Positions 1 through 39,636 of a stretch of 39,636 bases of DNA are shown one piece after another; within the stretch, counting starts at the first letter, position 1, and each line of letters begins with the position of its first letter. The stretch spans positions 1 to 39,636 of IMG/VR virus record IMGVR_UViG_3300047446_000269. One strand, 5' to 3'. The notes beneath the pieces are model-generated. The model ran no database searches. It had not been told where the DNA came from and was given only the letters and a program-made list of their open reading frames with translations. The position numbers and the translations under genes were made by a program. Source of the DNA: a virus.

Positions 1-1146
1 TTACGGCTGGTAAATATTCAGTGCCCGGCGGGTACGGCCTGAACTGAGGTAATCCGCGATATAATCTTGCGAAATCTCGCCGCTATAGCGCCCATCTTCG
101 TCCGTGATAGGCATCCACACCATATTGTGTTCGTAGAGTTTCGACAGCACGATACGCAGGTTATCTTCCGCACGCCCGGTCACGCGGAACGGGTGCAGCA
201 AATCAGCACACGAACCTGTGGCACCACGGGCTTCGCGACGTTTCACAAACCCCAATGGTTTTCCGTCACCGTCCACCACCGTAATTGAGCGCATATCGTT
301 GTCGTCCATGGTGCCGAATGCTTCCGGTAATGGCGTTGACGCTCGCGCGGTGATGGTCGGTTGCTGGTCAGTCACGTCACCGGCCTGCACCAGAAGCAGG
401 CGTTTTAGCGTGCGGTCCTGGCCGACAAACGAGCCAACAAATTCATTGGCCGGTTTAGCCAGCAGCTCATCGGGGCTGGCGCACTGCACGATTTTCCCCT
501 GGCGGAACACGGCGATACGGTCGCCCAGCTTCAGGGCTTCGTCGATATCGTGACTGACCAGCATCACAGTCTTCTTCAACTGGCGCTGCATTTCCAGAAA
601 CTCGTTCTGGATAACTTCACGGTTGATAGGGTCGACCGCGCCAAAAGGTTCATCCATCAGCAGCACCGGAGGGTCCGCCGCCAGCGCACGGATCACGCCA
701 ATACGCTGTTGCTGGCCACCGGACATTTCACGCGGGTATCGGTTCAGGAAGCGGTTCGGGTCGAGTGCCACCATGCTCATTAATTCGCTGGCACGCTCTT
801 TACAACGGGCTTTATCCCAACCCAACATGCGGGGCACGACGGTGATGTTTTCTTCAATCGTCATGTTCGGGAACAGGCCGATTTGCTGGATAACATAGCC
901 AATATTGCGGCGCAGCGTCACGGTATCCAGCTCGTTAGTGTTTTTACCGTTAATCAGGATATTGCCGCCGGTCGGCGCAATCAGGCGGTTGATCATTTTC
1001 AGCGTGGTGGTTTTACCGCAGCCGGAAGGGCCGAGCAGTACACACATTTCGCCTTCCGGCACATTGAGGCTGACGTTATCAACGGCGTTAAAGGTTTGGC
1101 CGTTCTTTTGAACGAACTGTTTTGTGAGATTTTCCAGTTTAATCAT
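1..1146 (-). CDS. osmV: Osmoprotectant ABC transporter ATP-binding protein OsmV
   Basis: Cytoplasmic ATPase of a binding-protein-dependent importer for glycine betaine and related osmoprotectants. The 381-residue protein has a Walker A motif (GPSGCGKTT, about residues 39-47), the ABC signature (SGGQQQR, about 143-149), Walker B (LLMDEP) and a switch histidine (SHD). Residues from about 250 to the end form a CBS-pair-like regulatory region. The length fits Salmonella OsmV of the OsmU system better than the shorter E. coli YehX. AAGGGG precedes the ATG. In relatives osmV is the first gene of osmVWXY, so the rest of the operon should lie beyond the left edge. The prophage integrase ends only 164 bp upstream, so phage DNA sits in or near the native promoter region. 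Confidence 0.93.
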   Translation of the reverse strand: MIKLENLTKQFVQKNGQTFNAVDNVSLNVPEGEMCVLLGPSGCGKTTTLKMINRLIAPTGGNILINGKNTNELDTVTLRRNIGYVIQQIGLFPNMTIEENITVVPRMLGWDKARCKERASELMSMVALDPNRFLNRYPREMSGGQQQRIGVIRALAADPPVLLMDEPFGAVDPINREVIQNEFLEMQRQLKKTVMLVSHDIDEALKLGDRIAVFRQGKIVQCASPDELLAKPANEFVGSFVGQDRTLKRLLLVQAGDVTDQQPTITARASTPLPEAFGTMDDNDMRSITVVDGDGKPLGFVKRREARGATGSCADLLHPFRVTGRAEDNLRIVLSKLYEHNMVWMPITDEDGRYSGEISQDYIADYLSSGRTRRALNIYQP

Positions 1147-1310
1147 TATCGAATCCCCTTAGGAGTCAGCACCAATTGCAGACGGTAAAGTAAGTAGTGC
1201 TGATAACGTACTGTAAAAAAGGAGTTTTTTTTCTTCCCCAAAACCCCTCCCCAAAACTTGAGTGAAAAGTAAATGTAGGCGAAGCGGCAAAATTTACATT
1301 CCGAACATTC
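1147..1310. other. Host-prophage junction, probable attL region (core not identified)
   Basis: Short gene-free stretch between osmV and the 3' end of the integrase gene. In lambda-type phages int reads toward the attachment core, so the left junction should lie here. I could not define a core, because no convincing duplicate was found at the right side of the window. It contains a G-rich run on the minus strand (three GGGG tracts, about 1236-1257), facing A and T runs (1216-1231), and a small inverted repeat (AATGTA/TACATT, 1272-1300). No tRNA gene fragment is visible. Confidence 0.45.
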
Positions 1311-2456
1311 TTAAACCGCCAAAACAACCCACTGATTGCTCCGGTCATTATTGTATTTATCTGTCATTTCCTGCGAAGCGTGCCCTAAAAGCAATTGAGT
1401 ATTTATGCCCTGTTTTCTGTAGAGCCGTTCAGCCAATGAACGCTGCTCATGAAAGGTGGGCAAAGTTTTTCCCGCTTCTGCTGTTATTCCTGCTAAGTCC
1501 CGAGCCTCAGCAAATTCTCTGCTCAAAGTTCCTTTCCCAACTTTTCCTCCCGCACTAACACCAACATGGTTTTTAGCGTGGTGAATCATGTACTGACTGA
1601 CGGCGCGGTCACGACAGCGGTTAATTACTTCTGCAAGGGTCATGTTGATCGCATCACAATACAACGAGAGTGGGAGAGCGATCTTTGTTCCGGTTTTCTC
1701 CTGCTCAATATGCAAAAGCTCATCCCATACATCTTTAAATTTCATCTTGGTGATATCGCCGAGGCGCTGACCCGTGGCAATGGCCAGAAGCATGGAATTT
1801 TGTGCCAGCGGCGGGCCTGATGCTGCAGCGTCAAATATCCTCCTCCATTCTGCAATCTGGAGTCGCTGCCGTTTCACTTCTGCCAATGGTTTCTTCGTGG
1901 CTAATGCTGGGTTAAAACCGGCGGGAACTTCGCCGGCATACTGAGCTTCTTTGAAAAGATCCACCCAAACGCTTCTGATTAATTGCGCCATCCTGAATTT
2001 TTCACGATCAATGTATTCCTCAAGGATCCCAGCCATCTCTCGCACACCAACTTTTTCAAGGAGCATATTTGGAATTCTTTCGGCCAGGATTAGCGCGCAG
2101 GATTTTCGGTTTACAACGGTCGATTTTGCCAGCTCGCCACGTGCCATTCGCTTATCTTGACCATCACAGTAACGAATAACCCATGCCTTTACTCTCAAGC
2201 CAGTAGCCTTTTCGCTTGCCTTTACCTCTTTCAGCGCCATGTCTATCAGGGCGTAAGACTGGCTGGTTTCTTGTTCAGCGAAAATGCGATTCAGCTCTAT
2301 GGCTGCTGTTTTCGCTGCACCAGTATCTGTACCAAAACCCTCAAATTTATTAGTAACAGGGTTGCGATATTGCCAGTAAATTTTATTGGTGCGTTTATCA
2401 AGCTTGCAATAAAGATTGGGTATATCGAGATTATGCTTGCGCGGTCTGGCGGCCAT
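1311..2456 (-). CDS. int: Lambda-type tyrosine integrase
   Basis: Site-specific recombinase that integrates and, with Xis, excises the prophage. The 381-residue protein has the lambda Int plan: an N-terminal arm-binding domain (about 1-65), a core-binding domain (about 85-185) and a C-terminal catalytic domain. Catalytic residues are all visible: Arg231 (ATGQRLGD), Lys254 (EQEKTGTK), His336 and Arg339 (FHEQRSL), His359 (LLGHAS) and Tyr368 (DKYNND). The sequence resembles lambda Int throughout (for example RSVWVDLFKEA and RSLAERLY). It overlaps the upstream excisionase gene by 26 bp, as is usual for int/xis pairs, and points toward osmV. The gene appears intact. Confidence 0.96.
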   Translation of the reverse strand: MAARPRKHNLDIPNLYCKLDKRTNKIYWQYRNPVTNKFEGFGTDTGAAKTAAIELNRIFAEQETSQSYALIDMALKEVKASEKATGLRVKAWVIRYCDGQDKRMARGELAKSTVVNRKSCALILAERIPNMLLEKVGVREMAGILEEYIDREKFRMAQLIRSVWVDLFKEAQYAGEVPAGFNPALATKKPLAEVKRQRLQIAEWRRIFDAAASGPPLAQNSMLLAIATGQRLGDITKMKFKDVWDELLHIEQEKTGTKIALPLSLYCDAINMTLAEVINRCRDRAVSQYMIHHAKNHVGVSAGGKVGKGTLSREFAEARDLAGITAEAGKTLPTFHEQRSLAERLYRKQGINTQLLLGHASQEMTDKYNNDRSNQWVVLAV

Positions 2457-2694
2457 GTAATGTTTTCTCCATCAGGGCTCGAGCCTTATCTGGAATGTTT
2501 TTAGGTATTTCGGGTTGGGCAATCATTCCAACAAATTGCGCATCTTCATCTACCACCCAAATCCGGCCTTGTTTTTTTGCTCTTGGGTAGGTTTGCCCAG
2601 TCTTTGCAATGCGGTGAAGCGCTGCATCTGAGAGTTCGTAACTGAACCCTTTTGGACCCATTGCCCACTCACGAATTGGAACATTTCGCCCCAT
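2431..2694 (-). CDS. xis: Excisionase (Xis), DUF1233/Exc-like
   Basis: Small DNA-bending directionality factor that works with the integrase in excision. The 87-residue product has an N-terminal winged-helix-like segment with IREWA near the start, a Tyr-Pro-x-x-Lys-Lys-x-Gly-Arg turn and a VDEDAQF strand, a pattern shared by enterobacterial phage excisionases. I chose the ATG at 2694 over the longer open frame (to 2826) because GGAGG lies four bases upstream and the protein then has family length. The 26-bp overlap with int supports coordinated translation. The family was assigned from memory of its pattern, not by a search. Confidence 0.8.
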   Translation of the reverse strand: MGRNVPIREWAMGPKGFSYELSDAALHRIAKTGQTYPRAKKQGRIWVVDEDAQFVGMIAQPEIPKNIPDKARALMEKTLHGRQTAQA

Positions 2695-2785
2695 AAAACC
2701 TCCGGGAGCGGCCTGAACTTTAAGGCACAGGCCGTGTGAAAACTGATTGCTGAAAATCATTACATTCAATGATGTCCGGATATCA

Positions 2786-2992
2786 TTAACGCCAGCCACT
2801 ACCGATCCCATTTCTGCCTGGCGCATGCCCTATATGGAATTTGTGGCAGAACTGGCATCGATATGCTCGCATTTGCCCCTGATGGCCATAACGACGGTGA
2901 AGCATCTTTATCGCTATAAATGCACCTTCCAGACTAGGGTGTTGCATCTTTCCATCGCATTGCTTACGACGCAGCCGGCGCTTACTTGCCAT
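2786..2992 (-). CDS. Small basic prophage protein with Cys/His pairs
   Basis: 68-residue protein, very basic at the N terminus (MASKRRLRRKQ), with Cys12 and a C-terminal YRCQFCHKFHIGH segment that could bind zinc. Similar small proteins occur beside xis in lambdoid prophages of enterics; no function is known to me. Its start overlaps the end of the DUF1187 gene by 11 bp, so it belongs to the leftward early operon. The 90 bp between it and xis carry no gene. Confidence 0.7.
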   Translation of the reverse strand: MASKRRLRRKQCDGKMQHPSLEGAFIAIKMLHRRYGHQGQMRAYRCQFCHKFHIGHAPGRNGIGSGWR

Positions 2993-3194
2993 TTGCGGAC
3001 ACCTTGCGCTTGCGGGGCAAACTGACGCATTTGAAATCCTTCACCAACACACGTTCTTCTGCTGTTTTCCCGGCTTCTTTAACCTGGGTGAACTTCTTTT
3101 CGCATTGGGTGCTGGTGAGCCTTTCTTTTGACATACAGGTCCATTCAACAGGCAGGCCGCCAGGTTTAAGAATTGTTGCGGTGATTTTGTACAT
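2982..3194 (-). CDS. DUF1187 family protein
   Basis: 70-residue protein of the DUF1187 type found in left arms of lambdoid prophages. It starts MYKITATI and has the SKERLT..QCEK pattern of that family; the role is unknown. The start codon overlaps the stop of the RecE-like gene (TGATG), which indicates translational coupling. The C terminus is rich in Lys and Arg. Confidence 0.8.
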   Translation of the reverse strand: MYKITATILKPGGLPVEWTCMSKERLTSTQCEKKFTQVKEAGKTAEERVLVKDFKCVSLPRKRKVSANGK

Positions 3195-4831
3195 CAGTCG
3201 CTCTCCCTGTCGGCTGCATTGGCGAGGGTGATGGCCATCTCTGCAATTTCATCGAAAACACTGAAGCAGGCTGGGTTAGCGCATAACCCCTGAATGGCTG
3301 CAATAGTTAGCTGCTGGCGATAGGTAAGAGCAGGTGAAGTGGTGGCGTGAACTGCCTGAGCATGAATCTCTTCTGGCTCCGGGCGAGGCTTTACCTTAAT
3401 AACGGGTTTCTCGATGACTGCCGGTGCGGGTAGTTCGGTACGCAATTCAGTAATAGTATCCAGGGCAACTATCTGGCGCTTTGCTTCATTATCAGACCAT
3501 GCATCGAGATTGCTGGTGGTCACGTGATGAATTTCTTCATCGCTGAGATCAGGAGATAGGCAGAATTCAGTGGCTGCGATGTCAGCAAGAAGAAGAGGGA
3601 ACACTTCCGGGATAAGATGGCCGGTGCAGGTAACGACCCCTTCAGCTTCTTCTTTCCCCATCACGTCAGTGCAGCCAGAAAGCAGGGCGTTAATAGCGTG
3701 GCTGATTTCAATCTCCCGGTCGCTCATCAACACGCGGGTATCTTCAGAACCTACTTCCTGCGTCGGTTCGCCATCACCAGCTGCATTTTCTGCCAACTTG
3801 CCATCTTCTGAGCTGTCAGTGACCAGAACATCTGCTGTGTTCTGCGAGCTCTGTTCGTTCTCATCTTCTTCCTCTGCATCACCATTCACACCCAGATAAT
3901 CTAGGATGGCGCGGCGGTATGACACGATCCCTTTATCTTCGTTAAAATCAACAGAGCGGATGGCGTTGCCAAGCAGTCTGTCGCTGAAATTTTCAAGAGT
4001 AGGCTGTATGTAGGTAAGAGCCTTATGGGCACGGATAAATGCGGGGTATTCGCACTTTCGCTGGTTCGTTGCGTCGGACAGTATTTCGGGAGTTACCTCG
4101 TCAAGCTCGACGGTAGGGGCGTTAATGGCGACTGCAATTTTTTGCTCAAAGGTCAGCGAAACATATTCATGTACGGTGGCGGGCTTTACTTCCGCTGGCG
4201 TGTCGCGGTTTTCTGGCGGTGTATCCAGCCACTTTTCCATGAATTTCAGGTAGTCAGGCCATTTTGCTGTCGATTTTACTTTTTCGCGTGCATCCGCCAT
4301 TAGCGCTACCTGACGATCAGGGAATAATGCCAAAACGCGAGGAAGGCGGGTGATGGCCTCGTACATCTCACGTTCTGGGCTGGTTTCATCATCGTTGGTC
4401 AGGTCAATGGCAAGACTGTACTCAGCCTTGGTAATGTTTTCTGTGCGACCAAACAGAACCAGCAATGCTGCGCGAGGGTTGGTAGAACATTTAGAGATCT
4501 CAATGAATTCAGGTTCTCCTGTAATTGCAGTGTGTGGCGTTTCAACTTCCGTATTTGCAGGGATAAACTCAATATTTCCGGTTTCTTTATTCCAGACAAA
4601 ATCAGTCGACCATTCATTAAGTGCTGGCCTATCATTTCCTGTACTGTCTTCAATGATTTTTCCGTCAAAATAATGCTCGGCAATCTCAGGGTATTCCTGA
4701 AAGAATGCACCAGTAATAATTGCCCCTGCTGCCTTTTTATTTGGTGCGCTTTTCAGAACTGAAAGTGTTTGTAAGTTAAGTTTGTCTGCCGGTGCTTTTT
4801 TAGGAATAAAACAGCCAATAAATGATTTCAT
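3194..4831 (-). CDS. RecE-like protein lacking the exonuclease domain
   Basis: 545-residue protein resembling the long N-terminal region of exonuclease VIII (RecE). RecE of the Rac prophage is 866 residues, with nuclease activity confined to about the last 260. Here the protein ends just after a segment resembling the pre-nuclease part (TYRQQLTIAAIQGLCANPA); no RecB-type nuclease motifs (such as the D-x-K-T strand) are present, and no recT/bet-like annealing gene follows. Acidic, Ser/Glu-rich linkers occupy about 310-370. The frame is open over its whole length with GAGG upstream, so it is a stable truncated form, not a decayed frame. A function for the non-nuclease part is unknown to me. Confidence 0.7.
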   Translation of the reverse strand: MKSFIGCFIPKKAPADKLNLQTLSVLKSAPNKKAAGAIITGAFFQEYPEIAEHYFDGKIIEDSTGNDRPALNEWSTDFVWNKETGNIEFIPANTEVETPHTAITGEPEFIEISKCSTNPRAALLVLFGRTENITKAEYSLAIDLTNDDETSPEREMYEAITRLPRVLALFPDRQVALMADAREKVKSTAKWPDYLKFMEKWLDTPPENRDTPAEVKPATVHEYVSLTFEQKIAVAINAPTVELDEVTPEILSDATNQRKCEYPAFIRAHKALTYIQPTLENFSDRLLGNAIRSVDFNEDKGIVSYRRAILDYLGVNGDAEEEDENEQSSQNTADVLVTDSSEDGKLAENAAGDGEPTQEVGSEDTRVLMSDREIEISHAINALLSGCTDVMGKEEAEGVVTCTGHLIPEVFPLLLADIAATEFCLSPDLSDEEIHHVTTSNLDAWSDNEAKRQIVALDTITELRTELPAPAVIEKPVIKVKPRPEPEEIHAQAVHATTSPALTYRQQLTIAAIQGLCANPACFSVFDEIAEMAITLANAADRESD

Positions 4832-4845
4832 AAATGCCTCATCAA

Positions 4846-5040
4846 TTAACGGAATGTGCGTGCATATACAGATTTTCTGTATTGGCTACGGACACTCTGG
4901 AATTTAGCTTGCTGGTTTTTCTTTGCTATACAATTAGCGCAGTAGTAAACAGTACGACTGGCATAGCCCTTACCAACCTGCCGACGGGTTAACTCCGCAT
5001 CTTCAAAGTGGCAGGTGCAGCAGGAACAGACCCTGCTCAT
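4846..5040 (-). CDS. Small zinc-finger-like prophage protein (YdaE-like)
   Basis: 64-residue basic protein with clustered cysteines at the N terminus (Cys5, 7, 8, 10) and a second pair at Cys34/Cys37 (YYCANC), the arrangement of a small zinc ribbon. The cysteine layout recalls YdaE, the zinc-binding protein next to recE/recT in the Rac prophage, and the gene likewise adjoins a recE-like gene. It overlaps the upstream gene by ATGA. Function is unknown. Confidence 0.65.
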   Translation of the reverse strand: MSRVCSCCTCHFEDAELTRRQVGKGYASRTVYYCANCIAKKNQQAKFQSVRSQYRKSVYARTFR

Positions 5041-5309
5041 GCTGTTAAGTCCACATACCCAATGGTTTGGGGCGAATGGTGCCGAGTCCTAATTTCCGCC
5101 TCGCGAATCAAAAACCAGATACGAGTTACTTCTTCTAATGCGCAGTGATGACAGGGATAAGTGTCGTGAATAATCCCACCTGGAAATTTAACCGTTACAG
5201 TTTTGTCGTTGTTGAAAACGAAATAAGAAAATACATTTTCGTCTGCAATTGTTTCTGCAACATCGTGACTGATTTTATTAAGCGTGAAAATTTGAGAAAA
5301 CATAACCAA
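5037..5309 (-). CDS. Hypothetical early-left prophage protein
   Basis: 90-residue protein of unknown function. It has a helical N terminus followed by a beta-like FVFNNDKTVTVKFPGG segment and a Cys-His-His-Cys cluster (PCHHCALEE). Its 3' end overlaps the next gene by four bases (ATGA), placing it in the leftward operon. AAAGG lies upstream of the ATG. I recognise no family. Confidence 0.65.
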   Translation of the reverse strand: MVMFSQIFTLNKISHDVAETIADENVFSYFVFNNDKTVTVKFPGGIIHDTYPCHHCALEEVTRIWFLIREAEIRTRHHSPQTIGYVDLTA

Positions 5310-5434
5310 CCTTTATTTAGAATAAGTAATTCCCTGCCGATTAAGGCATGTATTTGGAGTTCTTAAATTTGGCTTGTAGAAATCCCGTCGCATTATTAGC
5401 CGACATTACTTCTGGTGTTTTATTTGTCCGGAGT

Positions 5435-5623
5435 CTATTCCGTCATAGCTGGTTGTTCGCCAGAATGGATAATCTCATCAACTGGATAACATTCGCCACT
5501 AACATGCTGCTCAATTGCAGCTTCTTCACACTTCTCCTGGCTGTAATAAAACCCCAGAACCACTTCCTGATAATCACCGTTGGTCATGCCTAAAGTCAGC
5601 ACTAGCGCAAAGAGGGCGCTCAT
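5435..5623 (-). CDS. DUF1482 family protein
   Basis: 62-residue protein typical of DUF1482, a small family in left arms of enterobacterial prophages. Visible family features are the hydrophobic start MSALFALVLTL, the VVLGFYYSQEKCEEAA helix and the SGECYPVDEI segment. The hydrophobic N terminus could be a signal or membrane anchor, and the two later cysteines could pair. It overlaps the upstream gene by one base (TAATG). About 110 bp without a gene follow it. Confidence 0.8.
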   Translation of the reverse strand: MSALFALVLTLGMTNGDYQEVVLGFYYSQEKCEEAAIEQHVSGECYPVDEIIHSGEQPAMTE

Positions 5624-5823
5624 TAGTGGGTTCCTGCTGGTTCAAGGTTTGGCTCAACTGAGTGTGAAGCGTAAGGGCGGCGAATATGACGCAAGTTCCC
5701 CTGCGGCTCATGCCAGTAAGTGCCTTCACGATAATCAAATGAAACCAGCCATGCTGCGCCGGTTCGTCCGTTGCGCATTGGTATAGCGCGACCGTTTTTT
5801 GGTACTGATTGGTTAATTGCCAT
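5623..5823 (-). CDS. Hypothetical small prophage protein, first gene of the left operon
   Basis: 66-residue protein without a recognised function. It has a central AAWLVSFDYREGTYWH stretch and many aromatic residues. A good ribosome binding site (AAAGGGG) precedes the ATG. It is the first gene downstream of the leftward promoter at 5912-5939 and is coupled to the DUF1482 gene by TAATG. Confidence 0.65.
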   Translation of the reverse strand: MAINQSVPKNGRAIPMRNGRTGAAWLVSFDYREGTYWHEPQGNLRHIRRPYASHSVEPNLEPAGTH

Positions 5824-5911
5824 AGTAATCCCCTTTCTTTGCCATTATCGCCAGGCTGGCGGAACGTTTTGAATCTGTCGCGCCGCAGTTGTGCTTTGCT
5901 TAGATATGCAT

Positions 5912-5951
5912 ATGCTAGCATTAAGCTAACACATGTCAACATTAGGCTGGC
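5912..5951 (-). promoter_or_regulatory. PL promoter with two operators (OL1, OL2)
   Basis: Read on the minus strand, a consensus -35 TTGACA (5939-5934) is followed after 16 bp by TAGCAT (5917-5912), directed into the left operon. Two 17-bp imperfect palindromes with half-site consensus near GTTAGCAT overlap it: OL1 at 5914-5930 and OL2 at 5935-5951. Their starts are 21 bp apart, two helical turns. The -35/operator block is nearly identical to that of PR (6456-6496), as expected for a common repressor/Cro control. Confidence 0.7.
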
Positions 5952-5970
5952 AAAATTAAGGTGAGAAAAT

Positions 5971-5996
5971 AAAAAAAGCCGCACTGATGGCGGCTT
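5971..5996 (-). terminator. Rho-independent terminator of the repressor gene
   Basis: AAGCCGC (5976-5982) pairs with GCGGCTT (5990-5996) around a seven-base loop; on the minus strand the stem is followed by a run of seven T. It lies 39 bp beyond the repressor stop codon and would separate repressor transcription from the PL operon. Confidence 0.8.
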
Positions 5997-6034
5997 GGAA
6001 AGCGATTATTTAACTACTATGTTATTGATTAGCT

Positions 6035-6409
6035 TTATTTATTTTCGAAATACTTACCGTAGAATTTTTTTAGTTCATCCAGCCGCATTTCAAATACAGC
6101 GATCATGTTGGCTCGCTCAACACTAGGAAATTCCCTGTAGAGCTTAACTAGTCTCAATTCTTCATCAGTAAATTGCTCGGTTCCCGGTGATTCTTCGCCT
6201 AGCAACCAAGCTAATGAAACACCAGTGTGCCCAGCCAGCTTAGAAGCCGCCTCTTTACTGATGCTTCCCCGCTTGAACCAGCCATTGACAGAGGCTCTGC
6301 TGACGCCAGTAATTCTCGCCATATCAGCTTTGGAGACATGCTTAGTCTCTATGATTTCGTTTAAACGCTGTGTTACCAGCGGGAGTTCAGAGTTTTTATC
6401 GTTTTCCAT
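6035..6409 (-). CDS. Prophage repressor, short form without peptidase domain
   Basis: 124-residue XRE-type helix-turn-helix protein that should maintain lysogeny by binding the operators at PL and PR. The DNA-binding domain spans about residues 10-70 (SKADMARITGVSRASVNGWFKRG as helix-turn-helix). The C-terminal part is a short helical segment, probably for dimerisation. The S24 self-cleavage domain found in lambda CI and P22 C2 is absent, so RecA-stimulated autocleavage is not expected. The gene is divergent from the Cro-like gene. No ribosome binding site precedes the ATG, and the TATAAT box is only six bases upstream, consistent with a leaderless mRNA. Confidence 0.85.
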   Translation of the reverse strand: MENDKNSELPLVTQRLNEIIETKHVSKADMARITGVSRASVNGWFKRGSISKEAASKLAGHTGVSLAWLLGEESPGTEQFTDEELRLVKLYREFPSVERANMIAVFEMRLDELKKFYGKYFENK

Positions 6410-6415
6410 GTCGAC

Positions 6416-6445
6416 ATTATAAGCCAGAGGCTAACACCCCAACAA
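6416..6445 (-). promoter_or_regulatory. PRM-like promoter with leaderless start, and third operator
   Basis: On the minus strand a perfect TATAAT (6421-6416) ends six bases before the repressor ATG (6409-6407). Normal start-site spacing then places +1 at or next to the A of ATG, as in lambda PRM. The -35 region is weak (TTGTTG at 6445-6440, spacing 18), as expected for an activated promoter. An operator-like palindrome (6419-6435; GTTAGCC and ATAAGCC halves) overlaps the -10 box and could mediate autorepression. Confidence 0.6.
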
Positions 6446-6455
6446 CACAGCAGGA

Positions 6456-6496
6456 TGATGGTTAATGTTGACAACTGTTAGCATAATGCTTACAGT
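6456..6496 (+). promoter_or_regulatory. PR promoter with two operators
   Basis: Consensus -35 TTGACA (6468-6473) with a -10 near TACAGT (6491-6496) after 17 bp, directed at the Cro-like gene. A 17-bp palindrome, GTTAGCATAATGCTTAC (6477-6493), fills the spacer. A second, weaker site (6456-6472) overlaps the -35 box, again with starts 21 bp apart. The arrangement mirrors the PL region. Confidence 0.7.
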
Positions 6497-6525
6497 TGTT
6501 TTTATCAGATTAACAGGAGAATCCC

Positions 6526-6783
6526 GTGACCAAAATTCAAACCGGCCTTGATAAAGCGATCTGCGCATTCGGTAGTCAGAGAAAGCTTGCTCAGGCACTT
6601 GGAATTAGCGCTCCAACCTTGAACCGGGTTGTAAAAAAGTACTCTGGCAATATTCCACCCAAATATTTGGCGATGATTTACGAGTTAACGGGTGTAACAC
6701 CACATGAGGTTCGCCCTGATTTATATCCAAACCCAACTGATTGCCTGCCTACGAGTAATCAGAATATCACTCCAGCCTCTTAA
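6526..6783 (+). CDS. Cro-like regulator (YdaS family)
   Basis: 85-residue helix-turn-helix protein, first gene of the rightward operon, occupying the place of cro. The YdaS-like domain covers about residues 5-65 (AFGSQRKLAQALGISAPTLNRVVKK as helix-turn-helix, with a C-terminal YELTGVTPHEVRPD signature). GTG is the start codon, with AGGAGA five bases upstream. YdaS proteins were first listed as antitoxins, but later work treats YdaS/YdaT of CP-933P as Cro- and CII-type regulators, which suits this position. It likely shares the operators at PL and PR with the repressor. Confidence 0.85.
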   Translation: MTKIQTGLDKAICAFGSQRKLAQALGISAPTLNRVVKKYSGNIPPKYLAMIYELTGVTPHEVRPDLYPNPTDCLPTSNQNITPAS

Positions 6784-6793
6784 GGACTGATTT

Positions 6794-7249
6794 ATGGAAA
6801 TCAAAACTCTGCATATCGAGCTTGAAGCATGGGCTGCAAAGAAGGGCTGGAAGTACGTTGTCGAGCTGATTACAAGGCATCAACAGGGTGAGCTGCTTGA
6901 GACTCTTGATGACTTGGTTGATGGCGATGAATTCGCTCGCCGGGTCCATAACAACAAGCAGCGCATCCAACGAGCATTCGAAGGAACGTCAAAGAAACAC
7001 CAACTGCATGCCGCATTGCTGGCACCGGCAGTTCGCGCAGCCATCGATGCAGAACTTGCTATGCAAAAAGACGAACAGCACAGAGTCGCTGCTTCCAGCA
7101 AGGAACACTCAGAGGTTATTTGCGCCGTGCTAACCGGGGCGCCACTGGCCGTTATTCAGAAAGAAGCCATTGAAGCAATTAACTCGATCGCCGTGTTTGT
7201 TCCTGGTCTTGTTGTGCAGTTTGCACATGTTGGCCAGCAGCTGCTGTAG
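6794..7249 (+). CDS. YdaT-like (CII-equivalent) transcription regulator
   Basis: 151-residue protein matching the YdaT pattern: an MEIKTLHIE start, a KKGWKYVVELIT helix, then NNKQRIQRAFEG, equivalent to the DNA-contacting region of YdaT. Originally called a toxin, YdaT of the CP-933P prophage has been described as a functional counterpart of CII. The gene follows the YdaS-like gene after 10 bp, the standard ydaS-ydaT order, so it most likely helps choose between lysis and lysogeny. Toxicity on overproduction is possible. Confidence 0.75.
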   Translation: MEIKTLHIELEAWAAKKGWKYVVELITRHQQGELLETLDDLVDGDEFARRVHNNKQRIQRAFEGTSKKHQLHAALLAPAVRAAIDAELAMQKDEQHRVAASSKEHSEVICAVLTGAPLAVIQKEAIEAINSIAVFVPGLVVQFAHVGQQLL

Positions 7250-7258
7250 GGGGAGGGT

Positions 7259-7510
7259 ATGCAGCATAACGATTTTCTAATCACCCAGATTAAAAGCCTG
7301 CTTCTGTCCGGGAGTAAATGCGACGAGAGCGAAGCAAATGCCGCGGTAGCGCTTGCCATGGAATATCGGCGCATTCATCCGAACACTGGAGTCCAGGCGC
7401 TAATCGACAAGGCAAAGTTCTACTTAAAACACAACCGCCGACCAGCTGCGGTACCACGAACGGAGCCAATCAAGAAAGCCGCGCTTCCAAAGCGTCGCCA
7501 GTTTAGCTGA
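7259..7510 (+). CDS. Hypothetical early-right prophage protein
   Basis: 83-residue protein of unknown function. It is helical up to about residue 60 and ends in a basic, proline-containing tail (KKAALPKRR). It follows the YdaT-like gene by nine bases with GGGGGAGGG just before the ATG, so it is cotranscribed with the early-right genes. No motif was recognised. Confidence 0.65.
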   Translation: MQHNDFLITQIKSLLLSGSKCDESEANAAVALAMEYRRIHPNTGVQALIDKAKFYLKHNRRPAAVPRTEPIKKAALPKRRQFS

Positions 7511-7524
7511 GTCAGGAGGTGATC

Positions 7525-7773
7525 ATGCGTAACACAGCTGCATTAATTGAACGGTTCAAAGCACAGTTACAACGTAACTATTCTGGCAATGAAACTTGTC
7601 TGCAGGTACGTGAAGTTGCCCCAGGTGACCGCTTCAAGGATGGCTACGGACGGTTGGTTACGGTGATTGCTGTAAGTCCCAATACGATTATTTTCCGTCG
7701 CGATGGTTACGACAAGAACTGCGAAACGCGGCGGGATAAGTTTTTGAAAGAATTTGTAGAGGCTGATGTATGA
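7525..7773 (+). CDS. DUF4222 family protein
   Basis: 82-residue protein with the DUF4222 core (PGDRFKDGYGRLVTVIAV, then FRRDGYD and a final KFLKEF), a family of small proteins in early regions of enteric prophages; function unknown. I chose the ATG at 7525 over the upstream GTG at 7519 because AGGAGG (7514-7519) is then correctly spaced. The stop overlaps the replication gene start (ATGA). Confidence 0.8.
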   Translation: MRNTAALIERFKAQLQRNYSGNETCLQVREVAPGDRFKDGYGRLVTVIAVSPNTIIFRRDGYDKNCETRRDKFLKEFVEADV

Positions 7774-8786
7774 GCATGACCTTGATGGTTCAGGCTATGA
7801 ATATCCGTGTCGGTCACCCGATACGTAAACTTGTGCTCCTGAAACTCGCTGATAACGCAAATGATAAAGGTGAGTGCTGGCCGTCATACCAACACATTGC
7901 AGATCATTGCGAGTGCAGTAAAAGCGCGGTGAGATCACACATCGATGCGTTGATTAAGCTGGGTTTGTTACTCAAGATAAACCGTATTGGAATCAATAAC
8001 GGAAAGGGTAATACGTCCAATATTTATAGCCTCAAACTGGACACCCCTGTAGCGCCAGAAAGCACAGGGGGTGAGGCTAAAAATAATAACCCCCCTATGT
8101 CGCCACAAAGCATAGCCCCTGTGTCGCCACAAGGCATAGGTATGCCGCACGGTGACAGCCCTATGTCGCCACAAGGCACACCCCCTATGTCGCCACACGG
8201 CACCAGAATCAGTCACTCTTTTGAACCTGTCATGGAACCAGTCAAAGAACCAAAAGAATGTCAGGCAGACGAGCTGCCCGACGATTTTGACAATCCAGCT
8301 TTGCGGGTTTTAAACCATCTCAACAAAACCACCGGTGCTGCATTCCAGGATGGCAAGACCACGATGGGGTTTATCAACGGACTGCTGGCGGATGAATACG
8401 TTGCAGACGAACTCATCCTGGTTATCGAACACCGGGCTGACCTCTGGCTCGATAACGTGACGATGGCCCAGCACTTGTGCCCGAAGACACTTTTTAACTT
8501 TGAGAATTTCGAGGGGTATCTGCCGCTGGCCCGCAAATGGGACAACGAAGGTCGCCCATCCAGCAGAGCGCCTGTTATCGACTGCAACGAACGCGACGCG
8601 GCTCACAAGCGGTTTCTTGGTCAGGCGGCAAATCTGATCCTGAAATCTCCGCTGGAAATATGCGTCCGCAAACTGGCATCAAATGCGAGTGTCGGTGGGC
8701 TTTCGCCTGAAGCGTCAAAACGCGCATGGGATCGGCTTTGGTCTGAACAGGCAGCCCGTATGCAAAAAAACGAATTGACCGCCTAG
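7770..8786 (+). CDS. Phage replication initiator (winged helix plus Phg_2220_C)
   Basis: 338-residue protein that most likely starts phage replication, in the position of lambda O. Residues about 15-85 form a helix-turn-helix_36-type winged helix (SYQHIADHCECSKSAVRSHIDALIKLGL region). Residues about 175-260 match the conserved phage C-terminal domain TIGR02220/Phg_2220_C (VLNHLNKTTG, then TLFNFENFEGYL). Between them lies a Pro/Ser/Gly octapeptide repeat encoded by iteron-like DNA (8092-8204), where an origin would sit by analogy with lambda O. No DnaC- or P-like helicase loader follows. Overlap with DUF4222 is ATGA. Confidence 0.85.
   Translation: MSMTLMVQAMNIRVGHPIRKLVLLKLADNANDKGECWPSYQHIADHCECSKSAVRSHIDALIKLGLLLKINRIGINNGKGNTSNIYSLKLDTPVAPESTGGEAKNNNPPMSPQSIAPVSPQGIGMPHGDSPMSPQGTPPMSPHGTRISHSFEPVMEPVKEPKECQADELPDDFDNPALRVLNHLNKTTGAAFQDGKTTMGFINGLLADEYVADELILVIEHRADLWLDNVTMAQHLCPKTLFNFENFEGYLPLARKWDNEGRPSSRAPVIDCNERDAAHKRFLGQAANLILKSPLEICVRKLASNASVGGLSPEASKRAWDRLWSEQAARMQKNELTA
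8092..8204 (+). repeat. Iteron-like direct repeats, candidate phage replication origin
   Basis: Four copies of a unit close to CCCCTATGTCGCCACAAGGC (8092-8115, 8116-8139, 8159-8180, 8182-8204), with a decayed copy around 8140-8157 and a further degenerate copy at 8044-8065. Start-to-start spacing is 24 bp (48 minus a 6-bp deletion across the decayed copy). The repeats keep the reading frame and encode repeats of the type P-M-S-P-Q-G. Short AT-rich tracts lie upstream (8005-8030 and 8078-8090). Confidence 0.65.
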
Positions 8787-8816
8787 CGGCAAGATTAATT
8801 GAACCTGGAGATGACT

Positions 8817-9530
8817 ATGGAAACCGTACTTGAAGCACTGAAAGCAATGGGTAAAGCCACAGCGCGTGAAATTTCGGCCCGAATGAAAATCGACGTGAGA
8901 GAGACTCTTGGCATGTTACGTGAACATGAAGAGCTCGAGCAGATTGAGCTGGTTAACGGCTGGTGGCAGTTGACGGATACAGGGGCTAAAACCCCTCGAG
9001 TAAAACCTGCTGTACCAGCGGTTAAAGTCGTGAACCGCAAAGAGCGACCAGTATCACCAGCAGTGGCAGCGCCAGCCCGAAAAATTAACGAAGCAGTTTT
9101 GGCAGAATTACTGACTCAGCATGGTGCGCTGACGACTGAGCAAATGGCAAAACTTGCAGGTACCACGGTTCGAGCTGTTGCATCCACGCTGGCCATGCCA
9201 GTGAACAAGGGGCGAGTGGTTCGTGAAAAGCGCGGGAATGTATTCCACTTCACCCTGGCGAAACCATCATTAGCCGAGCCAGAGCCTGCTGTTGCATCAA
9301 TGCCTGAGATTAAGCAGCCGGCAGTGCAAGAATCTGTACCTCAAAGCGATGCTGCCTTTCTGGATGCCATCCCACAGATGGCGAAGCGCCAGGCGGCCGA
9401 GATGGTTTGCCCTACACCAAAATCCATAGCGGCAGAAATTCGCCGCACGAAGTCCCGCCTCAATCAGCTTGAAGAGCTGCGCGTTACGGTTCGCCAGCTT
9501 GCTCGCCAACAACGTGCTCTGGGGTTCTGA
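8817..9530 (+). CDS. DUF1627 family protein
   Basis: About 237 residues of the DUF1627 type known from ST64B/Gifsy-like prophages. It begins METVLEALKAMGKATAREISARM with two winged-helix-like repeats (about 1-55 and 90-150), joined by Pro/Ala/Val-rich linkers, and ends in a helical, Arg-rich segment (LEELRVTVRQLARQQRA). I start it at ATG 8817, where CTGGAG lies six bases upstream, instead of TTG 8799 or ATG 8811. Its place next to the replication initiator suggests a replication or regulatory role, but none is established to my knowledge. Confidence 0.75.
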   Translation: METVLEALKAMGKATAREISARMKIDVRETLGMLREHEELEQIELVNGWWQLTDTGAKTPRVKPAVPAVKVVNRKERPVSPAVAAPARKINEAVLAELLTQHGALTTEQMAKLAGTTVRAVASTLAMPVNKGRVVREKRGNVFHFTLAKPSLAEPEPAVASMPEIKQPAVQESVPQSDAAFLDAIPQMAKRQAAEMVCPTPKSIAAEIRRTKSRLNQLEELRVTVRQLARQQRALGF

Positions 9531-9790
9531 TGACAACTGAACTCAAACTCTGCCCTAAGGGTAAAAAGCCAAAAATCACAACCCGTGAGCCTCGTGGTTA
9601 CTGGTGTGTGATGGGCTACAAGAACATCACTTGCCCGTGTGGATGCCTGAGAACTACGGCTGGTTATCACAAGGGCGGTCAGGCCTGGCGTAAAGCTGAG
9701 GCTATGGCCATCGAGCAGTGGAACCGTGAAGTGATGCAGTACACCTCAGGAATGAAACTACAAAGCCAATCAAACGAACCTAACAAATAG
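9530..9790 (+). CDS. Lar-like small protein with an altered zinc site
   Basis: 86-residue protein resembling restriction-alleviation (Lar-type) small proteins: LKLCP near the start, a central TCPCGC knuckle and a C-terminal AEAMAIEQWNREV, where the family usually ends in a similar A-I-x-x-W-N-x-R helix. The first Cys-x-x-Cys of the family is replaced by CPKGKKP, so zinc binding may be lost or altered. The start overlaps the DUF1627 stop by one base. Whether it modulates host restriction is inference. Confidence 0.55.
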   Translation: MTTELKLCPKGKKPKITTREPRGYWCVMGYKNITCPCGCLRTTAGYHKGGQAWRKAEAMAIEQWNREVMQYTSGMKLQSQSNEPNK

Positions 9791-9804
9791 GGGGATTTGT
9801 CGTT

Positions 9805-10071
9805 ATGAAATTCACGATGCGTAAAAAGCGCGACTGGAAAGCATGGTTCGAGGTGGGTGTTTTTAAAAGGGTAGTTGTGCTCCGTAACCATGAAATTAAC
9901 CGCTGGCAGATAATGGGACTGTGTGCCACCGGCGCGCCAGTATTTATAGAAGCTGCCCGCGGTAAATGCCAGATTAGAGCGTGGACTGATTTTAATCAGC
10001 TGGCGTTATTTCTGGAGGCTATCGGCGTACAGCGTTACGAGGTTCATAACAAAGCAACCGCAGCCGCCTGA
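9805..10071 (+). CDS. Hypothetical prophage protein
   Basis: 88-residue protein with a basic start (MKFTMRKKRDWKAW) and a mixed alpha/beta pattern; no family was recognised. GGGGGA precedes the ATG at a distance of about nine bases. It is the last gene of the early block before an AT-rich cassette, and base composition changes visibly just after it. Confidence 0.6.
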   Translation: MKFTMRKKRDWKAWFEVGVFKRVVVLRNHEINRWQIMGLCATGAPVFIEAARGKCQIRAWTDFNQLALFLEAIGVQRYEVHNKATAAA

Positions 10072-10413
10072 CCAGCGGCTTTGAGCGAAGAACGGACATC
10101 CGCATTTGTCATTACCGCCAGGATGCAAGGCTAACATAACATGTGATAATCGTCGGGGAGCAGATCACAACTCATTGCCAAGTAGGTAAAATTTCTTCCC
10201 AAAAGATAATTTTAATGATTATGATTATGATTATGTAGTGAGAACTAACACCTCTGAAATCTAAGTCTTACAAGATGAAAATGTGGAATGGTAGGCGGAA
10301 AAAAAAGCAGTGGTAGAATGTGGCCTAATGGAAGGCAAAGTGGTTTAAGCTGGTAATTAGTCGGAGAACCTTTTTAGGAAAGGTTTTATTAATAGGTTTG
10401 AGAATGGTGGGGT
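10072..10413. other. Gene-free AT-rich stretch upstream of the two-gene cassette
   Basis: No credible coding frame. The left third resembles prophage DNA; the rest is AT-rich. It holds a tandem hexamer (ATGATT repeated, about 10213-10233) and a hairpin AACCTTT/AAAGGTT (10367-10385) followed by TTATT, which lies 28 bp before the cassette start and could be a weak terminator or a 5' leader structure. No clear promoter could be assigned. Confidence 0.5.
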
Positions 10414-10836
10414 ATGGAATTTTTATACAGAAATGATATTGATAATTACGAAATACAGCAGTGCCCTCCTTTGAATGCACAGCCTGTATCTATCCTCGCA
10501 TGGAGATGGACTTTCGAACCTTATACAGCCAACTGTTTTTCGCCACTAGGCAAAGTGAATCCCAAAAGGATACTCAGCCCTACTATTACTGACAAATGTT
10601 CATGCTGGGGCTTATCTATGTATTCTACTCAAGATAAAGCGGAAAGTGTATTCTCTGAGATAGAGAAGAATTTCAAAAAAGCAAGGAAAACCATAGGTAC
10701 CCACGTCTCTAAAGGGAACTTAGAACCTACAGATGGTGTAATAACTGAAATTGAAGATAACGGTCACTTTGACTTTCATCCATATACTGGAGTTGATATC
10801 AAATTTAAGTTTGAAGTCGTAAGGTGCATTCCATGA
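10414..10836 (+). CDS. Hypothetical protein, first gene of an AT-rich cassette
   Basis: 140-residue protein of unknown function. Notable are Trp/Phe-rich segments (ILAWRWTFEPYT), a CSCWGLSMYST block and a KTIGTHVSKGNLEPTDGV stretch leading to an acidic, aromatic-rich end. I have the impression of a family of short proteins sharing a W-G-L-S core and a K-T-x-G-T-H motif, but cannot name it. Its frame overlaps the downstream gene, so the two should be translated together. Codon use is AT-rich and unlike the neighbouring phage genes, which indicates separate acquisition. It may be the partner or antidote of the larger protein. Confidence 0.75.
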   Translation: MEFLYRNDIDNYEIQQCPPLNAQPVSILAWRWTFEPYTANCFSPLGKVNPKRILSPTITDKCSCWGLSMYSTQDKAESVFSEIEKNFKKARKTIGTHVSKGNLEPTDGVITEIEDNGHFDFHPYTGVDIKFKFEVVRCIP

Positions 10837-11903
10837 TTAAGCTAAAAGGCAAGCCAATTAGTACAGGGGATATGCCTAAGTTCAACTGGTATGCAGACCT
10901 GATCGACTTTGACGGCCCGTTACTGAGTCTGTTTAAGGGAGAAAGGAACACTGATGCTTTATATATGTGGGTAGATAATGACACGCGTAGAAACAGATGG
11001 TGTATTATCCCTGTAGATAGAGTTAATTTAAATAATTACCTTCAGAAAAAAACCTCACTAAAAGAAGTTGTGCTTTCAGCCAAAAAAGTGATTTTTTTTA
11101 ATATGTTTGAAGGGGTTAATGGATTAACAAAAAGATCTTGTATTGAAGTAGCTAGGGATGACTTCCCGGCTGATTATTTTCCCGATGAAGACGCTTACCT
11201 TAGCGACATGATTGCAACGCCGGAGGCCGTCAGATTAAGAAATGAAATAACTGAAAATTATATGCTTGGAATTGACAATGAACTTTATACAGACGATTTG
11301 TCAACGATCCCTTATATTTTTCAGCAACTATATTCCTTCCACTACGCGCTTGAACACTTAGCAGTAGAATCTGTAAAGAATAGAGTCGTTTCCTTACTTT
11401 CCTCTTGGACTGGAGGAGCATCAGCAGTAAATATTTTCACTGGATTAAGAAACCTTATTCCAACAATTCACCGGCCACAGGTAAATGCGATCAAGTACAA
11501 TTCACCTGGGTATATAGAACTAAATCTTCTACCTAAGATAGCAAAAAGTGTTGAGTTTTCTATGGATCGCTCCCTTGCTAATTTCAGATTTTACAGGATG
11601 GAGAGCTTCTATAATGGAACATATAAATATCTGAAAGAAAATGATATTTCTGGATTTGATTATGATGGCGTGGACTTGAAAACCATCATAAATGACGATA
11701 CCGAAAAACATTTGGCTAGACGCGTTTCTATATTTATGAAATTGCTTGGGTGGTCGCAATACCAAAGCACTTTTGACCAGTTAGGAGCGCATCCTCTCCA
11801 ACAACTCAGAACCATTTTGGCGTACTACCGACGCTTCAAAAAGTTAAGATACTATGTAGAGCATGATAATCTGTCGATCGGAACATCAAAAATAAAAGAC
11901 TGA
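10833..11903 (+). CDS. DUF6575-like protein, second gene of the AT-rich cassette
   Basis: About 356 residues. The N-terminal 100 residues (LIDFDGPLLSLF, then ALYMWVDND, RWCIIPVDRVNLNNYL and KEVVL) resemble, from memory, the DUF6575 module of proteins with unknown role. The remainder is mainly helical with no enzyme motif I recognise; a hydrophobic helix near 170-215 is not clearly a membrane segment. I prefer ATG 10833 (MIKLKGK) to 10824; either way it overlaps the first gene. A strong terminator follows at 11931-11961. The two-gene structure, foreign composition and moron-type position suggest an accessory function such as superinfection exclusion or defence; this is inference. Confidence 0.75.
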   Translation: MIKLKGKPISTGDMPKFNWYADLIDFDGPLLSLFKGERNTDALYMWVDNDTRRNRWCIIPVDRVNLNNYLQKKTSLKEVVLSAKKVIFFNMFEGVNGLTKRSCIEVARDDFPADYFPDEDAYLSDMIATPEAVRLRNEITENYMLGIDNELYTDDLSTIPYIFQQLYSFHYALEHLAVESVKNRVVSLLSSWTGGASAVNIFTGLRNLIPTIHRPQVNAIKYNSPGYIELNLLPKIAKSVEFSMDRSLANFRFYRMESFYNGTYKYLKENDISGFDYDGVDLKTIINDDTEKHLARRVSIFMKLLGWSQYQSTFDQLGAHPLQQLRTILAYYRRFKKLRYYVEHDNLSIGTSKIKD

Positions 11904-11930
11904 CGCTGAAAACAAAGCCTATGTCAGAGA

Positions 11931-11961
11931 ACAGTCCTCTAGTTAATAAGGGCTGTTTTTT
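11931..11961 (+). terminator. Rho-independent terminator of the AT-rich cassette
   Basis: ACAGTCCT (11931-11938) pairs with AGGGCTGT (11949-11956), with one G-T pair, followed by six T. It lies 27 bp after the cassette's last stop codon, closing the two-gene unit. Confidence 0.8.
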
Positions 11962-12261
11962 ATACTGGCATAGCGCTTGTGAACTGCTCTCCATGAGCCA
12001 ATACAAACTGATCTTAGCAGGGTCCGCTTTTGGCACACAACAGTCATTTAGGTCGACACTGCTTCGTATCATTGCGTGGCATAAAATGAAGAAGTGCCGA
12101 CATTTAACTTTTTACTCTCAACAAATTACCCGCCTGACTTCGGTTAACAATAACGATCGAATTTTACTCAAATGTAGCGAAAAAGATTATTCAAATCAGC
12201 TGGATAAATAGCCTTGCATAGATACATGGTTTTTGTGCATACTTGGCAAAAGCAAATAACA
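11962..12261. other. Gene-free spacer with a long imperfect inverted repeat
   Basis: No gene I would support; a 96-codon frame crossing 11921-12211 overlaps the terminator and lacks a ribosome binding site. A 14-base inverted repeat with two mismatches (12052-12065 and 12088-12101, loop 22) could form a stem-loop in RNA. The rest shows nothing recognisable. Confidence 0.4.
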
Positions 12262-12277
12262 CTGTGGTTATATACAG
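12243..12277 (+). promoter_or_regulatory. LexA box and promoter before a small gene
   Basis: CTGT-N8-ACAG at 12262-12277 (CTGTGGTTATATACAG) is a canonical SOS box with an AT-rich centre on its right half. A -35-like TTGGCA lies at 12243-12248, and the box covers the expected -10 (around 12266-12273), so LexA would block the promoter until DNA damage. The first gene downstream starts at 12348. Confidence 0.75.
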
Positions 12278-12347
12278 TTATTGTCTATGTTTTCAGCAGT
12301 TTTGAACATTGGGTTCTGGGCCACAATTAGTTCATAAGGGGTATTGA

Positions 12348-12551
12348 GTGAAAGTGAATGAAGAATTACCTGCTACGGGTTACGCGGTTATTCGTTGTCA
12401 GGATTGTGCTGTAGTGGCGAGATTTGATTGCTTCCCAGACAAGGGGCGCATCCTGATGTACCGCAACATGGACGTGTACTCATTCATGCCACTGAGCGAC
12501 AAGCAAATCATCATCTCGCCGGAATCACATAAAGAACTTATCAGTGCATAG
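12348..12551 (+). CDS. SOS-controlled small protein, candidate antirepressor
   Basis: 67-residue protein starting with GTG, with AAGGGG (12336-12341) six bases upstream. It has a Cys pair (RCQDCAVVARFDCF) and a short aromatic middle (MYRNMDVYSFMPL); no family was recognised, and it is not DinI. A LexA box lies 70 bp upstream. Gifsy- and Fels-2-type prophages of Salmonella use small LexA-controlled antirepressors against repressors that cannot cleave themselves. The repressor here lacks a peptidase domain, so this gene is the natural candidate for that role. The role is inference from context; the gene itself is well supported by its signals. Confidence 0.65.
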   Translation: MKVNEELPATGYAVIRCQDCAVVARFDCFPDKGRILMYRNMDVYSFMPLSDKQIIISPESHKELISA

Positions 12552-12617
12552 CGGCTTAAAGTAACTTAAAATAGCAGCTGGGCTGAACACCCTGAATTCT
12601 GTTGCGCCATTGGAGAC

Positions 12618-12719
12618 ATGATGGCGCACCCACTCAAATTTGTACCCCGCATTACACTGACGAATCTACTCGCCAGCAATTCTCTGCATTCATTATTTAC
12701 CGCTGGTGGTGAGCAATGA
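12618..12719 (+). CDS. Possible 33-residue protein coupled to the Ref-like gene
   Basis: Short frame starting at ATG 12618 or 12621 (the latter has GGAG at 12612-12615, five bases away), with its TGA overlapping the next ATG (ATGA). The product starts MMAHPLKFVPRITLTNLLAS. A stem TGCGCCAT/ATGGCGCA (12603-12610 and 12621-12628) would place the ribosome binding site in a ten-base loop and the start codon in the stem. It could be a real small protein or a leader that couples translation to the nuclease gene. Confidence 0.45.
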   Translation: MMAHPLKFVPRITLTNLLASNSLHSLFTAGGEQ

Positions 12720-13006
12720 AGAAGGCAGAACGCGAGCACCTATCCCGAGTTGCATCCCTTGGCTGTGTCGTATGCCGCAATCTGGATCTTGGCGAAACGC
12801 CGGCTGAAATCCATCACTGCAGTTCCGGTACCGGTCTTTCTGTCCGGGCAGACAATTATCATGTCATTCCTCTTTGTCATATCCATCATCGCACTGGCAG
12901 CAATGGTCTTGCCATTCATGCAGGGCGGCAGACATGGGAACAGAACTTCGGTACCGAACTGGATTTACTGAACCAAGTTAATACTGAATTGGGGGTGAGA
13001 GCATGA
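12716..13006 (+). CDS. Ref/YbcO-like HNH-type recombination nuclease
   Basis: 96-residue protein resembling the globular nuclease domain of P1 Ref (recombination enhancement function), a RecA-dependent DNA endonuclease. It has CVVC near residue 17, an EIHHCSSG motif, and LCHIHHRTG followed by a conserved W-E-Q-x-F-G end, all typical of this HNH-like family with zinc-binding Cys/His. Similar genes lie before rusA and Q in lambdoid prophages, as here. It overlaps RusA by ATGA. A recombination or replication-repair role is likely. Confidence 0.75.
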   Translation: MKKAEREHLSRVASLGCVVCRNLDLGETPAEIHHCSSGTGLSVRADNYHVIPLCHIHHRTGSNGLAIHAGRQTWEQNFGTELDLLNQVNTELGVRA

Positions 13007-13356
13007 TTTACGACATCATCCCAATCGGTAAGCCACGTATGACCCGCGCCGATAAGTGGAAGCAACGCCCGGCAGTGATGCGCTATCGCGCATTCTGCGA
13101 TGAAGCCCACTTACGCAAAGTTCATCTTCCGGAATCTGGCGCGCACGTAACCTTTGTAATGCCAATGCCGCCGAGCTGGAGCAAGAAGAAGCAGGAACAG
13201 ATGAATGGCAAGCCGCATCAGTCAAAACCCGATTGCGACAACATGCTCAAGGCATTGATGGACGCCCTCTTTGATGACGATTCGAGTATCTGGGATTGCC
13301 GCATAACCAAGGTATGGGGTGAGAAAGGGCAAATCATCATCAGGGAGTCCGTATGA
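13003..13356 (+). CDS. rusA: RusA Holliday junction resolvase
   Basis: 117-residue homodimeric endonuclease that resolves Holliday junctions during phage recombination. The RusA signature is clear: IPIGKPRMTRADKW near the start, then KPDCDNMLKALMDAL with Asp77 and Asp79 and a following Asp cluster (91-93), matching the metal-binding aspartates of the family. Length is normal. It overlaps both neighbours by ATGA, forming a Ref-RusA-Q cluster. Confidence 0.93.
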   Translation: MIYDIIPIGKPRMTRADKWKQRPAVMRYRAFCDEAHLRKVHLPESGAHVTFVMPMPPSWSKKKQEQMNGKPHQSKPDCDNMLKALMDALFDDDSSIWDCRITKVWGEKGQIIIRESV

Positions 13357-14042
13357 ACCAGCAATATCTGCAATACGTCCGCGAAGAACTCATGGTGGCC
13401 ACTGCCGATTTAAGCGGGGCAACGAAAGGGCAGCTGGTAGCGTTCGCCGAGAATGCGCAGTTCGATACCGGCCGATATAAGCGCAAGCGTCGGCGCATAC
13501 TCGACGAGGCAACGGGCAAAATGATTACACTTCCAGGCGACCCGGTACCGGGCCAACAATCGAGAGCGAAAGGCTCATCCATAGCACTCGTTCAGCCTGT
13601 TGAGTTTCGCACCGCATCATGGCGCCGTGCGCTGGCTACTCTCGATAAACACGAACACTCCTGGCTGTCATGGTGCTATGCCGGGGATTTGTCTTTTGCT
13701 CATCAGGTGGCGATAACTGAATGGGCATGGGATGAATTTAAAGCGACGCTGGGAAGCAAGAAGATAGCGGGCAAAACGGTGAAGCGATTGCAGGCGTTAG
13801 TCTGGCTGGCAGCGCAGGATGTCAGGAGTGAATTGAAAGGTGGGGAAGGCTATCAGCATGCTGACCTCGCAGCGTTAGTTCAAATAAGTAAATCCACCTG
13901 GTCAGAAACCTTCGCAGACCACTGGCGGGCAATGAAAGCCTTGTATGGTCGACTGGATAGCGACGCTCTTTGTGCAACGGCGAGAACACGATCACAACAA
14001 AAGTCGACAAATTTATGTGTAAGTCTTGCAAAACCGAACTAA
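13353..14042 (+). CDS. Antitermination protein Q-like
   Basis: 229-residue protein at the position of Q, the regulator that lets RNA polymerase read through terminators into late genes. It is helical, with Trp-rich segments (HSWLSWCYAG, ITEWAWDEF) and a C-terminal region (LVQISKSTWSETFADHWRAM) that looks like a helix-turn-helix; this pattern fits large Q proteins of lambdoid phages in my memory. A strong terminator (14115-14137) lies just downstream, where a Q-dependent tR' would be expected. It overlaps rusA by ATGA. Confidence 0.75.
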   Translation: MNQQYLQYVREELMVATADLSGATKGQLVAFAENAQFDTGRYKRKRRRILDEATGKMITLPGDPVPGQQSRAKGSSIALVQPVEFRTASWRRALATLDKHEHSWLSWCYAGDLSFAHQVAITEWAWDEFKATLGSKKIAGKTVKRLQALVWLAAQDVRSELKGGEGYQHADLAALVQISKSTWSETFADHWRAMKALYGRLDSDALCATARTRSQQKSTNLCVSLAKPN

Positions 14043-14114
14043 ATGGGCGATATTTAAGCCTAATTTGATATTGTGCCATCAGTGCATTTGGTGGCAGTAA
14101 GCAAATTACCTATG

Positions 14115-14137
14115 AAACCCGCCGAGTGCGGGTTTTT
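14115..14137 (+). terminator. Terminator after Q (candidate tR')
   Basis: AACCCGC (14116-14122) pairs with GCGGGTT (14128-14134), with five T at 14133-14137. It lies 73 bp beyond the Q stop codon and ahead of the lysis genes, the position of the Q-responsive terminator in lambda. A hairpin (TGCCA/TGGCA, about 14074-14096) precedes it. Confidence 0.75.
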
Positions 14138-14163
14138 GCTTTTCAAGCAAGATGCCATATAGT
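14136..14163 (+). promoter_or_regulatory. Possible promoter of the 14195 gene
   Basis: TTGCTT (14136-14141) and TATAGT (14158-14163) are separated by 16 bp. The element starts at the end of the preceding terminator and lies 31 bp before an ATG, which would make the following gene an independently expressed unit. Confidence 0.4.
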
Positions 14164-14194
14164 TTGCTATCACTCGATTAAGTGCTGGTGAAAT

Positions 14195-14452
14195 ATGGAA
14201 AACCAATTGTGGGAAAAGTACGTAAAGTTAGAAGAAGAGAATCCTGAGCTGTTTAATCTCGAAGAAATCACCATCAACCTTAACGCGTTGAAGGAAGTAC
14301 TTTCTAATGGCAATGGTCCAGCTTACGAATTGTTCGATAGCATGAATGCGATTAGAGAAGATGAGTCTGAGCAGATGATGGGATTCAGAGGGGTTCCTCG
14401 AGTGTTTCTCACGCAGCTAATCCTGCTAAGTAACGAGTATCGAATAAAGTAG
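14195..14452 (+). CDS. Hypothetical acidic protein (moron-like)
   Basis: 85-residue acidic protein with Glu-rich helices (KYVKLEEENPELFNLEEI) and no recognised family. It sits between two terminators with a plausible own promoter, inside the gap between Q and the holins, a frequent site for cargo genes. It is convergent with the membrane-protein gene at 14493-15083. Composition is AT-rich compared with the head and tail genes. Confidence 0.65.
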   Translation: MENQLWEKYVKLEEENPELFNLEEITINLNALKEVLSNGNGPAYELFDSMNAIREDESEQMMGFRGVPRVFLTQLILLSNEYRIK

Positions 14453-14467
14453 TTTAATTCCTTTATA

Positions 14468-14492
14468 GCCCTGGCATTCGCCAGGGTTTTTT
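14468..14492 (+). terminator. Terminator of the 14195 gene
   Basis: CCCTGGC (14469-14475) pairs with GCCAGGG (14480-14486) around ATTC, followed by six T. It lies in the 40-bp gap between convergent genes; the opposite side lacks a T run, so it works best on the plus strand. Confidence 0.85.
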
Positions 14493-15083
14493 CTATCCAA
14501 ATTGGCTACCCATAGATGTATATGTAGCATATGCACCATACCCAAATAAACCTAACGAAGTTGCTCCAGCGATGACGGCAATTACATTGAAACAGACTGC
14601 TGAATAGAACCATCCCTTTTTGCTATTCAGTCCGGAACTTGCAGTGCTAAATTGAGCCAAGTAAGTGAAACCGGAACAAACACCTGAAGCAAGAACCCCT
14701 AGACAAAAAATGAGCAATGAGCATGCAATTGCTGACGTTGCTTCCGGCGTGGAGCTTTTATTCCAGATATTACCCAAGAAAGCCAAAAGAGCAATTGCGG
14801 CGCCACCATTGATGACCATAAATGCTCTGGACGCATTAGCGCCTACGGTAATTACTGAGCGAAATGCTTCAAGTTCGGCAGCATGATTCAACTTCATTAT
14901 TTCGATTGAAGCCTGGTTGTTTGTTTTCAGTAATTCCATTTGTACATCGTGTTTGTATATTTGGCTTTCCCTCATCCCCTCAAGGTACTTGAGTAAATTA
15001 TCCGCATTAATTGCTTCGGTACCGCTTGTGCGCGCAGCTGTAACATCGTCGATTATTTGCTGAATTATGTCTCTGTTATCCAA
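14493..15083 (-). CDS. Three-helix membrane protein of unknown function, opposite to late genes
   Basis: 196-residue protein. The first about 80 residues are charged and helical (possible coiled coil, about 35-75), followed by three predicted membrane spans near 86-105, 116-140 and 158-184. The start is TTG at 15083, supported by GAGGG about seven bases upstream. It is the only minus-strand gene in the rightward late region, so it is likely expressed in the lysogen, as expected of a conversion or superinfection-exclusion gene; that role is inference. No family was recognised. Confidence 0.7.
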   Translation of the reverse strand: MDNRDIIQQIIDDVTAARTSGTEAINADNLLKYLEGMRESQIYKHDVQMELLKTNNQASIEIMKLNHAAELEAFRSVITVGANASRAFMVINGGAAIALLAFLGNIWNKSSTPEATSAIACSLLIFCLGVLASGVCSGFTYLAQFSTASSGLNSKKGWFYSAVCFNVIAVIAGATSLGLFGYGAYATYTSMGSQFG

Positions 15084-15140
15084 ATTGGAACCCTCTTTTT
15101 ACGTTTGGTTAATCATACTTCAAATTCTGAGAAAAATAAT

Positions 15141-15536
15141 ATGTCTGAACCACTTACCGTTGCTGCGGGTGTGGCTGCTGGAACAACGGGGGTGACATTT
15201 GCCGCTGTGTTCCCTGAAGCTACGCCTGCAGTGATGCTCTGCGCCTTAGCTGGTGCGGCAATGTACATCCTCACAGCAGAAGAGCATAAGACCTGGAAGC
15301 AAATCATCTTCGCGCTCATCTCGTTTATCGGCGGCGTGTTTTTTGCTGGGACGGCTTCCGAAATTATCGCTGGCTTACTGAATGCAGCACTTGGCGCTCT
15401 GTCGCCTCCGGTGCATGTCAAAGTGTCGCCAGCTATCGGTGCGCTGGTGGCATCAACCATTTCAGTAGTTGTTCTTCTGCGCATTCTCTCAAAATCAAAG
15501 ACCGCCAGCCCCAAGCTGGAGGGAGGTGGTGAATGA
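15141..15536 (+). CDS. Putative holin
   Basis: 131-residue hydrophobic protein with about four membrane spans (near 5-24, 28-45, 54-80 and 95-113) and a short charged tail. It is the first of two small membrane genes directly before the endolysin, so a holin role (timed pore formation in the inner membrane) is the best reading. I start at ATG 15141; the open frame extends further upstream but without support. The stop overlaps the next gene (ATGA). Confidence 0.75.
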   Translation: MSEPLTVAAGVAAGTTGVTFAAVFPEATPAVMLCALAGAAMYILTAEEHKTWKQIIFALISFIGGVFFAGTASEIIAGLLNAALGALSPPVHVKVSPAIGALVASTISVVVLLRILSKSKTASPKLEGGGE

Positions 15537-15808
15537 CGTGGGAATCGCTCCTGCTTAATGCCAATGCTGCCGTCTGCATTTTGATTGCAATCCGGCTTAT
15601 GTTCTTTCAGCGCAATGGGCGACGACACCGACGCTTAATGGCATTGCTCGCTTACATCATCATTCTGGCAGCTGGCTATATCTCTTTCCGCATCTGGTTC
15701 GGGCAATACATTCATGTTGACCCGGCAGAGCTGCTGCTTAACTTCACCATCTGTGTCGCTGTATGGCGAGCGGGCGGCAATATCGGACAGATAGCACTCA
15801 GGAGTTAG
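15533..15808 (+). CDS. Second holin-like protein (3TM, Phage_holin_3 type)
   Basis: 91-residue protein with three membrane segments (about 8-25, 36-53 and 65-80), a basic loop (FQRNGRRHRR) and a conserved WRAGGNIG end, matching the putative 3TM holin family PF05449. It is coupled to the preceding gene by ATGA and lies two bases before the endolysin start. It may act as holin, antiholin or pinholin with the preceding protein; which gene sets lysis timing cannot be told. Confidence 0.8.
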   Translation: MTWESLLLNANAAVCILIAIRLMFFQRNGRRHRRLMALLAYIIILAAGYISFRIWFGQYIHVDPAELLLNFTICVAVWRAGGNIGQIALRS

Positions 15809-15810
15809 CT

Positions 15811-16290
15811 ATGGAAGAACCTCGCTGGTTAATTGAAGGCCGGAAGTATATCGGCCAGTTGGAAATCAAAGGCCCACGTCATAACCCTTTCATCCTCCAG
15901 TTCTGGAAAGACATCAAGCGCGGCGGTATCAAAGATGACGAAACGCCATGGTGTGCAGCCTACGTCGGCTCAATGCTCGAACGTGTCGGAATCAAATCAA
16001 CCCGCTTTGAGTCTGCGAAGTCCTACCTCAACTGGGGCGCCGAGTTACGCGAACCAGCCTTCGGTTGTGTTGTTGTATTCAGTCGCGACGGCGGCGGCCA
16101 TGTTGGATTTGTCGTTGGGCAGCGTGAAAACGGTGACCTGATGGTGCTGGGCGGTAATCAGTCCGATGCGATTAATATCCGCGCCTTCCAACGTTCACGT
16201 GTATCTGGTTATCGCTGGCCGGTGAATGAGGCGAAAGATACGCGCCCACTGCCAACAATGAACGGGAGCCGTTCGGAGAGCGAGGCATGA
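15811..16290 (+). CDS. Endolysin, TIGR02594/CHAP-like cysteine hydrolase
   Basis: 159-residue peptidoglycan hydrolase of the TIGR02594 type. The catalytic Cys48 (TPWCAAYVGSML) and His97 (GGGHVGFVVG) are in place, followed by LGGNQSDAINI, the usual polar partner region. AGGAG precedes ATG 15811; the longer open frame would run inside the holin gene. No signal peptide is visible, so release through the holin is expected. A cysteine hydrolase replaces the lysozyme-type enzyme of lambda and P22. It overlaps Rz by ATGA. Confidence 0.88.
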   Translation: MEEPRWLIEGRKYIGQLEIKGPRHNPFILQFWKDIKRGGIKDDETPWCAAYVGSMLERVGIKSTRFESAKSYLNWGAELREPAFGCVVVFSRDGGGHVGFVVGQRENGDLMVLGGNQSDAINIRAFQRSRVSGYRWPVNEAKDTRPLPTMNGSRSESEA

Positions 16291-16682
16291 TTACTTACTT
16301 CCTGCTTTCACTGAAAACGCACTGGCGCTGGTGGCTATCCATTGCCGCGATGGTGGTGATTGGGTGGCTCTGGCATGAAAACACCCGCGTTAATTCGAGT
16401 TTGGCGACAATGCGGGATGAAGCAACCAGCGCCAGGACCATCACCTCTAACGTTCTGCGCGTCGTCGCAATCACAAACATGGTCATGGAGACAAACCAGC
16501 ATGCTAAACAGCAAATCGCACTGGAGTCACAGAGAGCCGCGAACGACATCAAAGCTGCTGTTGCGAATGATGATTGTGCTGCTCGGCCTGTTCCTGCTGT
16601 TGCAGCTAACCGGCTGCGCCAATACGCGGACAGTTTACGTTCCGGTGCCACAGCAGCAAACTCCAGCCAGCCTGACCGCTGA
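16287..16682 (+). CDS. Rz-like inner-membrane spanin subunit
   Basis: 131-residue i-spanin. A single N-terminal membrane anchor (about 15-29, WWLSIAAMVVIGWLW) is followed by a periplasmic helical region (about 35-100), as needed to link with the outer-membrane partner during the last step of lysis. It starts by ATGA overlap with the endolysin. The companion Rz1 frame begins inside it and runs past its stop, the usual overlapping spanin architecture. Confidence 0.85.
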   Translation: MITYFLLSLKTHWRWWLSIAAMVVIGWLWHENTRVNSSLATMRDEATSARTITSNVLRVVAITNMVMETNQHAKQQIALESQRAANDIKAAVANDDCAARPVPAVAANRLRQYADSLRSGATAANSSQPDR

Positions 16683-16818
16683 AACACCACAGCCGTTTAT
16701 TCCTGATCCGCTTACTTATGGGGCCAGTCTGGATTTAAACGTCAGTTTGTTGTCTGCGCTGGGGCAGTGCAATCGAGATAAGGCTGATATCAGGGCTATA
16801 GACGCTGAGGTGAAATGA
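16567..16818 (+). CDS. Rz1-like outer-membrane spanin lipoprotein
   Basis: 83-residue o-spanin in a different frame, starting within Rz. The signal peptide MMIVLLGLFLLLQLTGC ends in an LTGC lipobox, so the mature protein would be lipidated on the cysteine. A proline-rich stretch (VPVPQQQTP) follows, typical of Rz1. The open frame extends upstream to 16360, but that would hide the signal peptide; ATG 16567 or 16570 is preferred. It extends 136 bp past the Rz stop. Confidence 0.85.
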   Translation: MMIVLLGLFLLLQLTGCANTRTVYVPVPQQQTPASLTAETPQPFIPDPLTYGASLDLNVSLLSALGQCNRDKADIRAIDAEVK

Positions 16819-16819
16819 G

Positions 16820-16951
16820 GTGTGGCGTACTGGTTGGCATCTTAACTGGGAGCGATTTCGTTACTGGCGAGCCCAGATAGGTTTCCAAAGGGCTTTTTAT
16901 AAGCTGAAGGGAGAAGCGCATCGTGGGGACCTTGGGCGCTTTCGCAAATAG
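16820..16951 (+). CDS. Possible 43-residue basic protein after Rz1
   Basis: Short frame from GTG 16820 with GAGG nine bases upstream, beginning one base after the Rz1 stop. The product is rich in Trp and Arg (VWRTGWHLNWERFRYWRAQ). Position and ribosome binding site support it; the unusual composition and lack of a known relative leave doubt. Confidence 0.35.
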   Translation: MWRTGWHLNWERFRYWRAQIGFQRAFYKLKGEAHRGDLGRFRK

Positions 16952-17045
16952 CCATTACAAAGCTCATCTGCGGGTGGGCTTGATAATGGAATGTGCATAT
17001 GCCCTTTGCTGAAGTAAGTTAATGACTTTAGCAAAGTAGATAAAA

Positions 17046-17276
17046 ATGAATGAACAAAGGGCATTTCCATGCTGTGATTGTGGTGAAGAATTCTATCTTG
17101 TTTCTCTGAGCGAGGCAGATGCTGAGAGCTATGACGAAGAAGTATCTATGGACCAATATGATGACCATCTTGAATGTATGGTACCTAAAGTTAGCTCATT
17201 CGAATCGTGGCTGGGAGAGCATGAGGAATATGATGGCAATTATCATGCTTGTCCAGAATGCGGTTCAGATAGTTAA
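17046..17276 (+). CDS. Small acidic zinc-ribbon-like protein
   Basis: 76-residue protein with CCDCGEEF near the N terminus and CPECG at the C terminus, two cysteine knuckles that could bind one zinc ion around a very acidic middle (EADAESYDEEVSMDQYDD). Function unknown. It lies in the gap between lysis and packaging genes with its own terminator. A 10-bp perfect inverted repeat (ATGCCCTTTG, 16999-17008; CAAAGGGCAT, 17055-17064) brackets its start codon and could control its expression. Confidence 0.65.
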   Translation: MNEQRAFPCCDCGEEFYLVSLSEADAESYDEEVSMDQYDDHLECMVPKVSSFESWLGEHEEYDGNYHACPECGSDS

Positions 17277-17294
17277 AATCTAACTTTGGACATC

Positions 17295-17319
17295 AAGCCG
17301 CCTACGGGAGGTTTTTTTT
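17295..17319 (+). terminator. Terminator of the zinc-ribbon gene
   Basis: An imperfect stem (AGCCGCC with GGAGGTT, loop TACG) is followed by eight T (17312-17319), 19 bp beyond the stop codon at 17276. Confidence 0.65.
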
Positions 17320-17417
17320 GTGGCACTACAGCAGGCATTCACTGAGTGCCTGAGATAATGCTGTGATACCCTCAACTTGATGGTTATCTTGAGAAATCAT
17401 AAAACTGGGGCGTCTTA

Positions 17418-17801
17418 ATGGATTTAGTTACGGTCACAACAAAAAAACAGTTGAAGAAAGCAAAGGAAGATAAAGTAGATATCATCATTGTAGAAGGAGT
17501 GCTTGCTGCAAACTTGAAGCGAAGCAAGAAGGTAGCTTTGGCATCAGCAGGAGTGAGTGGTGTCGCCCTGGCGGGTTTAATTGCAGCAATTGCTACTGCA
17601 CCTGCCACAGGAGGAGCTTCATTTGCGGTATACGCTGTTAGTGCCGGGGCGTCTGCTGCAACATTTACTGGAATTGAAGTTGCCTCAATCATCCTTGCGG
17701 GCTCAATCGGCATAACGCTTTTAATTGGAATTTTTAAGGAATACGAAGAAATTGAAGCATCAACATCTGGCGGGATAAAATTAAAACGCAAACAAACATA
17801 G
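17418..17801 (+). CDS. Small membrane protein of unknown function (moron-like)
   Basis: 127-residue protein with a charged, Lys-rich N terminus (VTTKKQLKKAKEDK), then two or three Ala/Gly-rich membrane segments (about 38-61, 65-82 and 86-107) and a basic tail (KLKRKQ). The N-terminal pattern recurs in small phage membrane proteins, but I cannot name a family. It is flanked by terminators, and a promoter-like TTGATG-17-TAAAAC (about 17379-17407) precedes it. An almost perfect 21-bp palindrome at 17332-17352 may be an operator or hairpin. It could affect envelope properties or superinfection; this is inference. Confidence 0.65.
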   Translation: MDLVTVTTKKQLKKAKEDKVDIIIVEGVLAANLKRSKKVALASAGVSGVALAGLIAAIATAPATGGASFAVYAVSAGASAATFTGIEVASIILAGSIGITLLIGIFKEYEEIEASTSGGIKLKRKQT

Positions 17802-17841
17802 TAACTCGCCAGTACATATTTGCTGCAAGAATGTATCAACA

Positions 17842-17870
17842 AGCCACTGGCATCCGCCGGTGGCTTTTTT
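17842..17870 (+). terminator. Terminator before the packaging genes
   Basis: AGCCACTGGC (17842-17851) pairs with GCCGGTGGCT (17856-17865), with one T-G pair, followed by T to 17870. It ends the membrane-protein unit and lies 12 bp before the HNH gene. Confidence 0.85.
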
Positions 17871-17882
17871 ATTGGAGTTTCT

Positions 17883-18233
17883 ATGCCGCCACGGACACCT
17901 AATGCTTGTCGCTCTCGCGGCTGCCGTAACACAACAACAGATTCTGATGGCTATTGTACTGAGCATAAAGGTGCAAGCTGGAAATCACACAAGCCAGGGC
18001 AAACACGGCAGCAGCGTGGATATGGTCGCCAGTGGGATGTCATAAGGCCGCGCATTCTGAAGAGAGATAAGGGATTGTGTCAGAACCACCTCAGGCAGGG
18101 CGTGGTCAAGCAGGCGTCATGTGTGGACCACATCATTGCCAAGGCTCATGGCGGCACCGATGATGATGCCAACCTTGAAAGCCTGTGCTGGTCATGCCAT
18201 GCCGCGAAGACCGCGCGGGAACGCCTCAAATGA
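17883..18233 (+). CDS. HNH endonuclease of the packaging module
   Basis: 116-residue HNH nuclease. The motif is VDHIIAKAHGGTDDDANLESLCWSCHAAK, with an upstream zinc-type CQNH and an N-terminal Cys-rich patch (CRSRGCRN). ATG 17883 has GGAG upstream; the longer frame would run through the preceding terminator. HNH proteins encoded beside terminase genes are needed for cos cleavage in HK97-like phages, so it should act with TerS and TerL on the cos site that follows. Confidence 0.9.
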   Translation: MPPRTPNACRSRGCRNTTTDSDGYCTEHKGASWKSHKPGQTRQQRGYGRQWDVIRPRILKRDKGLCQNHLRQGVVKQASCVDHIIAKAHGGTDDDANLESLCWSCHAAKTARERLK

Positions 18234-18284
18234 GAGCGGTTATCATCATGGTGCGATGTAGTAACGGTGTGAAATCATTATCAT

Positions 18285-18365
18285 TACCGAAGGGGAGGGG
18301 GAGGTGAAATCTCTGCGCACGACCGCCTTCCGGACTGCCCGCCTCGTCGTATTTTTACACCCGCG
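18285..18365 (+). other. Candidate cos site
   Basis: The gap between the HNH and terminase small subunit genes holds a purine-rich tract (AGGGGAGGGGGAGG, 18291-18304) followed by GAAATCTCT (18307-18315) and GC-rich sequence to about 18350. A G-rich run followed by GAAATCTCT-like sequence just before terS is, in my experience, typical of cos regions in HNH-encoding phages. The cleavage points cannot be read from sequence alone. Confidence 0.45.
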
Positions 18366-18394
18366 AAAAATGAAATTAAAACTGGAGCGATGTT

Positions 18395-18865
18395 ATGCCC
18401 GGAGTATCTGGTCGTTCCGGGCGTCGACCAAAGCCAACGGAACTGAAAAAGCTTGGTGGGAATGCCGGGAAGCGCGCCCTGAATAAAAACGAGCCTGCAT
18501 TTACGCCTATCACGGGAGTTGATCCACCTGAGTGGCTGGATGAGATAGCCAGCACGATGTGGCAGATGGCTGCGAAAGAGTTGTGTGCTCAAAAAGTTCT
18601 GTGTGCAACAGACCTTCATAACCTCGAACTTTTCTGTATTGCTTATTCCAACTTTCGGGCCGCGCAGGAAGTGGTGGCAGACAAAGGAATTGTGGTTACT
18701 GGGGCAACCGGCGGCCCAATAAAGAACCCTGCACTTACCGTTGTTAGCGAGGCGGGCCGACAGATGGCAACCTTCGGCGGCATGCTGGGACTTGATCCCG
18801 GAAGTCGTCAGCGCCTGACCGGGCCGCAAAAGAAAAACTCTGACAATCCGTTCAAAAACCTATGA
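18395..18865 (+). CDS. Terminase small subunit, P27 family
   Basis: 156-residue DNA-recognition subunit of the packaging motor. The P27-family start is clear ([29 protein letters not shown]), followed by [13 protein letters not shown] and a C-terminal [35 protein letters not shown] lies upstream of the ATG. Its stop overlaps the large-subunit start (ATGA). Confidence 0.93.
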
Positions 18866-20592
18866 CCCGTAAATCCTATCCGAATGTTAATGCGGCAAAT
18901 CAGTATGCCCGGGATGTTGTGCGCGGGAAGATTGTCGCCTGTCGGTATGTTATCGACGCCTGTCAGCGCCATATTGATGATCTGGCACAGGAGAAATCAA
19001 AGAAATTCCGGTACCGCTTTGATAAAGATATGGCTGAGAAGGCGGCAAAATTCATTCAGTTGCTCCCTCACACAAAAGGGGAGTGGGCCTATAAGCGAAT
19101 GCCTATCACGCTGGAGCCCTGGCAATTATTCATCATCTGCTGTGCCTTTGGTTGGGCGAAGAAAGGAACAAAGCTGCGGCGTTTCCGTGAGGTATATACG
19201 GAGATCCCCCGTAAAAATGGCAAGTCTGCGATTTCAGCTGGCGTGGCGCTTTATTGTTTCGCTTGTGACGATGAGTTCGGTCCTGAGGTTTATTCCGGTG
19301 CGACGACTGAAAAGCAGGCCTGGGAGGTTTTCCGTCCTGCACGCCTGATGTGCAAACGCACTCCGGCGCTCGTAGAAGCATTTGGCATTGAAGTTAACGC
19401 CTCGAACATGAACCGTCCGGAAGACGGCGCGCGGTTTGAACCGCTGATTGGTAATCCCGGTGATGGCTCATCCCCAAGCTGTGCCATTGTGGATGAATAT
19501 CACGAGCATGATACAGACTCGCTCTACACCACGATGCTGACTGGTATGGGCGCGCGCAAGCAGCCGCTAATGTGGGCTATCACTACAGCTGGGTACAACA
19601 TCGAAGGCCCTTGCTATGACAAGCGGCGCGAAGTTATCGAGATGCTGAATGGTACGGTGCCCAACGAAGAGCTGTTTGGCGTTATCTACACCGTTGATGA
19701 GGGTGACGACTGGACAGACCCAAAGGTACTGGCAAAAGCCAATCCGAATATGGGTATCTCGGTTTACAGCGACTTTCTTCTCAGTCAACAGCAGCGCGCC
19801 ATCAACAACGCGCGCCAGGCGGGCGTGTTTAAAACCAAGCACCTCAATATCTGGGTATCGGCGAAAGCGGCTTACTTCAACATGGTCAGCTGGCGCAATT
19901 GTGAAAATCCTCTTCTGACCCTCGAGCAATTTGAGGGGCAGTCCTGCACGCTCGGATTTGACCTTGCACGCAAACTTGACCTTAACAGCCGGGTGAGACT
20001 GTTTACCCGGGAAATTGACGGGAAAAAGCACTACTACTGCATTGCACCGAAATTTTGGGTGCCATATGACACTGTTTATAGCGCTGATACCAATGACCAG
20101 CGCACCGCTGAGCGCTTTCAAAAGTGGGTAACAACAGGCCATCTGACCCCAACGGATGGTGCGGAAGTGGATTACCGCGAAATACTTGAAGATACCAAAA
20201 CGCTTAACAAGTCGAATCCGGTAGATGAAAGTGCGATTGATCCGCACGGGGCCACCGGTTTGTCGCATGAACTGGCAGATGAAGGGTTAAACCCGATAAC
20301 CATCGTCCAGAACTACACCCACATGAGTGACCCCATGAAGGAACTGGAGGCGGCAATAGAATCAGGCCGCTTTCATCATGATGGTAATCCGATCATGACC
20401 TGGTGTATTGGCAACGTGATCGGCAAAACCCTGCCGGGTAACGACGATGTTGTCAGGCCGATTAAAGAAACCGCTGATGCAAAGATTGACGGCGCTGTTG
20501 CGCTGATTATGGCTATCGGGCGAGCAATGCTAAACGAACCCGGTGACTTCCTATCATCTCTGGATCCTGACGAAGACCTCTTACTTTTATGA
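18862..20592 (+). CDS. Terminase large subunit, HK97 type
   Basis: 576-residue packaging ATPase and nuclease. The ATPase domain has a variant Walker A (PRKNGKSA, residues 116-123) and Walker B ([10 protein letters not shown], 207-216). The C-terminal half carries the nuclease domain, with aspartates at FDLARKLDL and near [10 protein letters not shown]. Sequence and order match Terminase_1 proteins of HK97-like phages. It overlaps terS and the next small gene by ATGA. Confidence 0.95.
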
Positions 20593-20750
20593 AATCACTG
20601 CTGACTGATGCCACTGGGCTCGCCGGATTCGGCCTGCTCACGGCAGGGTGTTACCTGCAATTTGGTCTGGCGCCAGCGCTGATGTTTTCCGGCAGCCTGT
20701 TGCTGGTGGGCGCGCTGACTGCTGCCAGGAGGGGGAAACGTGTTACTTGA
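20589..20750 (+). CDS. Small membrane protein between TerL and portal
   Basis: 53-residue protein starting [20 protein letters not shown] with two hydrophobic spans (about 9-25 and 27-45) and a basic tail (ARRGKR). The start overlaps the TerL stop by ATGA and the end overlaps the portal start by 11 bp. Such short membrane proteins are common at this place in HK97-like phages; the role is unknown. Confidence 0.7.
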
Positions 20751-21966
20751 AACCCTGTTCCGTAATGAACCACTGGAAAATCCGGCTACACCGTTGAGCG
20801 GTGAAACAGCAGATATGGACAGAATTTTCGGTAGCGATATTTACGTCACACCGGAAACGTCCATGAAGCTGGCTGCGGTCTACGCCTGTATTTATGTGCT
20901 TTCCTCCAACCTGGCGCAGATGCCGCTGCATGTCATGCGCAAGACAAATAATCTCGTCGAACCGGCACGGGATCACCCGTTGTTTTACCTGATCCATGAT
21001 GAGCCGAATATCTGGCAGACCAGTTATAAATGGCGCGAGCTGAAACAGCGTCACATTCTCGGCTGGGGTAATGGTTATTCCTGGATAAAGCGGGATCGCC
21101 GCGGGCAAGTATCCAGTATTGACAGCTGTATGCCATGGGAAACCACGCTACTAAAAACAGGCGGGCGTTATACCTACGGTGTTTATAACGAAGAAGGGGC
21201 GTTTGCAGTCAGCCCGGATGACATGATCCATATCCGTGCACTGGGGAATAACCAGAAAATGGGACTCAGCCCGATTCTTCAGCATGCAGAAACGATTGGT
21301 ATGGGGATGAGTGGCCAGAAATACACTGAGAGCTTTTTCGGAGGTAATGCCCGGCCAGCCGGCATTGTTTCAGTAAAAGGTGAGCTTAATAAAGATAGCT
21401 GGGCTCGCCTGAAGGAAATGTGGCAGAAAGCATCCCTGGCATTACGCAGTCAGGAAAACAAAACCATGCTTCTGCCTGCTGACCTCGATTACAAGGCGCT
21501 CACTGTTTCCCCTGTTGATGCCCAGCTTATCGATATGCTGAAAATCAACCGCTCGATGATTGCAGGGATTTTTAACGTTCCTGCACACATGATTAACGAC
21601 CTGGAAAAAGCCACCTTCAGCAACATTACCCAACAGGCCATTCAGTTTGTGCGCTACAGCATGATGCCCTGGGTGGCAAACTGGGAGCAGGAACTTAATC
21701 GTCGGCTGTTTACGCGGGCCGAACGCGCTGCCGGGTATTACATCCGCTTTAATCTCGCCGGGTTGTTGCGAGGCACACCTCAGGAACGCGCCCAGTTCTA
21801 TCACTTCGCCATCACTGATGGCTGGATGAGCCGCAACGAAGCGCGTGCTTTCGAAGATATGAACCCTGTTGATGGGCTCGACGAAATGCTGGTGAGCGTC
21901 AATGCCGCCAATCCTGAGAACAGTTTTAAAACCGATAAAACCAATGAGGAGAAAACCGATGAGTGA
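20740..21966 (+). CDS. HK97-type portal protein
   Basis: 408-residue portal, the 12-subunit ring through which DNA enters and leaves the capsid. Typical segments are AAVYACIYVLSSNLAQMPLHV, HPLFYLIHDEPN, WGNGYSWIKRDRRG, a PADLDYKALTVSP segment and MKINRSMIAGIFNVPAHMI-like helices. The start is GTG 20740 with a strong GGAGGGGG upstream. It overlaps the protease gene by eight bases. Confidence 0.95.
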   Translation: MLLETLFRNEPLENPATPLSGETADMDRIFGSDIYVTPETSMKLAAVYACIYVLSSNLAQMPLHVMRKTNNLVEPARDHPLFYLIHDEPNIWQTSYKWRELKQRHILGWGNGYSWIKRDRRGQVSSIDSCMPWETTLLKTGGRYTYGVYNEEGAFAVSPDDMIHIRALGNNQKMGLSPILQHAETIGMGMSGQKYTESFFGGNARPAGIVSVKGELNKDSWARLKEMWQKASLALRSQENKTMLLPADLDYKALTVSPVDAQLIDMLKINRSMIAGIFNVPAHMINDLEKATFSNITQQAIQFVRYSMMPWVANWEQELNRRLFTRAERAAGYYIRFNLAGLLRGTPQERAQFYHFAITDGWMSRNEARAFEDMNPVDGLDEMLVSVNAANPENSFKTDKTNEEKTDE

Positions 21967-22558
21967 CCGCGAGACTCGCTGTTACAGCGGTGAAGTCCGT
22001 GCCGAGCAGCAGGGCGAACAGCCGACGCGCATTATCGGTTACGGCTCTGTTTTTAACAGCCGCTCAGAACCTCTCTGGGGATTCCGCGAAATCATTAAGC
22101 CGGGCGCATTTGATGACGTACTGGGTGATGACGTTCGCGGCCTGTTTAACCATGACCCGAACTTTATTCTGGGGCGTAGTTCCTCTGGCACGCTGACAGT
22201 TGGCGTGGATGACAAAGGCCTGCGCTACGACATCAACGCACCAGATACACAGACTATCCGTGACTTAGTGCTGGCACCCATGCTGCGGGGCGACATCAAT
22301 CAGTCGTCTTTCGCCTTTCGTGTCGCTCGTGATGGTGAGCACTGGTTTGAAGACGAAGAGGGGATCGTGATCCGCGAAATCTCTCGCTTCTCTCGTCTGT
22401 TTGATGTCAGCCCGGTTACGTACCCCGCGTATCAGGAGGCCGATTCCGGTGTCCGTTCAATGAAAGCCTGGCAGGAGGCGCGCGACAGCGGTGCGCTGCA
22501 AAACGCCATTAACCAACGAATGGCGCGAGAGCGCCTGCTGACCCTTCTTAATGTGTAA
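21959..22558 (+). CDS. HK97-family prohead protease
   Basis: 199-residue serine protease (family U35) that removes the capsid scaffold domain during head maturation. His65 (LFNHDPNFILGR) and Ser116/117 (DINQSSFAF) are the likely catalytic residues, and RFSRLFDVSPVTYPAY is the family signature. ATG 21959 is chosen; the frame is open further upstream, inside the portal gene. It is followed directly by the capsid gene. Confidence 0.94.
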   Translation: MSDRETRCYSGEVRAEQQGEQPTRIIGYGSVFNSRSEPLWGFREIIKPGAFDDVLGDDVRGLFNHDPNFILGRSSSGTLTVGVDDKGLRYDINAPDTQTIRDLVLAPMLRGDINQSSFAFRVARDGEHWFEDEEGIVIREISRFSRLFDVSPVTYPAYQEADSGVRSMKAWQEARDSGALQNAINQRMARERLLTLLNV

Positions 22559-22567
22559 GGAAAATCA

Positions 22568-23797
22568 ATGAAACTGCACGAACTGAAGCAAAAACGAAAT
22601 ACTATCGCCACTGATATGCGTGCCCTGCATGACAAAATCGGTGATGTCGCCTGGTCTGATGAGCAGCGCACTGACTGGAATAAAGCCAAAACCGAACTGG
22701 ATGCGCTCGATGAGCGTATCGGTCGCGAAGAAGAATTGCGCCGCCAGGATCAGAACTATATTGACGAAAATGAGAAGGAAAATCGTCATCAGCAAATCAA
22801 AGATCCAGCCAATCCGAACGCAAAAACTGACGAACGGCGCGCAGCTGCGTTTGACCGCCTTCTGCGCCACGGCTTTTCCGAACTGACATCTGAAGAGCGT
22901 CAGGCCGTCAAAGAGCTGCGAGCTCAGGGCACGACACCTGACGATAAAGGTGGTTATACAGTACCGACCCAGATGCGTAATACCATCATCGACTCAATGA
23001 AAGTCTATGGCGGTATCGCAAGCGTTGCTCAGATTCTGAATACTTCTAACGGTCAGGATATCTCCTGGTCAACTTCAGACGGTACCGCTGAAGAAGGTGA
23101 GCTGCTCGCAGAAAATGCGGCAGCTTCTGAGGGGGATGTCACGTTCGGTACTGCTATCCTGGGTGCCAAAAAACTGTCATCTAAAATCATTCGAGTGTCC
23201 AACGAACTGCTGCAGGACAGCGGTGTTGATATTGAGGCATACCTTGCAGGTCGTATCGCGCAGCGAATCGGGCGTGGTGAAGCTAAATATCTTGTGCAGG
23301 GTTCTGGATCCGGGACGCCTCAGCAGCCTAAGGGGCTCGCAGCATCTGTAACGGGTACAACTTCCAGTTCAGCCGTGGCAGCCTTTAACTGGAAGGATAT
23401 GAACGCCCTGATTCACTCAATTGATCCGGCATACCGTGGCGGACCATCGTTCCGTTGGGCGTTCAATGACGCAACGCTGGCGAACATTGAGCAAATGGAA
23501 GATACACAGGGCCGCCCACTTTGGTTGCCTGATATTACCGGGGGCACGCCAGCGACAGTGCTGGGGATCCCGTATGTTATCGACCAGGCCATCGAGAGCG
23601 TAGCTGCCAGCAAGAAATTCATCTACCTGGGGGACTTTAATCGCTTCATCGTTCGCCGCGTGGCTTACATGACACTTAAACGCCTGGTAGAGCGTTATGC
23701 AGAATACGATCAGACCGCCTTCCTGGCATTCCACCGCTTTGACTGTGTTCTGGAAGATACCGCAGCCATAAAAGCGCTGGTGGGTAAAACCGCATAA
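22568..23797 (+). CDS. HK97-family major capsid protein
   Basis: 409-residue capsid protein. The first about 110 residues are helical and charged, the scaffold-like delta domain cut off by the protease. The HK97 fold follows from about YTVPTQMRNTI onward, with the P-domain VSNELLQDSGVDIEAYLA and a C-terminal YAEYDQTAFLAFHRFDCVLED. A terminator-like hairpin follows the gene. Full length and intact. Confidence 0.95.
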   Translation: MKLHELKQKRNTIATDMRALHDKIGDVAWSDEQRTDWNKAKTELDALDERIGREEELRRQDQNYIDENEKENRHQQIKDPANPNAKTDERRAAAFDRLLRHGFSELTSEERQAVKELRAQGTTPDDKGGYTVPTQMRNTIIDSMKVYGGIASVAQILNTSNGQDISWSTSDGTAEEGELLAENAAASEGDVTFGTAILGAKKLSSKIIRVSNELLQDSGVDIEAYLAGRIAQRIGRGEAKYLVQGSGSGTPQQPKGLAASVTGTTSSSAVAAFNWKDMNALIHSIDPAYRGGPSFRWAFNDATLANIEQMEDTQGRPLWLPDITGGTPATVLGIPYVIDQAIESVAASKKFIYLGDFNRFIVRRVAYMTLKRLVERYAEYDQTAFLAFHRFDCVLEDTAAIKALVGKTA

Positions 23798-23816
23798 CTG
23801 TCACTGATTTGAACTC

Positions 23817-23859
23817 TGCCGCGAAAGCGGTTTTTTTATGCCCGTCATCTGGCGGGCAT
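23817..23859 (+). terminator. Tandem hairpins after the capsid gene
   Basis: CCGC-GAAA-GCGG (23819-23830) is followed by seven T (23831-23837), then a second stem ATGCCCG/CGGGCAT (23838-23844 and 23853-23859). A terminator just after the capsid gene would raise capsid output over connector and tail genes, with readthrough by Q-modified polymerase. Confidence 0.75.
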
Positions 23860-23869
23860 GGAGATATCC

Positions 23870-24193
23870 ATGCTTGTGACGCTTCAGGAATTAAAAAGAC
23901 AGCTTAAGCTGGAGGACGATTTTACCGAAGAGGATGAGCTACTGAATCTGCTGGGTGGCGTCGTTCAGACCAGGACAGAAACCTTTCTGAATCGCAAGCT
24001 TTATGCAGCTACCGAAGCGGTGCCTGAGGCTGATCCTGACGGTCTTAAGTTACCGGATGACGTGAAGCTGGGCATGCTGATGTTAGCGACCCACTTTTAC
24101 GAAAACCGCTCTTCAGTATCAGAGGTCGATCAGCTTGAAATGCCGCTGTCATATAAGTGGTTGGTGGGACCCTACAGGTTTATTCCGCTATGA
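23870..24193 (+). CDS. Head-tail connector protein, HK97 gp6-like
   Basis: 107-residue adaptor that binds under the portal. The sequence MLVTLQELKRQLKLEDDFTEEDELL and the later LGMLMLATHFYENRSSV match the gp6-like/QLRG connector family. I start at ATG 23870 with GGAG six bases upstream instead of ATG 23858, which lies in the hairpin. It overlaps the next gene by ATGA. Confidence 0.88.
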   Translation: MLVTLQELKRQLKLEDDFTEEDELLNLLGGVVQTRTETFLNRKLYAATEAVPEADPDGLKLPDDVKLGMLMLATHFYENRSSVSEVDQLEMPLSYKWLVGPYRFIPL

Positions 24194-24603
24194 AACTTCG
24201 CCAGGCGCAAACCAGCGCGACCTACATTTTACCCGATCCCGGAGAGCTGGACACGCGGGTAACCATTCGCATGCGGGTAGATCAGCCAGCGGCAGATTTT
24301 GGTACCACCCCTGAGTATCCGGTGAAATACCCAGTCTGGGCGAAGGTGAGGCAAACGAGCGCCACAACCCTGCAGGAAACCGCGCAGACAGATAACGCCA
24401 TTACGCATTACATCACTGTTCGCTGGCGTAGGGGTATTACAGCTGATTACGAAGTAGTGATGGGGGCGACGGTGTTGCGCGTCAGGCGCTCAAGAGACCT
24501 GAATAATAAGCGGCGTTTCTTGTTACTTGAATGTACCGAGCTGGGTGAATTTACGCAAAGCGCAGGAGGTGGCAGTAATGGCGACACCCTTTTTTCACGT
24601 TGA
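24190..24603 (+). CDS. Head closure protein, HK97 gp7/SPP1 gp16-like
   Basis: 137-residue head-tail joining protein of the phage head closure family: an N-terminal PGELDTRVTIRMR strand, WAKVRQTSATTLQETAQTDN and a terminal RRFLLLECTEL. It plugs the connector after packaging and docks the tail. ATGA overlap with gp6-like; its end overlaps the next gene by 26 bp. Confidence 0.88.
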   Translation: MKLRQAQTSATYILPDPGELDTRVTIRMRVDQPAADFGTTPEYPVKYPVWAKVRQTSATTLQETAQTDNAITHYITVRWRRGITADYEVVMGATVLRVRRSRDLNNKRRFLLLECTELGEFTQSAGGGSNGDTLFSR

Positions 24604-25081
24604 TTTTCAGCAACCCAATGAAATGCGATTCAACCGCGCGCGTGTTCGTCGGGCTTTTATCCGCATCGGACAGGTGCACATGCGTGATGCACGCCGCCTG
24701 GTGATGCGGCGTGGCCGTTCAGAACCCGGTGACAATCCGGGGTTTCAGACTGGTCGACTGGCTCGTTCAATTGGTTTCATGGTGCCGAAGGCCAGTAAGC
24801 GCCGCCCTGGTTTTATGACACGTATTGCACCCAACCAGCGTAACGGTCAGGGAAACCGGATGATCAACGGCGACTTTTATCCGGCATTTCTGTTCTACGG
24901 CGTGCGCGGCGGGGCGAAACGTAAGCGTGGCCACCATCGTGGTGCCTCCGGTGGTAGCGGCTGGCGGCTGGCTCCGCGTAATAACTTCATGGTTGAAACG
25001 CTGAATAAAAACAGCTCCTGGACACGCTATTTCCTTGCCCGTGAATTGCGGCAATCACTAAAACCGGAGAAGCGGCGTTAA
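24578..25081 (+). CDS. HK97 gp10-like neck/tail component
   Basis: 167-residue very basic protein resembling the HK97 gp10-like family of neck or tail-completion components. The core is FQTGRLARSIGFMVPKAS and a C-terminal NNFMVETLNKNSSWTRYFLARELRQSL. AGGAGGT (24564-24570) supports ATG 24578; the longer frame lies within the head closure gene. Its stop overlaps the next ATG by one base. Confidence 0.8.
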   Translation: MATPFFHVDFQQPNEMRFNRARVRRAFIRIGQVHMRDARRLVMRRGRSEPGDNPGFQTGRLARSIGFMVPKASKRRPGFMTRIAPNQRNGQGNRMINGDFYPAFLFYGVRGGAKRKRGHHRGASGGSGWRLAPRNNFMVETLNKNSSWTRYFLARELRQSLKPEKRR

Positions 25082-25641
25082 TGAAACTCACCCCCATAAT
25101 TGCCACGCTCCGTACGCGTTGCCCGTATTTTCAGAATCGGGTGGCGGGTGCTGCGCAATTCAAAAACCTCCCTGATGCAGGGAAGCTACTTTTACCTGCT
25201 GCGTATGTCGTTCCCGGGGATGATGTGCCGGGCGAACAGAAGAGCCAGACCGACTACTGGCAGGATCTGAAAGAAGGTTTTTCAGTCATTGTGATGGTCA
25301 GTAATGGGCGTGACGAGCTGGGCCAGTTTGCGGCCTACGATGTTGTTCATGGAGTCAGGCAGATGTTATTTAAAGCGCTGCTGGGCTGGAATCCTGAGCC
25401 ACGTGGAGAGCCCATTTGCTATGACGGCGGCACCCTGCTGGATTTAAACCGACATGAACTTATCTACCAGTTCGATTTTGTGGTCGATAACGAACTGAGT
25501 GAAGACGATACCCGTCAGCAGGATGATTTGGCCGAACTGGACGAGTTCAAGTCGTTGTCGATAGATGTTGATTTTATTGACCCTGGTCACGGCCCGGATG
25601 GCGTCATTGAGCACCACACAGAGATAAAACTCCCCACCTGA
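25081..25641 (+). CDS. Tail terminator, Mu gp37-like
   Basis: 186-residue protein placed where Mu-like tails encode gp37, the protein capping the tail tube and sheath. Features include the start MKLTPIIATLRTRCPYFQNRV, a central VIVMVSNGRDELGQFAAYDVVH and YQFDFVVDNELSEDD. From here to the fibre the gene order is that of Mu, marking the switch from an HK97-type head to a contractile Mu-type tail. Confidence 0.82.
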   Translation: MKLTPIIATLRTRCPYFQNRVAGAAQFKNLPDAGKLLLPAAYVVPGDDVPGEQKSQTDYWQDLKEGFSVIVMVSNGRDELGQFAAYDVVHGVRQMLFKALLGWNPEPRGEPICYDGGTLLDLNRHELIYQFDFVVDNELSEDDTRQQDDLAELDEFKSLSIDVDFIDPGHGPDGVIEHHTEIKLPT

Positions 25642-25649
25642 GAGGCAAC

Positions 25650-25832
25650 ATGCTTGTAAAACCTAAAGACGGGCGGTCAGTTCCTGACCCTGCCCGCGGT
25701 GACCTTTTGCCTGACGCCGGGCGAAACGTTGAAGAAAGTCAGTACTGGTACCGTCGCGTACAGGACGGAGATATTGAAATCGTTCAGCAGGAAATGAAGG
25801 CTGAATCCCCTAAGAAGGCAAATGATAAATGA
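25650..25832 (+). CDS. DUF2635 protein, Mu gp38-like
   Basis: 60-residue protein of the DUF2635 family: MLVKPKDGRSVPDP, then LLPDAGRNVEESQYWYRRVQDGD. The family sits between tail terminator and sheath in Mu-like tails, as here; the function is not known to me. The stop overlaps the sheath start (ATGA). Confidence 0.88.
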   Translation: MLVKPKDGRSVPDPARGDLLPDAGRNVEESQYWYRRVQDGDIEIVQQEMKAESPKKANDK

Positions 25833-27325
25833 CCGTTTCATTTAACAGTATCCCTGCCGATCTGCGCGTGCCGTTGTTTTATGCCGAAATGGACAACAGT
25901 GCCGCAAATACTGCCCAGACCAGCGCACCGTCATTACTGATTGGCCATGCCAATACCGGCGCACTTGTTGCAACAAACCAACTTATCCTGATGCCGGGTA
26001 AAGATTACGCGATTCAGCAATGTGGGGCCGGAAGCCAACTGGCGCGCATGGTCGAAGCGTATCGAATGAGCGACCCGTTCGGTGAGTTGTGGATTATCGC
26101 TGTTCCCGAAGCCACTGGCTCTGCCGCTACACTCACTCTGACGGTAACCGGCGCGGCCACAGCGCCTGGCGTAGTCAGCCTGTATATCGGTCGTCGTCGA
26201 ATTCAGGCGGCGGTTACACCCGGTGATGATGTCTCTGCCGTCGCGGCATCTATCGCTGCGGCGATTACTGCTGATGGGATGACGCCGTTCACTGCGGCTG
26301 CTGCCCTGGGAGTTGTGATGCTAACTGCTCGTCACAAAGGCACCTGGGCAAATGATATTCCCGTCACACTGAACTATTACGGCTATAGCGGCGGCGAGGT
26401 ACTGCCAGCGGGTGTGAATATTGCCATTGCAACAGGAGTGGCGGGGACTGGTGCGCCGACACTCACAGGGACTATCGCAGCAATGGGTGATGAGTCATTT
26501 GACTATATCGGGCATCCGTTCAACGACACGGCCTCAATGAATACCATTTCTCTGGAAATGAATGATTCAAGTGGTCGCTGGAGCTGGTTGCGTCAGATTT
26601 ACGGTCATGTTTATACAGCAAAAGTTGCAGCTGTCAGCGACCTGGTTACCGTCGGGGATATGTTTAACGATCCGCACTGCACACTCGCGGGTTATGAGAA
26701 AACGATTCAGGCCTCTCCGGACGAGCTGGCGGCCAGCCGTACTGCCCGCGCAGCTGTTTTCCTGCGTATTGACCCGGCAAGACCAACCCAAACGGGTGAG
26801 CTCGTTGGTATGTTGCCGCCTCCGGTCGGGAAGCGCTTCATCAAAACAGAGCAACAATCCCTGCTCACCCACGGTATTGCGACGGCCTACACCGAAGGCG
26901 GTGTGCTGCGCATTCAGCGTGATATCACCACCTATAAAAAGAATGCCTTTGGCGTTGCAGATAACAGTTATCTCGACAGTGAAACGCTTCATACCAGTGC
27001 TTATGTGCTGCGCCGTCTGCGTACGGTTATCACCAGCAAATACGGGCGCCATAAACTGGCAAGTGACGGTACCCGCTTTGGTCCCGGCCAGGCGATTGTT
27101 ACGCCAGCAGTGATTAAAGGCGAGTTGCTGGCGACTTATCGCCAGATGGAGCGAGAAGGGATTGTCGAAAACTACGATCTGTTCAAGCAGCATCTTATTG
27201 TCGAACGTGATGCGAATAACCCGAGCCGCATCAACGTGCTTTACCCACCGGATTACGTCAACCAGTTGCGTGTGTTCGCGCTGCTTAATCAGTTCCGTCT
27301 TCAGTACCAGGAGGAGACAGCATAA
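25829..27325 (+). CDS. Contractile tail sheath protein, Mu gp39/L-like
   Basis: 498-residue sheath subunit. It starts VSFNSIPADLRVPLFYAEMD, typical of Mu L-type sheaths, and includes the subtilisin-like sheath domain (about 220-350) and a conserved C-terminal half (GVADNSYLDSETLHTSAYVL, then LYPPDYVNQLRVFALLNQFRLQY). It shows that the virion is a myovirus with a contractile tail. The stop overlaps the tube gene by one base. Confidence 0.94.
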   Translation: MTVSFNSIPADLRVPLFYAEMDNSAANTAQTSAPSLLIGHANTGALVATNQLILMPGKDYAIQQCGAGSQLARMVEAYRMSDPFGELWIIAVPEATGSAATLTLTVTGAATAPGVVSLYIGRRRIQAAVTPGDDVSAVAASIAAAITADGMTPFTAAAALGVVMLTARHKGTWANDIPVTLNYYGYSGGEVLPAGVNIAIATGVAGTGAPTLTGTIAAMGDESFDYIGHPFNDTASMNTISLEMNDSSGRWSWLRQIYGHVYTAKVAAVSDLVTVGDMFNDPHCTLAGYEKTIQASPDELAASRTARAAVFLRIDPARPTQTGELVGMLPPPVGKRFIKTEQQSLLTHGIATAYTEGGVLRIQRDITTYKKNAFGVADNSYLDSETLHTSAYVLRRLRTVITSKYGRHKLASDGTRFGPGQAIVTPAVIKGELLATYRQMEREGIVENYDLFKQHLIVERDANNPSRINVLYPPDYVNQLRVFALLNQFRLQYQEETA

Positions 27326-27681
27326 TGGCCAAGATTGCCGGCACCTGTTATTTCAAAATTGATGGTCTGCAGTTGTCGCTGACCGGCGGGATTGAAGTGC
27401 CAATGAACACGAAGATCAACGACGATGTTCTTGGTCTGGATGGCTCAGTGGATCGTAAAGAAACTCATCGCGCGCCCTACACCAAAGGCACCTTCAAGGT
27501 GCCCAAAGGTTTCCCTGTCAGCAAAATCATTGATTCAGACCAGATGACGATCACCTCAGAACTGGCAAACGGCATGACTTATGTTCTGTCGCAAGCGTGG
27601 TTACACGGCGAAGCCAACCATAACGGTGAAGAAGGTACCGTTGATCTGGAATTCCACGGCGAAGAAGGAGATTACCAGTAA
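27325..27681 (+). CDS. Tail tube protein, Mu gp40/M-like
   Basis: 118-residue tube subunit of the Mu type, with MAKIAGTCYFKIDGLQLSLTG at the start and HRAPYTKGTFKVPKG and EGTVDLEFHGEEGDYQ later. Order after the sheath and length are as in Mu-like phages. It is coupled to both neighbours by one-base overlaps. Confidence 0.94.
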   Translation: MAKIAGTCYFKIDGLQLSLTGGIEVPMNTKINDDVLGLDGSVDRKETHRAPYTKGTFKVPKGFPVSKIIDSDQMTITSELANGMTYVLSQAWLHGEANHNGEEGTVDLEFHGEEGDYQ

Positions 27682-27950
27682 TGCCAGAACTCGAACTGAA
27701 AAAGCCCATCATTGCACATGGTGAAACGCTGTCTGTACTGGAGTTTGATGAGCCAACCGGGAAGGATGTGCGCGAACTCGGTTATCCCTATCAAATGAAC
27801 CAGGACGAATCAGTAAAACTGCTGGCGCATGTCATCTCAAAATATATCGTGCGCCTGGCAAAAATCCCACAAAGCTCGGTTGACCAGATGTCTCCTGGTG
27901 ATCTCAACAGTGCTGCCTGGCTGGTGGCTGGTTTTTTCCTCCAGGCCTGA
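27681..27950 (+). CDS. Tail assembly chaperone, short form (Mu gp41-like)
   Basis: 89-residue protein of the gp41-like tail assembly family (PF10109): LKKPIIAHGETLSVLEFDEPTGKDVRELG. It assists assembly of tail tube around the tape measure. Near its 3' end it carries a T TTT TTC slippery heptamer (27932-27938) where ribosomes can shift to -1 and make the longer form (see 27681-28099). Confidence 0.9.
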   Translation: MPELELKKPIIAHGETLSVLEFDEPTGKDVRELGYPYQMNQDESVKLLAHVISKYIVRLAKIPQSSVDQMSPGDLNSAAWLVAGFFLQA

Positions 27951-28099
27951 CTGCGGACTATCTTACCGACCGCTTTTTCGATTGCGCCAGATACTGGCGC
28001 ATCAACCCTTTTGAATTGTTGAACATGCCTGTCAGCGAGATACCTCTGCTGGTTAGTCAGGCAAACAGAATAGAGCAGGAGAAGCACGCCAATGGCTGA
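27681..28099 (+). CDS. Tail assembly chaperone, -1 frameshift fusion (gp41-gp42-like)
   Basis: A shift to the -1 frame at the heptamer T TTT TTC (27932-27938) joins the first 86 codons of the short form to 53 codons of the overlapping frame, giving about 139 residues ending SEIPLLVSQANRIEQEKHANG. The second frame has no start codon or ribosome binding site of its own before the conserved part, which argues that it is reached only by frameshifting. This two-product arrangement upstream of the tape measure is conserved in long-tailed phages (lambda G/GT). The fusion ends eight bases into the tape-measure gene. Confidence 0.8.
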
Positions 28100-29945
28100 G
28101 TTCGAATTGAAAGCTCTCATAACTGGCGTCGATAAATTATCGCCAGCGCTTTCACGAATGCAGAAAAACATTCGTGGGTTTAAGAAGCAAACCGAAGAGG
28201 CGTCAAAAGGGGGGCTTGCATTAGCGGGAGGGCTTGCCGCTGGGCTCACTGTTTCCATGCGTGCGTATGCAGATCAGGAGAATGCGGCAGTTGGTCTTAA
28301 AGTCGCCATGATGCAAGCCAATGGCGAAGTGGGAAGTAGTTTTGAAAAGATCAACAAACTGGCTGTTGGACTCGGGAACCAGCTTCCGGGAACAACATCT
28401 GATTTCCAGAACATGATGCAAATGTTGGTTCGCCAGGGTATTCCAGCCGAGAGTATTTTGGGTGGTGTGGGCAAAGCAACGGCATATCTTGCCGTTCAGT
28501 TGAAGAAAACCCCGGAAGCCGCCGCAGAGTTTGCCGCGAAAATGCAGGATGCAACCGGTACGGCATCCGAAGATATGATGGGATTGTTCGATACAATCCA
28601 GAAGGCGTTCTATCTGGGGGTGGATGACTCGAACATGCTGTCCTTCTTCTCCAAGACCAGTTCAGTACTGAAGATGGTTAACGCCGATGGGCTTAAGGCA
28701 GCTCAGGGACTTGCTCCGATCGCAGTGATGATGGACCAGATGGGCATGGAGGGAGAGTCTGCAGGTAACGCTTTACGTAAAGTCATACAAAGTGGGCTCG
28801 ACCTTAAGAAGGTCAATGGAGCCAATAAGGTTATGCAGGGTGCCGGTTTAAAAATCAAACTGGATTTCACCAATGGAAATGGTTCATTTGGCGGTCTGGA
28901 TAAATTAATTGGTCAACTGACTAAGTTGCGGGGATTAAACGACGTTCGACGAACCCGTGTACTGAAAAGCATCTTTGGTGATGATGCAGAAACTCTACAG
29001 GTTGTTAATGCGCTGATTGATAAAGGCAAAGATGGCTATGATCAGATCCAGCAGAAAATGAACAAACAGGCCAGCCTGAATAAGCGAGTTGGGGCTCAAC
29101 TCGGCACGTTGACCAATCTATGGGAAGCCATGATCGGAACCGCGACCAATGGCCTAGCGGCAATTGGTGGAGCATTCTCAGGTGATATAAAAGCGATTAC
29201 CTCCTGGCTTGGGGATCTTGCTGAGAGATTTACTGATTTTGCGGAAAGTAATCCAGCAGTAGTGCGCAGTGCTTTTGGGTTAGCAGCAGGTCTGGCAGCG
29301 TTAAAACTTGGATTTATGGGCGTTAATTTAGCTCTTGGCCTGGTAAGCAGAACGATGGCTATGTCGCCCATTGGAATGATTGCCACTGCTATCGCTCTGG
29401 CCGCAGGGTTGATTATTTCAAACTGGGATACTATTGGTCCATATTTCAAACAACTCTGGGATACCATTGGTCCTTATTTTGAGATGGGGTGGGAGGTCAT
29501 TAAACAAGCATTTGGCTGGTCTCCGCTGGGTCTGGTGATTAATAATTGGGGGCCGATAGTTCAGTGGTTCCAGGATATGTGGACAAAATTAAAGCCGATA
29601 ATTGAATGGTTCACTGATGGTGCTAGCGACACTGTGAACTCTATGAATGCAACGCAATGGGGACCTGGTGGATATGGCGCCTACGGTACAGGTGTGCCAG
29701 GCGGGGGTTATAACCCATATCAGGTAAATCAGAATTCTTCTGCACAGCCTCAGACGCAAGTCGTTAGTGATGATAATCCTTACAGAATAAAGCAAATGAC
29801 ATCGAAACAACCTGAAGCGAAAGTTGTGGTGGAGCTAAACGGTGCGCCTGCAGGTTCTCGTGTAACTGAATCAAAATCCAGCGGTATCAATGTGACTACT
29901 GATGTTGGTTATACAAGAATTGGTAGGGTAGGCATGGGAGGATAG
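28092..29945 (+). CDS. Tail tape measure protein
   Basis: 617-residue protein that sets tail length and is ejected with the DNA. The N-terminal conserved TIGR01760-type core (FELKALITGVDKLSPALSRM, then AVGLGNQLPGTTSDFQNMMQ and KSIFGDDAETLQVVNALI) is followed by hydrophobic spans near 390-445 and a repeated NWDTIGPYF/LWDTIGPYF block. At roughly 0.15 nm per residue it predicts a tail of about 90 nm, short for a myovirus. AGGAG precedes the ATG. It has slightly lower GC than the sheath region. Confidence 0.92.
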   Translation: MAEFELKALITGVDKLSPALSRMQKNIRGFKKQTEEASKGGLALAGGLAAGLTVSMRAYADQENAAVGLKVAMMQANGEVGSSFEKINKLAVGLGNQLPGTTSDFQNMMQMLVRQGIPAESILGGVGKATAYLAVQLKKTPEAAAEFAAKMQDATGTASEDMMGLFDTIQKAFYLGVDDSNMLSFFSKTSSVLKMVNADGLKAAQGLAPIAVMMDQMGMEGESAGNALRKVIQSGLDLKKVNGANKVMQGAGLKIKLDFTNGNGSFGGLDKLIGQLTKLRGLNDVRRTRVLKSIFGDDAETLQVVNALIDKGKDGYDQIQQKMNKQASLNKRVGAQLGTLTNLWEAMIGTATNGLAAIGGAFSGDIKAITSWLGDLAERFTDFAESNPAVVRSAFGLAAGLAALKLGFMGVNLALGLVSRTMAMSPIGMIATAIALAAGLIISNWDTIGPYFKQLWDTIGPYFEMGWEVIKQAFGWSPLGLVINNWGPIVQWFQDMWTKLKPIIEWFTDGASDTVNSMNATQWGPGGYGAYGTGVPGGGYNPYQVNQNSSAQPQTQVVSDDNPYRIKQMTSKQPEAKVVVELNGAPAGSRVTESKSSGINVTTDVGYTRIGRVGMGG

Positions 29946-29954
29946 ATAAGACAA

Positions 29955-29982
29955 TTGTCATACATTTAACAATTCGTATAAT
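29955..29982 (+). promoter_or_regulatory. Moron promoter
   Basis: TTGTCA (29955-29960) and a perfect TATAAT (29977-29982) are separated by 16 bp, directly after the tape-measure stop. It lies 38 bp before the start of the next gene and is the strongest sigma-70-like element in the late region. Confidence 0.75.
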
Positions 29983-30020
29983 GGAGATGAGAATTATTAA
30001 ATCTAACACTCGGAAATATC

Positions 30021-30542
30021 ATGAAAAAATTTTTAGTGGCAAGTATTGTTTTGGGCGCGTCAGCAATTGTTTCATCTTTGATTATTTCAAATAACATTTC
30101 TTTTAAAAATGAGCACGTCATTCCATTGTCAGGTGGAGCTATAAAATTAGGCGACATTTACAAAGAAAATAAATTAATCAGCGCAAAGCTGATTTTCAAA
30201 GATAGTGAGCAAGTGCTGGTAGTAGATGGGAATCCTGATGATTTTCCCGCAGAACTGTCAGAGAAAATCCAGGCGATTTTGAAAACAATTAATGCTACCA
30301 AGCGCGATGATGAAAAATTAACAGCTGAAAATCTTAGTGTTGTTGCTGACTCAACGCTAGAGGTGGTATCTGCTGTCCGATATACCAGTGAGTATCAGCC
30401 ACTATTCACTCTTACTCTAGAGAAAAAAGTAATACCAATGGCAAAAGATACTGTAATTCAACCGTTTGTTAATACTCAGACAGCTGATTTTATTCGCAGT
30501 CAGCAGCAAGATTACGCAAAAGCACTTTATCTTTCTAAGTAA
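30021..30542 (+). CDS. Exported or membrane-anchored moron protein of unknown function
   Basis: 173-residue protein with a typical signal or anchor (MKKFLVASIVLGASAIVSS) and an otherwise soluble alpha/beta sequence. No lipobox and no recognised domain; the mature part should be periplasmic. It is AT-rich and inserted between tape-measure and circularisation genes, which are adjacent in Mu-like tails. It has its own promoter (29955-29982) and terminator (30554-30588), the defining structure of a moron expressed in the lysogen. A role in surface modification, superinfection exclusion or fitness is plausible but not shown. Confidence 0.8.
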   Translation: MKKFLVASIVLGASAIVSSLIISNNISFKNEHVIPLSGGAIKLGDIYKENKLISAKLIFKDSEQVLVVDGNPDDFPAELSEKIQAILKTINATKRDDEKLTAENLSVVADSTLEVVSAVRYTSEYQPLFTLTLEKKVIPMAKDTVIQPFVNTQTADFIRSQQQDYAKALYLSK

Positions 30543-30553
30543 AATTTTTATGT

Positions 30554-30588
30554 AAAAAGCTCACCAGGGCAACTTGGTGAGCTTTTTT
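30554..30588 (+). terminator. Moron terminator
   Basis: AGCTCACCA (30558-30566) pairs perfectly with TGGTGAGCT (30575-30583), preceded by A residues and followed by six T. It lies 12 bp after the moron's stop codon, isolating it from the tail operon. Confidence 0.9.
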
Positions 30589-30603
30589 ACGTCCGGAGAA
30601 AAT

Positions 30604-31914
30604 ATGGCTTCCTGGAAAGACCGTTTGCAGAATGCGTCGTTCCGCGGCGTACCATTTAAAGTAGAAGAAGAAAGTGCCGTTGTTGGCCGCCGAGTGGAAA
30701 CCCACGAATTTCCCAATCGTGATAAGCCCTACAGCGAAGACCTCGGTAAAGTTACATTTCGTCCTACCATCACAGCGTATGTCATCGGTGATGACTGTTT
30801 CGACCAGCGCGACAAGCTGATTGAAGCACTGAATAAACCAGGTCCAGGAGCACTTGTTCACCCCACTTTTGGTGAATTGCAGGTGTGTGTTGATGGTGAT
30901 ATCCGAGTCAGCACGACAAACAACGAAGGCCGCATGGTTCGCTTTGACCTGCGGTTTGTCGAAGCAGGTGAGATTTCCTATCCGACAGCCGGTGCCGCTA
31001 CCTCACAAAACCTCGGAGCGTCCTGTAGTGCACTTGATGGATGCATCAGTGACAACTTTGATGATTTCAGTATTGCCGGGGTGGCTGATTTTATTCAGAA
31101 CGACGTGATGGGTAATGCAACGGATATGATGGGTTATGTATCTGACAGCATGAAGGTTGTTGATACCTACGTTTCTGATGCAGCCCGACTGATGCAGGGG
31201 GATATTTCTGTTCTTCTCCCACCGCCATCTTCGGGTAAAACCTTTGTTGACCAGCTGCAAAAAATGTGGTGAACCGGCAACCGTCTTTTTGGTAATGCCT
31301 CTGATTTAGGGAAAATGATTAAGTCCTTCTCCGGCATTAGCCTGGGGCATGATCTCGCACCTCGCGGGGTATGGAAAACGGATAGCGTCACGACGAAAAC
31401 AACCAAGCAGCAAACGAACCTGGTAGCCAGCGCAATTCGTACGACTGCCATCAGTGAAGCGGCTAATGCGGTGACCCAGTTACCCACTCCGGTAAAAACA
31501 ACCACTACTCTTCAGGAGCAGCAAAGCAGCTGGCCTGTTATTACCCATCCTGCACTGAACAATACTTCGGAGACGGTAACCACTGCTGTGGTGGACATCC
31601 CTACCTGGGATGACCTCGTTGATATTCGTGATACTTTGAATACCGCTATTGATAAAGAAATGGCACGGACAACAGATGATCGCCTTTTCCTGGCGCTTCG
31701 CCGGGTAAAAGCTGATGTGAATGCCGATATTCAAAACAGGCTTCTGCAAACGGAAAAAACCATCGTTCGCTCGCCAGCAGAGGTTGTGCCAGCGATAGTT
31801 CTGGCAGCCACCTGGTATGACAATGCTGCAAGGGAAACAGACATCACTCGTCGCAATACCGTCAGCCATCCCGGTTTTATTCCTGTCAGACCTCTGAGAG
31901 TGCCAACACGATGA
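30604..31914 (+). pseudogene. DNA circularisation protein N (Mu gp43-like), interrupted by in-frame UGA
   Basis: Two open segments in one frame, 30604-31272 (MASWKDRLQNASFRGVPF..., 222 residues) and the frame continuing to 31914, are separated only by TGA at 31270-31272. Between the stop and the next ATG (31315) the frame still reads TGNRLFGNASDLGK, and this part looks conserved, so the ancestral product was one 436-residue protein of the DNA circularisation/baseplate hub-associated family. Next follows the gp44-like gene, as in Mu. The UGA may be a point mutation (CGA or TGG to TGA) that inactivates tail assembly, or may be read through at low level. ATG 31315 has only a poorly spaced AGGG. 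Confidence 0.8.
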
Positions 31915-32987
31915 ATGACAATGTCACTTTGCGCGTCAATGGCCGCGAATGGAGCGGATGGACTTCTGTCCGGATCAGTGCCGGAATTGAGCGCCTGGCG
32001 AGAGACTTCACGGTTGAAATTACCCGTCAGTGGCCGGGAGAAAATACCGACCAGACAATGAAACCTAAAGTTAAAAACGGGGATCGTGTTGAGGTACTTC
32101 TCGGTGATGACCTGGTGATCACTGGCTGGGTTGAAGCAACACCTGTCCGTTACGATGCAACCTCCATCAGTACCGGGATTTCCGGGCGTAGCCTGACCGC
32201 CGATCTGATTGACTGCACCGCCGAGCCGACACAATTTAATGGACGTTCACTGGTACAGATAGCCAGTGACCTTGCGAAGCCGTTCGGCATTAGCGTAGTA
32301 GATGCAGGTGCGCCGACCGACACTATTCCGTCAGTACAACCCGACCATGGCGAAAGCGTGATTGATGTGCTGAACAAGATGCTGGGTAACCAGCAGGCGC
32401 TGGCCTATGACGATCCCCGCGGCAGGCTGGTTATCGGCAGGCCGGGAGCGACCCGTTGCCACACTGCACTGGTATGGGGGCAAAATGTCATCTCCTGTGA
32501 TACGGAAAAAAGTATCCGGGACAGGTTTTCGACTTATCAGGTTTCCGGTCAGCGTGCCGGTAATGACAATGATTTTGGCGCGGCCACAACAACAGCGTTA
32601 CGCGCCAGAACGGAAGACGCTGCTATCGGTCGCTATCGTCCGCTGTATGTCCAGCAAACCGGTCAGGCAACAGGGGCAAGTTGCATTGCACGTGCCGAGT
32701 TCGAGGCCCGACAGCGTGCAGCCCGTACAGATGAAACAACCTATGTGGTGTGGGGGTGGCGACAGGGCGACGGTTCGTTATGGCAACCCAACCAGCGTGT
32801 CATCGTCTGGGACCCAAACTGCGGGTTCGATAATGCCGAACTGCTTATTTCCGAGGTGACCTTAACCCGGGACCAGAGCGGCACCCTGGCTGAACTTCGT
32901 GTCGGCCCACCAGATGCTTATCTGCCTGAACCGGCAGATCCGAAAAAGCGGAAAAAGAAAAAGTCGAGTAGTGAGGTGCCATTCTGA
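31911..32987 (+). CDS. Baseplate hub protein, Mu gp44/P-like
   Basis: 358-residue protein of the Mu P/late-control-D type that forms the central hub of the baseplate. Typical segments are VTLRVNGREWSGWTSVRISAGIE at the start, VEVLLGDDLVITGWVEA and PDHGESVIDVLNKML. The C terminus is Lys-rich (KKRKKKKSSS). It overlaps the interrupted gp43-like gene by ATGA and the next gene by one base. Confidence 0.92.
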   Translation: MNDNVTLRVNGREWSGWTSVRISAGIERLARDFTVEITRQWPGENTDQTMKPKVKNGDRVEVLLGDDLVITGWVEATPVRYDATSISTGISGRSLTADLIDCTAEPTQFNGRSLVQIASDLAKPFGISVVDAGAPTDTIPSVQPDHGESVIDVLNKMLGNQQALAYDDPRGRLVIGRPGATRCHTALVWGQNVISCDTEKSIRDRFSTYQVSGQRAGNDNDFGAATTTALRARTEDAAIGRYRPLYVQQTGQATGASCIARAEFEARQRAARTDETTYVVWGWRQGDGSLWQPNQRVIVWDPNCGFDNAELLISEVTLTRDQSGTLAELRVGPPDAYLPEPADPKKRKKKKSSSEVPF

Positions 32988-33535
32988 TGCGAGCACTCAA
33001 TGTATTACAGCGCCAGATCCTCAGCCTGATTGGGCGAGCGGTTGTGAAAAGTGTGAATGCTGATGCGAAGTGCCAAACGGTGGATGTTGCTCTACTGGCA
33101 GATGAGGGCAAGCAGGGCGTTGAACATCTTGAACCTTATGGATTTACATCGCGGGCACATACCGGCTCAGAAGCTATAGTGCTGTTCCCTGATGGTGACA
33201 GGTCGCATGCCGTGACCGTTGTTGTCGCTGATCGTCGCTATCGGATCAAAGGTCTGAAAGATGGTGAAGCGGCGCTATATGACGATTTAGGTCAGTCAGT
33301 GCATCTGACTCGTGACGGGATAGTTGTCAATGGGGCCGGGAAACCGATCACCTTCACTAATGCCCCGAAAGCCCGTTTTGAAATGGACATCGAGGCCACC
33401 GGCCAGATTAAAGACCTGTGTGATTCAAATGGCCTGACGATGGCCGCAATGCGTGTTGCTTACAACGGGCATAAGCACCGTGAAAACGGCCAGGGCAATA
33501 ACACTAATACAACGGATAAACCGATGGAGGCGTGA
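32987..33535 (+). CDS. Baseplate assembly protein V, Mu gp45-like
   Basis: 182-residue protein of the gp45/spike family. An OB-like N-terminal part (about 30-90, CQTVDVALLADEGKQGVEHLEPYGF) is followed by beta-rich sequence (LGQSVHLTRDGIVVNGAGKPIT) likely forming the spike stem, and a His-containing Asn/Thr-rich end. It should be the membrane-piercing tip or its base. Confidence 0.92.
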   Translation: MRALNVLQRQILSLIGRAVVKSVNADAKCQTVDVALLADEGKQGVEHLEPYGFTSRAHTGSEAIVLFPDGDRSHAVTVVVADRRYRIKGLKDGEAALYDDLGQSVHLTRDGIVVNGAGKPITFTNAPKARFEMDIEATGQIKDLCDSNGLTMAAMRVAYNGHKHRENGQGNNTNTTDKPMEA

Positions 33536-33960
33536 TGGATCTCTGGCTGACGGTAAACGGTCGGCGTGTAAGTGCAAATGCGCCACTGGATACACTTACC
33601 CGCGCGGTCGTGATTTCTCTTTTCACCTGGCGGCGTGCGGTACCCGATGACAATGCTGATGTACCCATGGGCTGGTGGGGAGACACCTGGCCCGCCGTTC
33701 AGAATGATCGTTACGGTTCCCGCCTCTGGCTGCTCCAGCGCAGCAAGCTGACAAATCAGACTGTCAATATTGTCAGAAACTACATCAATGAAGCCCTGCA
33801 GTGGATGCTCGATGACGGCGTGGTGTCCCGCATTGATTTAACCATTCAGCGAACGGGTATCAATGAATTAGGCAACAGTCTGACATTGTGGCGCCGTGAT
33901 GGGCCGGTGGCGATTTCATTTGATGACTTATGGAGTGTGATAGCAAATGGCGGACAGTGA
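33535..33960 (+). CDS. GP46 family baseplate protein, Mu gp46-like
   Basis: 141-residue baseplate wedge-type protein: MDLWLTVNGRRVSANAPLDTLTRAVVISLFT, then MGWWGDTWP, the signature of phage GP46 proteins. I use ATG 33535, which overlaps the upstream stop by one base (TGATG); GTG 33532 is an alternative. Its end overlaps the gp47-like gene by 14 bp. Confidence 0.92.
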   Translation: MDLWLTVNGRRVSANAPLDTLTRAVVISLFTWRRAVPDDNADVPMGWWGDTWPAVQNDRYGSRLWLLQRSKLTNQTVNIVRNYINEALQWMLDDGVVSRIDLTIQRTGINELGNSLTLWRRDGPVAISFDDLWSVIANGGQ

Positions 33961-35005
33961 ATTCCAGCGGCCGACGCTGGCCGAAAATATCAGCATGCTC
34001 CGCACTGATTTGTTCGCAAGGCTTGATGTGAGCGACACACTTCGCCGCATGGACGAAGACGTGAGGGCGAAGGTTTACGCGGCAGCTCTACATACGGTTT
34101 ACGGCTATATCGATTATCTGGCAGTGAATATGCTGCCGGATAAATGTGATGAAACCTGGCTTGCCCGACATGCGGCAATGAAACGTTGCCCAAGAAAAGA
34201 CCCAACAGCAGCAGCAGGACATATCCGCTGGGACGGTGTGTCTAACGGCCTGGAAGTGACCACCGGAAGTATTATCCAGCGAGATGATCTGGTTCAGTAT
34301 GTAGTGGACGCTGATGTGATAAGTGCCGGGGGAGTGTTGCGCGTTCCGGTCACCTGCAGTGTTGTAGGAGTGACGGGTGACGCTGATGACGGTTCCTCTC
34401 TGTATCTGGTGACCCCTGTTAATGGATTGCCTTCAGCAGGTCTGGCAGACGGCATAACCGGCGGGCTGGATACAGAAGATTTGGAAGTCTGGCGAGGGCG
34501 TGTTTTAGAGCGTTATTACTGGACACCAATGGGGGGCGCAGACGGTGATTATATAGTCTGGGCTAAAGAGGTTCCTGGCATTACACGCGCCTGGACTTAT
34601 CGCCACTGGATGGGGGCGGGCTCTGTTGGCGTCATGGTTGCCAGCAGCGACCCGGTCAACCCGGTACCGGATGCGGATACAGTTCAGGCCGTAAAAGAAC
34701 ACATTGAACCTCTGGCACCTGTCGCGGGCTCTTCTCTTTACGTTTTCGCACCCGTTCCCAAGGTTGTAGATTTTCATATCAAACTGACGCCGGATACTGC
34801 CGCTGTTCGTGCGGCTGTTACCGCAGAACTGCGTTCATTCCTGTTACGGGACGGGTATCCCGAGGGAGAGCTAACGCTTTCACGTATCAACGAGGCGGTG
34901 TCTATTGCGACCGGTGAATACAGCCATCAGCTTATTGCGCCGGCAGCACCTGTAACAATCGCAAAAAATGAGCTGGCTGTACTGGGAGTATTGACGTGGA
35001 CCTGA
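33947..35005 (+). CDS. Baseplate J/gp47 family protein
   Basis: 352-residue wedge protein. It begins [22 protein letters not shown] and has the J-family central domain ([26 protein letters not shown], then [13 protein letters not shown]), ending in a conserved AVLGVLTW. Order after gp46 matches Mu. Intact. Confidence 0.94.
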
Positions 35006-35577
35006 CAGAAGATGATTACACCAACCTGCTGTCTGCGCTGCTTCCCCCTGGTCCTGCGTGGTCAGTAGATGATCCAGGGGTTGCGGGGGCCGCCCCGTCT
35101 CTGCTGAGAGTTCATCTGCGTGGTAATGATCTGATGCTGGAACTCGACCCACGCACGACGACAGAACTTATTGACCGCTGGGAATTGTGCTGTGGCTTGC
35201 CGGATGAATGTATTCCCAGCGGCACCCAGACTTTGCAGCAGCGGCAGCAGCGCCTGGATGCCAAGGTTAACCTGGCTGGCGGGATTAACGAGGCATTTTA
35301 TCTGGCACAACTTGCAGCACTGGGAAAGCCTGATACCAAGATCACCCGTTACGATAAGTCGCCTTTTAAATGTATTTCTGACTGCAATGAGCAGGTTTTC
35401 TCTATCGACTGGCGTTACTACTGGGAAGTGAATATGCCTTCCTCGACCGATGCCACTAGTATGACCTGCATCAGCACCTGTGATTCTTCACTTCGTACCT
35501 GGGGCGATACCGTTGCTGAGTGCGTGCTCAGCAAACTTTGCCCTTCGCATACTTATCTCATCTTCAAATATCCGTAA
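34996..35577 (+). CDS. DUF2313/YmfQ-like tail protein, Mu gp48-like
   Basis: 193-residue protein of the YmfQ/DUF2313 family linking baseplate and fibres: [17 protein letters not shown] near the start, [26 protein letters not shown], and a Cys-rich C-terminal half ([23 protein letters not shown]). It overlaps gp47 by 10 bp. It directly precedes the fibre gene. Confidence 0.9.
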
Positions 35578-35589
35578 TCCGGAGAAAAA

Positions 35590-36543
35590 ATGGCACATCG
35601 TATTGATACAGCTACTGCGCAGAAAGATAAATTCGGCGCGGGAAAGAATGGTTTTACCCGTGGAAATCCACAAACCGGCGAACAGGCAACGGCACTGGAT
35701 GATGATTATTTTGACATGATCCAGGAAGAGCTTATTGGCATTGTTGAAGCGGCAAAAATCACGCCGAATAAAGCAAAGCACGATCAGCTCTTAACGGCGT
35801 TAAAAGCGCTGTTCCTGGATGCGTCGTCAAATGGCTCTGATATTGCAGACAAAGCGGCGTTTCTCTCAAATCTTCAATTGGTGAGTGCAGATGGCTCAGT
35901 TGGCAGGCTTGTTAAATGTCAGACGTTCAATTCATCCGGCACCTACACGCCCACTGCAGGCACCAAATTTGCGATTGTTGAAGTCGTCGGTGGAGGTGGT
36001 GCAGGCGGTGGCTGTCAGGTAGGAACGGCCAGCAATGCGGCCTGCGGCGGTGGCGGCATGTCGGGTGAATATGCAAAGGCCCGCATTGATAACCCGACCG
36101 CTACAACAGTTACCATTGGTGCAGGCGGCGTTGGTGTAAGCGCAGCAGCCGGTCCGAGCGGTGGGGATACTTCCTTTGGTTCTGGGATTAAAGCCAAGGG
36201 TGGGCTGGGTGGTGCAACTTTGGCTGAGGGGACTTCTGCTGCTGTGGTTGGGCCAGCTGGTGGCTATGTGACTCCCGGATTTACGGGTGCCAATATTTTT
36301 GGAAGCGGGAGCGACTACACAATGCCTGGTACGCGATATTCTGGAGTTTTAGCGATAAGCGGCCCGGGTGGTAGCTCCGTTCTTGGTGCGGGTGGAGGCT
36401 CTCAGGCCATTGTCGGCGACGGTATTTCAGCTAAGGGGCCAGGCGGTGGCGGTAGTGGTGGATGTGTCTATGGTGGTGTGACACAGCAGCGGCCTGGCGG
36501 TGCTGGCATGAAAGGAATTGTCATCGTTTGGGAGTATGCGTGA
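35590..36543 (+). CDS. Tail fibre with glycine-rich receptor-binding domain
   Basis: 317-residue fibre, short for a myophage. The N-terminal 115 residues (MAHRIDTATAQKDKFGAGKNGFT) attach to the baseplate. A conserved FNSSGTYTPTAGTKFAIVEVVGGG strand then opens a glycine-rich domain to the end, with blocks such as GGGGAGGG, GPSGGDTSFG and KGPGGGGSGG, and a final KGIVIVWEY. This matches the glycine-rich domain of enterobacterial fibres; Gly-rich blocks may form polyglycine-helix tips as in T2/S16-type adhesins. It likely determines host range. The stop overlaps the next start (TGATG). Confidence 0.88.
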   Translation: MAHRIDTATAQKDKFGAGKNGFTRGNPQTGEQATALDDDYFDMIQEELIGIVEAAKITPNKAKHDQLLTALKALFLDASSNGSDIADKAAFLSNLQLVSADGSVGRLVKCQTFNSSGTYTPTAGTKFAIVEVVGGGGAGGGCQVGTASNAACGGGGMSGEYAKARIDNPTATTVTIGAGGVGVSAAAGPSGGDTSFGSGIKAKGGLGGATLAEGTSAAVVGPAGGYVTPGFTGANIFGSGSDYTMPGTRYSGVLAISGPGGSSVLGAGGGSQAIVGDGISAKGPGGGGSGGCVYGGVTQQRPGGAGMKGIVIVWEYA

Positions 36544-36959
36544 TGGATATGACGTTTGCAGTAATCGAAAATAATGTTGTTGTTAATATCATTGTCTGGG
36601 ATGGCGTTTCAGCTTATGGGGCTGGTGGGAATCAGACGCTGATAAAGGTGCCAGGGGCTGCATATGGTAGGCCCGTTCCGGAAATTGGCTGGCATTTTGA
36701 CAACGGCGTATTCAATCCACCGCCTCTGCCCGTAAAAACACATGATGAGCTGGTATCTGATGTAGATCAGGATAAACAATCACGGCTTGCGCATGCTAAC
36801 GCAGTAACAGCAGACTGGCGAACTGATTTATTACTGGGAACAGTCAGTGATGAAGATAAGGCAAAATTGGTTGTCTGGATGCGGTACATCAAAGATGTGA
36901 AAGCGGTGGAGACATCAAACCCAACAGATATCAGTTGGCCGCCATTACCAGCAGCATAG
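36543..36959 (+). CDS. Tail fibre assembly protein
   Basis: 138-residue chaperone of the caudo_TAP/Tfa type: it begins MDMTFAVIENNVVVNIIVWDG and ends with DKAKLVVWMRYIKDVKAVETS and SWPPLPAA, the family's C-terminal signature. It is needed for fibre folding or trimerisation. ATG 36543 overlaps the fibre stop by one base. It is the last recognisable phage structural gene. Confidence 0.9.
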   Translation: MDMTFAVIENNVVVNIIVWDGVSAYGAGGNQTLIKVPGAAYGRPVPEIGWHFDNGVFNPPPLPVKTHDELVSDVDQDKQSRLAHANAVTADWRTDLLLGTVSDEDKAKLVVWMRYIKDVKAVETSNPTDISWPPLPAA

Positions 36960-37097
36960 GAACCATTTCTCGAAAGCGCAGAACTGAAAATTTACACAAC
37001 GCGTAATCCCTTCATCCAAAACGTCCTTTAATCCTGTTAGCTCACAACATCGCCAGCCCGCATAGCCGCCCCGCTTGATCAGGTTTAAGGATAGATA

Positions 37098-37117
37098 TAC
37101 TGTATATAAATACAGTT
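37098..37117 (+). promoter_or_regulatory. LexA box of umuDC
   Basis: TACTGTATATAAATACAGTT is a near-perfect SOS box (CTGT at 37100-37103, ACAG at 37112-37115). It lies 19 bp before the umuD start codon, so expression should depend on LexA release. Confidence 0.92.
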
Positions 37118-37135
37118 ATTATTTGTGGCTATCTT

Positions 37136-37555
37136 ATGAATCTGATCAAACCCGTATTTTTGCGAGAGGTTGTAACCGTTCCTCTGTTCAGCGACCCGGT
37201 AAAGTGTGGCTTCCCGTCGCCCGCGCAGGACTATGTGGAAGAGCGTGTAGACATTGCTGAGTTGATCGTACCTCACCCAAGCAGTACCTATTTCGTGCGG
37301 GCGTCAGGGGACTCAATGATCGACGGGGGGATCAGCGACGGTGATTTACTGGCCGTGGATTGTTCTCGCACCGCCAGGCATAACGATGTTGTGATTGCCT
37401 CGGTTGATGGTGAATTTACCGTTAAACGCCTCCAGCTTTACCCGACCATCCAGCTTAACCCGATGAACACGGCGTACGCCCCAATTCTGATTGGCAGTGA
37501 GGGCACGCTCAATATTCTGGGCGTGGTCACGTTCGTCATTAAATCGATGGGCTGA
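37136..37555 (+). CDS. umuD: UmuD, self-processing subunit of DNA polymerase V
   Basis: 139-residue S24 peptidase. RecA-stimulated self-cleavage at Cys24-Gly25 (KCGFPSP) gives UmuD', which activates UmuC for translesion synthesis. The catalytic pair Ser60 ([10 protein letters not shown]) and Lys97 (FTVKRL) has the same numbering as E. coli UmuD. It lies directly behind a LexA box and two bases before umuC. The copy may be prophage cargo or host; it follows the tail fibre assembly gene without a visible att site. Confidence 0.95.
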
Positions 37556-37557
37556 CC

Positions 37558-38832
37558 ATGTTTGCCCTGGTAGATGTCAATTCGTTCTATGCCAGTTGCG
37601 AAACGGTATTCAGGCCAGATTTGCAGGGCAGGCCGGTAGTCGTGCTCTCGAATAATGATGGCTGCGTTATTGCCCGGAGTGCAGAAGCGAAAGCCATTGG
37701 CGTCAAAATGGGCGACCCGTATTTCAAGCAAAAGGAGTTGTTCCGGAGGTTCGGTGTTGTCTGCTTCAGCTCCAATTACGAGTTGTACGCCGATATGTCT
37801 GACCGGGTGATGACCACGCTCGAGGAAATGTCCCCGCGCTGTGAAATTTATAGTATCGATGAAGCATTTTGTGACCTGACTGGCGTGCGGAATTGTCGCA
37901 ACCTTGAGGATTTTGGTAGGGAAATTCGGGAGACTATTTTGCTGCGAACGCGTCTCACCGTGGGCGTTGGGGTGGCGCAAACCAAGACTTTAGCCAAGCT
38001 CGCTAACCATGCAGCCAAGAAATGGCAACGGCAAACGGGTGGTGTGGTGGACCTGACGAATTTAGAAAAGCAGCGGAAGCTGATGGCGTATTTCCCGGTT
38101 GATGAAGTCTGGGGCGTTGGCCGCCGTATCTCCAAAAAGCTCGAAGCCATGGGAATTAAAACGGTTCTCCAGCTGGCTGACACGGATATCCGGTTTATCA
38201 GGAAGCACTTCAACGTAGTGCTCGAGCGCACCGTTCGGGAGCTGCGCGGTGAACCCTGCCTCGGCCTGGAAGAGTTTGCACCAACCAAACAGGAAATCGT
38301 CTGCTCACGCTCATTCGGTGACCGGGTGACTGAATACGAACAAATGCGCCAGGCTATCTGTAGTTATGCGGCGCGCGCTGGGGAGAAACTACGGGGTGAA
38401 CATCAGTTCTGCCGCTATATCTCTGTATTCATCAAAACATCACCGTTCGCGCTGAATGAGCCATATTACGGGAGCCAAGGGGCTGTGAAATTAATGACGC
38501 CAACGCAGGACACCCGCGACATTATTGCTGCGGCAATGCGCTGTCTCGATAAAATCTGGAAGGATGGGTACCGCTATCAGAAAGCCGGGATTATGCTGGG
38601 TGACTTCTTCAGCCAGGGTGTGGCTCAACTCAATTTGTTTGACGACAACGCGCCGCGACAAAACAGCGCTGCGTTGATGGAAGTGCTGGACCATCTCAAC
38701 CACAAGAACGGGAAAGGGGCGCTGTATTTTGCAGGGCAGGGTATCCAGCAACAGTGGCAGATGAAACGGGACATGCTCTCGCCGCGCTACACGACGAGAT
38801 GGTCAGATTTGCTGGTGGTGAAGGTGAGATAG
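37558..38832 (+). CDS. umuC: UmuC, catalytic subunit of error-prone DNA polymerase V
   Basis: 424-residue Y-family polymerase. The active-site carboxylates are Asp6 (ALVDVNSFY) and Asp101-Glu102 ([13 protein letters not shown]). The thumb, little-finger and C-terminal regions are complete, with a QLNLF beta-clamp motif near 357-361. It forms an operon with umuD and should give SOS mutagenesis to the lysogen. No convincing terminator follows; a short hairpin AGCTAC/GTAGCT (38871-38885) lies between the convergent genes. Confidence 0.96.
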
Positions 38833-38883
38833 GTTGAACTCACAGCCACTTTGGGGCATACAAAAACTTCAGCTACTCGGTAG

Positions 38884-39636
38884 CTAAATAACGGCATAAA
38901 TAGAATGGCTGCCATCAACATTTAAAGCAGGGGCGCAGCTTTGCAATATCCCTTGGCTTGTTTTTTTATGTTTTAGTTGTTCATTCATCATCTTCAGCCA
39001 ATCTAGTTTCTGGTTTTTATAGCGAGGGCTAGGATATCTGTACCAGGGGTTTAAAAGTTGAATTCCTTCTACTTGTTTAAATTGGTTTAGAAATTCCGTT
39101 GCAGCCTCTTTGAGTACCTTGTTTGCCCCCCAAGCTGCGATCAGTGTTTTAGATTGAGAGCAATAATCCAGTAACTCTCTCTGCCGCTGCTTGTTCGTAA
39201 GGCTATGAAGATTCGTTGCATCTAAAGATGAAGCTTTTTGAAACTCGATAGAAAATTGCCTACTGTTACCATTTCGAAGGTCGGATAAATTTAAGATACG
39301 AACATGCTTCCAACCTTGAAGTAACATTAAACGCATAATTTGATATTGGGCGTTATCAGGCCTAGCCGGGATAATATCTTTTTCCAATTGTCCAGAAGCT
39401 ATCTGCCGAGCTGTGTACTTTTTAGGAATATAGGCACAATTTTCGGGTTTAGATGATCCTGGATTCATCATAACCACCACTGCGCACGGATTAGAGTCAG
39501 AAGCGAAGCCTGAAGACTTAGCTACGATCTCTAAGACACTGCGACATTTGAATGTAATACCATTTATTTCAAGATCGTAGAAATGACCATAAACTGAAAA
39601 CTGACTCTTTAGATCATGTGCATAAATAAATTGCAT
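38884..39636 (-). CDS. DUF1643-like protein (start at the window edge)
   Basis: 250 residues from an ATG at the last bases of the window; an earlier start cannot be excluded. The sequence has the DUF1643 pattern: AVVVMMNPGSS, a later DNAQYQIMRLMLLQGWKHVRILNLSDLRN, and LIAAWGANK. DUF1643 resembles uracil-DNA-glycosylase-like folds in my understanding, but its activity is unknown. The gene is AT-rich, unlike umuDC and the tail genes, and convergent with umuC. It may be phage cargo near the right end or part of a host accessory region. Confidence 0.7.
   Translation of the reverse strand: MQFIYAHDLKSQFSVYGHFYDLEINGITFKCRSVLEIVAKSSGFASDSNPCAVVVMMNPGSSKPENCAYIPKKYTARQIASGQLEKDIIPARPDNAQYQIMRLMLLQGWKHVRILNLSDLRNGNSRQFSIEFQKASSLDATNLHSLTNKQRQRELLDYCSQSKTLIAAWGANKVLKEAATEFLNQFKQVEGIQLLNPWYRYPSPRYKNQKLDWLKMMNEQLKHKKTSQGILQSCAPALNVDGSHSIYAVI

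Follow-up and report, generated by a model that had tools for sequence, protein, structure and literature searches.

A LexA-box-preceded small gene of a lambdoid prophage probably encodes a GfoA/FsoA-type antirepressor of a short repressor without a peptidase domain

Prophage induction by LexA-controlled antirepressors is a strategy already known from the Salmonella Gifsy prophages. GfoA (Gifsy-1) and GftA (Gifsy-2) are controlled by LexA, bind their repressors in stable complexes and bring about induction; GfoA and FsoA (Fels-1) are experimentally proven antirepressors, and in the Gifsy prophages a terminator-like hairpin lies ahead of the LexA box (PMC3121763). The gene order dinI-antirepressor-irsA is typical, although not strictly defining, for the GfoA type. 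FsoA differs from these proteins in being encoded in the left operon, under the phage repressor and not under LexA, and in acting on the Gifsy-2 repressor (PMC3121763). Likened by description and not by sequence are Rem of the Qin prophage, a small antirepressor found by a search from GfoA/FsoA, whose target DicA is a short repressor and whose inducing signal is not known (PMC10448788), and Tum of coliphage 186/Fels-2, which is also a LexA-controlled antirepressor but is about twice the size of the 67-residue protein described below and has a DinI-like half (PMC3121763).

The window, i.e., the whole stretch of 39,636 nt analysed (IMGVR_UViG_3300047446_000269), was a lambdoid prophage, and contigs of Buttiauxella gaviniae were its nearest host sequences among those compared. 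We propose, with a probability of about 0.8, that LexA directly controls the gene at 12348-12551 and that its product is a small antirepressor belonging to the GfoA/FsoA superfamily, which would induce the prophage through the repressor encoded at 6035-6409. The features concerned were:

6035-6409, minus strand: presumed target, a short HTH repressor of the DicA/GtgR type with a C-terminal helical hairpin and no S24 peptidase domain (Pfam, GtgR similarity, AlphaFold2)
6526-6783, plus strand: divergent Cro-like (YdaS-type) regulator (YdaS_toxin, E 7.9e-11; phrog_35 repressor)
6794-7249, plus strand: CII-like/YdaT-type activator (phrog_163, E 2e-22)
about 11926-11961, plus strand: terminator-like hairpin (RNA fold -14.7 kcal/mol, z -3.6; T run on the 3' side)
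12260-12279, core 12262-12277: LexA (SOS) box (exact CTGTN8ACAG; 16.3 bits in the matrix of relatives)
12348-12551, plus strand: probable GfoA/FsoA-superfamily antirepressor of 67 aa, starting with GTG (phrog_1813; GfoA-only profile; AlphaFold2 model)
12716-13006, plus strand: DUF968/Ref-like HNH nuclease, the next gene downstream of the antirepressor (PF16786, PF06147, phrog_1588)
13003-13356, plus strand: RusA-like Holliday junction resolvase (phrog_140, E 1.4e-29)
13353-14042, plus strand: late antiterminator Q, the last gene ahead of the terminator at 14114-14136 (phrog_304, E 1.3e-94)

The canonical box reported by the initial annotation was readily recovered as CTGTGGTTATATACAG, about 70 bp ahead of the GTG gene. 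Exact matches to CTGTN8ACAG occurred three times in the window (the copy at 4441 was not box-like), so that the motif alone is weak evidence. A 20-bp weight matrix was therefore relevant here, derived from 26 distinct boxes found in relatives, the set excluding the window and the sequences closest to it. With this matrix, the box at 12262 ranked second in the window, after that of the umuDC operon (about 37098; 29.8 bits) and far ahead of the third site (3.2 bits), whereas only 0.015 sites as strong are expected by chance per 39.6-kb window; this indicated that the box is real and that the window holds two real LexA boxes, the one at 12262 and that of umuDC. All the training boxes presented higher scores (18.2-32.3 bits, median 29.5). 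The Buttiauxella copy of the box, CTGTGATTATATACAG, had one base changed inside it. The box directly preceded the gene, with no dinI in between; the promoter over which it had been placed was not recovered, as no sigma-70 consensus promoter was found in 11850-14300.

No terminator was predicted from 12551 to the Q gene, the first one being that at 14114-14136, and hence the LexA transcript could also cover the genes of the Ref-like nuclease, RusA and Q. This arrangement would also suit a role of the box in the SOS expression of these three downstream genes, bypassing the repressor and leaving the small protein as incidental. Such a role is very unlikely to be the main one, since the association of the box with the antirepressor family persists where the downstream genes differ (irsA/DUF1367, NinG, RusA), and the core of the small protein is conserved across the family. 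A 33-codon ORF (12618-12719, MMAHPLKF...) was present between the antirepressor and nuclease genes, overlapping the start of the latter as ATGA.

The 67-residue protein, for which no family had been recognised in the initial annotation, gave a match to phrog_1813 (E 2.8e-20) and a weak one to phrog_340, two families to which PHROGs assigns no function, and can now be placed in the Gifsy-type antirepressor family; neither Pfam nor NCBIfam presented a family for it. For the comparison with proven antirepressors, GftA was located in Gifsy-2 by means of the published cloning primers, GfoA was recovered from IMG/VR contigs with the published forward primer, and FsoA was read from the published interval of Fels-1, where we picked the frame for its likeness to GftA, which makes this last identification our own. 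GfoA matched phrog_340 (7.6e-21) and phrog_1813 (3.5e-11), FsoA matched phrog_340 (2e-24), and GftA constituted a separate family, phrog_4847. The families phrog_1813 and phrog_340 were linked, both being matched by 29 of 31 relatives. The comparison with GfoA-type proteins that the initial annotation had called for gave a clear outcome: with a GfoA-only profile, the window gene was the sole match in the window (E 5e-8; next window ORF, 0.85), and FsoA (1.8e-7) and GftA (6.8e-4) were found as well. Homologues in SPN3UB, Chris1, and pAEv1818 directly follow dinI, which is the gftA/gfoA slot. Membership of the 67-residue protein in the GfoA/FsoA superfamily is thus well supported by sequence comparison.

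The locus shares with those of GfoA and GfhA (Gifsy-1 and Gifsy-3; PMC3121763) a homologous protein, an upstream LexA box, a non-ATG start, a short target repressor class without peptidase domain, and a terminator-like hairpin ahead of the box. In contrast, identity between the proteins was about 30%, the window protein was devoid of the C-terminal G-Y and tail, no dinI preceded it, and the Ref-like nuclease occupied the place where Gifsy has irsA; the dinI-antirepressor-irsA order was therefore absent from the window. With FsoA the protein has in common the superfamily (phrog_340, linked to phrog_1813) and a similar size. With GftA (PMC3121763) it shares the slot, a probable LexA control, a GUG start and an end shortly after the C-terminal helix, but the link between both proteins appeared only through GfoA-type profiles. 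A DinI-like modulator of RecA could also be envisaged from the LexA-controlled position and from dinI being a neighbour in most relatives. This identity is hardly credible and was rejected: a phage DinI query (phmmer) found no DinI-like gene in the window, the relatives carry a separate dinI alongside, and the protein is homologous to GfoA and FsoA.

The gene itself was as initially annotated, with 67 codons and a good ribosome binding site (AAGGGG) just upstream of the GTG, a start which agrees with that of an IMG/VR relative (L001) and of Citrobacter phage Chris1. The AlphaFold2 model displayed four strands followed by a C-terminal helix (beta-beta-beta-beta-alpha; pLDDT 85). A PDB search with the sequence gave no match at E 10, and searches with the model found no significant similarity in PDB or among viral models, where only weak VapB-like rows appeared, and no match in VIA-align. 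The residues R16, D19, R34, Y38, and P48, invariant in the core of the family, were all present, whereas the protein stopped short of the near-invariant C-terminal G-Y and of the 10-15 residue tail. This counts against the main reading, as the gene could be a weakened allele. Taken further, the protein would be a GfoA-family member that no longer works, with its C-terminal end lost and its box decayed, and the prophage would not be induced through it; a box scoring under those of all relatives and the lack of a consensus promoter point in the same direction. We consider this unlikely. The B. gaviniae copy kept the same end and encoded a 100% identical protein, with two synonymous differences and no other coding change, active GftA also lacks the Y and tail (PMC3121763), a homologue from Actinobacillus (L009) ends similarly early, and the invariant core is retained. 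On the basis of these early ends and of the purely synonymous changes in Buttiauxella, a working short form seems to be favoured over a weakened allele.

Of 392 genomes from the family of the host, 43 contained phrog_1813; 40 loci were examined for box, dinI and repressor. An exact LexA box was found up to 460 bp upstream in 37 of the 40 loci, where 0.4 were expected (the rest of these regions had a background of 0.009 per 460 bp). The gene dinI was present in 28 of the 40, none being detected in 9 of the 37 boxed relatives, and a homologous short repressor (126-161 aa) appeared in 35 of the 40, on the other strand and 5-13 kb upstream. All the 37 repressors scanned, that of the window included, displayed HTH_3 and none an S24 peptidase (0/37). 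In a control sample of 35 prophage regions sharing the same Q family and chosen without regard to the antirepressor, this gene was found in 9 of the 15 regions with a short repressor and in none of the 10 with a long one (Fisher P = 0.003). Long repressors were those of at least 200 aa, a class set by length, and an S24 domain was not established for every one of them.

The repressor at 6035-6409, flanked by the YdaS-type Cro gene and the CII/YdaT-like gene, corresponded to its previous description: 124 residues with a single HTH domain, only HTH_3/Phage_CI_repr being found by the Pfam scan, and no S24 or self-cleavage peptidase domain. It resembled GtgR (E 3e-9) and the DicA-like repressor of pAEv1818 (E 2e-16), and in its AlphaFold2 model a linker connected the HTH domain to two helices (82-93 and 96-122; pLDDT 84). 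Its closest relatives were from Buttiauxella (57-58% identical), and no antirepressor of the family was found in the prophage regions around them, which weighs against the main reading together with the weakest box of the set and the missing consensus promoter. These empty regions would rather suit an antirepressor acting mainly on the repressor of a different prophage co-resident in the host instead of its own. Crosstalk of this kind is documented by the action of FsoA mentioned above and by GfoA and GfhA, which act on each other's repressors (PMC3121763). In addition, the B. gaviniae genome with the identical antirepressor holds a related repressor that matches that of the window only in the C part (45%), the HTH part being different; as both genes are on separate contigs, we infer their pairing. 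Nevertheless, another prophage as the main target seems rather unlikely, given that the window's own repressor belongs to the short, non-cleavable class which needs such a partner and that family members regularly co-occur in the prophage with short repressors of this type. The role originally assigned to the gene, a LexA-controlled antirepressor for a non-cleavable repressor, is strongly supported, as far as sequence goes, by the homology to GfoA/FsoA and by the co-occurring LexA boxes and short repressors.

According to this role, RecA would trigger the self-cleavage of LexA upon DNA damage, and the box at 12262 would be freed. The 67-residue protein would then be made, a LexA control suggested by the box and its conservation in relatives, and would bind the 124-residue repressor, as expected from its homology with GfoA and GftA, probably at the C-terminal helical hairpin. 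The repressor would be released from its operators and, by the same homology, the prophage induced; the same transcript may extend into the Ref-like nuclease, RusA, and Q. Considering both the SOS switch sequence and the membership in a family of repressor-inactivating proteins, the small gene most likely acts as the alarm by which damage to the host DNA awakens the prophage.

Divergence of the antirepressor tracked that of the C-terminal part of the repressor, with a rho of 0.39 over 38 loci and of 0.53 over the 28 that have dinI. For these 28 loci the partial correlation was 0.60 after removing DinI and HTH, in contrast with 0.09 between antirepressor and repressor HTH part and 0.05 between the adjacent DinI and the repressor C part. 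The correlation comes mostly from one split between two clades and is not significant inside each of them, so we regard it as a lead only. It could mean that, family-wide, the antirepressor docks on the C-terminal helical hairpin of the repressor and not on its DNA-binding domain, and that prophages able to awaken each other may be read from that domain; we give this tentative rule somewhat less than an even chance. If true, the window gene would be a minimal version, without dinI and C-terminal tail, and the relation of the antirepressor type to the C-terminal domain of the repressor would provide a testable rule for crosstalk among co-resident prophages. The results also suggest a function for phrog_1813, a widespread phage family, and point to Gifsy-type induction by LexA-controlled antirepressors across many prophages of Enterobacteriaceae; phages of Aeromonas and Actinobacillus have homologues as well.

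Some loci of the survey departed from the common pattern. Family members in L089, L112, and Salmonella phage ZC-S1_prp (L008) had a different N-terminus (MLKFVIYGDTVKN...), and control may differ in L089 and L112, where no exact LexA box was found upstream. A control prophage with a short repressor and no GfoA-family match (L132) nonetheless had, a few kb downstream (at 15440 in reading orientation), the strong LexA box TACTGTAAATGTATACAGTA, which perhaps precedes another antirepressor family. The B. gaviniae genome contained a second antirepressor-like gene with its own LexA box (contig C48, L113, about 365-628, minus strand); its first part matched the window protein (59% over 51 residues) and its second half differed, which suggests a recombinant antirepressor.

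Elsewhere in the window, a gene pair at 10414-11903, which separates the replication genes from the LexA unit, matched PD-T4-10, a two-gene system of anti-phage defence (E 9.9e-60 for A and 9.8e-152 for B). The umuDC operon of the prophage (37098-38832) had its own very strong LexA box, TACTGTATATAAATACAGTT, and its UmuD-like protein carried a Peptidase_S24 domain; in the Buttiauxella prophage region L172, umuDC was likewise located behind a strong box.
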